DNA of 64,000 nt from Ypsolopha sequella. Taxonomy: Eukaryota > Arthropoda > Insecta > Lepidoptera > Ypsolophidae. The stretch is taken from the NCBI GenBank assembly GCA_934047225.1, contig OW204001.1, positions 13,810,201 through 13,874,200 of the forward strand. The letters are read 5' to 3'. Shown here piece after piece: positions 1 to 64,000 of the stretch (position 1 is its first letter; each line of letters begins with the position of its first letter). A program made the translations under genes and the position numbers. Below the pieces are notes generated by a model. That model made no database searches. It was not told the origin of the DNA and saw nothing but the letters and a program-made list of their open reading frames with translations.

Positions 1-705
1 TTTAGCTAATACTGAAAATTTGTTAGGGAAAAAAATATTGGATTTAGGTAACATCCCTTCATATTTCTATTGCCTATTTTATAAAAAAAAAAACAAGTTG
101 ATCTCTTAACCGCTTCTTTGAAACGAACGTTTGAAAACCAAAAAAAAGAGGGTGTAAAACTTTTTTTTTTTTTGACAAAAGTATAAATCTTAAAACATTT
201 TTTTATAGGTGGAATCCCTAGACAAAATGTATTTTCTTCAATATGAGGAGAGACCTAGTTTCTTCCAATGAACCCTTGAAAACCTGGTGTTGTTGATGTT
301 CTAGCTTCAGGTGTTCCGTTAAAAACAGGTCGTTTAAAAATGGGTGGAGTTTGACCGGACATGACCAGATATGTGTCTTCTTATGGCATAACCGTTACAG
401 TAAGTTGCAATTTCCGGATTTTCAAAATTGACAAATTGCTTTTTTATAATTTAATGAACAATTCAAATTCAAATTTCAAATAGTTTATTTTGCAAAGTAG
501 GTATATATACAATACATTTTTTACAAGTCAAATTTAACCTTATAAAAATATATGTAATTAAATAATAAATGTACATGAACTAAATCAAAGGTTTATTAAA
601 TTTATGTAGCAATATATATACGAATAAAATGATAGGTAAAGTATATATTATACAAAGTGAAATCCAATCAACCGCCCGAACCATAGATTATCTATGACCC
701 GAACC
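1..705. other. AT-rich intergenic DNA
   Basis: No gene is visible. About 659-685 resembles the end of the fold-back element found at 54961-55513 (shared AATCAACCGCCCGAA), so a broken copy of that family probably borders the BEL insertion. Confidence 0.5.
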
Positions 706-710
706 CATAC
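706..710. repeat. Target-site duplication of BEL element (CATAC)
   Basis: CATAC lies directly before the LTR at 711, and the same five bases follow the other LTR at 3760-3764. Five-base duplications are normal for BEL/Pao integrases. Confidence 0.9.
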
Positions 711-863
711 TGTTCTGAAGCCACATTTATCTTGTAACTATGCTTAAATGTGGTGAATTTGCAGGTTTTTATAATTATACGCAGTTTGTTCTTTACAAAT
801 TTTATTAGATCTGTCTAGTGACGTAAATGTCAAAAATAGTGTCTATGATATATATTCACGACA
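711..863 (-). repeat. 3' LTR of BEL element
   Basis: This 153-bp LTR appears identical base for base to 3607-3759. Just inside it (864 onward, read on minus) is a short purine-rich run GGGAGTGA directly before TGTCGTGAA, fitting a polypurine tract. Confidence 0.92.
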
Positions 864-919
864 TCACTCCCGAGGGCAGAACAAGTTAAGTAATTGGTAA
901 CAATAAGGTAACAATATTA

Positions 920-1498
920 TCAATCCAGAACCTTTACACCTGAAGCCGTCTGCACTCTAGCAACACGTGCAAAACCGTCCTTGCCTGTGTAGACATTTGT
1001 AATGATACCTACAGGCCAGTGTAATCTACTTTTGTCCGTCTCTATAAGTACTAACTCTCCTATTTTGGGTTCGTTTCTGTCGCTTTTGCCTTTGCTAATG
1101 AGTAGAGACAAATATTCATTTTTGAATCTTTTTCTAAAGTCTTCTCTCAGTTGCTGTAAGTACTTATAGCGAACTTGTAAGTTTTGTTGGTCAATTTTGT
1201 CTATGTCTGGTGTATCACCTGTTGGCAAACTCTGTAGAAAGATCATAGGTGTAAGCGGTTTAACGTCTCCCATCTCTACATACTCGTATGTCAGAGGTCT
1301 GCTGTTGATAACACTTTCGCAGTCACATAGGATAGTTGAAAGTTCTATCCAGTCAAGCGACGCTTTGCCGAGAATTCGACGTAACATGTCTTTAACTATT
1401 CTGATGAGACGCTCCCACCATCCTCCCCACCACGGAGCTGATGGTACGGAAAACTTCCACTGTATCCTGTAGCAGGTGGTTTCTTCTTCAATTTCTTT
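920..1498 (-). pseudogene. BEL integrase C-terminal fragment
   Basis: The minus-strand open frame starts near the deletion junction (about 1498) and ends at a stop at 920. It carries a WKF...PSAPWWGGWWERL segment, then SRPLTY and a C-terminal stretch with LVLIE...HWPVGII. These are hallmarks of the region behind the integrase core in BEL/Pao Pol (the DUF5641-type tail). The DDE core is absent. The first ATG in frame is at 1387, but in an intact element this would be the end of a long Pol. Here it overlaps the end of the gag-protease frame in a different frame. It is non-functional as an integrase. Confidence 0.85.
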
Positions 1499-3567
1499 AT
1501 ATTTTCCAACTTCTTAGTAGTGGACCTTAGTCTTTTCTCTGCTTGGTCATAGTTCGTTTCTAGCTGCGGACCATCGAGCTTCCATATCAAGCCAACTTCA
1601 TATTGTTTATCTTCATTAACTGTAATGTCAAGGTAATTGGTATCATTACGTTCTTTATGATATGGCTCTTTAATACCTAGAGTTTCCATATTCCATAAGA
1701 ATTCTAATGACTCCTCATCTGATACTGTTGTCGCTGTCACAAAGTTTGTTATGCTCATGTTACTGTATACTGCATTTGAAATTTCAATAGGCCCTTGTAG
1801 AGTCCAGCCCAGCTTTGTACTGACAGCTACCAGTTTGTCAGTTAAATGTATGAGGTTTCCATTCAAAATGCAGCCCAGATAATCTGAACCGATAAGCAAA
1901 TCTATCTCGTTGATAGTCTTCAAATTGTTATCAGCATCAGTAAGATGAATCTGATGATTTTTAAGTTTTGTTAAGATATCTGCATCTTGTACCCTAGGTA
2001 AATTGCCACAAAGTCTTTCTTGTTCCAAACCTGTCATTGTGGTTGTGTAACTATTGTTTAAATCACTTACTTGAAACTTGTATACTTTATGTGTTTGTGT
2101 AGCCTTTTTGACATCACCAAATAGTGAGTGACTTATATTCTCACTTCCCGTTTCCTGTAGTCCAAGTTCTTGCGCTAGACTAGTCCTCACATAGGTACGC
2201 TGTGAGCCAGAGTCCAGAAGAGTTCTTACTTTTTTGTCCCCCTTGGTTCCCGAAATTTTCAAAACTAATGTTTGTAACACCGTTGTGTTATTGTTGCTTG
2301 AAAAGTTATTCTGTACTTCTGAGTTCTCTGGTTTCTCTGCTGTCTTTGTTTCACTGTTCTTGGACATGTCATGTATCATGGGACATAGGATAATTAGGTG
2401 ACGTTTGTTACAACACATGCACTTTATAAAAGCTTTGCAATTCTTGGCTAGATGTCCTTTCTTCAAACAAATATAACACCCACCTTTGTTTTTAACTGCA
2501 TCTTTCTTTTGTTCTAAAGTCAAAGTATTGGCTTTTCTACATTCAAAAGTATTGTGATCTTTGTCACAAAAATAACAAAGTATACGTACTTTACCTTCTT
2601 TTTCAGGTTGACCTCTTGATGACATCTGTTTTACCTGACTTGACTCGTTCACCAAGCACGCTGCGGTAGGAACCACTTCCGTTGAAGAGCTGTCTACAAA
2701 ATAGGATTTGGCTAGTTGCACCCTCCTTTCAGCCTCAACATCGGTCTGCAAAAACTTTAACAAGTTATCGAGTTTTGATTCCCCCCCTTTACATTGAACT
2801 TTACTCCAACATAGCAAAGTGCTCTCTGGTAGTGCTGATTCTATCATAGGTAATAAAATACATTCATATTTGTCTCTTATGATACCTAATGACTCTAGAA
2901 TCTGTAAATTTGCAACAATCCTATCATAAAGTAAGTCTAGTGTCACGCTATTTTTGCAGCTTACTAACTTTAACAGTTCACGAACATATATTTCAATCAG
3001 GGTTTCATCTTTGGCAAACCTGTCTTTCAGAGTTTGAATAACCTTGGGGTAATTTTCTTCGGTAGGCGGGTAGCTTTCCACGAGGTTTCTTGCTTTACTC
3101 TCTGAGGTCATCGCTTGGCTTAAATACTGAAATTTGGTTTCAGCATCCATGGACTTATCTTCATGAATTTTCTTGTATTGGCCCCAAAACGCCAGCCATG
3201 ATTTGGGGTTATCGTCAAACTTACGAATTTCAATTCGTGGAAGATTGAGGTTATGAGCTTTCTTCGTATTCTCTTCTTGTTTATAAGGCTCATCTTCTTT
3301 TGGCTTTGGTTTTTCTTGTAATTTGTATTTTAAAACCAACCACTTTTTCTTATACAAGTCGCATAAGTCATACTCTTCTTCGAAGCTTACTTCGTCGAAA
3401 TCTTTTGACGTTAACATTTCTTGGTGGATTTCTTGGTCCAGTACCTTAAGTCTGTCCATCTTTTCTGCGAGAAAGTCTAAATCCACTTGCGAAGACGCGG
3501 TCTGTTCGTGGCGTGAAAACGCCCGTCGTATCTGATCACGTTCGCGTATTTTCTTGGTGAGATCCAT
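1396..3567 (-). CDS. BEL/Pao Gag-protease polyprotein (723 aa)
   Basis: The reading frame opens with ATG at 3567, about 40 bases inside the 5' LTR. It has a charged N-terminal part and a DUF1759-like Gag core at about residues 105-255 (LPRIEIRKF, then SWLAFW). Next come three zinc-knuckle-like clusters: C331/C334/H338/C343, a canonical CX2CX4HX4C at C364/C367/H372/C377, and a CC...H...C set near 383-395. An aspartic protease follows with the catalytic triad D452-S-G (DSGS). The frame stays open for 723 codons without disruption. It runs past protease toward the missing reverse transcriptase and ends in about 30 out-of-frame residues after the deletion junction near 1480-1500. The product would package RNA and form particles; protease could mature it. 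Family assignment is firm; activity is inference. Confidence 0.9.
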   Translation of the reverse strand: MDLTKKIRERDQIRRAFSRHEQTASSQVDLDFLAEKMDRLKVLDQEIHQEMLTSKDFDEVSFEEEYDLCDLYKKKWLVLKYKLQEKPKPKEDEPYKQEENTKKAHNLNLPRIEIRKFDDNPKSWLAFWGQYKKIHEDKSMDAETKFQYLSQAMTSESKARNLVESYPPTEENYPKVIQTLKDRFAKDETLIEIYVRELLKLVSCKNSVTLDLLYDRIVANLQILESLGIIRDKYECILLPMIESALPESTLLCWSKVQCKGGESKLDNLLKFLQTDVEAERRVQLAKSYFVDSSSTEVVPTAACLVNESSQVKQMSSRGQPEKEGKVRILCYFCDKDHNTFECRKANTLTLEQKKDAVKNKGGCYICLKKGHLAKNCKAFIKCMCCNKRHLIILCPMIHDMSKNSETKTAEKPENSEVQNNFSSNNNTTVLQTLVLKISGTKGDKKVRTLLDSGSQRTYVRTSLAQELGLQETGSENISHSLFGDVKKATQTHKVYKFQVSDLNNSYTTTMTGLEQERLCGNLPRVQDADILTKLKNHQIHLTDADNNLKTINEIDLLIGSDYLGCILNGNLIHLTDKLVAVSTKLGWTLQGPIEISNAVYSNMSITNFVTATTVSDEESLEFLWNMETLGIKEPYHKERNDTNYLDITVNEDKQYEVGLIWKLDGPQLETNYDQAEKRLRSTTKKLENIKKLKKKPPATGYSGSFPYHQLRGGEDGGSVSSE

Positions 3568-3589
3568 CTCAAACTTGCGTTCTTTTAAA

Positions 3590-3603
3590 TCCCACGGTCG
3601 CCA
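3590..3603 (-). other. BEL primer-binding site
   Basis: Three bases inside the 5' LTR, the minus strand reads TGGCGACCGTGGGA. The first 11 bases fit the 3' end (plus CCA) of insect tRNA-Arg as I recall it, the usual primer class for several BEL families. Confidence 0.7.
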
Positions 3604-3606
3604 ATA

Positions 3607-3759
3607 TGTTCTGAAGCCACATTTATCTTGTAACTATGCTTAAATGTGGTGAATTTGCAGGTTTTTATAATTATACGCAGTTTGTTCTTTACAAATTTTA
3701 TTAGATCTGTCTAGTGACGTAAATGTCAAAAATAGTGTCTATGATATATATTCACGACA
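3607..3759 (-). repeat. 5' LTR of BEL element
   Basis: This copy appears identical to 711-863. In the element's orientation it is the promoter-bearing LTR. Minus-strand AATAAAATTT inside it could serve as a polyadenylation signal. Confidence 0.92.
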
Positions 3760-5361
3760 CATACCGTAGACCCGGCCAGGGACCAAGAACTAGGTTCAAT
3801 GATCATCAACCGAGCCCGCAGCACGAATTCAGGCGGCCGACCAAATCCCATCCTATATACTACATACTAATAGGTTACATATATATATAAATCATGCCTA
3901 CCTCCGCCCATTCGATTAGTCTTGCTAAGAAGAAGGGCAAGAAACTTAGCAAGATAAGTTTTTTTTTGTTTTAACATAAAACTTATACTATAAAAATGAC
4001 TTATATCTACTTTAACTAAGGGATAAGAAAATACATGACAGCAGGAATAAGGGTTAATGAAAAAAAAAAAAATTTTTTTTGTCTACCTGTCTCATATAGT
4101 CTATTTCCTTTTACAGACTGTAATTAATTAATGTTTACTCCTTAGAGGAATCATAAGTTAGGAAATTATACTACTTAAATAAATTATGACCTACTATCAT
4201 GACATTAAATATCATTAGAAATAAAACAATTAGAAATAAAACATCGGATTGAAAACTGCTTCATATAAATTAGGTCAATGACGTTTTATGTAGAAAAGGA
4301 TGAGGGTAACTTGAAACATATTTCTAGCTTTTGACCTTTACCTAAATAATTATTAAACGAACAAAAAGCAGCCCAAAGTATATAATTTTCGTGACGCAAC
4401 TTTTTGGTAAAATACCCAGCCCCATCTCAGCCCAAAGACGCTTCATCAAATTCATCAAATGAAAAGATTCCTCGTACGCGATAATCAAAGCCACATTAAG
4501 CCGACTTACATCAACTGACTAACCAATAACAATAATTTTATCGGAACACTAAGCTAATTCAAAGTTCAAGCCTGCCTCACTGTGTATTCTACGTCAAAAT
4601 TTAGTTCTCCATAATTAGGCACACGACAGAAATTTCACCGTCAATCACAATGGAACAAACGAAGCATAGAATCCTGATTATTTCTGATATGACGGTGTGA
4701 CAGTACCGTGGCGAGAACTCTATGAGAGATGTGACCGCTCTATCGTCCCGCCACTAAATACCTGAGTCTAATCAGCATTTCTACACTCATTTTTAACACA
4801 CAATTTTACACGTATCTTGGCTTTACATTCGATTTTACGCGAACCTGTATGAAGAACTCTCTTTTAGCGTGACCGAATGGTTTTGAACGCTAGGGTGTTA
4901 TGAATCAACTGTTTTTTTTTATGTAACGTACACATTTTATTTTTATTATTTTATTTATTTATTTAAAGATTTACATGTTTGCAATTCTTATTACATAATA
5001 CGTGATAATACCTTATTGCTAGAACAAATTATGAATGTTTGTATCATAACATAAGATTTATTAGTGTAGCAAGAACGCAATTTCAATTTGTGAGCTTCAG
5101 ATTTAAAGAGGCCTATGGCCCATATAGTATGGCCACACGATGTTTGTTTTATTACTTTTGACGTATAAGGGGTATAAAGACTTAGCCGTATAGAACTAGA
5201 CTAGATCTAGTCGCAAAGGATAGGTTAGATTAGTTCGAGCGTAGCTGTAACTGGCTAGTTGAAGCTGCAGGCGCACCACTGCTTTCAACCGATATACTTA
5301 TCTTTAATTACTTTATTAGATAAATACATTATAATAATATCTCTGTACGATACTGTAATAT
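3760..5361. other. Intergenic DNA with a short dispersed repeat
   Basis: Apart from 3894-3956, which recurs at 32711-32772, I see no gene or recognisable element. Long A and T runs are common. Confidence 0.5.
3894..3956 (+). repeat. 63-bp dispersed repeat, copy 1
   Basis: The segment from ATGCCTA to AAGAT is nearly identical to 32711-32772. It contains a small inverted repeat (CTTGCTAAG and CTTAGCAAG) around AAGAAGGGCAAGA. Both copies follow an AT-rich stretch, suggesting the end of a retroelement. Confidence 0.7.
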
Positions 5362-5608
5362 ACTGGCCGCTCACCCAAGCTGTCACGCGGACGCGAGATG
5401 TATGTGTCATTAGATTTGCTTCATCCATTAAATAATTAAATACCAACTTATGTTTTAAATGTATACATAGTAAATTGGCGATGATGATGGGATTAATTTA
5501 TTATGTAAAATTTTAAAACATAAGTTGGTATTTTATTCTTTAATGGGTGAACAAATCTAATGAAACATACATGTCGCGTCCGCGTGACAGCTTAGGTGAG
5601 CGGCCAGT
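5362..5608. mobile_element. Fold-back MITE-like element
   Basis: Terminal inverted repeats start ACTGGCCGCTCACC and extend about 45 bp with few mismatches (GCTGTCACGCGGACGCGA and its complement). Weaker pairing continues inward. Total 247 bp, no coding capacity. No clear target duplication. Confidence 0.85.
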
Positions 5609-6242
5609 GTACAATAGTTACCATTTCATTTGTGTAAAGAATATGGAATCACGAATATTTGAAAAGGCTCAAATAGGATCACAAAGTTTAAATGTTCTTT
5701 AATACTCTTCCTTATTGCACGTAACCGTATTAGTAAGGGTGCGTTCAGAAAGTTTGTCCCGCTTTGTTACTATTTAGTAACAGTAACGCGGACCCACAAT
5801 GAAAAAACACATTTATCATCATGTTTTAAGGTTTGAATTGGAGAAGCAAAGTTAGGTTCCGTATATTGGACACACACTGTCAAGGTGCCATCGAATGTTT
5901 TAATTCGTAAGTCACACTCAAGTACTACTCATTGTGGCACGCTTAATTTGTGTGGAAATTCGCCTTGAAAATGCTGATTTCACAGAATTATCCCTTTTGA
6001 CACCCGATTGAAACATTTACTTAGCATTTGTCAAAGTATTTTCGTGTAATTTGAAGAGCAAATAGTGTTGTTACATGAGAAATCATGTTAAAAAAATAAA
6101 CGTGTAATTATTTTAGTGTATTAAATAGTTTTATTTTATTATTTTTTTGTAAAACCGTATGCTAGCAAATATTTTACTTTTCGTTATAAGTACATTTCGA
6201 ACCACTAGGGGTCACCGTTAGTCGAATCCGTATCGTAACCCT
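5609..6242. other. Intergenic DNA
   Basis: No gene seen. The stretch near 5735-5790 (GTTCAGAAAGTTTGTCCCGC) looks like the edge of an old transposon but has no partner I can find. Confidence 0.4.
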
Positions 6243-6421
6243 ATTATAAATGCGAAAGTGTGTTTTTTGGTTTATCTTTCTTTCACGCAGCAACAGAGCA
6301 ACCGATCGACGTGATTTTTTGCATAGTGATAGTTTATGGGCCGGAGAATGACATAGGCTACTTTTTATCACGGGAAAATGCAAAGGAAATAAGCGCGGGT
6401 GAAGCCGCGGGCAAAAGCTAG
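6243..6421 (+). mobile_element. Lepidopteran Helitron/Lep1-like non-autonomous element
   Basis: It starts at ATTATAAATGCGAAAGTGTG, passes through GGCTACTTTTTATC, and ends GAAGCCGCGGGCAAAAGCTAG followed by T. This matches a very common lepidopteran repeat. The CTAG end before T, with a GC-rich pairing segment just inside, fits a Helitron 3' end. The reading frame on the opposite strand across it is fortuitous. Confidence 0.7.
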
Positions 6422-9168
6422 TATTGAATAAAATTGACAAATAAAATAGAATAGACATTGTACTTTATGGATTGCTTTAAGCTTTAGCTTATTTTCTTTA
6501 AAACAAAGATCAATCTTTTAACTTACTTTTAGTCCATTTCACTTATTTAAAAATGAAATCTTAATGGAATTCCGGCAAAAAAAAAAGTTTCTCTCTTTCC
6601 CCCAGTGACGTATCGTTTTGCCCCGTGATGTTCCATTTGTTAACTTCCCTGACATAAAAGCCTACAAATACAAACGGTTAAATTGGCTCCCCTCGTCAAC
6701 GAGGCATAACTGAACCGCGACACCATTACAAAACCCTAACAAAATAAATTTAGAACTTTGTAAAGTTTTGTGTTCCCGAATGGTAGTGGGTTCCGCCGAT
6801 ATTTAAAATATTTAATTGTAGAAATACATTGAAAACAGTAAAAAGTTTTAGTATATATGTTCCGTCATTTTAGTGTTCACTTCTCCAACACTAGAAGCTT
6901 TTGAATTTGACAACTTAACAAGTAAAGTTTGGGAGTCTTTCGGTACATGTTTTGTTGTAAATAAAATATTTTTGTGAGTATGCGTCGTTTAGGGTTCCGT
7001 CAAAAAACGAAAACCCTTACAGCGAAGCTTTGGTGTCAGTCTGTACGTCTGTAAGTTCGGCATAACTAAAAACGGAGCTGACATTCGGCGTGGGAGTGTA
7101 GAAGTAATTAGGAAAGAAGAAAATTAGGATTTAGGAATTAAGAAAATACGCAAAATTTTCGATGACGTCACATTTTTTAATTTACTTTGGTAATTCGTAT
7201 CTAATGAAACGTATTCCCAAAAAGGTGATTGAAGATTGAAGAAGAAAGTTGACGGAACCTGTAAAATGCGTGCCATACTCTAAGGTCTGATGAGACGAAA
7301 AGAGAGAAATAGATGACAGAGATAGATGAGTCAGAGAGAACAGACACAAATACGAACTTCAGAGCCGTGATAAAAATTTGGTGCCGTTCATACATTGTAT
7401 GCGAAGTACACTTTACTTGGTCATCTAAGCGGTGTTATAATAAATTGGGCTAATCACAGCGCAGAATAGCGGTGTTATAATGTAATATTATAACATCGGA
7501 CAAATAATGTAGGTACTTATAAAACAGCTTTTGATGTTGTATTTATTTACTTTGTTGTAGTATGGGAGTAGATAAAATTATATTACGTATTTTATGAATG
7601 AAACTCAAATTTTATTAACAGTATGAAATAATACAAAATATCTCCCACATCATGCCACAGAAGAGGGTTACGCACTAATGGGCACTATGCTTCGAGTCTC
7701 CATCACAACAGAACCCTAAAAACCTTAACTACATAAATTCAAAACACAGTCCCCTCCGTATACATATAAATCGTGAAAAGTAAATAAAAGTCGGCCATTA
7801 CAGTTCTGATTATTTGTTCGCCCCTTATTTACCCCTGACAGCGCCATTTTGGCTTACTATTTTTTTTAATATATGACCCGGTTATTTTGTTTTGTGGGAG
7901 CAAAAATAGAGAAAGTTTCGGCCCTTGCGATGGAACAAAATGGGGCTAAGAGATCGATAGCATTATTTTATTTAATAGCAAATACTCAAATGGACGATTA
8001 CATTAGTAAAAGTAAAACTTTTAGGAATGTTATTTTTAACGTCCTGCCTCCCTTTAATTCCTTTTGAAATTAAACGCAACATTTTCAAGTACTTTTATAT
8101 TAGGTCTCTATTTATGAAATTGCCGTTTTCTATAGAGAATTTGAAGGAAACTCAATTTTTAGTACTAACATTTTTGCATTTTTTTTAGGAATGACGGTTC
8201 CTATTTATGTAATTTCTTATATGTATGAATGAGACAACATTAAGCTAACAGCGACATTATTTAAATTTTTGAAAAGTGTCAGTTGTAAGAAAATATTATG
8301 AATCTTATCATGGAAATGGATGGCATTTAGGACGAACTGTTTTTGAAGATTTAACTTTTATAATCAAACTGAAAATAAAAACAAAATTTAATACGTAGAT
8401 GTAAAACCTTGAAATCCACTTTCAAACAAAAAACAAATAGCTATTTAATTACAGTTTTCAAATAGTTTATTCAAATAAATAATACAGTATAAACTTAATC
8501 ACTATACCGCCAAACTGCAAGGCAGTTTATTGGCAGCAGGAATTATGAACTCATGAATCTGTACGAAAATTTCGGTAATGTCATAGGTAAATAAAGACAA
8601 GTATATTAATAAAAAGCGTGTCATACATACCGAGAAAAAAATCGGTGCGCAACGCAGACCTTTGATTAGTCTAGACAGAAATATTGATATATTGAAATAT
8701 TTTGTTCGCATAATACAAGGATTGAGGTGCATTCACCTTTATTTTTATTCTAAGCAAATCATCGATAGTCTAACGTTGTTGATGTTTAAGACTCAGTTCC
8801 AGCTTTAAATTATTATTTCTATCTAAGTATTTATAAATTAAGAGCTACGCTCTTGTCATTGTCAGTGGCGTAACCGCCGTTCTTCTGTTTTCTCTGCTAT
8901 GATTTTACCTCTTGATATGACATAACACTAACTTTTTCCTTCACTTGAGTAAAGTAAATAAGTCTAGGTGTTTAATTATTATAACTTATAATTATATTAG
9001 TATAAATATACTGAAAATGGTGTTGGGAATTTTTCGTTTTTTTTTGTATTATGGCGACTGCTGCTATTTTAAGCGCCACTTTTTCCCAATGTCAAGTTAG
9101 ATTCTGACATGGCTAATTATTCAGACTTTCAGACGCCGTTGGTTCAACACGCACGGTACAATTAAAAA
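6422..9168. other. Intergenic DNA with repeat scraps
   Basis: There are no host exons that I can support. Positions 6989-7060 are a fragment of the repeat whose full copy is at 9169-9520 (TTAGGGTTCCGTC, then CAGTCTGTACGTCTGTAAG). The rest is AT-rich with only short chance frames. Confidence 0.5.
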
Positions 9169-9520
9169 ACCAGCCAAGTACGAGTCGGACTCACGCACGA
9201 AGGGTTCCATACCATTATCTATATAACACCGGCCAAGTGCGAGTCGGACTCTTGCACGAAGGGTTCCGTACCATTATCTATAAAATCGGCAAAAAAAAAC
9301 TTGTCTGTTGTATGGGAGCCCCCTTAAATATTTATTTATTCTGTTTTTTAGTATTTTTTGTTATAGCAGCAATAGAAATACATCATCTGTGAAAATTTCA
9401 ACTGTCTAACTATCACAGTTCATTAGATACAGCCTGGTGACAGACGGACAGACAGACGGACAGCGAAGTCTTAGTAATAGGGTCCCGTTGGCTACCCTTT
9501 GGGTACGGAACCCTAAAAAA
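9169..9520 (+). mobile_element. Lepidopteran dispersed element (GGCCAAGTGCGAGTCGG family), copy A
   Basis: The head reads ACC(A/G)GCCAAGT(A/G)CGAGTCGGACTC and occurs twice in tandem (9169 and 9228, 59-bp period). The tail contains repeated CAGACGGA units and ends GGGTACGGAACCCTAAAAAA. The head's AGGGTTCCGTACC is the inverse of the tail's GGTACGGAACCCT, so the copy has subterminal inverted repeats. It is very common in moth and butterfly DNA. No coding capacity. Confidence 0.85.
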
Positions 9521-10640
9521 GGTTAAAAAAAACATAGTTATAATTTTAATGGATAAATGGATAGGATAAATTTTGCAAGGATACAGATAATTATTTTAGT
9601 AGGATTATATATTTTTCCTATTTAACTTATTTACATTTTGTTTCCTAGAAAAAAAAAAGCATTCAGATTTTTGCAATTTTGTACAACTGACGATCGACAA
9701 CTTCCAATTCGATTATATTATAACTTATGAATAATAATTATTGTCGTATATTATTGCGGTCTATATCAAGGCATGATTTATCAGTTATCATGTTACGGTG
9801 TGATAATAGATAATATGATACACACGGAAACTAAAAAGTGACTATAACCTTAAAAACACCTCTTCCCAGCGTCATCCGAAAATTACTCTATTGGTAAAGT
9901 TATTTATCTTAAGGCGATATACGAAAAAAATACGGGTGTTTCTTTTCTATGTATTTCATAAAATACACGGAAAATTATAATTAGTTTCTGCCACATGCAT
10001 TTTGACTATATAATCTAGGGTTCTGAAATTGGAAAACATGTTTGAATAAATTTTCCTCAATAGAAATAATTGTTGAAATGAGGTCTTCAAGCACACTTTT
10101 TCTCCTCGTTTGACGAATAGGAACCATATGCAGAATTCAAACATATTTTATTAGGTTCGTTTTAACAATATGTAGAGATTCAATATTTGAAATTTTGCTA
10201 GGTATTTTAGTTTTTTTAATAAAAATATAAAACCAACTTTTTTCCCTTTTGCCCTGAATCCGCCCCTCTCACACTGCGCGATTTTTCACTTGGAGTGACA
10301 GTGACAAAGATAAAAATCGCATAACCTCTAAATGGTATGTTTAAAAATTATAAAAAATATATATATTGTTAGTTAAACTATAAAAACAACCTCATTTAAG
10401 GAAATTACTCCGCATATAAGAAACAGCATGAAAATATTGTTCAAAGTCAAGCTGTTTTTAGACTAAAATTAAGTAAAATTAGTTATTTCTTTGAAACCAC
10501 AATTGCTTTTTTACAAGAAAAATATTGCTTAGAAAAATCATTTGTGGAATTTTTTACCCCACATCGCGCCCTTGTGAAACAGTATTATTTTCCCCATATT
10601 TTGCGCAATCCGGAGACCCAACGACGTCGTTATGCAGTAC
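9521..10640. other. Intergenic DNA
   Basis: AT-rich, no gene or structured element recognised. Confidence 0.45.
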
Positions 10641-10794
10641 GCGTTGATATGAATGTTATTTCAATATAGTTTCTGCCGATATTTGTACCGACACAGGTCG
10701 ACTCAAGGCGATTAGTGTCACCAAATAAGCAGCTTGATGTTTGTCGGTACGAAAATCGACGGAAACATAATTGAAATATCGTTCATATCAGCGC
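10641..10794. repeat. Fold-back element fragment
   Basis: The arms GCGTTGATATGAATGTTATTTC and its imperfect complement near 10772-10794 enclose a second pairing (CCGATATTTGTACCGACA and TGTCGGTACGAAAATCG). A related half-element occurs near 36330-36400, so it is a dispersed family. Confidence 0.7.
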
Positions 10795-13329
10795 ATAATG
10801 TATAGTGGCTGTTACGATGCTCGCTGCGTCCTTGATTCAGATTCAGATTCATTTATGTTACATTGGTCGTTACTTGATAAGGTGAAATAGGAGAAAATAA
10901 TACATTTCACATGGACGTGATTGTTCGATTGAATAATCATGTTATGTTTATAGCTATCAAGTTTGTCAATAGTCAAAGCAAAAATTTATTAAATCGACCA
11001 AGGCATTTAGGAGCAGTAGGGAATTCAAACTAAAAAACACTATTTGGTTGAATTTTTTTTTTCATATAGAAGTTTTGATGATATGAAAAAGAAAAATATT
11101 GCATATGTTTTCTTAGAGTTGATAATTCATATACATTTTTTTCAATATTTTTGGTTTGGCCATAAACGAGAAGTAGGCTTTAGAAAGTACCTAATCAGCG
11201 ATACTAAGCCCCTTAAACGAAGTAAAAGCGTTGAGCAAGTTCAGCCCAAGCAAAAGACTAGTAGATACATACAAAGTTGCGAGTCATTGTAGGACTACCC
11301 CAACAGAGTGGCATGTCAGCACCCTGCCTCTTGACATTGACATTGTCAGAGAAGGGTCGAGGAGGGAGGGGGAGTATGGGATTCTAACAACGACAGGGTA
11401 AGGGAAAATCGATCGTGCACACTAGTTTCTAAAATGAGCAAATTCTTGTTGATAAAACATTCTAAAATAAATATAAAATCTTTTTTGGATATGTTAACCA
11501 TTGAAGATGAATTTAAATTAGACGGGTTAAAATATTGCCAATTCTAGAAAAAAATATTTTTAATTATTGTATAAAATCTATACTTACAATAAATTAGTAA
11601 AAAATAAAGTCTCTACATGGAATATTTTTGCGAAATTTTAAATGAAATATGTTTTTATATTAGTGTTGTACTGAGGCAAAAACTATTTTTTTTTTCATTT
11701 TATTGTTTTAACTCAAGAAGCACTCAACGAATTTTGATGCGGTTTTCTTTATTATAATCATAGTCAACTATACAACAACATATAGGCTATAAGGGGTATT
11801 GATAAAATAAACGCCATGTTGAAAACTGACGATAATTGAAAGACAATTCCACGCGAGGGAAGCATTTGTCCTTGTTTCTAGAGCTTTTTAGTAAAAAGTG
11901 TTATCGAGCTCTACCTCTAGACTAAAAGCTGACTGATGGAGGTTAAGGCGATATGTAAAAGTTTAGAGGGACGGATTCGTGGAAAAATAGCAAAAAGTCG
12001 GTTTTTTATTAATTTAAATGTACTAAAGTTGCTATCAAAATCGTTTGACTAGGTCTTAGATATTGTTAAAACCTATGTAACAAAATATATTTGCAGTCCA
12101 TATGTCATTCCAAATTGGCAAACCAGGAGAATTGGTGTCGAAAAAGACCTCATTTCAATAAATATTTTTATGGTGCCGAATTTCTCCAATCGCATTTCTG
12201 TTTAAAGTGATCCCTAGAAAAGATTTTATCAAAATAATACATTATTTACTGAAGTAGATATGCAAGTTCTAAGTGTCGATTTTTTTTTTCCGTACCGCCT
12301 TAACAAGCGTACTAAGTCTATGAAGTTACAATATTAGGGTATATTTCATTGATTCATCCTATCTTGAAATAATTTGAAAACGTGAAATAACGTATTTTTA
12401 TTTCTTTTAGTTTTTTATTTGAACATTGGCTGTAGAACTGCAAGTTTAGGTTTTGACTTTCGTTCGTTACTAAACATAAGTATCTATATATCGTGGACAG
12501 ATCGTAGAATTAGCGTTTTTGTGTCAAATTTAGTGTTAAGGCTCCAGTCCCCTAAAAATCAGTATTCTTGCAGAATTATCAGAAAAGAAAGATTTTATTT
12601 TAGTTAGTCAGAAAGCAATAAATAAAATACATTTTACGTTAATTTACACTGTGGAATTTGAAGATTTCAAAACTTATTTTTTCATTTACTTTAATGCTAC
12701 TTTTATTAGGTTTTTTAGGCTTTAAACATACCTTTATTTATGTTCTACGCGTTGAGAGTCTCATTCATGCACACGTCACGTAAAAATTATGACAAAAACA
12801 AGAAATTTATTCAGTTAACATTTATTCCCATATCTTCAACAATAATCTTACCTGGTTACTTTTTTGGATAATACTTTAGTTTTCTTATTTCGAGTGCTTT
12901 AAGTAGTTGTGATTTTATGAATTCAACCACTGATAAAATATTTTTTTTCTACTAGATAACTATCGTTTAGCATAGTCAAATTTAAAACACGTAGAATAGA
13001 ACTATTAATAAGTGAAATAACATAAACCGGTATTAAAAAAAATATTTTAAGAACATTTATCAAATCGAAACTTATCGAGAGTTTAAAACACAAAACGCGT
13101 CGATATTTCCCTCAGTTTCGCTGGGACATCGCAGCGTTCAGACGTGTGTTGTGTAGCTCGACGTCATTTTACCTCGTACGGTTGCTCCCTTTCCCTCGCG
13201 TAGATTCTTATGGAGAGGCGAACTGTATCATGAAAGTTGCTCTACTTGAATATTGCACTTATCATTTAATAAGTAAACAACTATGGATAAAATATTTTTT
13301 GAATATTTTAAGAAATCCCTATTACGATA
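10795..13329. other. Intergenic DNA
   Basis: No gene supported. The open frames here are short, AT-biased and lack recognisable domains. Positions 11340-11400 are locally G-rich. Confidence 0.45.
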
Positions 13330-14085
13330 TAATAAAGTCTAATCTACGTCCGTCCGTATTTCACAGCATCATAACTTTAGCACCGTAAAGATAAAGACAT
13401 GAAATTTGGCACAAAAATAGCATTAATTTGCCTACATATTACATTGTACAAAAAATATGAAAAATTTGAAATTGTTTAAAATAGTTTCAAAACAAAAGTG
13501 AGAAAAATAAAAAATATCCTAAAAATACAATATGGGTATCAAACTGTAGACACTAAAAAGGTGATTGTAAAAATATATACCTTTACAATATTTACTGGCA
13601 CTGGTTTTGTGAAATCTTTAAAAAAACTACAATAATGTGTATGTCCGAAACTGGTAGACCGAAAAATATGAAAAAAATGTCCATTATAGATCATAATTGA
13701 CCAATAACCGGGAAAACTATAGTGTTTTAAAAATATAAAAAAAAAGTAAAATAAATGAAAAAAAAATATTTATAAAAATACAATATGGGTTGTAGGTATT
13801 AAAAAGCTTATTGTAATAATATATAGTTTGGCTATATTTAATTGCATCTATTTCGAGAAATCCTTGAAAATCTATAAAAAAATGTATGTCCCCCCTCTTA
13901 TCTCCAAAACTGGTGGGCCGAAAAATATGAAAAAAATCATGGTAATATGCGTTTACGTAAGAATTACAGAAAAAATAAAGCGGTTGAGAAATTCACGAAA
14001 AAAAATGATAAAACTAAATTTATCATCCACAATACGGAACCCTAGGTTCTGACTAGAGTCTGACTCGCACTTGGCCCGTTTTTTT
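13330..14085 (-). mobile_element. Lepidopteran dispersed element, diverged reverse copy
   Basis: The right edge reads CGGAACCCTAG and GACTCGCACTTGGCCCG, the reverse complement of the head of the 9169-9520 family. Inside are two related segments (about 13527-13680 and 13780-13945), both containing AATACAATATGGGT and GGNCCGAAAAATATGAAAAA, so part of the copy is internally duplicated. The left edge is uncertain. Confidence 0.55.
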
Positions 14086-14328
14086 TTCAAGATGTTTGCG
14101 GTAGGCCGTTTTTTTGGGCGGTTTTAATTTAGTTTTCGGAGCTTTTATTACTACCCTTAATTTTTACCATAAGTATCCGGTTATCCGGATAATACATTAT
14201 CCGTCATCCGGATAGTAAAAATCTGCGAATAATTGCATGCCCTAATTCGCTTAGATTAAGTTATGTTAATGTGTGTTAATTCGAAAACCCGTAAAGCCGT
14301 ATTTTAGAAGTTGTGGTCTAAAAAACCC

Positions 14329-15103
14329 ACGGGGATGGCGTGACACAAATTTTATACCAGCACCGCTGTCGCCACTTTTTGGAATAACTAAAGCCGAAGC
14401 TACATCCTTTTTATTACTTTACTTACTTTTATTTAAAATATATTAAAAAGCTATCGAAGTCACTAAAACTGACAGTCGAGATAACAACGTGCTAGACAAT
14501 AATGCATCAAAACAAAAGAACGTACGCAACTGCGGTTCTTATCATTAAAACATCACATTTCTAAAACTAAATTTTTTACTTTTTTTATTGCACCTTAGTC
14601 ATAACCATGGACACACAAACTGACAGACATTTAATTACCGTAAGAGTTTCTATTTTTGATATTATATTACTTAAAGAACTGATTGTAATATGTGTGTGAG
14701 TATTAGGAATACATAATTTTAAATGTTTTCATTGTTACGATTTGATTATTAATTTTCTACATTTCCAAATTTTATAAAGGTATTTTTTATGTCAGGCATT
14801 AGTTAAATGAAAATCTTGATGAATAAAGAAATTTTCGGGCACAACTACAGTCAGGAACACAGGACCGTGCGGTCTATAATGCCTAGATGCAGTTTAAGGT
14901 GTGACTAGGAATTTTGCCATTGCAATCTTAACCCAATGCACTAGGATGCATTTGACTAAAAATGCACTTGAATTTTTTCACTACAAACGATGGTCGCTAG
15001 CCTCCCGGCACGCTCCTGGATAAGTTCTAGACATAAATCTCTGCAAAAGACTTGCAGTGCAGGTGTTGCAGAAAAGTAAGAAAATGACAGCTGCACAGCC
15101 CAT
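14329..15103 (+). repeat. Left arm of long inverted repeat
   Basis: 775 bp, pairing with 16573-17341. It contains a 64-codon minus-strand frame (14956-15150) that runs past the inner edge of the arm. The 5-bp difference disrupts the same frame in the other arm, so it is probably not a conserved gene. Confidence 0.85.
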
Positions 15104-16572
15104 AGCTTGCTGATATCATCGGCTGTGACGTGAACGATCCAATGATGCAATGTAAGGAAAATTGATGAGGCATTTAGGCAATAATTTAAATTAATAAATA
15201 ATTGTGGTTAAATCGCGAGCGGTTTATACTTTTGCGTCACCCATCAGAAATAATGCCGATAATATTGCAATAATAGGCAACTATTTCTGTGGTTTGCCTG
15301 AAACCCTGACGTCAACGGAATTTCACCATATTTTTATGCCATAATTAAATAAATGTTATCATACCGTTTGTTTTTAAACTAAAGTTGGGTTTGTACCTAA
15401 TGTAGCTAATACAACGTGCATACGTTTTGACATGCTAACTTTTTCAAACTCCGTACAAGATTAACTTGCACACCGACCAGGTGCTGCTCCGGCCGTCTTG
15501 GCCGTACGTACCACCGAGCTACCGATAAGACCGCTCTGCACGTGACTCTCCAACGCTGCATGGAGCCCGCGGTCACACAATGGAATGAGGTGCGGCGACT
15601 GTGCTATCTTTGAAGAAAAAACCATGTATTTTAGCGCGAGAGCGCAGCTTGGGACTCATCAGCGAACACTTCGCAACATACAAAAGTTCTGCCGTGATTT
15701 TGTTTTCAAAGGTGTAGTTTTTAATTAACTACACACATGACGCAAACTTGGCTGGAATTCTGTCGAATTCCCAATGACATCATTCGGCTTTGCCACACAT
15801 GGTCATGCCTAGCGATACATACCTTTTAGTGATCGTTATCCTCATTACAACGGGTCGATAAGTCAAATAATTATTTGACCTATACCTATGAATTTAATCG
15901 CTTGGCTAACAAGGAAAAATACTTTGGGAATCACGAAATGACGTAGCAACGAACCCGTGCTAGTTTTTATAAAACCCAAGATAAGGTATTTGGGATTATT
16001 TAGTTGCTACGGTCACAGAACAAAAGTAAAGTGTGACAACGCTTTTCGCTAACATATTTGCTGCTGCTCTCGCCGTTCGAGGGTCCGAGCATGACGGTGA
16101 TGGATGACACACAGCTTTCATAATGTAAATAATGTTTATGCAACATTACAGCATCGATGTGTCTCAAGCGTTGCGGCGCATTGCAGCGTACAGAGTGCAT
16201 ATCAGACGTTCGTACTTGCGCTTGCTGCTCCGGCACCCTAACGTTATACTATCATTGCTGACATGCTGACTGCTACATGACGACGGTCGTAGTAAAGGTA
16301 GTAAAGACATGTTCACGTCATAGTATCTTAACCTACGCAACATACGTGTACGTGTACGATAACTAGACATACACACACATATACACATACAAGGAAAACG
16401 TACTATGATCTCTACATTCGTCACGAACGTTTCAAGATTAAGGAATGTGAGTAGCAAAGGTCTACGAGCAGGTGAGCTTTGCTCAGGTACGTTAGATTGT
16501 TGTGTAGAAGCTGACACTAGCCTAGGAACGACGTTACGTTACTAGAAGTCTAAGTTTTGCGCCACGGGGTTC

Positions 16573-17341
16573 ATGGGCTGTGCAGCTGTCATTTTCTTAC
16601 TTTTCTGCAACACCTGCAAGTCTTTTGCAGAGATTTATGTCTAGAACTTTTCCAGGAGCGTGCCGGGAGGCTAGCGACCATCGTTTGTAGTGAAAAAATT
16701 CAAGTGCATTTTTAGTCAAATGCATCCTAGTGCATTGGGTTAAGATTGCAATGGCAAAATTCCTAGTCACACCTTAAACTGCATCTAGGCATTATAGACC
16801 GCACGGTCCTGTGTTCCTGACTGTAGTTGTGCCCGAAAATTTCTTTATTCATCAAGATTTTCATTTAACTAATGCCTGACATAAAAAATACCTTTATAAA
16901 ATTTGGAAATGTAGAAAATTAATAATCAAATCGTAACAATGAAAACATTTAAAATTATGTATTCCTAATACTCACACACATATTACAATCAGTTCTTTAA
17001 GTAATATAATATCAAAAATAGAAACTCTTACGGTAATTAAGTGTCTGTCAGTTTGTGTGTCCATGGTTATGACTATATGCAATAAAAAAGGTAAAAAATT
17101 TAGTTTTAGAAATGTGATGTTTTAATGATAAGAACCGCAGTTGCGTACGTTCTTTTGTTTTGATGCATTATTGTCTAGCACGTTGTTATCTCGACTGTCA
17201 GTTTTAGTGACTTCGATAGCTTTTTAAGATATTTTAAATAAAAGTAAGTAAAGTAATAAAAAGGATGTATCTTCGGCTTTAGTTATTCCAAAAAGTGGCG
17301 ACAGCGGTGCTGGTATAAAATTTGTGTCACGCCATCCCCGT
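16573..17341 (-). repeat. Right arm of long inverted repeat
   Basis: 769 bp, reverse complement of 14329-15103 from ATGGGCTGTGCAGC to GCCATCCCCGT. Confidence 0.85.
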
Positions 17342-17762
17342 TTGCTTTTGCAAATTCATTTTGTTTGTTCCGATAAACAAACCAAACTTTGTAAATTACC
17401 GTTACTTGAATAATTAAAAATCTTCACATGTCAAATTTTAAGTAATCGTACACTCATTTAACGAAGTAGAGCAACATTCAGGTGCGGTCTCTAACATCTT
17501 AATGCAGCGGGGGGAGCGCCACTTCTAAAGCCTCAGGTAAGATGAAAGCGAAATGTTGCAAAGAGAGTCTGGGGCCTTAAATAAGATTCCTAGATGGCAC
17601 TGTCGTATCTTTAGCAACAAAATCAAGGACAAAATTTGCACAGATTCCAAACCACATTGACATTGATTGCTACGAAACATATTTTATCTATGGTGACATG
17701 AACAGTGACATCTGGAGGAAAACTAAGAACTAAGAAAAAAAAAACAACGAGAAAAACGCTCA
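17342..17762. other. Intergenic DNA
   Basis: No gene or element recognised. Confidence 0.4.
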
Positions 17763-17870
17763 TTGGGCAGATCCAAAAGTATGAAATCGAAAATCTTTCA
17801 CTAAAAGTCAAATATAGGTGCGACGACGAGCGGAGCGAAGAGGAGCGTGTTAGGTTTACATGTAAATAAA
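17763..17870 (+). repeat. Dispersed repeat with GAGCGAAGC block, copy 1
   Basis: It runs from TGGGCAGATC through GTGCGACGACGAGCGGAGCG to GTGTTAGGTTTACATGTAAAT. The same order appears inverted at 41390-41507, and partial copies lie near 19475-19580 and 42550-42590. It is a common lepidopteran repeat. Confidence 0.7.
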
Positions 17871-20432
17871 TTTGGGGAGCTCAGCGAAGCGAAGCGGAGC
17901 GTGGCGACTCTCCTAGTTTAACAGAAATATGATCTGCCCATGATCTGCCTGGTATGCTCAATTCTACGATGTGGCGACGAAATATACTCACGCCGGTCTG
18001 ATCTGCTAAGATCCTGACACACCTCATTTTCTTCTTTCATATCAATCGATTAATCTAATCTCTTTTATTCCGGGAGCTTCCATGTGTCTATCTTCTAGAC
18101 TTCTAGAGCGGTCCGGTCAAACCCTACTTTCTACTTGCGCAACATGAAATTCATCATTCTTCTTTCAATAACATTTCATGTTAAAGAAAACGCAATATTA
18201 CTTGAAAGCTTTTTGTAGGGTTGCTAATGCTGGCCTTTTACCTACGCATTTTGATTATATCTGTTTGTCTATAGGCATAATGGATTGGCAAATACTAAAA
18301 CGTACTTTGTAATTTGTCTTTTTAGTATTTTTATAATTTCCTTTTGAATAAATTGTAATCAAGGCTAAGCGCATTTTTACGAATATCGGTCGTATTTATG
18401 TATTGAATTTTATTGTTCTAAGATTTATTAAGATATTTAAAGCTACTCAAACTCATGCTTCTATTACATGCTTCAATTATTATCCACAAAAACATGCGTA
18501 AATTAGGTTTAAAGATACTTTATTCTTATAAAAGACAATATGTCACTTACATAAGAAGAAATCTTAATTATTTACAATTAAAGTTAGAGTGTCGTCCGTC
18601 CGCACAGACCATCAATGAAAATATCAAGAGGTAGGTTCTCATAGATATCATAATAATATTATTCTAATACACAGAGATAGGTTTCTTTAATAAAGTCCAC
18701 AGTTCACTATTGAATCTTAATTATAACCACCTCTCTAACATAAGTTAATATATTAGTTATTTAAAATATGTTGTGCTAATTTACGCTTGAAATTATTACA
18801 AAATTCGATATTTTTAATATCTGAAGGTAAGTTGTTAAAAAGTTGCGCTCCTTCGTAAGTAAACATTATTTTTCAAATTATTATTCAAATTATTTTTGAT
18901 ATCTCAAAAATATAGTAAATTGACCTCTGTTGGAAACTTAGAACCTAGGTGTTAAAAATATAAATTAATTAAAATATTCTGCTTACTGAAATAGAAAATG
19001 TATTGTAATTGCAGATGATTCAAATAAAATTAATTTACAATAAATTTTAAAGTTAAATTATGGTCCGAATTTATCTCGAAACGCACATCGAAACATTCCA
19101 AACCAAACGACTTAATTTACAAATAGAGGGTACATGATTATGCAAACTAAGCAGCATTCGGACTTTTGGAATTATTCAAAACTTTATTTTGAAGTCTCTT
19201 CATGAAAAGTTAGTCAAAACGTTATCCCGGAAAAGTTTAGGTTCTTAATAACTGTGAACATGTCCTTGAATCCATTAAATAGTTTTCCTTAGATGTTCGT
19301 GTGCCAAATTCAGGTCCTTCTTGTTTATGTCGTAATATGTTAGAGAAAACTGCTTTATCACGAAAAAATGCGCTTTTTGGTGGAAACCTGGATAACGGCG
19401 TAAACACAGTCTCTGAAAAAACTGTTTTTTCGAGAAAAAGCGAAATTAAAACAAAAAGTAAAAAATACGAGTAGTTTCAACGACGAGCGAAGCAAGGAGG
19501 AGCGTGTTAGGTTTATTCTCTAAGATCTGTCAGGACCAGGTTCAATCGAGCGAAGGGGAGTGGAGCAAGGTGACCCCTCTAGTTTTAACAGAAAATAATA
19601 TCGTATGATCGCGTAATGAGTCAGCCTTTTTCATGAAAGAGCAGTTTTTTGGCGAAAATATAATGTTGACTTCCCATAGTACGAGTAATTGACTCGGGGC
19701 TGGGCTTGCGTTTCTACGGAACACGAAAAAAATAATTTTCGAATTCCACAAAAATGGTCATCGAACCTTAATACTGAGCAGGTACAGAATCTTCAGTATG
19801 AATTTGGCAAAATAAATTAATATCACCTTGTCTTGGATAATGTGCAGATTACTAATGTTACAACTTACTTACTTCTATTTGGTAAAAATACTATAAAGAC
19901 TTTGATCAGATAAGCATTTTAAAAAAATCAATATTGACTTACCCTTTTACAAAAAAATACGAAGGATAATTTATACTATGATACTTTAAGAACATTGTCG
20001 TTTTGGAAACTGACACTGGAAAGGTAAAAGAAAATTTCATTAATATTCATACGCTCTGATATATTTTATGCATTATCTTCGAGATTAATTTTTTCATATA
20101 AATTTTATTTAATGAAATCACATTTATAATTATTAAAATTCACCAAAATACGGAATCAAACAGAAATTACAGCATTAAGGATGGGCCTGACCCTAGAACA
20201 TGAACATCGCCAGACTTTCGAGCAGTTTTTGGAAGAAATTAGGCGTGTCCTTACTATATTGAAAAAAATATATTTGGTTTGTTGTTATTTTATTAACTGA
20301 AAGTAATATTAAAAAATGAAATTATACCTATGTCTACAAAAATATATTTCGGACAATTTTTTTTTGTTTTCAATAGTGCCTTGGGAAGAACGCGGTTATG
20401 GGATCAACTTGATTTTTTTTTCATAAAATAGG
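17871..20432. other. Intergenic DNA with repeat fragments
   Basis: Positions 19475-19580 carry a partial copy of the GAGCGAAGC family. Positions 18500-18560 (TTTAAAGATACTTTATTCTTATAA) look like the reversed 3' end of a retroelement. No host exon seen. Confidence 0.45.
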
Positions 20433-20549
20433 TAAAGTTTGGCCAGCGAATCGTGTCATAACTTTATCCTGACACGGGTATAAAAAAAAAATTTTTTCAT
20501 ACCCGTTTCAGGGTAAAGTTGTGACACGATTCGCTCTAGCCAAACTTTA
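20433..20549. repeat. 117-bp near-palindromic hairpin
   Basis: TAAAGTTTGGC...GCGAATCGTGTCA and its complement form two arms of about 50 bp around a short A/T-rich loop. It is probably a MITE or its remnant. Confidence 0.75.
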
Positions 20550-21573
20550 ATAGAAATATGAACTGAATCTACAAAAATTTAATTCAATTTTCAGTATTAG
20601 CTAAAACCCATCAATTTGTTGTTTCGCTGCGTGATTATTAGTATTGCCCGTCCAACAAAAAGACGCCAATGAGCCAACATATAATCGCCTCAATCAAAAG
20701 GTAATAAAATCTTTGCCATTAGACTTATTGTGCTGAATGGATAATAGAAAAAGTTGCTAGGGTATGCCATACTCTTAAGGCATACCTACTTTTGTCTTCT
20801 ACACAAGGAGCTCGTCCAAAAACAGAGAAACGCAGAATTGTATTATGCTGACGTCTAAATTAGTTACGCGACCAAATTCTGTAGCAAATGTATGGGTAAC
20901 CGCACATTTATGGACGTCACGTCGACACTAGAACAAAAGTTTCTCTCCGGTAGCCAAAAAGACGACCCCCGTGTTGAATTTAAACCACAAACAAGGCTAC
21001 TGGCTTTCAAAAACATTCCTTGGAAATTTCGCCACATTGTTTTGGATTGAATGTGGTGGAATAAGTAGTGTGTATTGTGGGAGACCAGACTATGATGCTG
21101 TCGGTGGGTGGTGGTACTTTGGGCTACCTGATGACAGATTCGGTAGTTATTGATGGTTTCCGTGACACAATGATATATGATTGCCAGTGAATGGAAGAGC
21201 AATTAAACGAAGGCTTGAGTACTGAATTGTAAGTTATTTTGTCTTGTCTCGTTTGTCTATGGAGTCTCGAGACCTGTGCAAGCAAACATACGTGATGTCT
21301 TGTGAAATTGTAAGATTTGCCGAGTAAATCCGTTAATATTGTTCTAAGTTCAAAGCCTTAAATATAACATAACACAGGCCCGTATACAGTATACAAGGAG
21401 GGGGGGGGTTCGAGTGTCATAATAAAATAAACCAACCCAGTAGAATTATTGATTATCGATAACAATAGATTTACAATAGACTTCCGGTACGATCGTGGCT
21501 CCTGCCACCTTACTGGATAACTGAAATGAAAAAATTAGATTGACAATCTGTGTATGGAAGTTGGACCAGGGGC
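20550..21573. other. Intergenic DNA
   Basis: A 112-codon minus frame and a 60-codon plus frame overlap at 20864-21202. Neither has a recognisable domain or neighbouring splice structure, so neither is called. A run of nine G lies near 21400. Confidence 0.35.
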
Positions 21574-21727
21574 TCTACCGCGTAATTCTCATTTGTATCA
21601 ACTTCAAGCAAATGCATGCGAAATTCAACGCGTGCAAAAGAGATGGCATGTTAGGCGGGCGTCGTCGCACGCACGACAAATTTCAATCTCAAGTTGATGT
21701 TGATGAAAATGAGAATTACGCGGTAGA
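21574..21727. repeat. Fold-back MITE-like element
   Basis: TCTACCGCGTAATTCTCATTT pairs with AAATGAGAATTACGCGGTAGA at the other end. Inner arms (TCAACTTCAAG; GCGTGC and GCACGC) also pair. 154 bp. The 74-codon frame across it is a by-product of the palindrome. Confidence 0.8.
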
Positions 21728-21933
21728 CCCACTGAATGATCACATAGTGCATTATGTTCCTTAGGTTCACACTAGTCTTTAAACCAAAGCGCTTTAAAAT
21801 GTTATGAGAAAAAAATTTACCTAATAATTGATGACAACAAAAATCAACTTAATCATATTAAATGGACTTATTAATTAACAAATGTATAATTATTGACAGT
21901 AATTATTTAATAATTGATTGATAAATTACTTTT

Positions 21934-22324
21934 CAATGCAAGTGCTCGTAAAGGTCCACTTTTTATGCATCAAAACCGAACAGAAAGTCGATTATTTTGC
22001 CCTAGGGCTTTAGTTATTATTATTTTTTTTATTTATTTACAATGGTTGGCTAACCTGCAGCCTTTCCTGTATACCACAAATGTTATACTTTTTTGCCACT
22101 GTTTAACGGCTCTGGATACATTCCTTTTAAGCCAATCATAATTTAAAGTTCACAAGATTATATTTGTTTTATTTCCTCACACTATGCATTGAAAAACGTA
22201 GTATGATACACGGGCGTAAGAGCAATAAATTACTCGGTTACGTTTAAAACACTCGCTATGCTCGTGTTTTAAATCGTCCTCTTAATTTATTCCTTTTCGC
22301 CCTTGTAGCATAAACTACTATTAT
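21934..22324 (+). repeat. Dispersed repeat with fold-back end, copy 1
   Basis: It shares about 350 bp with 27315-27666 in the same orientation, from CAATGCAAGTGCTCGTAAAGG to CTATTAT. Its distal third is palindromic (ATACACGGGCGTAAGAGC with its complement, around AAAACACTCGCTATGCTCG). Confidence 0.8.
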
Positions 22325-23164
22325 TTTTCAGTTATTACACTATAAAAGTACAATTAACATATTAATAGGGATAGTGGCAGTAAAACACCAATTTGTTTTA
22401 ATTATTAGAAGGATCTCACTGGACATATTTCACTTCTTCTGGGCAGCATTTGGTCCAAACCCTGTCTATCTCCTTTATGAGACACGACACGTATTTTAGC
22501 TCAATTCTTATGTTGAGTTGTCATAACATATAATCTTCAATGTATACAATGATATTTCTTAGGCAAATATTCCTTTACATACGACAGCAACCAAAACCTA
22601 CAAATAAACAAATAATTTGTAAGTACCTAACCACCAGTACGTTAGCAAAGTTTAACATAAAATTGCTACGATATCATCTTTCCACTCCAATTTCCCCTAC
22701 CCACCGCCATTCACATAAAACGGAGCCACCCTGGAGCCACCCAAGTCTTCCCACACACCAAGTATGGGCGTAACTACTTTGTCACTTCGTGAATATAGCA
22801 CAGATACTATCAAAAGAGTATATATTGTTCCCAAAGAAAGAACTGGCCGACTAATTCGTCGCTAATGCATCAAATACTGGCAGAAAAGAAAAAGAATGAA
22901 GACCATTTCGATATTTGTACTGAAAGAGCCGCCGTGCTTATTGACGTTTATGTTGGGATCATTGTGTGTGGCGTCACTGGGTGAATGGAAGCAGGGTGTT
23001 ACAGTAATAGGTGTGAAGTGTGCAACTATTGTTGCCTGTTTTTCAAGGCTGGTATTCAAGGATAGAGGTGGTCTGCGATATCATTTTAAGAGTTATGATG
23101 ATATTGTGCGGAGATCGCAGAGTAACTGTGGACAGTGTTTTTCTAACTCACTTGCAGTTTGGGA
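22325..23164. other. Intergenic DNA
   Basis: A 110-codon plus frame at 22896-23228 has no recognisable domain and runs into the ATTCG repeat block, so it is not called as a gene. Confidence 0.35.
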
Positions 23165-23268
23165 CTATTATTCGAATACTCGAATATTCGCAATATTCGA
23201 CTATTCGCATGTTTTAATATTCGAATAAGACGGATACAAGTATTCGAATATCCTGAATATTTCGAATA
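23165..23268. repeat. ATTCG-rich simple repeat block
   Basis: About a dozen ATTCG/CGAAT pentamers are packed in 100 bp in both orientations. A smaller block of the same kind lies at 23810-23850. Confidence 0.65.
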
Positions 23269-24697
23269 CTATAATAATTTAACTTGTAATGTTTTGCTCA
23301 TGAATTCAACTGCGTGAAAAGAAACGTTCACGGGATGGTGTGAAATATGAGCGTTAAAAACAATCATTCATTCATACTTACTAATAAAATTTATGTCTCC
23401 GTTTACGACATGTTTCGAATTCTTTCTGAATTCGTTTTCAAGCGTCTGTCGTCAGCGTACCTATCGCGAGATAATTCATGTAAGTCTATCTGTTTTTAAA
23501 TAAGTAATAATGAGTTCAACTTACATTAGTTACAAATCTGAAATCTACGTCTAACATTTACAATACGAACCATATTATTTAATAAATTTTTGTTGCAATA
23601 ATTTGTCTTGTCGGTATGGTGCGGTTCACAAATTAGTTTTTATAACTTTTATTATACAAAATTAAAAATGTAATATTATTTATATTACAATATTTTAAAC
23701 AAAAATTATGATTATTATGAAATGACCTTTTATAATTGATTATCACCGTCTTATAGTACAATTCCAACAGTTCGGAAAATTTGAAGTAATGAAACAGTAA
23801 AGTTTTTAAAATTCGAAATATTCGAATAGTTAAAATAAACGAATATTGGAAGTCCTCTTGCAGTGTCACATTACTGCTTTAAAAATGTAAATATTTTTGC
23901 CGAAAATATTTACAAAAATTGCAATAAATTAACCTGCATTAAACCTTAAAAAAAAATAATTAAATATAATATATTTTTGTGTCGTACAGAAATCAAATTC
24001 CAGATTTTATTATTTTACACTAGCATGAACGCGTTTGAGGGTCGAAAACATAACAGTGTTACCCATTTATTTACAAGAAAGTTTATTAAATAATTAATAT
24101 TAAATAATAATTTATTAAGCAAAAAATCAACTCAGTGAAAAATGAAGAAAAACACAACGTTTCATTAGAACGTATCCATTTATTTCTTGAAATACTGTGG
24201 AAGAGTGATGCCTGCTAGATTGCACACTCTGAAAACATTTTCCGGCACATCACTTCCCGTTCTCGCTAGAAGTCAGAAACATTAACATTCTTTGTTGTAG
24301 TGATGTGCTCACTCGTTGAATCAGTTTATCGATAACTTCTGCGGTATATGTATGTATTATATAGTGTATATAATGCAACGTCTGCGAGTATGTTTGTTCA
24401 ATTATAGCATGAGAACAACTCGTTAGATTTTGATACGGAATTTTCTGTTACTAGTGCAATAAATACTTGATTCTGTCACGAGTCACGATAAACCTCTGTC
24501 TCAGATCACTCTAAATTCCTTTGTCATATTAGCAGTAAAAGATAGACTGACTCACCAATTATGGTCTCAGTACCATATTTTCCAACATCGCGCATCTCTG
24601 GACCCAGCTTCTAGATTCTCCCGCCTCCGCGCTCCAAGCTCACCGTTTTTCTGCCGCGCGGGAACGGCACAGAACAGAGCTCGCGAAAGTCGCGACA
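23269..24697. other. Intergenic DNA
   Basis: Very AT-rich. No gene or structured element recognised besides the small ATTCG block near 23830. Confidence 0.4.
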
Positions 24698-25462
24698 TTA
24701 GTAATAATAATAATAAAGGCGTAGGGATGTGACGACCCCATCGCCCTCTGGTACGTCCAGTACGTCCAGTGCAATCAGTCACCGCAGGGCGGCTTGTGGC
24801 GAGCCGATGGTGAGTGGCGACACCACGGACCCTACCTCCAGGGGACACTATCACACATGCGCTTACACACACACATACACACAGCAACACACCCCCGCCT
24901 CTGCGCTTGCCTTAAACAGCTGGCCAGAGTGGAGATGCTCCAGGTTGGAAGTGTAAAATTTCATAACGCCGGGGGCACTTGACTGTATAAGGATTTTGCG
25001 CACCGCAGACTCACCTCTCGACAACCTTAGCTGCTTATATAGTGTTGCCCCCTGGCCGCCCCATGGTGGCTAGATAGGGGGCCCACAACGGCTATCCTGT
25101 TGGATAGTTATCAAGCAGCAAGTCACCATCTGCCATACTTAAATTTGTGAGAGATTTTCGAGGCAGATGTCCGTTATCTCACTCCATAGCCCTGTTATCC
25201 GGCCCATTTAGCATCCCATCCTCATAGCCCACTCCAAGTCACTTCCTTCCTGGCAATAGTTTGGCAACTGTGGGGGACTGTCCGTTAGTGTATCTCAATG
25301 ATACATTGAGGGAGAGGCCTCCATTGATGCAGCCATCTCTAGATTAAATGGTACGAAAGGCCTCTTCAATGTTGGCTTCGGCCCCATGAATGCCTTTCAA
25401 ATGACTGGGTCCCTATGGGCCCGTGACTGAAAAGTGTACCTACATAATAATAAATAATAAAA
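24698..25462 (+). mobile_element. Probable non-LTR retroelement fragment with (TAA)n tails
   Basis: This GC-rich island sits in AT-rich DNA. It is bounded by an (AAT)n run at 24698-24716 and an AATAATAAATAATAA tail at 25446-25462, as expected for a LINE 3' region or SINE inserted beside an older tail. It includes a (CA)n-rich stretch near 24858-24885. Frames of 62-107 codons on both strands have no recognisable reverse transcriptase motif. The class is inference from the tail. Confidence 0.4.
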
Positions 25463-27314
25463 GCCGTTTATTTGTCACAAATGAATACAATATTATAAAA
25501 ACAAAATACACAAAATATACATGACAAATCGGTCTAAGGCTCGACTTATGGCTGTTTGTTAAAAAACAAAAACCGTCGATCTTCCGCCTTAGCCTATATT
25601 ACAAAACGGAACACAAAATCAAACAAAAATAAATATATATATTAACAATAATCAGAAACAAAACTTAAATCACATTTAAAAAACAAATTGAATAAAAAAT
25701 AATATGCATCTTTTACATAAGTTTTCATCACAATTTGAATATGACTGGAGCGATAGAGTTATCTAGCATTTAGACGAAAATTAACCCTAAAAAATACATA
25801 ACAGCAACAACAAAGATGGATATTACAAAAACGATACATTCGAGCAATACCTTACTCTACCTTAACCTTGTTTGTAGTATTAGAAATATATTTGTATATA
25901 ATAATAAACATTTATTTCAACAAAAACAAGATATGTCTAAACGTATGTTACGCTCATAACAGGAAAATAAATTACACCAGCCTTACATAAGACTAACTCT
26001 TACATCAAAAAACAGTTACCTTATGTGCATAAAAATATAGGCATATAATAAGCTACCTCCACGCCAAAGTTTTAAAAAACATAAATGAAAATATCTTTTT
26101 GACAACTGTTTCTATTCCATCAAAGAATATTTAGACTTTAATAAGTAAATATAAACTTAAAAGTAGTTATAGGCCTAGTCTTAATAGTGTATGTTAGTTT
26201 TATATGCCCAAAAATATGTGTATACACATGTAAAGGTAAAACATGGAGATCTAGGTTTAAGCAACAACAACCGCAAAATGTGCCCAAACCTATGTTTTAA
26301 CATTAACACAATAAATTTCATTCATTCATAATACAGAATACAGTTTCATTTAATTATATAAATACTATGCATGCTCATGCTCAATTTCCGTAGCCGACTA
26401 AAACCGTCAGAATTAAAGTATCGATATTCAAGCATCTTTCTGCTCTCTAGTTTCTGAATTACCACTGTAGCCCAGAGTTCCTTGGTATTTAGTTTTGTTA
26501 TAGTAGTTGCTACGAGTAAGTTTACTTTTATTATCTCAAAGAATAAAGCGCAGTTTTGTGACTTACTTCAAATTTCTGCGGAATTTCTGCTTTAAAAAAA
26601 TGCAATGTTGTTTCTTTACATTTTACTACTCAATTTAGTTTTTTTTTTTTTTTGTGAAATGCGTAAATTGTGACTCTCATTTAAAATTGACGATGAGAAC
26701 AAAAACAATTTTAAACAATTTTAAACAAAAAACAATAACAAATAATAGTCGAATTTCGTATGGTAAACGCCAGGGCCTTAACGATGAAATATCCACAAAA
26801 AAATATAGTATACTATTTTAATAATACTGTTTAATCATATCATTGTATTATCTGCAATAAATTGTATCTTTTTGAGGCTTTGAGGTATTTGTTTAGACAC
26901 CTTTGACTTGAAGTCAAAAAAGTGTTATTTTGCTACGATATGCCGGAAAAAGCTTTAGTTCTTAAATGTCTATCCTGCTCTAATCAACTGCCGAGGATGG
27001 TAAACTCCATTTATTTTGAAATTGCGGCTAAATTAGGACATTAAACTGTATTTTTTTTATGTAATAAAGATAGTTTTTTTTAGTGAGTATCTAGGCTTGT
27101 TAGTTTCGTTTTAATCGGTTTTGAAATATGTAAGCTGAATCTTTTTTTTTCGTGAAATTTATACTTATTTAAAAATATTTTATATTTATAATAATAATAT
27201 TAATAATTCTTAATTTCAGGCAACACATGACAAAATATAAAATACAATGACAAGTACCCATAGTAAATAAATACCTTACAGACTAACATACATAATACAA
27301 ATAAATTTCCAATG
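25463..27314. other. Intergenic DNA
   Basis: Strongly AT-rich, with T runs near 26640, 27060 and 27145. Positions 25463-25560 may be a reversed retroelement end. No gene seen. Confidence 0.4.
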
Positions 27315-27666
27315 CAATGCAAGTGCTCGTAAAGGCCCACTTTTTATGCATCAAAACCGAACAGAAAGTCGATTATTTTGCCCTAGGGCTTTATTATTTT
27401 TTTTTTTTATTTATTTACAATGGTTGTACTTTTTTTCCCACTGTTTAACGGCTCTGGATACAGTCTTTTTGAGCCAATCATAATTTAAAGTTCACAAGAT
27501 TATATTTGTTTTATTTCCTCACACTATGCATTGAAAAACGTAGTATGATACACGGGCGTAAGAGCAATAAATTACTCGGTTACGTTTAAAACACTTGCTA
27601 CGCTCGTGTTTTAAATCATCCTCGTAATTTATTCCTTTTCGCCCTTGTAGCATAAACAACTATTAT
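27315..27666 (+). repeat. Dispersed repeat with fold-back end, copy 2
   Basis: Second copy of 21934-22324 in direct orientation, about 40 bp shorter through small deletions near 27420. The palindromic end is retained. Confidence 0.8.
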
Positions 27667-28394
27667 GAAGTGTACTCGTCTTTAATAATGATATTGAGTC
27701 AAAAAACACAAAATATTTTTTTCGAAGTTTTATTATCTACTTAGCAGGAACTGGATCCGATGCAAAACATGATGATGACAGGATATTATTGATGATGATA
27801 ACGCCTTTTAGGCAATTTGTAATTTTTCGTTGACGGTAATTTGATAGGGAACTTTTTTCGTGGCGTTCACTCTTTATAAGGCGCAAAAGTGGTGCCACTT
27901 TGGAAAAAAATTACTTTTATACTACACTTGCTCGGAAAGTACCTTCTTACTTTTTTGAAAACGATGCAGAAAATACGTCATTACTGTCATACAAATATGC
28001 GGGCGGAAAAAGTGTATGAAAATTTTTAAATAACATAAAGAATTAGCAAGTGGCCAAGTGGCCAGTATTATTTTGCGAACTCGTACATAAAACTCGAAAA
28101 TTGATACTGGCCACTTGCTTTTCCTGTACGTACATAATAAAAAATAAGAAGGAAATAAAAAGTGACAATCGCACGCGAGTCAGTCGGTTACTTTTATTGT
28201 ATCTTGATTAAAAGTAAAATTATACTATTTCCTCGCAGGTGTAGTATAAAGCACTATGTATCACTCGGGAGAAAGTGCGATTCCCAACCCGTGTGTATTG
28301 AGGCCCTTGGCTTCGCCTCGGGCCTCAAACTACACCCTCGTTGGTAATCTTCCCCTTTCTTCCCTCGGTGAACAATGTACTATTCTAGCTTTCA
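27667..28394. other. Intergenic DNA with two small hairpins
   Basis: Positions 28045-28118 pair GCAAGTGGCC...GTAT with ATACTGGCCACTTGC. Positions 28296-28328 form TTGAGGCCC/GGGCCTCAA around a GC-rich loop. Both look like remnants of lepidopteran repeats. Confidence 0.5.
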
Positions 28395-28631
28395 GCCCCC
28401 CTATTCTGTATCTTTAGTTGCCAACTGAACGAGGTGCCTATCATCAAAAACATAGATAAAAACTGAAATTTCAAAATTTCCTTTAGTGGGTATTGAACTA
28501 TTAACAATCTGTATCGTCACTTCAAGTGCGAAAATATCCTTAGGACATCGGAATTCGATAGTATATCTATGTTTTTGATGATAGACACCCAGTCCAGAAG
28601 GCAACTAGAGATACATAATAGGCCCGCTGGT
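28395..28631. mobile_element. 237-bp fold-back MITE, copy A
   Basis: Ends pair as CTATTCTGTATCTTTAGTTGCC with the complement of GGCAACTAGAGATACATAATAG. A second inner pair is CTATCATCAAAAACATAGAT with ATCTATGTTTTTGATGATAG. Copy B at 60355-60591 is about 95% alike and copy C at 57660-57884 is more diverged. The 67-codon minus frame is shared by A and B only because the DNA is repeated. Confidence 0.88.
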
Positions 28632-30667
28632 AACAATTATTGAGAGTTTGGTCAATAAAATGCCTAGAAATAGCAATTAACTATTTGCCAAAAAATAACA
28701 TTTTAGCTCGTCGAAGACGTTATCTATGAAAACAATAATGATTTATTACAATTTTCAATATTCATTTTGGCAGGTAAGTAATAATATTTTTACTAAAGTG
28801 CAGCACTTTGGCAGCTACTAGGGCCTTAATCCTATTTAAGTTAGGTTAGTTTTCAGTCTAAACCCTTGATGATGATCTAAAACCGAAACCGGTCGGGTTA
28901 AATAAGCTAATAAACTGTGAAACGAGTGCAAGTGTGTTTATTCATCATGTTGTTATCCAAGTTTCACCAAGTGCCGACAATTATTGACTACATGTTCTGT
29001 GATTGATTATCATCAAAGTCGATTTGACTTCACTCAACTGAAGGGTAAAAAAGAACATCGAATTGAAAAAACTAGTAATGGTAAGAAAAAAACAAATTAC
29101 AATTTTTTAAAACATGGTAGTGGTTTGTCGGCAAAAACCCGAAGTCCACCTTTTCTTATCCACATGCAAGAGAATTTTAATTAAACACAGAATTTCTTGT
29201 ATCACTTAATTATTTTCGTACTGTAACGCTGTTCGCTTAGTTCCTACGGTTTTATTCCGAAACTGTTGCTTCCTTAGTTTCTTCCTTTGTTTTTAGTCGT
29301 GATCTAAAATAATATTCATTTCTACACGTACTTTTAATTCATAAATATTTCATCCCACTTGCGTCGTCCTTAGTCGAATAAGAAAAATTAAAAACCTTTA
29401 TGTATCTATTTATTATAAATAAAAAGCTTCAGAATAAAGACGAAGATTAAATCTGCGCAATTTTCCTGATAACAAACACCTACAAATAAAACTGAAGTAA
29501 GAAATATTATTTTATGGATCCTTAGTTGAATTAAACATTTAAACCTATGCAAATACGACACATTCGGACTTTTGGCATTTTAAATAAAATCAACATCCAT
29601 ATCCGTAGAAAAATCTCTCGAACATAACGCGTGCTGTCATTTACGATTGAGCCGTCAAAAGTCCCGCCGAAAAAACGTGTTACAATAATGTCTACTGTCT
29701 CACTTATTATGACCGTTCCGAGAATGTTTGGTGCGGCTGTAAATCTATTTAATTGCCAGCATTTCGGCACAAACGTTGTAACTCAATGTTTTAGGACCTG
29801 AAAACTCACCAGCTCACCCAAAAACCTTTCTCCATCCTTAACACAATAGACATACGCAACATTTTTCACTAACGTAACTGAAAACCTTCGATGGTAGTGA
29901 TGTACCTCCTGCGGCCACGGAGAGTTTCTCAGTGGAGACCGTCATAAAACAATAAAACTACCCTAACAGTTATTCAGTTACTTCCCTTTTGTGCTGCGAA
30001 ACAATCGATGGCATTGGTCCGAATTGCCCCTAACTGCCGCGCCATTGTTTTTCGTTGACAAATGAAGATGTTGAACGATGATCCTGAGTCGTAATTCTAA
30101 GTAGCACGAGGAGCTTCTGCATATCGATTAGTTTATGCAATGCTATTTATTGTTGCTGATTATTGTTTTAGAATTAGAACAAGGGATTTGCAGTTAAGGT
30201 TGTCCAGATGATAATAGAGATCTTTGTTTTAGTTGAGTTCGTTTTTATACCAAACCTACCTATTTCTTGATGATGACAGTTCAGTTTTGTGTGTAGTAGT
30301 TTAACAACGGGTATCTACCTACTACAAATATTTATAATTATCAACTTTCAAATTTCTTGTTTGGAAAAATAATGTATAACTTCATTTTAAACTTATACTA
30401 TATATTCGCAAGAGAACTTCGTCACGTAATTTACTTTTTTTACGTTTACGCTTGGCCACAATCGCGCTTAATGCAAATAACGATGGAACTAAGGACGAAG
30501 AGCGTTCGCTCATAAAGACGAGGCGTTTATCAGCTTTTCCAGGGACTCTGGAATTAACGGAAGTAAATTTGAGTTTTTAACAGGCACATGACTGATGATG
30601 ATACTATACAACTGCCCTTAACCTATTGAAGTCAATGCTGTAAGCACACTCCGGTTAAGGCTTCTTA
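28632..30667. other. Intergenic DNA
   Basis: No gene supported. Frames at 28984-29184 and 29531-29770 are short and without domains. Confidence 0.4.
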
Positions 30668-30721
30668 TGACGTCATATCATGCCGGTACATGACGTCATA
30701 TAATGCCGGTACATGACGTCA
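30668..30721. promoter_or_regulatory. Three CRE-like TGACGTCA palindromes at 23-bp spacing
   Basis: TGACGTCA occurs at 30668-30675, 30691-30698 and 30714-30721. The units share TGCCGGTACATGACGTCATAT, so this is a short tandem repeat whose unit contains a perfect cAMP-response-element/ATF site. A regulatory role is inference; it could simply be a minisatellite. Confidence 0.5.
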
Positions 30722-32710
30722 TATCAGGTGTGGCAAGCCACGGCTGGGGTGCGTTCATTCAAAAACTCTAGGCTGGGTAGAAACACTGGGGTTGTATATA
30801 TAACGCTGAGTTTTTGAATGGGTTTCGTCGTGTAGCGACACTACAAATGTCAATTATCATTTTTGCATTATATTTAGTGCAGAGATGTACGAAATTTAAC
30901 GCAAAAATATCAAGGAGCCTATACAAAACTTGCTCTGCGCCAGAGTAGCGAGTGACACTGTCATTTTTGAACGGTCGGTGTTGGTTGAGACGCAAGTTGA
31001 TTTTTGAACGGGTTAGTGTTGCAACCCGGGTAGGAAACCCAACCCGGTGTGAGTTTATGAACAACTATCCGGAGCATCACACCAGTTGAATAAAAAATAT
31101 CTGTCAGTTAGGTTTTTTGATAAGTGTAAAATCAGTTGAACAAAACCATTTTGATAATTTTGTATTGTTAAATATTTGTTCCAAAAACGATCTTGAATAT
31201 ACTTTGGCGTAACATAAGGCTGTCGCCATATTATTACACTTTTACTTTGCATGCTTTACACAGCATGCAACAAACAAACAGCATGTCTAATATGTAAAAT
31301 AAAAGAACTCGAAACATTTCATGTAACGCTGCAGGTTTCACCATGGCAACAAAACCCGTGGCTAAATGCACGGACAAAACGCGATTCAGAATCATCACTC
31401 AATCTCTCCTCTAATATCCGATACACTCAATCATTGTCAACTTAACAGTTAAATATGCCTTCTAAAGAAGCCATTAAACACAACACCTCAATAAACTGTT
31501 TGTAAACACGAAAAGCACTCCAGCTGCGAGAACCAGAGGAGCTTCGAAGACCAAAGACAATGTTCTTCACGTAATAGTCTATGACTCATGCGCCAATAAA
31601 TAAATCATTTGAAAAAGGAACAAGAATCAGAAGTCGATTGTTGTCTCTTCTATGCTAAACCAGAGTAATAATTTGTTGAAAACAAGCGAGCTTTTTCGAA
31701 TTTCGAACGCGCCCAGTATGAGGTCCCAAAAGGGTCCAAGTTTAAGCATTCAATATAGTATATTGTTGATTACTAAACAAAACAGCGTGTCGACACCCTC
31801 CTTCCATTGTTTACGGAGAAATTACAAATTGTCTTCGCAGTTGAAGGCAAATTGTAAAAAAATCATTTCAGTAGTGCATTCAAAACATTGAATGATGATA
31901 AATGGGGCAATAATTAGGACCGTTATTTTTCTATTCTAATTTACTAATATATATTGTTATTATTCAGTAAGCATTCATATTTATTTTTATATTTCACCTA
32001 TTCGTTCGTTGCAAAAAAAACATCACGAAAATACTTTTATACTATACGAAAAAAAAGTTTCTTTTGCCGTTTTTTTTCCATCTGTGATAGTAAAATCATC
32101 TACAAAAAGACTTCAACGGCGGTCGATGTTGAATCTACTTTTTTGGTCGACCGATTCGATGACATGCACGACTTTCGCATTTGTTGGAGAATTTTGTGGA
32201 CATTTGATCGAAATGCCACCAATTTAGTTCTCGTGGGAAACAAACTATCACTGAAAGTGGAGAGCGGGTAACAAGTGGCACCATTTTTAATGGCTACCAA
32301 TTTACTAAACTAAACATGATCCCTTCCCGCGCGGACCAATTAGCGTTTTAGCGCTGAAAATTGACGCAGTACCATTCAAGTCTGAGTTATATTATATTTC
32401 ACCCAAATATTTTGTACCATAGAAATATTTTATATACGTACTCGTTTACATTTTAATGTGAAAATAAATTCATACATTTCAAAATTACTTTAAAAATCCT
32501 GCAGTCACAGATTCTTGACATGCAAAGAGTTTTGTTACCTCTAATATGAAATGAAATATATTTATTTATGTAATGTAGGTATACATTAGAAACACTTTTT
32601 ACTGATCAGCTATAATAAAATAATAAATGACTAATAGTTTTATAGAATAAACATTATTTAACAAATAAGTATAGGAAAATAATATATAATGGAATACAGT
32701 TAATAAATAT
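30722..32710. other. Intergenic DNA with repeat-like segments
   Basis: Positions 30960-31050 contain two related stretches (TTTTTGAACGG then GGTTGGTTGAGACGC; TTTTTGAACGGGTTAGTGTTG), probably an old transposon. Positions 32100-32275 read open on both strands without a recognisable domain. Positions 32550-32710 resemble an AT-rich reversed retroelement end leading into the repeat at 32711. Confidence 0.4.
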
Positions 32711-32772
32711 ATGCCTAACCCCGCCTATTCGATTAGTCTTGCTAAGAAGAAGGGCAAGAGACTTAGCAAGAT
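32711..32772 (+). repeat. 63-bp dispersed repeat, copy 2
   Basis: Nearly identical to 3894-3956, with the same small inverted repeat CTTGCTAAG/CTTAGCAAG. Confidence 0.7.
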
Positions 32773-34033
32773 CATGTCTTCTATATATACAAATAATCAA
32801 ACTCTTATTGTAGTGACACAGGGATTAATTATACTAGGAAAATAATAAAGTAGTAACATTAAGTAAACCATAAACCGTACTGAACATCTTTCCAGAAAAA
32901 CAAATAGAGACGCGCGAAAAAAGTGGTCTTGTCCTTACGAAGTTCTCAATAGGTGTATTAATTTTTTTTAAGGTATAATAAAAAAATACTTTATGATAAA
33001 AAAACAAAACATTGTCACCAGCCCTACAGATCTACAAAACAAATAAACGCCGCTAATTAAATTTCAAAGTGACAGCCAAAGAAAGCCTTAGCACTTTTAT
33101 TGGTATCACGATTTAGGAATTATCAGCCATGGAAAACCATCAGCAAAGAACTCAACCACGCTTCTTCATCAGGTGCCTGTGACGAAAGAACCGAGGACAC
33201 GTGCGTGAACTATCCGCCGAGAAAATCGATCAACCACCACATTTTCCCGAAAAACCGTCGAAGTCACCGACCGATTAAAAATTACACCCGATTCTCAACG
33301 CTCCAGCCAAAATGCGAGACACACGATCCACCTGAACCGATTATTCGATTCACACTCGCATTCGAATAACTGTCGCGGCAATTCGGATTTTTAATAGACC
33401 AACAGTTATCTGCAATTAAAAGCTGTTGTGTTTTGGTAGTTCTCACGGAAATGGACACGTAAATCGATCTCGGCAACGAATAGCGACGATAAATATTAAC
33501 ATCCCAGTGTGGGCGAGCGTATGCCGATTTTTCTCGCCCCAAACTGTGATTTGATGGCTGGCTCTGAGAATGAGTGCTACAATGTTCACCCAGGCAGGTA
33601 AAGAGGTCAAAACCTCATTGTAGCACTCAACAGATGTTTTACACTTCAGTTACCGAACTTTATGTTTAATTGTAGATGATAGAGGGTCAGCTGAAAATCG
33701 ACGCTGCATGCTCACAGCATAAGCTGAGCTGTCTCCTTTTTGTATTTTTGTGTTTAATTATGTTGTGTTACTTTTATGTGTTGTTTTAGACAAACAAACT
33801 TTTCCTTTTTCTATTTCTATTTTTTACCGAAGGTTTTATCCCATTTTATAAGTACAATTATTGGTTTTAAGACTATCTTTGTACTTCTTCCAAATTGTAA
33901 TTATCTTTAAACCTCAAAAGCTGAATAGCAAAGTGATTTTTACTGCTTTACTAGCTGCAGATGTTTTAACAGCTTTGCTCTTTGCTGTGAGCATTTCCCG
34001 TTTTGATTGGAAACTTATACAACATGTAACAGA
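32773..34033. other. Intergenic DNA
   Basis: Positions 33100-33369 hold an 89-codon plus frame (near-cognate TTG start) of more balanced composition than its surroundings, but no domain is recognised. A 14-bp perfect stem lies at 33571-33584 and 33616-33629. Confidence 0.4.
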
Positions 34034-34266
34034 AAGGTGTAACCATATTCGAAGAGCTTATTCAGTCAATGGTATAGAACAACTTTTACTATGGAACAAA
34101 CCCTGTATCTCGAAAAAAAAATGAACTGTTTCATAGAAGAATGCAATCCCGCTCGGCTGAAATGTATGGAAGGGCAGATTTTTGTTTTAGATTTCAGGGT
34201 TGGCTCCATAGTAAAAGTTGTTTTATACCATTGACTGAATAAGCTCTTCAAATATGGTTACACCTT
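34034..34266. mobile_element. Fold-back MITE-like element
   Basis: AAGGTGTAACCATATT and about 55 further bases (GAAGAGCTTATTCAGTCAATGG, ACAACTTTTACTATGGA) recur as the reverse complement ending at 34266. 233 bp. A related fragment (AACAACTTTTACTATGGACC) is at 35694-35713. Confidence 0.85.
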
Positions 34267-34280
34267 TTTTTTACACCTTG

Positions 34281-34350
34281 TATATAATAAATGAAATGGA
34301 TATTAACATAACATCAATGTTATGTTTATATCCATTTAATTTATTATATA
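34281..34350. repeat. 70-bp palindrome
   Basis: TATATAATAAATGAAATGGATA... pairs with its complement around ACATCAATGT. The right half is followed by a direct partial copy (34351-34377, CATCAATGTTATGTTTATAT). Confidence 0.8.
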
Positions 34351-34395
34351 CATCAATGTTATGTTTATATCCATTTCATTCTTAGTATAATATGT

Positions 34396-36686
34396 ACAAT
34401 GAATGGTTACTAAGATGCACAAATGAATGCAGTTGGTACTTTGGATACTGTAAGCAGAAACTAACTTCCACTTCGTCTTTGATAATCAAACTACGTGCAT
34501 TTAGTTACTTAAAACTTGTATAACAAGTAGTTTCTGGTCCTGTTGAGTTTCCTCTAAAGTTCTGTTTTGCATAATGCTGTTAAGGTGCAATAGGTCCATC
34601 GCACATAATAAGGTAAGTGCATGTCCGAAATACCTACCCATACATTAGATAGACTAAAAAACTTAAATAATAATAAAAAGCGAAAAAGTGCCATAAAATT
34701 TTATTTTCTTCAACATCAGCAGCCTGTGGCTGCGTGATGTTATATAACATAATATAAGTTAGAACCTAGTTTAATTAGTTTAGCATAAAGTTTGCGATCT
34801 CGCCATACCGCGCATAAACCATGTGGTTTTAGTCGGATGGCTTTAAATTCTTAAAAATGTAAGTAAATTTAACTATGAAAAAATAAACTAAAAAAAAAAA
34901 TGCAGTGCGGTGAATCAAGAAGAGATTGGTCATTGCTGTTTTTTAATTAATGAAATTTTATATAAATTCACACATGAACGTTTTGGAAAAAATGGCGCTT
35001 TGAGAAGTGACCGTAGTCAGGAAAAAAAATACCTAAAACACTTTCAGGTAACTTAGAAACTTAGAATTTAGCTTAAAGGTAGATTTTATGATGATACATT
35101 GAGCATGTACTACAAATAAAACATTCAGAAAATTACTTATATTTAACTATCGAAGAAGTAAAAAGCACCAAATTAATAAGACTCTTCGGATACATAGAGT
35201 TTATTGGATCGTCAGTGTCAATTTAAGTTAGACATTTTAACTGCACGTGGAATAAAATTCGTGTTTTAAACGATAGGTACGAATTGGACTCTCAGGGAAC
35301 GAGTCTTATTCGCCTTGATCGGTTTTTCTATCTTGAAAAACAAGATCTATGAACTTTATTCGACACTAATATTATAAGGAAGTAAAATTTGTTTGTTTTT
35401 ATGTAGGGGATAATCTCTGGAACCATTGAACCGATTTCAAAATTTTTATTCTAATTGTTATAATTTTCACTTGGACATAGGTTATAGTTTATTTCCTGGG
35501 GATAGATAAATTCCTAGGGACATAGGCATTAATTTCATCCGCGTAGGTAATCTCAAAATCCACTAAACCGATTTTGAAAGTTCTTTCACTGTTGTAATGG
35601 TTAGATTCTTCACTTAGACAAAGGCCATAATTATACTGGGTGTTAATATGATGTTGTGGAAGCCGAAAACTGGCGAAAGTACTCGTCTATACGAACAACT
35701 TTTACTATGGACCTAACCATAGAAAAGTTACATAGCTACCCAACTAAAATGTATGAAAAAGCTGCTTTTTTTTCTCGATTTCTCGAATTTTTTCACGAAA
35801 TGTTGTTTCTGCACCAACCCGCCTGCCCAGTGGACGAACCAGGCTGATGGATGAATCGATGGAACTTGTTAGAATGCAACGGAACCTTAGGGCGCGAGAT
35901 CTACTCGCACTTCACCGGTTTTTACACTACCTTAAGGCGAACGGATACGCCAACTGCAATTTGGACCTGTCTTTGAAGGCCTACTCCTCCCACACGGGTG
36001 GTCCAAAAACTTTCATAAAAATTTGATGATAGGCATTATAGAGTCAAAAATAAATTTTAAGTTTCATAAACTGTTTTTCTATTGTAAGTTTAGACAAAAA
36101 AAATCGAAAGTTTCACATGATTAACACAAGAATTCTCTTACTCCTTCCAAACGCCTAAAGCGATTTCAATTATTATTTCATCAAATTATAGAAAATTTTT
36201 AGATCTTAAAAATTTAAGTTCAATTTTTTTTTTTCGTTCATGGCGTCCATGTGAAAAGTATTATTTTCTCCTATTTTGCGCTGGCTGGAGACGCAGTGGT
36301 TGTCGTAACAGCCACTTTTCAAGGCACGCTGAAATAAACATTATTTCAATGTCGTTTCCGTTGATATTTGTACCGACACACATTGAGTTGCTTATTTAGC
36401 GTAGTCACACGCCTTAGGCTAGTACATCTTCTGTAATATTTTAAAAGTGAAAGTTTTTAATTGTTTGACATTTCCAACAAAAGAGATTAATCAGTATTTT
36501 AATTTAAGATCAGACAACAAAAACTGGGCCTCCCCAACATCCGGCTTGGACCACAAACACACACTCAGCCTCCGCCCAGATTTTCCTACAAACTTGATTC
36601 GTCATGTCCAATTAGAACAGATCATAGAGAAACTACCCTCGATGGAATAGAGATACGACGTTTTCATCTCAAAACAGTTTTGTCAT
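34396..36686. other. Intergenic DNA with repeat fragments
   Basis: Positions 35365-35640 begin ACTAATATTATAAGGAAGTAAAATTTG and resemble a diverged Helitron/Lep1-type repeat. Positions 35876-35922 are a scrap of the GGCCAAGTGCGAGTCGG family in reverse. Positions 36330-36400 match half of the fold-back at 10641-10794. No gene. Confidence 0.45.
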
Positions 36687-36944
36687 CAGTGGCGTGCACA
36701 GAACTTTTTGCTGGAAAAGCAGACAATTGGTCAAGAACAACAATAAAAAAAATATGAAAAAATTTCAATATCACTTTGAAAAAACAAAATTGTATGACGC
36801 CAGGGTAGACAATGTCTACCCTAGAGTGAAAATTTCCTATACATTTTTTTTTCAAAGTGATATTAAAATTTTTTCATATTTTTTTTATTGTTATTCTTGA
36901 CCAATTGCTTGCTTTTCCAGCAAAAAGTTCTGTGCACGCCACTG
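36687..36944. mobile_element. hAT-type MITE with 8-bp target duplication
   Basis: The ends read CAGTGGCGTGCACAGAAC and the exact complement. The arms continue as AGTTTTTGCTGGAAAAGC and an AT-rich pairing to the centre (GGTAGACAATGTCTACC). The flanks are TTTGTCAT at 36679-36686 and again at 36945-36952. CAG ends with an 8-bp duplication are diagnostic of hAT elements. No coding capacity; the frames on each strand are mirror artefacts. Confidence 0.95.
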
Positions 36945-36952
36945 TTTGTCAT

Positions 36953-37996
36953 AGAATAGTTGAGCAGCGAATAGCTTAAAAATAAAACATATATTTTTTT
37001 AATAGTTTCAAGAAGTGACAGTAAAACTCAATTTTTATTGTTTGTCTGAACTTTTATATATTAATTAAACGCTTGTTTTCCATTTGACCCAGTGAAAGAA
37101 TGTTCTTAATTTACTTTAACTTCCATGGTTTACCACGCTTCATACAACTTTAGACAATACAAATCTTCTATACTTGGATATGTAGTTAAATTGCAATACA
37201 AAAATGCCATCAATTAACTGGTCATATCGTTAGACAATTCACGAACATCGCATGAAAGACTCATCGGTCATTCATGTAAAAACAAAATTCAATAATCGTT
37301 TAACTTCTCATCTATTTCAACTTGAAGCAAAGATTCCCACGCGTGTGCCTTACCGACAATTTTTTGCTCGGAAACAGTTTTTTCTCAAAAAATCCAGTCA
37401 TTGGATCGATGATTCGATGCCAAGCACGAATCACGTTCTGCATTGATCGAAGAGTTTTTCTGATACTGCCTGTGTTCTGATTGGACGATGCAGTGTGATG
37501 GCATTCGAGTTTGGGTTTATTGTATTAATTGTGTAATGTTATGTAACGATTTTATCATTTTATTTTATTTAGCTTTAAGGGAATTCGCTTTTTTGTGGCG
37601 CGAGTCTTGTGCTATACAACTCTTTACAAAGATTTCTCTCTTGAATGTTACTGAAAACTTTTGAAACGTATAGTTTAAATTAGTGTATGTGTAGTCTACA
37701 TGCAAAAACGCATCATTTGATGCTACACGTCAATTTTGGAAATATGGAAATAAGACATGATTGAGAAATAAAGTATCTTAAAGGATTTACAGTAATCAGC
37801 ACATACAACCAAATATCAACAATTTTTTTTTATTTCTTGATGGAACATTTTTTTTGAAAATTACTTGGTAGACTGAGCCACTTCGTATATTTTATGATTT
37901 TGCAACTAGTTTCATCCTTTAAAAGGTCATCTTCAGGCAATTATAACTGAATTTACCCAAAAATACGTTTCAGTGTCGCAGATTTTACTTATTTTT
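36953..37996. other. Intergenic DNA
   Basis: No gene or element recognised. Confidence 0.4.
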
Positions 37997-38791
37997 AACC
38001 GACTTCAAAAAGGAGGCGGTTCTCAATTCGACTGTATGTTTCTTTTTTTTTTTTGGCGTTGTTACTCCTTAATTCCGTCATTTTTGAACCGATTTGAACA
38101 ATTCTTTTTTTGTTTGAAAGAGTGTACTTCCAGGTAGGTCCCATTTTAAGTTTGGTCATGATCTGATGAAGGTCTTCAGAGATAGGCAGTGGAACTCCTC
38201 AGAAAATGACAGCATACCTCTCAAAATTGAAGTAATCGCTTTGTACTTGGGTGCTGATTACAAGGTATTACTTGAAAATCGACATTCTTCCACCTGACCT
38301 TCGATCCTGGCTTCATCACCATATTCAACATAGAACTCCTCAACGGATCAGAGCACATAACTCGAGATTGCGGCAATCACTGCGTTAGGGTGCTGATTCA
38401 AGGGTATTACTTGGAGATTATCAGAATACCCACCTGAACTTCGATCCTGGCTTCATCACCATAGAACTCCTCAACGGATGACAGCACATAAATTTGGATT
38501 GCGGCAATCAGTTTGTGTTAGGGTGCTCATTGCAGGGCATTGCTGGAAAATTGCCCGTGTACCCACCTGACCTTCGATCTTGGCTTCATCACCGTAGAAC
38601 TCTTCAACGAATGACAGCACATAACTCGTGATTGCGGTAATCATGTTGTGTTAGGGTGCTGATAGCAGGAAGCTACTCAAACATAGCTACTTATACTCAC
38701 TTGAACTTCGTTTCATATTAACACCGCGTTTGCAAGAACTACCCACACTTCACAATTTAACCCAGCAACACTAAAAAATGTGAAATAAAAT
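37997..38791 (+). mobile_element. Lepidopteran AACCGACTTCAAAAA repeat with internal minisatellite
   Basis: It begins AACCGACTTCAAAAAGGAGG followed by TTCTCAATTCGACTG, a start I know from many lepidopteran repeats. From about 38210 to 38715 it carries tandem units of 133-140 bp, each with CTTCGAT...TGGCTTCATCACC, CAACG, ACAGCACATAA and TTAGGGTGCT; the marker recurs near 38296, 38436, 38569 and 38703. Confidence 0.75.
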
Positions 38792-39138
38792 AAACTTTTA
38801 ACAAAAAAAATAGCAACCGACTTCAATAGCAACAGCAGTCATTCACTAAAAAGTTAATAATAATTCTATAAAGACTGATGGTACCGAAGCAACACTTTTG
38901 CTGACTTCTTTCTTCCTAACACAATATGTTATCTAGAAGTCGGCGTATTTCTTACGATATAGCAACATAAAAACCAATATAAGAACGCCGACTTCTAGAT
39001 AACATATTGTTTCAGGAAGAAAGAAGTCGGCAAAAGTGTTGCTTCGGTACCATCAGTCTTTATAGAATTATTATTAACTTTTTAGTGAATGACTGCTGTT
39101 GCTATTGAAGTCGGTTGCTATTTTTTTTGTTAAAAGTT
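38792..39138. repeat. 347-bp near-perfect palindrome
   Basis: Arms of about 155 bp begin AACTTTTAACAAAAAAAATA then GCAACCGACTTC. They differ at only a few positions (for example TTGCTGAC against TTGCCGAC) and enclose a spacer of about 35 bp. The outer sequence contains the ACCGACTTC start of the preceding element, so the two belong together. Confidence 0.85.
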
Positions 39139-39635
39139 CATTTTTTTCAGACATTACATAACGCCATTTAATTTAGATCATAATATTTATTATTATGGTA
39201 TATAATTTGTTTTTTTTATGATTATTAAAAGAATTTTCAGATATGACGTCACTTAGAGCATTTTAGGCATTATACTGATTGTGGATATTTCCCTTGCCTA
39301 TAAAAAAGTGGTCTGTCTCTTTATGTCTTCTCATCTGTCATCCACCTGTCAAATCAGTCGGAAACAAATTATTATAAATTTATCTTGATAGCAAAGGACA
39401 CATTAATTTCTAAACAGCCTTTTCTCAAGTGACGTCATACGAAGTCAAATGGAAGTTGCACTTTTTTCGTAAAAATATTCATCAACACGAGGTTTTTTAA
39501 ACCAAAAGTTCTAAAATACGGCATATCAAACCAAAATTTAAAAATGGTTTTGAATTAACACCCCTTAAGGGGAAACAATCCGTATCCTCTACGAAATACA
39601 CAACTTAAGGGGGAACGAGTCGTATCCTCTACGAA
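39139..39635. other. Intergenic DNA with a 41-bp tandem pair
   Basis: The unit CTTAAGGGG(G/A)AAC...CGTATCCTCTACGAAA occurs at 39564 and 39606; the second copy runs into the fold-back element that follows. Confidence 0.6.
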
Positions 39636-39953
39636 ACGCACAACTTAAGATGGTTCTTTTTATTTTTGAATTACAGATATTAAATAAATGTGATTTATGG
39701 CATTTCGCGAACATAGTTTAGTGTCAGTTGGACATTTCCAGCAAAATTTTGTTATTTTATGCATTAGGTTTAAAATGTATGGGCACACAAACTTAAAACA
39801 CGCTTTTAAGTATGTGCGCCCATACATTTACAGCGTAATGCATCAAATAACAAAATTTTGCCGGGAAAGCCTAACTGACATTAAACCATGTTCGCGAAAT
39901 GCCATGAATCACATTTATTCAAAAATAAGAAGAACCATTTGAGTTGTGCGTTT
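39636..39953. mobile_element. 318-bp fold-back MITE-like element
   Basis: AAACGCACAACTTAAGATGG pairs with its near complement at 39930-39953. Inner arms (GGCATTTCGCGAAC, TGCATTA, AAATGTATGGGC) pair almost to the centre. The 81-codon frame inside is a palindrome artefact. Confidence 0.85.
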
Positions 39954-41389
39954 TGAATTTAATTTGCGAATTAGCAAATGTGGGTAGTGAACGATAATTT
40001 GACATGATGGTTGCGCTTTGTGGCTGCATGCATTCTGTGATTATAATTATATATTACACATTCAAAAATTTATTTTTATGTATCAAGTAAAATATGTCAA
40101 TGGATTATTTAAAAAAATTATAAACTGAAAACAAAATGTCCAAAAAACCCCATCTAAATACGTTCAGTAGTAATTACGTGAATCTCGAACATTTAAAGAT
40201 TGGCAGCCGAATAATATTTTTTTTATGGATTTTAGGGTACCCTATAGAATCTACTTTTAAACTTTTTATTCTTGACGGAAAAATTCTACATAATTACGAT
40301 TTTATATAAGTATACATATATAGATAAGCTTTGAAAACTGTAAGGGTTATGGAGGGTAGTAGAAATTAAACCTTGACTCTTATAGATACTTCTCTCGACA
40401 AGATAACCTTCCCACACAGCCAACAAATAACATTTGGTGCTTAGTTAGTAGATATAGAGGTCCTACCATGAGTTTTGCACTCGATACACGTTAGCGACTG
40501 CGTAAAATATTTATATGAGAAATTGCAGAGCAATACCCGGTTTACCACAATTTCTCATACAAAATATTTTACGCAGAGGTAGACCCTCAGCTAGGTACAT
40601 ACATGTACAGATCAGTGACAATCTTGCGGGGGGCAGGAATTCAGGGTTACCTAAAGGTTTTCAGGTGAAAACATATTGTTCACCTGTGTAATTCTAAATT
40701 CGTAGCGGGGGCGATGAGTCCTACACTGATTCTCAGTAATGGTGAATATTGTGCACTTCCCCCCCGGTCAGTCAGCCCAGCCAGGACAGAACAGCTTCAG
40801 CATTCTGACACATAAACTGGTCCAGTGAAGGGAAGTTGGAGCTCGTCGCAATCCCTACTTTTGTACCTGTGTAATGTAAAGCAACAAGACACAAATAGAC
40901 TATGGCCTGCATTTTAATGGTAACCTTTACACGATGATCTTTAGCTCTTCCGCTTTACTGTTATTGTAGAAATGTTGAACTTTAATTTAATTAATTCATT
41001 AACATGTACAGCAACACAGAACACGTAACATTTAAAAGGACACACAAAAATAAATTAAAATACATTACAATACAATACTATATACAATACTTATAAACAA
41101 TTAATAAACACACAGCACAAAAAATAATAAAGCAAACACCATCCATCCATCAGCCTAGTTAGTCCACTGCTTGACTTGGTCTTTTCACGATTTCGCCATT
41201 CTTGGCGGTCCTCCTGGAAGAAATGCCCATACTCACACACACTGGGCAGGTGGGCACCGCGCTCAAAAAAGTATTTTTTATAAGGCCCGGCAATTGAGGA
41301 TGGATATATCATGTCGTCAGCACATCGTATAATTGGGCATATCATGATCTGCCGAGGCACATAATATTTTTGTTAAAACTAAATCTATT
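39954..41389. other. Intergenic DNA with a hairpin and retroelement scraps
   Basis: Positions 40498-40576 form a hairpin (CTGCGTAAAATATTT...GAGAAATTG and complement). Positions 41130-41230 (CAGCCTAGTTAGTCCACTGC, CATTCTTGGCGGTCCTCC) resemble a lepidopteran retroelement 3' region. No gene. Confidence 0.5.
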
Positions 41390-41507
41390 TACATGTAAAC
41401 CTAACACGTTTTTCCTCACTTCGCTTCGCTCCGCTCGTCGTCGCACCTATTTTTAGCTTTTGGTGAAAAAATGTTCGTACTTTACGATCTGCCCACGACA
41501 GATACTA
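41390..41507 (-). repeat. Dispersed repeat with GAGCGAAGC block, copy 2
   Basis: Inverted relative to 17763-17870: ACATGTAAACCTAACACG, then CTTCGCTTCGCTCCGCTCG, then GATCTGCCCA. Confidence 0.7.
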
Positions 41508-44500
41508 CCAGCCTCCATGAATCGGTCCCAGAGTGCCAGGCATGGCAGACCACGGTTGTGCCTGATGTTTGGATAATGTCCTCTTACTCTCCCCCGAATA
41601 ACTTCGGGGCGGTTGAAAAATGAAAAAATGAAAAATATTTTATTTCACATAAACAGTTTTACAATTGAGGCAGCATTCAGTGGCTCCCAGACTAGACCAT
41701 GGAGAGTCTGTACCATGGGTGCCGGTAAACAGATTACAATATAAATGATATGCAGTGTTCGTACAGGTGGCTAACAAAGTGATAATAAGATATAGTTAAA
41801 ATAATAAAATAAAAAGAAAAGTTGACTTGGTTTGCGAGTAAGATTGTGGTACCATCGAGCCCGGCACCATCTCTACCACCTATTGAGCAAACACCAATAC
41901 AGTTAAAGTTCAATTTAGTTTTGTTAAGCTACAACTAACGTAACCTAACTAAGTACTCCTAAACACTTAAATATTATAATTGACAATACTGGACTAAACA
42001 TAACCAAGCTTACTTTGTTGAAATGGCTAGCTTATTTTTTTTGTAATTTTCTGAAAAGATTGAGAACCTGTATACCTACTCCATTCCAGATAAGACTAGA
42101 AAGAAAATATGAGATTTGTTGAAAATAAGCATAATGAGTACAAATGCTCCCAAAGTGATAATGCGCGTACAAATCTTCGCCACTGTTCGGCAAAGTTCGT
42201 ATTTCCTTACACTTTCTATACAATCAATACGGTCGCTCGGCTATAGATTTGTATGCGCTTTATTACTTTGGGAGTACTGTACCTTTCATTTTACTTCTTT
42301 TATCAATCTTCATTTTTCTAACCTTATTTGGAATGAAATATACTCGGGTGCCTGCTCCTCCACCTCGGGTGCCAGAGATTCACCGTTTTAGTTTCAGGGG
42401 CAAAAAGTAAAAAACTTAGAAACTAAATAGATTTTGCCGTTCGGCGAATTGTAAAACGCTCGCTGTTTTGTGATTTGCCAAAAACAAATTGTAAAATGCT
42501 TCGTTATTTTATTCATCGTGTTAGGTTAAATGTTTATACATATTGCAGGAAGCCGAGCGAAGCGGAGCGAAGTGACGCGACCCTCAATAGTTCTAACAGA
42601 AATTTTAAAAAGACGAATTATACGATATGCCAACGACGACGACGCAAATTGCAAAACAGCAATTTTATTTTTTTTAGGAACTAAAACTGAATTTTTTTTA
42701 GAAACTGACGATGCCGTTTGTAAACTGATGAATTTTACTATTTGCCTGCGACAACTTTACCGTGTCAGTCATTGTCATTGTCAGTGAGCGTGGCATTTGG
42801 GAAAGTAAAGTGTCCAACGCCTTAAATTTTATTTTACATCCCCTTTTTTACATTTTATATGTATAGTAATTATTTGCCTAAGCAAATAAGCCAGTTTGAC
42901 AATGAAAATCGTACATTTTACGTCGCTCATTTCTTACACAATTTCACAACAGGTTTAACCATCGCAAATTAATTATAGTCCAATGGCGATCAAGCCATAG
43001 CTACAGGTTGCTCTTAGTTTCACCTATGTACCTATACTGATTGGAATGTCAGTCCGATTTCTGCGAGTGACAACAAAAGCAATATTGTACCGAACTACGT
43101 TGTTGACAAAGCCAAGTTATCTCATACGGACATTGAATGACGTCATTGTACCGGTCTGCTTGAGGTTATTCTATCACTGGGTTAATTATGCAGTTTTAAA
43201 CCCTGTTTTACCTTAAAAAATGAAGTACAGGTAAGTCTCCTATATATTTTAAATTGTATAATTTGGAGTACGCATTTTCCTTTTTACTGTAGCTAGACAG
43301 GTTATTAAAATTGTCAAAAAACTAAGATGGCCATCTCAAAGTAGCAGCTAATAGAAATGATGACATCATCGTTTTTTTGTATGAACTTTTTTTATATATT
43401 TTTTAAACCTATCGTGTAAGGTTTCAAATTAAAAGGCTTTATGAGTTGATTGTAAAAATGTACAACATTACTACATTTCACCAACTCGTTGTTAAAAAAC
43501 AAAATTTATTTTCACAACACACCAAGTTTGGGCTACTCCAGGCAGAAAACGGCAGTGGAAGGATTTTTTTCTTAAACAGACATCCACTTACTCGTAATAT
43601 CTAACGCCATGAAAGCAAAAAATATATTATAATTATAAATGTTAATACATATTTACAAAATTCATTTCATGAAAACTCTTTTCATTTCAGTACTCTATTC
43701 TGTATGGAAAACTTCATGAAAGTAAAGTTCTAACCTCTGCTCTATGTTTTCCTAAAAATCAACTAATTGTAACTTTTAGAATACTATGTAGGATGTTGAT
43801 TTGGTCAGCAACTTCTGTCACAGGATAGGGTATGCTCACGATACCTATAAAATACTTTTTAATTCATAAATTTATTTACGATATTTTGGGGCAGTTTAAA
43901 ACGCCTCGTGTACGACACACATGATGAAATTGACTCACCACTGGCGAAGCGGTGGCAGAAAGGGGAGGAGCACCTGATTATGTCGGTACTAGCACTCCAT
44001 GCTGCAGTGACCGTTATTCAAAAGAATCTTACTACAAATAAAAAAGGCATAACATCTTCGTTTTTATGTGGTATTGTTTCCGTTTTTTGGAATAAGCATC
44101 GTGGACACAACCTACCTTGGGATGGAAGTTGCTGACCAAATCAACAGCCTGTATATAATTAATTTTAATTTTATTTATAATAGGTATACCTAGTCTAGTT
44201 TTTTTATTTTGTTTCAATATACATAGTAAAATACTATATATTATTTCCAATCTGACAAAGAAAAGACAACCGATTCCAGATTTTCTGTGTATCAAACTAT
44301 AAACTATGAAATACTATTTCTAGAAGTTTGTAAATAAGTCATCTAGATGTTACTACAGCATGCGTCACATGCAATATGTGCATGTCTGTTTAAGACAATT
44401 ACAGTTGGGAGAAAATGACGTAGATGCACATGCGAAATATAGATTGTAGGTAACTATGCTAAATTGCGTATTTATTTGGATGAACAAAATATGATTCATT

Positions 44501-44533
44501 TATATGTATAATAAAGAGAGCCACGTCATCAAC
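41508..44533. other. Intergenic DNA with repeat fragments
   Basis: Positions 41640-41880 (TTATTTCACATAAACAG..., CCATGGGTGCCGG) look like a reversed non-LTR element end. Positions 42138-42282 are an imperfect fold-back (GTACAAATGCTCCCAAAGTG and complement). Positions 42550-42590 are a scrap of the GAGCGAAGC family. No gene. Confidence 0.45.
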
Positions 44534-44630
44534 CCTGCGGTCCGAAATAGAATTACATCGCTAAAATCGATTACGAAAGTATGAAGTGAATGGCTTATGA
44601 TCCATTGTAATCCTATTTCGGAACGCAGGA
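44534..44630. repeat. 97-bp fold-back element
   Basis: CCTGCGGTCCGAAATAGAATTACA pairs with TGTAATCCTATTTCGGAACGCAGG. Probably a small MITE. Confidence 0.75.
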
Positions 44631-45533
44631 TAAGTAAATACATATTATATCTATTATATTTTGAGAAGTCCTGACTCACTCACTCACTCACTCACTCACA
44701 CACTCACTGATGTATTAACGCCCTAACCCGTGTACCCAGAGGTTCCCTTTATAACATAGACAAGAAACAATTCCGGAATTTTCGAAATTCCCACAGGATC
44801 GGGAGAAACTGGATCCACACGATCAACGCCGTGAGGCGTCCGCAAATATAAAATATAAAAGCGGTTTCCGTTAAATCAGATGAAATATGCTTAAAAATAG
44901 GCTTCATTTTACAAATGTGACGTCACCTAAAGCTGCATACAGACATCCTACAGAACGACGCGAGCGGACGGTCAGTCGCACTTTTTTCTCTCCGTCAAAC
45001 GAAAGAAAAAATAACATTTTCTGTAATGAGCTTGGAGGCCCAGTGCAAGTCTCCACCTTCATGCCAAATTTCAGCTCAATCGACTCACCCGTCTTGAGTT
45101 GTGCGGCGGACGGACAAACAGACAGCTTCAAAAAACTTTACGACGAGTTGGAATCCTGCATGTTGACATGAAAACGAAAACCTTTAGAGTCGAATTTCGT
45201 GTGGTACGTGTGTTGTATAAAAAAACATGAAAATGAAATAGTTTTGCAGGTAATGCGTACTTTTATGGAGAAGTAAAGGCTTATATAGAAGAAAGCTCGA
45301 TTTTGCATTTATTATAGATTGTGTATAGATATATAGTTTCATAAAAATAAACTGCAGTCGTCGCTCAAAATTCCGAATCTCTGCAACGAAACCTTATTTT
45401 CAAGGGGTGGTTTCCAATTTCTTTTTAATATATTTTTAATTATATTTATAACAGAAATCTGTTCGATTCAATTCTCAGCAATGCAAAGCATTTTTTTGAG
45501 GCTTTGACAGGTATGGTGGAAAAATTCAAAGTT
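44631..45533. other. Intergenic DNA with microsatellite
   Basis: Positions 44674-44708 are an (ACTC)n tract. Positions 44880-45180 read open on both strands without a recognised domain. CGGACGGACAAACAGACAG near 45107 is typical of lepidopteran repeat tails. Confidence 0.45.
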
Positions 45534-45605
45534 GAGTACCTCAGTGGCGCAGTCGGTAGCGCACTTGCCGTGTAAGCAAGAGATCGCTGATTCAAATTAT
45601 GAAAC
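45534..45605 (+). repeat. tRNA-like sequence (pseudo-tRNA or SINE head)
   Basis: A good internal A box (TGGCGCAGTCGG) and a CTTGC/GCAAG anticodon-like stem are followed by a degraded B box (GATTCAAATT). No acceptor stem closes and position 33 is not T, so it is not a functional tRNA gene. Confidence 0.55.
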
Positions 45606-48165
45606 GATGAATTTTTTTTAATTGAATTCCATTGATATTTTCTAGTTTGTAATTTGCTCTAAATAATGCTTACACTTGACATCGAAGATTCAGGTCTTGT
45701 TTTATGCTAATCACGGTAGCACCTCGCCTTAAAAGCTTTCGGAAGCTTCGAATTACGGGTTCGTATTACGTTGGTAGTTTGAATATTGCAGTAGTTGAAT
45801 GGGCGCTAATTAACCTCGAGTCCAAAGTATCTTCATTGGCATTCGTTCGCAATCCTAGCTTATCAATTTCTCAGTAGAAAAAATGACCTTTTCGTTTTCA
45901 CAACCTACAGCTACACTGTACATATACAACCGAACGCAAAAGCAATGACATATCAATGATTTTATTAGAGATCTGCACTGAATATTTCATCGACCAACTT
46001 GTAACTCGGTTGAAAAGACTGCTTCGCTGCGCTAGTGGCAAAATAACTGCATTATCGCAATCATTCTGTATTCTATTCTCGCAGCGCAGCGGTGACATTT
46101 TGGTGGGCTTGCCTTGCACGCTCTGCTTATAAGTGGATGCGAATTCTGTAGGTATCTGTAGGGCTATACCCATACTTTTTAAAGCTTAAATGCAAGTAAA
46201 CTTTATGAATTCGATAAAAGGGTAATTTAATCTTATTTCTGAAGTTATGAAGTTAGCTGCATAAATCAAAATCGATAATACCTGTCATAGCATGTGAATG
46301 ATAAACATAGCACAATTTTACTTTATTGTATAAATATTAGGTATATCGTTCAGCTGACATCGGGATTATAAAATGACAATCCTCGAAAATGCTCTAGAAT
46401 GAAGCCGTAAGCTCACATAGAAATCTCCCTTTTCTCTGTATTTGACATCCGCTCTGGTGGCTAGGCAGAACACCCACCCGTATTTGGACTATTGTGTTGT
46501 CGCCATTTGACGTACTTGTGCATTACTTTCTAGGAAGGTTTGATATATTAAAATACAAATATCAATATCTCATCCTCCTTAAAAATATTTTTTTTCTTAC
46601 ATTAGATATTATCAAGAATATATGACAATAAAGTTAAAACTACCGATCGATATACCACTTTTAGATATCACTTTTTTTTCAGTGTTAATTTAGTCTGCTA
46701 AAAATGTTTGTAAGTGCAATCAATAATGATATTCAAATAAATATTCAAACTCGTAAACGGTTCTTTTACATCTTTTAAGAAATTATTTCAATAATAAAAC
46801 GATCCTGAAATGATCCTGATCATGAACTCAAAAATAGTGCATAAATGACAATTTACTTTTATAATTCAATAAAAGTACAGTTTTCTTAAAAAAATAATAC
46901 TTTTAAATAACTACACGAAGTAAGAGGGCAAAGGGAACTTAGCCCATGCAGGCGTGTCTGAGGTTTTAATAGGGAATGGTTCGAATGATAGTCATACATA
47001 CTTGTGAACAAACCCATAACTTGTGACCAGACCCTTGTCTCAAATGCGCGGTGAACTGCTGTGGTGATTTTATGCATTATTTGTTAATTTAATATTTACT
47101 GCTTTTTTGTTTGTAGAAGTTCTATTCTGGGCAAAAATTTCTGACAGTAGTAATATTGAGCAAGAAAAATGACGAACAATCAAAACGAACCAACAAAATC
47201 AAGAAAAGCTTACGATAAATGTTACCAAGAACTTATGGATTGGAAAATATAGGTAGGTAACGTAGTGCATGAGTGTAGATAAAGTAGTGTATGAAACTAC
47301 ACATAATTAGGTATGAAAACACTCGTGTACACTATTAAAAAATTCGTCAACGGCTCTTTTTTTAAACTTACACTCGTGTTTTTAACCTCTTTTTGTGCCA
47401 GTTTCGTAAACTACTATTTTCTATTTATTCGAGCAATATACTTGTATATCGCTATTTCCTAAATATGTGGTTGGTAGGTAAACAAATTGAAGAAATGCAA
47501 AACAAAATAATTTAAACTTTTTTAATTCGGTAAACTGTATTTTTACAAAGGATGTGCTGATTTACTCTATTCTATATATAAACTTTTCAGTTGTAAATAA
47601 ATACAATTTAGGTTAAAATCACAATCATGTAAACAAGGCATTTTAATAAGGCCTCATAATTTATCAAAATATGTAGGTAAGTACGGGTCATCTAAATATT
47701 ATCATTCTGTGTTTTATAGATGAGAGTAAGTAGATGTTTTCTATATTTAAAACCTTTACAAAATGTAAGTTAACTAATCTAGTATATAAATAACGCTCTA
47801 TGTTTTCTAAAAAATTACAATTATTTACACAAGGAACAGTGTTTATGAGAAAGAACATATTCTATCAAAACAATATCATTTACACACTAAAACAACCTCT
47901 TGGCAAAATAAAGCTATATACAAAGACAATCATAAAAATCAATCTAAATTATATGCTACAAACACATCTTACAAAGCTCTTTGAATTCAGATAATTTCTT
48001 ACAGAGAAGTATAAAATGTTAACCATTACTGACTCCGAAAAGTAATTCAAGAAATCGATTTACACATTGACGGGTTTTGGTTACAAATATATGTAGTGTA
48101 TACTTGAAGGCACTAGGCGATATGTATCGTATACGAGTAACTGTAAACACTATTGATTCGACTAT
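45606..48165. other. Intergenic DNA downstream of gooseberry
   Basis: Positions 47273-47411 belong to a dispersed repeat present in reverse at 59961-60065. Positions 46010-46095 contain CGCTGCGC/GCGCAGCG repeats typical of lepidopteran MITEs. No gene. Confidence 0.45.
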
Positions 48166-48171
48166 TTTATT
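48166..48171 (-). terminator. Candidate poly(A) signal of gooseberry
   Basis: AATAAA on the minus strand begins 29 bases after the TAA stop at 48200-48202. If used, the 3' UTR is very short; later signals cannot be excluded. Confidence 0.4.
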
Positions 48172-48199
48172 GTCATGAAATTTCCGTATAATTTTCTAG

Positions 48200-48320
48200 T
48201 TAATGTACTCTTCCCATTTCAACACCACCAAGGTTTCCTAAGTAAGGGTATCCTGACTTGGCTTCTGATGGAGAATGCGCGTGCGTTGTGTAGTGTGAAG
48301 GATTCGTGCCGAAAAATGAG
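48200..48320 (-). CDS. gsb: gsb terminal coding exon
   Basis: A strong acceptor (pyrimidine run, then TTTGTTACAG) precedes it on the minus strand. Joined to the donor at 51406 it completes AG+C as Ser and then codes 39 residues ([20 protein letters not shown] onward) to TAA at 48200-48202. The composition (Ser, His, Tyr, Gly) continues the style of the upstream tail, and the phase fits exactly. It is found only through splice logic, being too short to stand out as an open frame. Confidence 0.8.
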
Positions 48321-51300
48321 CTGTAACAAATAAAAAAAAGTTAAAAATGAGAATGTTAATTGTCATATCAAAAAATATTGCGAACCATCTTCCCCGCTGA
48401 TACATTTGAAGGATATTGTGGTATTCAAACGTTGTTCCCTGATAAATAGAAACTAATGTATAGATTCAACCTAAAGGCAATCATATTCTTATTTTTTGAA
48501 TGACCCACAACGATGTCACAATATGATGTCACAATTGGTATTTCATAATTTTAATCCCATAATTACCAATTATGTATTGAGGTTTTCTTTAACAATTTTA
48601 AAATGTTTTCTCTGATAATAATTTATATCCGATCTCATCATGCCTTACAATAAAGCAGAGTTTGGACAGTTGCTTTTACAGAAATAACTTGAGAGTGGAA
48701 CTACGAAGAGAAGAATGCACCCAGAGACGCCTCTATAGTTGTTTCAAAAAAACTGTAACTAAAACGCCTAGGCATGCCAGTAGGCAACCTCAAAGATATC
48801 GAAGATTCGCGTTCTCTTAATTCAGACCGTGGGAACGATCCAAAAAGTTAATATGAATGACCGAATTGAGTACTAGCCCAAGTAATGAATGTGAATGAAC
48901 TAATAATTGATATATCGATCAGTTTGATGGTGCGCCGCCTGAGAACGGATCCCCAATCGAATATTGTAATGACAGAGCAGAAGCTCTAATACCGCTGTAT
49001 AATTGCTACTTAACTTCTGCCTACCGTGCTGCGTAATTTCATAAAGTTAGAATGATATGCAAGAACTATACACCTACCTATGTTATACCGCTATTTTAGG
49101 CTTATTTGTCAGAGTTCGTGACTTGAGCGAAAATTAAAAAATAGAACTGCGTTATTAGTTCAATTGAAACAGAACACGAAATTAATATGTGCATATTTAA
49201 TCCGAAAAAAATGGAGTTTCATGTCGAAACTCTCTAATACGAATTCCAGTCACGTTTACAACAGATGTACCATATTGAAACAAACGTCTATCTGTATGGA
49301 CCTGAAACCTGTTCCAATATTTTCCCAGGTAACAAGGCTGATAGAGAATAAATTTCATTTTATAAATGCAGGTGCATGATAAAGAAAACGCGATATTAGC
49401 GGTTATATTTTGAAGGGGGGCTATTATGGTAGTTAGCATTGTAATCTGCGACGAAGACGTACGATCAGAAGCGGTTTCTACCGAGTCTCATGTTGAAGTA
49501 ATTAAACAATCATGTGCCCGCAATCGATTCGCTTCGATAATCTGCATGACGACGACTGACTAGGTAGAAACACAGTCGGGATTTGACGATTAATTACTCT
49601 CTAATAGCTACGAGAAATTGTTTTGTTCACAGGACGTTTATTTTTATTCGAAAAAATTTTTTTTTTACATTATTTGTGAAGTTTTTGTATTAATCAACTT
49701 ATACCCAATAAGCAATATCAAATAAACAGCATTTAAACTTTTTTTCGTAACAAATACCAATAATTTGAAACCCTATTTATGAAACTGTTACTTAATTCAT
49801 TCTTTAAATTTTATGACGGTCCCCTAAAATGCATAACTTGTTTTATGATGAGAATATACCAAAACTTCCAGACAAGCGCATAACAGAACACAATGTGAAT
49901 CCAACTCGACACGCAAGCCGGTGTTAGGAAGTCAAATGCAAATAGCTGCAGATAAGTTTTAATACCCGGCTTGGTTGCTTTAATGCCCAGGTTCAGCACT
50001 CTAATGTCACGTTCGGTTCTTTAATCGTCGACACGGTCGCTACAAAGTAACGTTAATTTATCTCACTTTTCCGGAAAACGTATGTAAGTACATGCAATGT
50101 TTTTAGGTTACCGTCCGATTTTAAGGGAATGCTTTGCAAAACTTTGAAACGACGGTTCTTTACATTAACTTTATGAGAGCTTACAAGATGTTTTATGTCG
50201 GTATAAATATTCTCGATGGAAACAAATGTGTTGGAATGATTCTCAAAAAAGATTAATACACGAACGAAATAATTTGAATTTCAAATGCTTATGTGCTTGC
50301 CGACTGGGCCATGTGGGATTGCAGAAATGGAACACATATTGTAATTCATTTTGTGAGACGTGAAAATTGTATGGCCAAAATAAGGGTTACGAAACTGATG
50401 GACCGTGGTAACCCAGGCTAAAGATTAGATAAGACGACTCGCAATATGGACATGGCTAACCCATATTTTATTAGTTTTTCTGTCATTGTGCAAGAGAGAT
50501 ATTGTGTGTGGTCCAATGCGAGGTTTATAGAGGTCTTTTGTCTCGATAACACAGATAAATGTCGTCGCCGTATAGAGCACAAAGACACAATGACTCTGTG
50601 ACATTCTCTTTCGACAAATTCACTGTGGTAGTTACACATTCTTTCAGTGACATGGACACGACAAGTAACAAATATTCCTTCGCTGACCTTCTACTCCGCA
50701 TCGTTTTATTTTGTTCTCATACGAACCCGATATCGGTACCAAAATGAAAACTAAAAAATACTCAGTAAAAGTTAATTAAAAATCCATCAAAAATCTCTAT
50801 AAAATTCGCAGCCCTATTGCATTCACGATCGACCGGGCGGGGTATTACGAAGTACGGGCTGTAATAACCAGCCGCGCGGTGGATAATGGCCGACTTCTTA
50901 CACTCTTAATTGATTAGCGGCCGCTCCGGATAATGATAAAGGAAGGTGAAAAGAAATAAAACGAATGCACCCCGATTTGCAATCGAGCCCACGCCGATAG
51001 CCACCGGACGTTACAGGCTATCGGAATAGGCGTTTACATCATCGCAAATTGTACCCATACTTCCCACTTCTTCAACAAAGATAAAGGAACATCCAGTCGT
51101 GCGATGAATTATGTCATTTTAAATATGATTTCTAAGCTCTACCATTACAAAAATAACACAAGCTCTACTATTAGTCTAATAGATGGTTGGTACAATAGCC
51201 GGCAGCAAAGGTCATTCGGTTTATTGTAATTGCATATTCATTTGATACCAACCACGGAACATGGGTAGTCTGAGTGAACATCAATAATTCATAAAGTGTC

Positions 51301-54300
51301 TCTGCCGCAGGTTATTAAGATGTTACTGTTTATTTACCAATTCTAATGTCGGCTTAGAATAAACAAGACATGATACTAGGAGTAATAAAATAAAGAATAG
51401 CTCACCTATAATTCTCTGGCCACACGCCAACTTCTGCAAGCTTGTTTTGAGGATGTCCACTGAGTTGTCTGGATGTCCAGTGGTTGTGCGCTGACATGGC
51501 GTGCTCTGGTTTAGTGTAGTCTCCGTATCCATAAGGATGGGACACAGCGTCACTGGGGTTCGGGTAGTGTTGGTAAGTAATTCCGCCACTTTGGTGAGAT
51601 GGACTGGCGGTGGTCGGACTTGAACTGGGAGGGGTGTCTGATGGTGGTTGCAAAGGTGGGGGAAGTTCAGAAGCATGGGAAATGGGAGTCAGATTTCCGG
51701 ATGAGAAGGATGTTGATGTTGGTGGATGTAGAGACGAAGCCAGAGTGGATTGGCAGACTGAAGGAGCGGTCAACGCTGATTGGTGGAGAGACGGAGCTAA
51801 GGCTGAGTTAAGGCTTGATCCCAAGGCGGATGAGTAGGATTGCTGCCAGGAAGCGCACTGAGCATTGAAAGTGGAAGGAGGTTCGTACTGCTGGTGCACG
51901 GAAGGGAAAGCAGATTGTAAGGACATGGTATTGAATGCACTAAGTTGTTGAGAGTTGAGTTGCTTGCGAAGCCGGGCTCTTCGGTTCGAGAACCAGACCT
52001 GAACAAAAAAAATTAAAAGTTGTTAAAGTTGCGTTTTTTCTGCATTTAATCATTTTTTATCGACAAACTATCGGTAGTTTATTCTGGAACGTTAGACAAT
52101 AATCTACTCAAGCTAATTGTTTTAATTGATTTGCTCGTTTTAATCCCTACGAGGATCGAAGCCTGTAAAGGATTGAGTGGAATATAAATAAATTATTCAC
52201 CTAGAAATTTACCTAAGGTAGTCGATTAAATACTTCGAATTTATTGGAATAAAATATAAGTAACAAAGGATGCCACGAACAGATTTCAGATTTATACAAA
52301 TTTTTATTTTGATAAAAATCTAGACCATGGAATTAGTAAATTGAGATACTGAAATCAGTAAAAAATTGCTTTTGAATTGAACTATATTTTTATTCAAATA
52401 AAGATTTGTATAGATCTGAAATCTGCAAAGGAGTATACTCCGTATACTCTTATAAACAATCTAAAATTTTACAGTTGGTGAATTTAGTAAAAAAAACTGT
52501 AGGAAATATAAGCACCATATGGTTGCAAGCAGCTCGATTACAAGGCATGTTGTAATTAATTACAAAGGTGATTACGTAATTTTTTACTCCACTCTCCGCG
52601 GAGGGGCGGGAAATGAATTTGATCGAACACAATGAGCTTTAGGTAATTACATTCATCTATCATTGACTTATAGGATCCTACTGTTTGACATTCTGGTAGG
52701 AAGGATACGAGTTCAATTAGAGTGCAGAAGGTATAATAAAAATAAGTAGGTGGCTCGAGCGGTAAAACGCTGGCCTTTCATTCTTGGGGCCCAGTTTCGA
52801 TCCCCGGTTGGGTATGCACCAATAAACTTTTTGTAATTTATGTGCATAGTATTTGTATTCTTCCACTTGCTGCCCGGTGAAACCTGCATGCCCAAAAAAG
52901 CGTGTATTTGTGCCCGGATCACGGCGATAGGTTGGGATGTAATAATCGTCAGTGAAACGCGGGTGTACTTAGTGTGGGCTGTGGCTAGCATTTTGCAGTT
53001 CACATTCGAGAACACCTCTAACACCGCCTCGGAGATTCATGTCGTGACGAATGACGAGATACATATGTAATAAAAACCGGCCAAGTGCGAGTCGGACTCG
53101 CACACGAAGGGTTCCGTACCATTATCTATAAAAACGGCAAAAAACATGTCTGTTGTATGGGAGCCCTAAATATTTATTTTATCCTGTTTTGTAGTATTTG
53201 TTGCAAAAGCGGCAACAGAAATACATCATCTGTGAAAATTTCAACGGTTCATGAGATACAGCCTGGTGACAGACGGACAGACGGACAGCGGAGTCTTAGT
53301 AATAGGGTCTCGTTGGTTACCCTTTGGGTACGGAACCCTAAAAAGAATGTATTTTGTTTGAACCAACCAAATTAATACTATGATAGAAATAAATTTCTAT
53401 ATTTGAATAATCGTACGGTAGATCAACCGCCCGGTTAGCGAGAGGTCCCAGTTTCGAATCCCGGTTCAGAGCTCCTCACATCCAGATTTACTTTTCTTTC
53501 TGTATTTCTATACTGTAATGTCATAATATTAACCAAATCAATACTTCAGCACCAATGATATTAGAAGAAAGTGTAGATAGGTTATAGGCGATCCGCGGGT
53601 CGCACGTTAAAACTTGGCTAATTTGCAAACCTGAACTTACTATCGCGTTGGTGTCAGCGCACGACGCAGGTCGCACGGGACGACGCACAGCAATATATAG
53701 GTCTTTTCTCTTTTTCCCTCGCGATAATTATGGCTTCCATGTGTCAATGTAACATTGCAATACTACGTAATTTACTGAAGTAATCTATGTTGTGTGCCGT
53801 TTTAGAAGTTTAAATCTTGTGTAGGTAACCTATCTATACTTTTTTCTAATATCATTGTTCGCGCGGGGGTACATGTCAATCGGTAGCCTGGCTTCTAGGA
53901 ATTTAAACACTATAGAGGTTTTTTCGGGGGTGGACCGCGCGTAAAAACGGTGATTCAGCACCTCTCAGATTTTTACGTTTACGCAGTAAGCTAACTAAAT
54001 ATAAACTTTCTTTTGGGACACCTTGACTTAGAACTTAAATATTGACCTGAACTCTAGCCTCAGTGAGCTTGGTTTTCTGCGCCAACTCCTCCCTGGTATA
54101 CACATCAGGGTACTGAGTTCTGGTGAACGCCCGCTCCAGAGCTTCAAGCTGATCTCCGGAGAAAGTGGTCCTGGATCTACGTTGCTTCCTCTTCAAAGTA
54201 ATACCCGGTTCTGACTCTGTGTCTGAATCTTCGCAAGAGGATGGACCTTTAGGACAAAGGAGAAACTTGTTGATGCAAACAATTCGGAAATCGCTAAGTT

Positions 54301-55307
54301 ACTCGTATGTTAATTAAATTAGTATGGACTTATTAAATTGGTAGCAGATGGTAAAAAGTGAAAAATTTGTGCTAATGCCACTTCACCACGATAAACTAAT
54401 AAAACATATTGTAAAAGTTAAGTCTTGTACAATTTGGTACCCAAACAATAATTTATTAAATTACCTCAGCATCACACATAACATGACAAATGAAAATGCT
54501 GTTCAACTAATTTTGTTAGTTGTCGCTCTGATGAAATTTGTGAGGTGCCCCTTCTAGAGGTGCCCCATTTTGTTTTGTTTGTGTTTTGTCGATTACAATT
54601 GAGCTGCCACTTGGACCACACGCGGGCTTGATTATAATTGTATATCCTACTGGGGGCCGCATATAAAATGGTAAAGTAGCTCCTGATGGAATACAGGAGC
54701 CAAAGAGAAATATAATTAACAAAATATGTATTGTACATATTAAATTATAAATATGGTTTAATTATGTTCCTTGCGGGTTGGTGAATCAAGCAGGAAATTT
54801 TGCATGAGAAATTGTAATCGGTCGTTCAATAACTAGGTATTACTAGAGTCAATAAACCATGGGAATAGAAATGGCCGTCCGCCCTTGTTGCTGTCAGCAC
54901 AGATCAAACACACACCTGACATATTTACGTCACAGTATGGCATTTGAGAGATTGACAATATATAGGGTGAAATTTAATCAACCGCCCGAATTCCTAGGAA
55001 TTTCAGTAAGTGTTAGAGACCACACATGTAAAGTTTCAGGTGGATCAGATAATGTAATGGTTGGTCACGTGACATCAAGATTCGTATTAATATGTGAGTA
55101 AGATTTTGATTCAGTTATGTGCGAGGACTTTACACGATGAATCCAAAGCTACATCTACACAGACGGTGTCAACAAAGACAACTAAATCGATATTTTATTC
55201 ATACATACATACACCTATCGATGTCACGTGACCTGCCATTACTTTATCTGATCTACCAGAAACATCACATATGTAGTCTTTATCTACATTCACGATGAAT
55301 CCAAAGC

Positions 55308-55339
<32 letters not shown>

Positions 55340-58300
55340 GAGTGTCCACCCACACAACTAAATCGAAATTTTATTCACACATTAATACGATTCTCGATGT
55401 CACGTGACCTGCCATTAATTTATCTGATCCACCTGAAAGGTCACATGTGGAGTTTCTGTCACTTACTAAACCTCCCATAGAAATTCGGGTGGTAAATTAA
55501 ATTTCACCTTATACACCCACTGACCGCTATTATTTTTAATGCTATTTGTATTGAGAGGTGGATAGGACGGTCGCCATTTCTGCACCTAAGGTCTATTGAT
55601 TTGACCATGGCTCATGGATTTGACTAATACAACTCGCAACTCGCAATAGCTGGCCTGGAGGTGCGGATTCGGATCCTTAAAGTTATTCTCAGAAAAAAAT
55701 ATCCAAATTTGTTTAAATCCGTTCTTATAGAATACCAAAGCAATGGATTTCAGCCTAAGCAAATTATTATTATGAGTTTATGAGGCTACGAAATGGAGAA
55801 GAAAAATATTTCTCAAAATAATTATTGTCGTGCCTTCGGAGTCTGGTAAATATTTTTAAAGTCGAATTTTCATGATTGGGCAAACCAATTTCTGGCGAGC
55901 TTATGCAAATACTTCAAGGAAAAGCCTCGGCCCGAAATAACCGTTAACCGCTGTCGCGGCTCGCAGGCACGAACCGCAAATTTTCAATACGCCCGGTACC
56001 CAAGGCATTGAGTACTAAGAGCTCGCTTTTCCAGTGTAGATATTATTTTAGCCTCGCACAACTTAATATGCATAATCTTATCGCTGTGCAGAATCTCTCC
56101 ACGAAACCGCACTCCTTTGAGATATTAGGAGCGCCATTTTATATTGGATAGCTATACAGCACAAGACGTGCAGTACGGACAGATTGTCGTAATGCAAGCC
56201 CCGCGGCCAAACGCGATGGGATAATAACACCTTTGGATACTAATTTCATTTTTATAACCTACAATTTTGAAGCCGACACAAGGGGCGCTGCCGTGCCGTG
56301 CGCGCGCGCTTCGATCTGGTCCCCTTTTACGTGGATTATTAACTTTATACGCCATTTCGCGAAGTTTGCAAGCTTTCAGACAGTTTCATTATAAGTATTT
56401 AGTTATAATAATAGTATACTTAACTAAATTAAGTGATTATGGCGCGGAATTAAGGCGTTAACTACTATGATGACACGGTGTGTTTTACGCTTCGTTTTTG
56501 CTGATTTCACTTGTCTTTTTATGCTAATCGTGTAGTCAAGGATCTCTTTAATTTAGCGATTCTCGTCGAGTAATTAAATATTTTTTTATTTAAACGCATT
56601 AGTTAGTTTTATTAAATTAAATGATTACCTAGTTTATGAGAGTTCACGGGCACGAGGCTTCCATTAAACTATCAAGTGGAAGCAGTACGGAACTAGCGCA
56701 ATATAAAGTTTTATGCAAACACACAATGCTAGATTTCTCGTTCAAATATACAGAAGTGTTGGAAAGCAATATTTAGGTACCTACTCTAGCTTTTATTTGA
56801 GAATTGCAACACTGAAACAATGACTGGGTTCAAATCTAGTCCATTCTTTTATTCACGGATGAGGCAATCAAGACTTATTAGGAAATCGAATCACAGGCAA
56901 AATGCTTTTAAAAAATATGAGATTTGACTAAGGGTATCAGAAAAATAGTCCGAGGTAAGTCAAACTTACCTAGAATACCATCAATGCTGTGATTCCTCCT
57001 AGGGTCGGATTCATCCCGTTTCCCTCCTCTGATAAGTCTTGATATGGAACTGACTGAGGGGGCCGTGTTTTTATCACAAACGCCTTCTTTTATAAGTTTA
57101 TCTCTAATCTCCCAGGAGAATATACCTGGGTTTTGTCTCTTCAGTTCTTCGATCCTATTCTCTACTTCTGGTGTTGCGACTCTCGGCTTTGAGCCCCCAA
57201 TCACACCAGGGCGGATGGATCCAGTTTCCTGTTGACAAATATAAATATTTAAACAACAGTCATGCACTTATCTTTTTATATGGGTTTTGGAAGCAAAATA
57301 ACAAATTATTTACTATTGAAAGGGCTTCGTGTTTATAAAAGATGTCAGTTACAGATGAAGATAAAAGGCAATTTCTATAAACCTGACTTACTTACACTCA
57401 CCAAAGAAATCATCTGATGAGGATTTACGAAACGTGACCGCACTACTAACGTTGCCATATCCACGGTCTTCAGTGGGATGTGGTGGTACGGGAGAGGACG
57501 ACCGTTGATAAATATCTCACCTGGTATCTGTTGAGAATCTTGGATACGCAACCATGAGATGATGCAGGGCTGCACTCCTACTGTTGCCATCTCCACGATC
57601 TTCTGTCGGATTTGTTTCCGGAGATGCCACAGTTGATTAACAGTCATCACCTGAGGTGAGGCCCTATTATTTATCTTTGAATCGGTGGTCAACTGAGTGC
57701 CTATCATCAAAAACATAGATATACTATCGAATTCTGATTGTCTAAGGATATGTTCGCACTTAAAGTGATGTGAGAGTAAATAGTTCATTGATCACTGAAG
57801 TTGGCAATTTTGAAAGTTAAATTTTTACGGTTTTGATAATAGGCACCCAGTTGGTAAAGGATTTAAAGGTACAAAATAGGCCCGCTGGTATATGTTGATG
57901 ATCTTGGAAACGCATATAGCTGCCGTAAGATTTCGCATGGGTGCACTCCTTCTGCCGTCATCTCTGCGGTCTTTAGTTGGATGAAGCTTAGGAAGAGCAG
58001 ACCATTGGTGTATAGTCCTTATCTGGTATCGGTTAAGGATCTTTGAGACGAAGCCATGTGAGACCCGCGGCTGCTGCGAGATTTCATAGGCTGCACTCCT
58101 ACCGCTGCCATTTCCACGCTCTTCAGTCGGGTGTAGTTGAGGAGAAACCGACACCGTTGCTAAAAAGTTCTCATCTGTTACTTATTGAGGATCTTAGAGA
58201 AACAACCATACAATACCCGCAGCTACTGCGAAACGATACAGGGCCGCAATTCCACCACTGCTATCTCCATAATCTGTAGTCGAATGGTTCGAGACAGGCC

Positions 58301-58496
58301 GACCGTTGATGAACAATCCTCACCTGGTATCTATTGAGGATCTTTGAGACGCAGCCATGTGAGACCCGCAACTGCCGCGAGATGACGCAGGGTCGCACTC
58401 CTGCTGCCGCCATCTCCACAATCTTCAGTCGGATGTGGTTCGGCAGAGGCCGACCGTTGATGAACACTCCACCCAGCTGATTCATTCGACCCTGAC
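48200..58496 (-). CDS. gsb: Gooseberry-like Pax3/7 transcription factor (spliced)
   Basis: Five coding exons join with matching phases: 58324-58496, 56970-57228, 54047-54246, 51406-51998 and 48200-48320. They give 447 residues after an unlocated N-terminal exon. Counting from the first full codon: PAI half of the paired domain at residues 2-57, RED half to about 127, octapeptide HSIDGILG at 137-144, paired-type homeodomain at about 165-224 with Ser50, then a Ser/Pro/Gln/His-rich tail. This is the Pax3/7 architecture; in insects these are the segment-polarity and neural genes gooseberry and gooseberry-neuro and the pair-rule gene paired. [20 protein letters not shown] and the octapeptide favour gooseberry over paired. 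The family binds DNA in the nucleus through both domains. The choice of gsb over gsb-n is inference. Confidence 0.88.
48321..51405 (-). other. gsb last intron
   Basis: About 3.1 kb with donor GTGAGC and acceptor TTTGTTACAG. No other gene seen. Positions 50820-51020 are GC-richer than the surroundings and include a perfect TAATTGATTA at 50907-50916. The 62-80 codon frames here lack domains. Confidence 0.7.
50907..50916. promoter_or_regulatory. Palindromic P2-type homeodomain dimer site
   Basis: TAATTGATTA has two TAAT cores separated by two bases, the spacing bound cooperatively by paired-class homeodomains. It lies in a GC-rich segment of the gsb intron, so autoregulation or cross-regulation is possible. 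Inference from motif and location only. Confidence 0.35.
51406..51998 (-). CDS. gsb: gsb exon: homeodomain helix 3 and C-terminal tail
   Basis: The acceptor TTTTTTTGTTCAG is followed by [14 protein letters not shown], that is homeodomain residues 47-60 with Ser50 and Asn51. A tail of about 180 residues follows, rich in Ser, Pro, Gln, His and Thr, with Ala/Leu-rich repeats, and carries a SHPYGYGDY segment; it is a likely transactivation region. The exon ends AATTATAG before GTGAGC. Read without splicing, that donor gives one Arg and then TGA at 51402-51404, so intron retention would make a protein 40 residues shorter with a different end. Open frames of 62-117 codons on either strand here are shadows. 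Confidence 0.9.
52743..53075 (+). mobile_element. tRNA-derived SINE
   Basis: The head has an A box (TGGCTCGAGCGG) and B box (GTTTCGATCCC, near 52793), followed by an unrelated body of about 250 bp and an A-rich end directly against the next element. No functional tRNA fold closes. Confidence 0.6.
53076..53344 (+). mobile_element. Lepidopteran dispersed element (GGCCAAGTGCGAGTCGG family), copy B
   Basis: Same family and orientation as 9169-9520, but with a single head. It runs from ACCGGCCAAGTGCGAGTCGG to GGGTACGGAACCCTAAAAA, with the same inverted AGGGTTCCGTACC/GGTACGGAACCCT pair. Confidence 0.88.
53412..53485 (+). repeat. tRNA-like SINE fragment
   Basis: A good B box (GTTTCGAATCC at about 53450) sits behind a degraded A box region (GGTTAGCGAGAGG). 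No acceptor stem, so it is not a tRNA gene. Confidence 0.45.
53553..53857. repeat. Fold-back MITE-like element
   Basis: CAATGATATTAGAAGAAAGT and GTAGATAGGTTA pair with TAACCTATCTATAC and TTTTTTCTAATATCATTG at the other end. The centre is GC-rich (GATCCGCGGGTCGCACG). About 305 bp. Confidence 0.75.
54047..54246 (-). CDS. gsb: gsb exon: linker and homeodomain residues 1-46
   Basis: The acceptor TTTGTCCTAAAG completes the Gly of the octapeptide. The exon codes an acidic linker ([13 protein letters not shown]), the basic LKRKQRR, then the N-terminal arm and helices 1-2 of a paired-class homeodomain ([20 protein letters not shown]), ending at Gln46. 200 bp: two bases complete a codon, then 66 codons. 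This ESEPG...[12 protein letters not shown] arrangement is typical of gsb, gsb-n and paired. Confidence 0.93.
54961..55513. mobile_element. Fold-back element with tandemly duplicated right arm
   Basis: Ends TATAGGGTGAAATTTAATCA and TAAATTTCACCTTATA are inverted repeats, with pairing continuing through CCCGAATTCC, GGTGGATCAGATAA and GGTCACGTGACATC. The right arm occurs twice in tandem, with CACGATGAATCCAAAGCT near 55132 and again near 55291, separated by a (TA)n run at 55307-55332. A related end is at about 659-685. Confidence 0.8.
55307..55332. repeat. (TA)n microsatellite
   Basis: Thirteen or so TA units inside the fold-back element. Confidence 0.9.
56970..57228 (-). CDS. gsb: gsb exon: RED half of paired domain and octapeptide
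   Basis: The acceptor TTTGTCAACAG is followed by [20 protein letters not shown] (linker between the two helical subdomains). Then come [24 protein letters not shown] and [11 protein letters not shown] (RED subdomain), and the octapeptide HSIDGIL(G), which in Pax proteins recruits Groucho-type co-repressors. The exon ends CTAG before GTAAGT. 259 bp: 86 codons plus one base, matching the next exon's phase. Confidence 0.95.
57402..57520 (-). pseudogene. Decayed paired-box exon copy 5
   Basis: On the minus strand it reads [16 protein letters not shown], then [10 protein letters not shown], matching the exon's [20 protein letters not shown]. The central part is deleted. The end is followed by a consensus donor-like GTGAGTGTAAGT, which may be the ancestral intron start. 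Confidence 0.8.
57521..57650 (-). pseudogene. Decayed paired-box exon copy 4, splice sites retained
   Basis: It reads VNQL, then [17 protein letters not shown], ending CAG at a GTGAGA donor. It begins after CTCACCTCAG, in the same place as the acceptor of the real exon, and is the only copy that keeps the VNQL start. Internal deletions leave 130 bp against 173, so inclusion would shift the frame. In the phase of the real exon it meets TAA within four codons. It lies in one open frame with copy 5. Confidence 0.8.
57660..57884. mobile_element. Fold-back MITE, copy C (diverged)
   Basis: It shares TGCCTATCATCAAAAACATA, the GGCACCCAGT region and the AATAGGCCCGCTGG end with the copies at 28395-28631 and 60355-60591. 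It sits between exon copies 3 and 4, so it entered after the array existed. Confidence 0.8.
57885..58022 (-). pseudogene. Decayed paired-box exon copy 3
   Basis: It retains stretches of the exon (TGGTAT, GTTGATGATCTTGGAAACGC, GTGCACTCC, GCCGTCATCTC) on the plus strand, with a deletion over the RVSHG region. The donor is lost at the MITE boundary. Confidence 0.75.
58023..58173 (-). pseudogene. Decayed paired-box exon copy 2
   Basis: Best preserved at its end: the minus strand still reads [16 protein letters not shown]. Roughly 75-80% identical to the exon by eye. The donor GT has become AT (CCAGATAAGG). Confidence 0.85.
58174..58320 (-). pseudogene. Decayed paired-box exon copy 1
   Basis: It starts almost directly after the true exon's donor: GTGAGG, then ATTGTTCATCAACGGTCGGC, which matches GTGTTCATCAACGGTCGGCC of the exon. 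Similarity of about three quarters runs through the whole unit. The copy has frame-breaking changes and its donor is lost (AACAGATGAG). Confidence 0.85.
58324..58496 (-). CDS. gsb: gsb exon: PAI half of paired domain
   Basis: The acceptor TTTCACCATCAG is followed by [20 protein letters not shown], then [30 protein letters not shown] and LNRYQ. This is the N-terminal beta unit and three helices of a paired domain, the half that makes the main DNA contacts. 173 bp: two bases plus 57 codons, ending in phase 0 at GTGAGG. The usual GRVNQLGG has Met for Val. The previous exon should end in phase 1 with a Gly codon. The internal ATG could be mistaken for the start, but the upstream GQGR is conserved family sequence, so translation begins earlier. 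Confidence 0.93.
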
Positions 58497-60354
58497 CTGA
58501 TGGTGAAAGCTAGAATAAGTATTGGTTTGGAATAACGATTCGTCTTAGTAGAAAATATGAATAATACATGATTAATTTAGTCCCTGATTTAACATTTAAC
58601 TAATGGCGGTTGTTTAAGAAATAAATGCTTATGATTCCTTTGCAAAGTATCTGAAAAATATCTTCTTAGTATAATATTTTCTTAGTATATTATCCGAAAT
58701 ACTATTACAAAATTATAATAAAAGCTTTTATATTTCCAATGGATTCAAATAGCTCTAAGTACACAACAGTATCAACAATGGCGTAAACATACAGAAGCAG
58801 TTCATCTTTGCTTTCATCATCTTGAATGGCATACGTCATCGGTATGGAAGGCTGCATAATAAGCTCTTGTATAGAAACTTCGGTCATCGTAATTTTACGT
58901 TCCATTGCAAGTGTTCTCAAGCAAGAGGGATCCAATTTCTTTTAACACGAATGCAATCGACTAGAAACGATAACAGTACGTTTCAGCTCTTGCTGCCCTC
59001 GACGTATGTAATTACGAGTGTTTTATAGGTCGCGTTTTCCTTGCTTTGCAATAAACGAAATTCGAATCCCAACTTATTATTGTAAATTTTACAACAAAAT
59101 TTCAATAACAAAAAGTTGTTTAAATGTTGCTCCTGCAATTAATTTCAAAGGTTTACATGCGAAAAAGTCATCAAAAAGTTTAATGAAGGTTCCATTTCGA
59201 TGAGACTTTTTAATCGAAGGGTAATTAAGATGGCGCTTCTTCGCAATGAATTCGGAATCCAAAGGCAATTCAGATGAAAAACTTTTTAAAATCTCTATAA
59301 TGTGTGTGAGTTATTGTAAAACTATTATAATCACATCAATGGTGGGGGACCACCTGGCGTCAAAGAGACCGCCGCTCGTCATTTTTGCAAGTCTTTTGTA
59401 AACGCTCGCTACTCATGGGCTATTGAGGCGAGATGGTGTGGACGGAAAATATGTTAGGCCATGATTTTATTCATATGGGATACTTTTTTCCGTGTGATTA
59501 TGAAATTAAGTCGGTCAAGTGCGAGAGAACTGGCTCCTTGACATGAACAAAATTAAATGAAATTATATCTAATAACTTCGACTTGCGTAGAACCTGTAAG
59601 AAAATACGCCAAAACTTCGTTTGTCAAAAAATTGTAATCACAAATTAGTAATTCATTGGTAATTGTCAATTTCTTTCATGGTCCGTTTTAAGATTTTAGG
59701 TCAACAGGAAAACCTTTAACGTTTTCAAATATAAAATAAATGATACAAAATGCCGTATGTTATATACTAAGTGAGAAGCATGTTATTTTTATATTACCAT
59801 TGAGCTGCTTAGTATCTTGTACTAAAATATATTAATTTAATACCGTAGTCAAGGCTCTTCAAACCGTTTTTTAAAAAAGGGTAGAGAAAAAGAAGGGATG
59901 GTTGGAGATCTGAGTGATACTATAGTGGTTATATTTTTTAATTAACCCTAAAATAATATAGTTTATGAAACTAGCACATAAAGAGGTTAATAAAACACAA
60001 GTTTTACCACCGGCTCGTTTTTTAATAGTATACACGAGTGTTCTAATACATAACTTTATCTACACAGAAGCAATAGATTTTCAGTCCAAAAAATATTGAT
60101 AACATCAAGCTATTTTTGAATTTTCTGGAAAATATAGTTCTTTTTCATCGCTGTTTCCAGAATTTCAGGTGTAATCAAAGTATTTCAGACCAAAATGGAA
60201 CTTTCGACCCAAAAAAATAAAGCAAAAATGTTTCGTTAATTATGACCCAGCAACGTGCTAACCAACCAAAATGCAATAGTCCACCCGTCTCACCATAGAT
60301 AAATGGCTGAAAATAAAATTGATATGTAATCTTTAAAACTTAACCTCCTAACCT
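58497..60354. other. gsb upstream/first-intron DNA
   Basis: The N-terminal coding exon was searched for and not found. A minus frame at 58705-58935 (MERKITMTEVSIQELIMQPS in its middle) looks protein-like but has no known domain, no ATG at its edge and a stop just upstream. Positions 59961-60065 match 47273-47411 in reverse. Confidence 0.5.
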
Positions 60355-60591
60355 GCCCCCCTATTCTGTATCTTTAGTTGCCAACTGCACGAGGTGCCTA
60401 TCATCAAAAACATAGCTAAAAACTGAAATTTTAAAATTGCCTTTAGTGAGTATTGAACTATTAACAATCTGTGTCGTCACTTCAAGTGTGAAAATATCCT
60501 TAGGACATAGGAATTCGATAGTATATCTATGTTTTTGATGATAGACACCCAGTCCAGAAGGCAACTAGAGATACACAATAGGCCCGCTGGT
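60355..60591. mobile_element. 237-bp fold-back MITE, copy B
   Basis: Nearly identical to 28395-28631 over the full length, in the same orientation, including the internal palindrome. Confidence 0.88.
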
Positions 60592-63500
60592 CTTAACTCC
60601 TATTCTCCTTAATCGGTTTGTATGTATAGGCAGTTTCATATAAAACCACTTTGGTATAGGTAATTCATGACGATATGGAATAAGTTCGATTACTTTATAT
60701 AATTACGATTAAGGATTTTACGATATGAGTTTTTTAATATTATATAATAAGTCAAATAATATATATAGTTACTTATAAAACCTCTTTTGATGTTGTAATT
60801 ACTTTATTGCTGTATGGGAGTAGATAAAATACCATCCTGTAGGATATTATTGTTTTAGCGATTATAAGAAGTAAGAAGGTTAAGAATTTTAAAAATATAC
60901 ATTTTCTAAAATAACCATTCCATTTGAATTACTTTGCATTGATACATTTTATAAGTCTTAGTTTAAAACAAAAAGTTTTAAATGAGTTATAATTATATTA
61001 TTTAATCAATTAGTTTTTTCTGTACCATTATATTTTAACCGACTGGCACGGTAACAAAAAAAAGATAACAGTGGCATATTCCACTTGTAAAAGTATTTAT
61101 AGTTTTAATATTATCTAATCCCTCAAAGATACCGCCTCGTGTAAGGTCCTAGTCCCCTACTGAGAAACACCAATCAATTAGACAACATGTCAACAAGTGT
61201 GTCCTTTGATAGGAGGCGAAACCGAACCGAATGATGTCCATACAGTTCAATTTAAACCGTAACACAAACATCATACGGTATCAATTTGTGGTCATCGGTA
61301 ACGCAAAAATGTGAACGCATGAAGAACACACTGGTTTACACAATTTTCATTCGTATCCAGTCGGGAATAAGGTATTTATAGAATTTCAAAATGGCTCAGC
61401 CCGACCTTTAGTAGCTGGCTAGGGCTCACGTGAAGGTCTGCAAGCGATACCCACGTCTTTTTTTGTCGGGACCCGTAGACGTTGCGGTGCCTCGAAAGCC
61501 ATGTTTTTGAGTGTTAATTTTATGTTCCCGAAATGTTTATGACGCATAACGCGTTCATAATAACCTGGCTATACAAATGTGGGTGGCTTCGTAATAAAAT
61601 AATGCATCACTTTATTGCCTCAGACTACTTTAGCATCAATTCCTAATGATTTTGATATAAAATCTATAATATATAAAATCTATATGACATAAAGATCTCT
61701 TTCATCTAATTTGAAGTAGCTAAAATATGTTTACATTTTCAAAGTTAACAGGATCAGTCAAATGCACAATCGATATAAAAGATGAACCAACAAACGGACA
61801 ATAAGGACCTCAAGTTCACAAAGCGTAATAGAATTCACAAACATTCGATATAACGCAAAAGGAGGTGAAGTTAACAACAAATTCAAACATTCATTGGTCT
61901 CTAATCGTCCGGAAGCGCTTTAGGCTCATGCACAACTTCATCTTTACAATAGCTGCGACCAGGGTGGTAATGTGAAAAAAAAAAGTAGTATGAGGTACTC
62001 ACGCGTTTTGCTCATAGTAGTGGAAATAAGTGTTGTTCCTTGAAAACTAATTCGAACACTGAGCAATCCACACCAGGAATATTCTAAGCACATAAGAATT
62101 TTTCACAATCATGAAACCGTGTTCCGATTCGTTCGACCATAGCCTCCGTGTTATGCGAAATTGAAACATAGTCAATCATTTAATACTTTCTGTCGCCGAT
62201 CCGGAACCGTGTCGGAATAAATGAGGATTTAAAATTTACCATTCGTATTTCTGTGTCAAAGATAATTAGAATTCACATTTTTCATCAGCCTTCGATGTAC
62301 TTCTGGGTTATCATTGTCAACGATGATTGGATTTCTTTAACCTTCTCATTTATTGCGCAGATGGATTTCATTTTCAATTTGACTGAGTTCGATTTCGTAA
62401 GTTTTATCAAAGTTTCACTGCACTTTGTTTCTTGTTAATTAGTTTCAGCAGTCATTGGGTTAATTTATTTGTAATTTACAATTTAAAATGCGTTTTGCGT
62501 TAGAAAGTGGCAATGGTACGTTTAATGGCAAAGGTTATTGCGTTTCCACTGCGCAGCAAACCACTCAGGCAGGCAGGAGTGAAGGCTAATAAAAGTGCGA
62601 ATGAAATAGGCGTAAAGATATCCCGACGACGCGACGTCTGGTTTGATTTTGTGTAGTAAAAGGAAACCCAATTTTGGCCTAATTGCTTGTAATAGAAAAT
62701 TATAACTAAATGTTTTCTTTCACGTAGGAAAGGTTTACAATATTTTTCGAGTCATTCAACAGCAACAAAAGATTATTTTCAAAATATTGCAACGGAAATA
62801 TGTATAGTAGGTGTATTTAGAATAAGTCACAATGTTAGACCATAACTCATTTTAACATTTACTATTTCTGCGTCCAAATTGATTAGTGTTCTATATGGAA
62901 TAACGACATTGAACTTGAATTTGTGAACATCAAATATTATTATGTTTGCAATTATTTTACAGATGCTTGCCTATAACATTGGTTTGATAACTTCTCGTGT
63001 TAAAACTCGGTTGAGTAAATAAATCGTAAACCCAGTTTTCACAATCATAATATGTTTCTGCTTGCAAATCAATTTCACGTAACGACATTAATGTGCCAAT
63101 AGTAAAATTTATATGGCACTACACGTCACTCGGTGAAGTGCTTTCTTCTATATGACTCGAACGACATCGATAAGTGCTGGAAATAATAATTTCTAAACTT
63201 TATCAAAGGAAACAGCGTTCTTTTTCAAATTTTATGGGTTCTTTATGACGCCAGTATTGTTGCATGATTAATCTGTGATTCACAAGGCAGAGACGGAACA
63301 ACCATGTTGATGACTGACTACTCTAAATAACTCTACAATTACGTTTTATAATATAAATACTGCTATGCTTTTGTCAGGGTCAGAAAAACCTGTTAACCCT
63401 CTATGCAATTATCGAAAATAGTATTAAATGGAAAGGTCATCAAACTCACCTAAAAGCGTGAAATTTAGAGTAAGAAAGTTGATTTAAGTATAGATTTCGA

Positions 63501-64000
63501 TTAAACATTAAAAGATCGCTAATACGAAAAGTTTATCAGATTTCTATTCTAACACTCGAAATTCATCTGACCACTAATAAAATAATCTATTACCATCCAA
63601 AATCAAGCAACAAAGAGAAGAAATGCCATCTGAATAGGCATTCGAATTGGGCGGCGCGCACAAAGAGGATGTCATTCTATTAAGCCTTCTTCATGCCTTC
63701 AAATCTTTGCTGTGTGGCCTGCGGTCGCGTGGCCTACTCAACAAGTACACGACATCAAATGTAACGCAACAAAATATCTTATGTTACGAGTGCCTTTGAC
63801 ACACCATACACATTTATGATTTGAATTCATTGATTGTTTGTTGAGATATAAAATTCAGCAATCGATATGTTTTAAGGATCAAGACCCGGGAATATAGCTT
63901 ATGCAACGAAGCACCTACTCGGAGGTAATAATTTAAAAATTGTTCAATAGCACATCGTTTCCCCATTGAAGACCAAGCAACTGTTCAAACTGAGACAACG
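60592..64000. other. gsb upstream/first-intron DNA
   Basis: No exon supported. A TATAAATA on the minus strand near 61373-61381, in a GC-richer patch (61380-61520), could be a promoter. GC-richer patches at 62550-62640 and 63640-63740 are candidates for conserved control DNA, judged by composition only. Confidence 0.4.

Follow-up and report, generated by a model that had tools for sequence, protein, structure and literature searches.

The intron behind the PAI exon of a paired-box gene of Ypsolopha sequella contains sequence that resembles the exon itself, which raises the question of whether this sequence was once spliced as alternative exons or came about through mutation alone. The intron lies on the minus strand of the window, the whole stretch of 64,000 nucleotides that was analysed. 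The initial annotation described five degenerate copies of the exon that fill the intron and offered two explanations for them: a relic of mutually exclusive exons, or a purely mutational array that splicing must ignore.

The host gene and its PAI exon

The host gene, as identified by similarity searches, is lepidopteran gooseberry (Pax3/7), encoded on the minus strand, with predicted paired domain and homeodomain. The joined paired box matches the PAX family of Pfam (PF00292) with an E-value of 1.9e-73, and its nearest solved structure is the paired domain of Drosophila Prd (1pdn). The joined protein of 409 amino acids, assembled without the first and last exons, shares 90% identity, with query coverage of 100%, with the gooseberry proteins of Helicoverpa armigera and Chilo suppressalis, the records of which carry homeobox domains. 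The Pfam match and the identity to lepidopteran gooseberry bear out the earlier assignment of the host gene to Pax3/7. The best 30 among the 120 listed matches (of 7112) are lepidopteran by name, with the exception of the unnamed protein P0026, and the placement in the order Lepidoptera is accordingly well founded.

The functional PAI exon (58496-58324, minus strand) is 173 nt long, comprises 58 codons including a split glycine, and ends in phase 0. Its acceptor is ...CACCATCAG/GT and its donor ACCAG/GTGAGG, where the slash marks the splice junction. The next exon (57228-56970, minus strand) encodes the remaining part of the paired domain (ETGSIRPG...ILG). The homeobox coding stretch was located by tblastn at about 54247-54044, and further gooseberry coding stretches at about 51998-51408 and 48325-48203, so that the homeobox and C-terminal exons could be traced as far as GRVH at 48203.

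The peptide encoded by the PAI exon is nearly invariant. The 120 listed matches include 31 named lepidopteran proteins, of which 28 are identical to it over the 57-58 residues aligned; the other three (P0011, P0033, and P0095) are models without the full exon. Several of these entries are isoforms or come from the same genus, and the rows are therefore not independent. One of two unnamed proteins in the lepidopteran group has a single difference in this peptide. In an alignment of 18 proteins picked partly by length, the residues NRYQ and ETGS, which flank the array intron, directly adjoin in 16. Ten of these 18 proteins jump from RQNP to GPSS and drop part of the paired domain; the jump coincides with an alternative donor inside the second paired-domain exon (CCCAG/GTATAT, first intron base 57125, minus strand).

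A probable alternative first exon is positioned at 62015-62003 on the minus strand (ATGAGCAAAACGC/GTGAGT). It reads MSKTR, would join the PAI exon in frame, and resembles isoforms with MNKTRQGRMNQ from other Lepidoptera. A minus-strand search of the window that tolerated up to six substitutions did not find the usual first exon (MAVSTLNMTPYFTGYSFQ).

Structure of the array and its joints

The array intron (58323-57229, minus strand) is 1095 nt long. BLASTN and repeat finding confirmed five decayed copies on the same strand, arranged head to tail behind the PAI exon, and the repeated diagonal predicted for a self-comparison of the region was recovered as five families of direct repeats. The steps of the direct repeats are about 130-152 nt, and longer where a copy or a transposon intervenes; the first three steps between copies are 151, 149, and 152 nt. 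Tandem Repeats Finder reports a period of 149 nt from 58016 to 58470. When the 173-nt exon was compared with the 64-kb window by BLASTN, the best E-values were 7e-29 for copy 2, 7e-23 for copy 1, 4e-19 for copy 4, 2e-10 for copy 5, and 3e-9 for copy 3, and the only match beyond the array region was an 11-mer (E = 4.4). The copies are 71-84% identical to the PAI exon. The local alignment of the exon with the intron scores 161, compared to a maximum of 33 among 300 base-shuffled introns. By tblastn with three of the 120 listed proteins, duplicates of other gooseberry exons were not detected in the window; the one exception, at 25199-25276, matched weakly (E 0.07-0.40). Viral and prokaryotic contigs scanned with the paired-box protein yielded no confirmed relative, a result that has no bearing on insects.

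All five copies are exon tails on the minus strand. Copy 1 (58313-58165) begins at about exon nucleotide 33, carries a 2-nt deletion and two stops in the projected exon frame, and has lost its donor (CAG/ATGAGA). Copy 2 (58164-58013) has a 2-nt insertion and a 1-nt deletion, and its donor is also lost (CAG/ATAAGG). Copy 3 (58012-57641) contains deletions of 1, 11, and 2 nt and a 1-nt insertion, and is split near its donor by a transposon, beyond which the joint reads CAG/GTGATG. Copy 4 (57640-57513) has a 20-nt deletion and two 1-nt deletions, and retains an intact donor (CAG/GTGAGA), the best kept of the five copies. The outermost copy 5 (57512 to about 57408) is shortened by an internal deletion and includes one stop; its 3' part aligns poorly, and its end was placed by eye. 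The tail of copy 5, CAG/ATGATTTC, and the loss of its donor (ATGATT) were likewise read by eye, and the tail continues into other intron sequence. The rest of the intron (57407-57229, minus strand), which ends with the acceptor TTTGTCAACAG, is presumably the original intron. Copies and transposon together occupy about 906 of the 1095 bases. The array does not fill the intron alone: 225 nt belong to the transposon, and the 3' end consists of about 180 nt of other intron sequence.

The transposon at the end of copy 3 (57884-57660) is a MITE-like element of 225 bp with terminal inverted repeats, delineated by inverted-repeat alignment and BLASTN. Two relatives in the window, at 28399-28626 and 60360-60586, are about 75-77% identical to the element of copy 3, and 96% alike to each other in a three-way alignment with it. 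The relative at 60360 falls within the stretch that separates the PAI exon from the probable alternative first exon. Remains of a retrotransposon are present at 920-3633 on the minus strand, with DUF1759 and aspartyl-protease-type domains (PF03564, PF13650, PF05585) and DUF5641 (PF18701), a domain set known from BEL/Pao elements.

The five joints are of one form. The CAG at the end of the preceding unit is followed by 8-10 bases of the donor side of the intron and then by sequence similar to TTCATCAACGG, and exon sequence resumes at base 33 after each joint. The donor-side bases are GTGAGGATTG after the real exon, and ATGAGAACTT, ATAAGGACTA, GTGATGACTG, and GTGAGATA in the later joints. The common form of the joints indicates that the copies share one breakpoint pair, as expected of a tandem duplication array with head-to-tail units on the same strand. 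The similarity of the joint to exon bases 27-32 leaves the breakpoint ambiguous by a few bases.

BLASTN matches to the copies begin at exon nucleotide 27 or beyond, and at least exon bases 1-26 are missing. A search with exon nucleotides 1-32 and 44 nt of the upstream intron gave no match longer than 7 nt in the intron (best E 3.5), and the 3' splice site of the exon is absent from all five copies. The form of the joints and the missing exon start define the repeated unit as the donor-side tail of the exon together with its donor, about 151 nt in length. The copies are therefore derived from the exon, as was originally described, but each of them is partial, extends from about exon base 33, and represents the donor side only.

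Two other interpretations of the units were rejected. Copy 4 could be read as a full exon with an acceptor of its own (CTCAG/GTGATGACTGTTAATCAACTG), but the joint alignment shows the usual array joint beside the transposon end. An origin as processed pseudogenes is ruled out because each joint keeps the 8-10 bases that resemble the donor side of the intron.

Decay of the copies and origin of the array

Frame-breaking insertions or deletions are present in all five copies, of which copy 5 aligns poorly in its 3' part. Stretches of copies 2 and 4 can still be read as protein, and the traces quoted in the initial annotation (IFINGRPLP in copy 5 and others in copies 4 and 2) are present in the sequence. 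The 70 changes that are private to single copies are distributed as 17, 27, and 26 over codon positions 1, 2, and 3 (p = 0.28, with copy 5 cut at column 78), and no coding constraint is detected in the copies. Base changes from G/C to A/T outnumber the reverse 86 to 36, which is the direction of the intron composition. The G of the donor GT was lost in three of the five copies (copy 5 by eye). Selective loss of donors was considered, but the chance of at least three losses in five is 0.098, which is not significant. As the losses are within neutral expectation, there is no sign of selection on the donors in either direction.

The raw differences between exon and copies, counted with copy 5 in full, are skewed towards the third codon position (29/213, 45/214, and 71/217 at positions 1, 2, and 3). 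Five third-position columns contain a non-exon base shared by at least three copies, whereas 0.69 are expected (p = 0.001, 3000 simulations), and in the exon each of them is a synonymous position, as read from the sequence (Leu, Ile, Ala, Ala, and Asn). Two such columns occur at codon positions 1 and 2, versus 0.99 expected (p = 0.26). The third-position skew is attributed to silent changes in the exon lineage, with which the counts agree, the sites being few. The copies thus seem to retain the older synonymous bases at positions where the exon changed silently. If the five shared columns are exon-lineage changes, they imply that the exon was kept under purifying selection after the copies had left it.

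Differences between exon and copies amount to 16-29%, and those between copies to 27-39%. The corresponding K80 distances from the exon (0.19-0.36) are mostly below those between copies (0.33-0.58), and the divergence from the exon is homogeneous across the five copies (p = 0.45). In the tree, the branch of the exon is 0.039 long, compared to 0.15-0.28 for the copies. The tree is star-like, with internal bootstraps of 27-50, and gives no order of duplication.

The array very probably originated from one tandem duplication across the 5' splice site, which was amplified, and the resulting acceptor-less tails then decayed neutrally. The initial small duplication would have comprised the last ~141 bases of the PAI exon, the 5' splice site, and ~10 bases of the intron. 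Unequal exchange or slippage may then have amplified the unit to at least five extra copies. An internal exon is recognised through its acceptor and the donor that follows. Since the duplication would have left an acceptor on the proximal unit alone, the old exon would still have been spliced and the extra tails would have become intron. The proximal copy would thus have retained the acceptor and the exon start, and splicing would have continued to use that copy and, as we infer, its own donor. Without an acceptor and an exon start, the extra copies would have been dead on arrival and free to decay neutrally; the MITE-like transposon would have split copy 3 later. The intron would have grown about 5.8-fold, from a putative ancestral length of ~190 nt to 1095 nt, and the protein would have remained unchanged. 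The copies sit inside the intron between NRYQ and ETGS, and their joints already bear donor-side intron bases; the intron itself appears to predate the duplication, in which case the array lengthened an existing intron.

The joints and distances are best matched by a single event with one breakpoint pair and a subsequent burst of amplification. One non-synonymous base differing from the exon is common to four of the five copies, but this is not significant (p = 0.066), and a single mutated founder is only suggested by such shared states. Changes at codon positions 1 and 2 total 66 of 401, or about 0.165 per site and about 0.19 after correction (computed by hand). With the mutation rates per generation of 0.29 x 10^-8 for Heliconius and 0.41 x 10^-8 for the silkworm reported in PMC10048334, a rough estimate of the age of the array is some 45-65 million generations. 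From this age, related moths are predicted to share the array.

The best-surviving alternative is that the copies arose from the exon separately and at different times, by duplications or gene conversion, and that no single founder was amplified. The star-like tree with its low bootstraps is compatible with such a history, as is the position of the exon as the nearest sequence to nearly all copies. This origin is nevertheless unlikely, since one kind of joint is found at all five junctions and the derived non-synonymous base is common to four of the copies.

A functional role, in which the donors or repeats of the array would control how the paired-box exon is spliced, for instance as a switch to transcript decay, is less likely still, and we give it little credence. 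The donor of copy 4 matches the real donor in quality (by eye), and a potential cryptic exon of 130 nt (57650-57521), which extends from CTCAG/GTGATG to the donor of copy 4, would shift the frame. Readthrough from the PAI exon into the array would also reach a stop 20 codons further on. However, the loss of three of five donors is what neutral decay predicts, and the private changes are evenly spread. Because of the stop, splicing at a later donor would be deleterious, and the donor of copy 4 is the chief remaining splicing risk.

The first explanation of the initial annotation, that the array is a relic of a mutually exclusive cluster of several full, alternatively spliced PAI exons of which all but one decayed, is highly improbable. 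Tandem exon copies on the same strand are believed to be the starting point of such clusters (PMC6071210), and protein traces persist in the copies. Nevertheless, the exon start (at least nucleotides 1-26) and the acceptor occur in none of the five copies, and the copies therefore lack first codons. The five joints are alike, and the first three steps nearly equal. Exons of a cluster would each possess an acceptor and a donor, but the donor is kept in copy 4, a GT is found beyond the transposon in copy 3, and the other three donors are lost. They would also be open, compatible in frame, and constrained in coding, whereas all five frames are broken and the private changes show no constraint by codon position. 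Furthermore, the 120 listed matches (of 7112) include 31 named lepidopteran proteins, none of which has an alternative PAI sequence. The second explanation, a purely mutational array, is supported. An assembly artefact or collapsed haplotypes are very unlikely, given the divergence of the copies from the exon and from one another and the transposon that one copy holds.

Known duplications and implications for intron growth

Tandem duplications of exons are known and include unannotated duplicates in introns, as described in PMC9013439, which itself cites a 2002 study. The gooseberry array resembles these cases in that tandem duplication gave rise to intron sequence with homology to an exon in its own gene. 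However, the duplicates treated in PMC9013439 are candidate exons, some of them expressed, whereas the gooseberry array consists of five decayed copies of a donor-side tail without acceptors. Tandem exon duplication has also been linked with mutually exclusive splicing (PMC6071210). The clusters described there have tandem exon copies in common with the gooseberry array; in contrast to them, the gooseberry copies have no acceptors, intact frames, or detectable selection.

Duplications across splice boundaries are known as a source of intron gain (PMC4974935; PMC2809761). In the potato RdRp case reported in PMC4974935, as in gooseberry, a boundary-crossing duplication inherited splice signals and spared the coding sequence. 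The potato unit spans an intron-exon boundary, whereas the gooseberry unit spans the 5' splice site and was amplified; the potato duplication made a new intron, whereas the gooseberry array appears to lengthen one. In fission yeast, an intron spans tandem repeats of a 24-bp exonic segment with AGGT (cited in PMC4974935), and there, as here, several tandem exon pieces with AGGT lie inside an intron. The yeast unit, as cited there, is short and wholly exonic, in contrast to the decayed, donor-spanning unit of about 151 bp in gooseberry. Exon duplications and boundary-crossing duplications are therefore known, and the variant found here is an amplified, acceptor-less exon tail. Among the titles and abstract openings listed in a limited literature search, none described such an array in a Pax gene, which neither establishes nor contradicts the remark in the initial annotation that no such case is known in this family.

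It is possible, as a tentative generalisation, that introns grow when the tail of the preceding exon is duplicated repeatedly, even beside a nearly invariant exon. Selection would hardly see a unit that spans the 5' splice site, since the first pair of acceptor and donor would still prevail. If this is true, mirror events at 3' splice sites should be rarer, and across the genome fossil exon tails should frequently be found behind 5' splice sites. Related moths should share the gooseberry array, which would then record the ancestral synonymous bases of the exon.

The paired-box-like pseudoexon sequence could fool gene predictors or domain searches into adding exons. The understanding of gooseberry function is unaffected. 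The locus is a clear example of much the same DNA evolving side by side, with selection in the exon and without it in the five copies, and the array suggests a simple way, open to testing, in which introns may lengthen.
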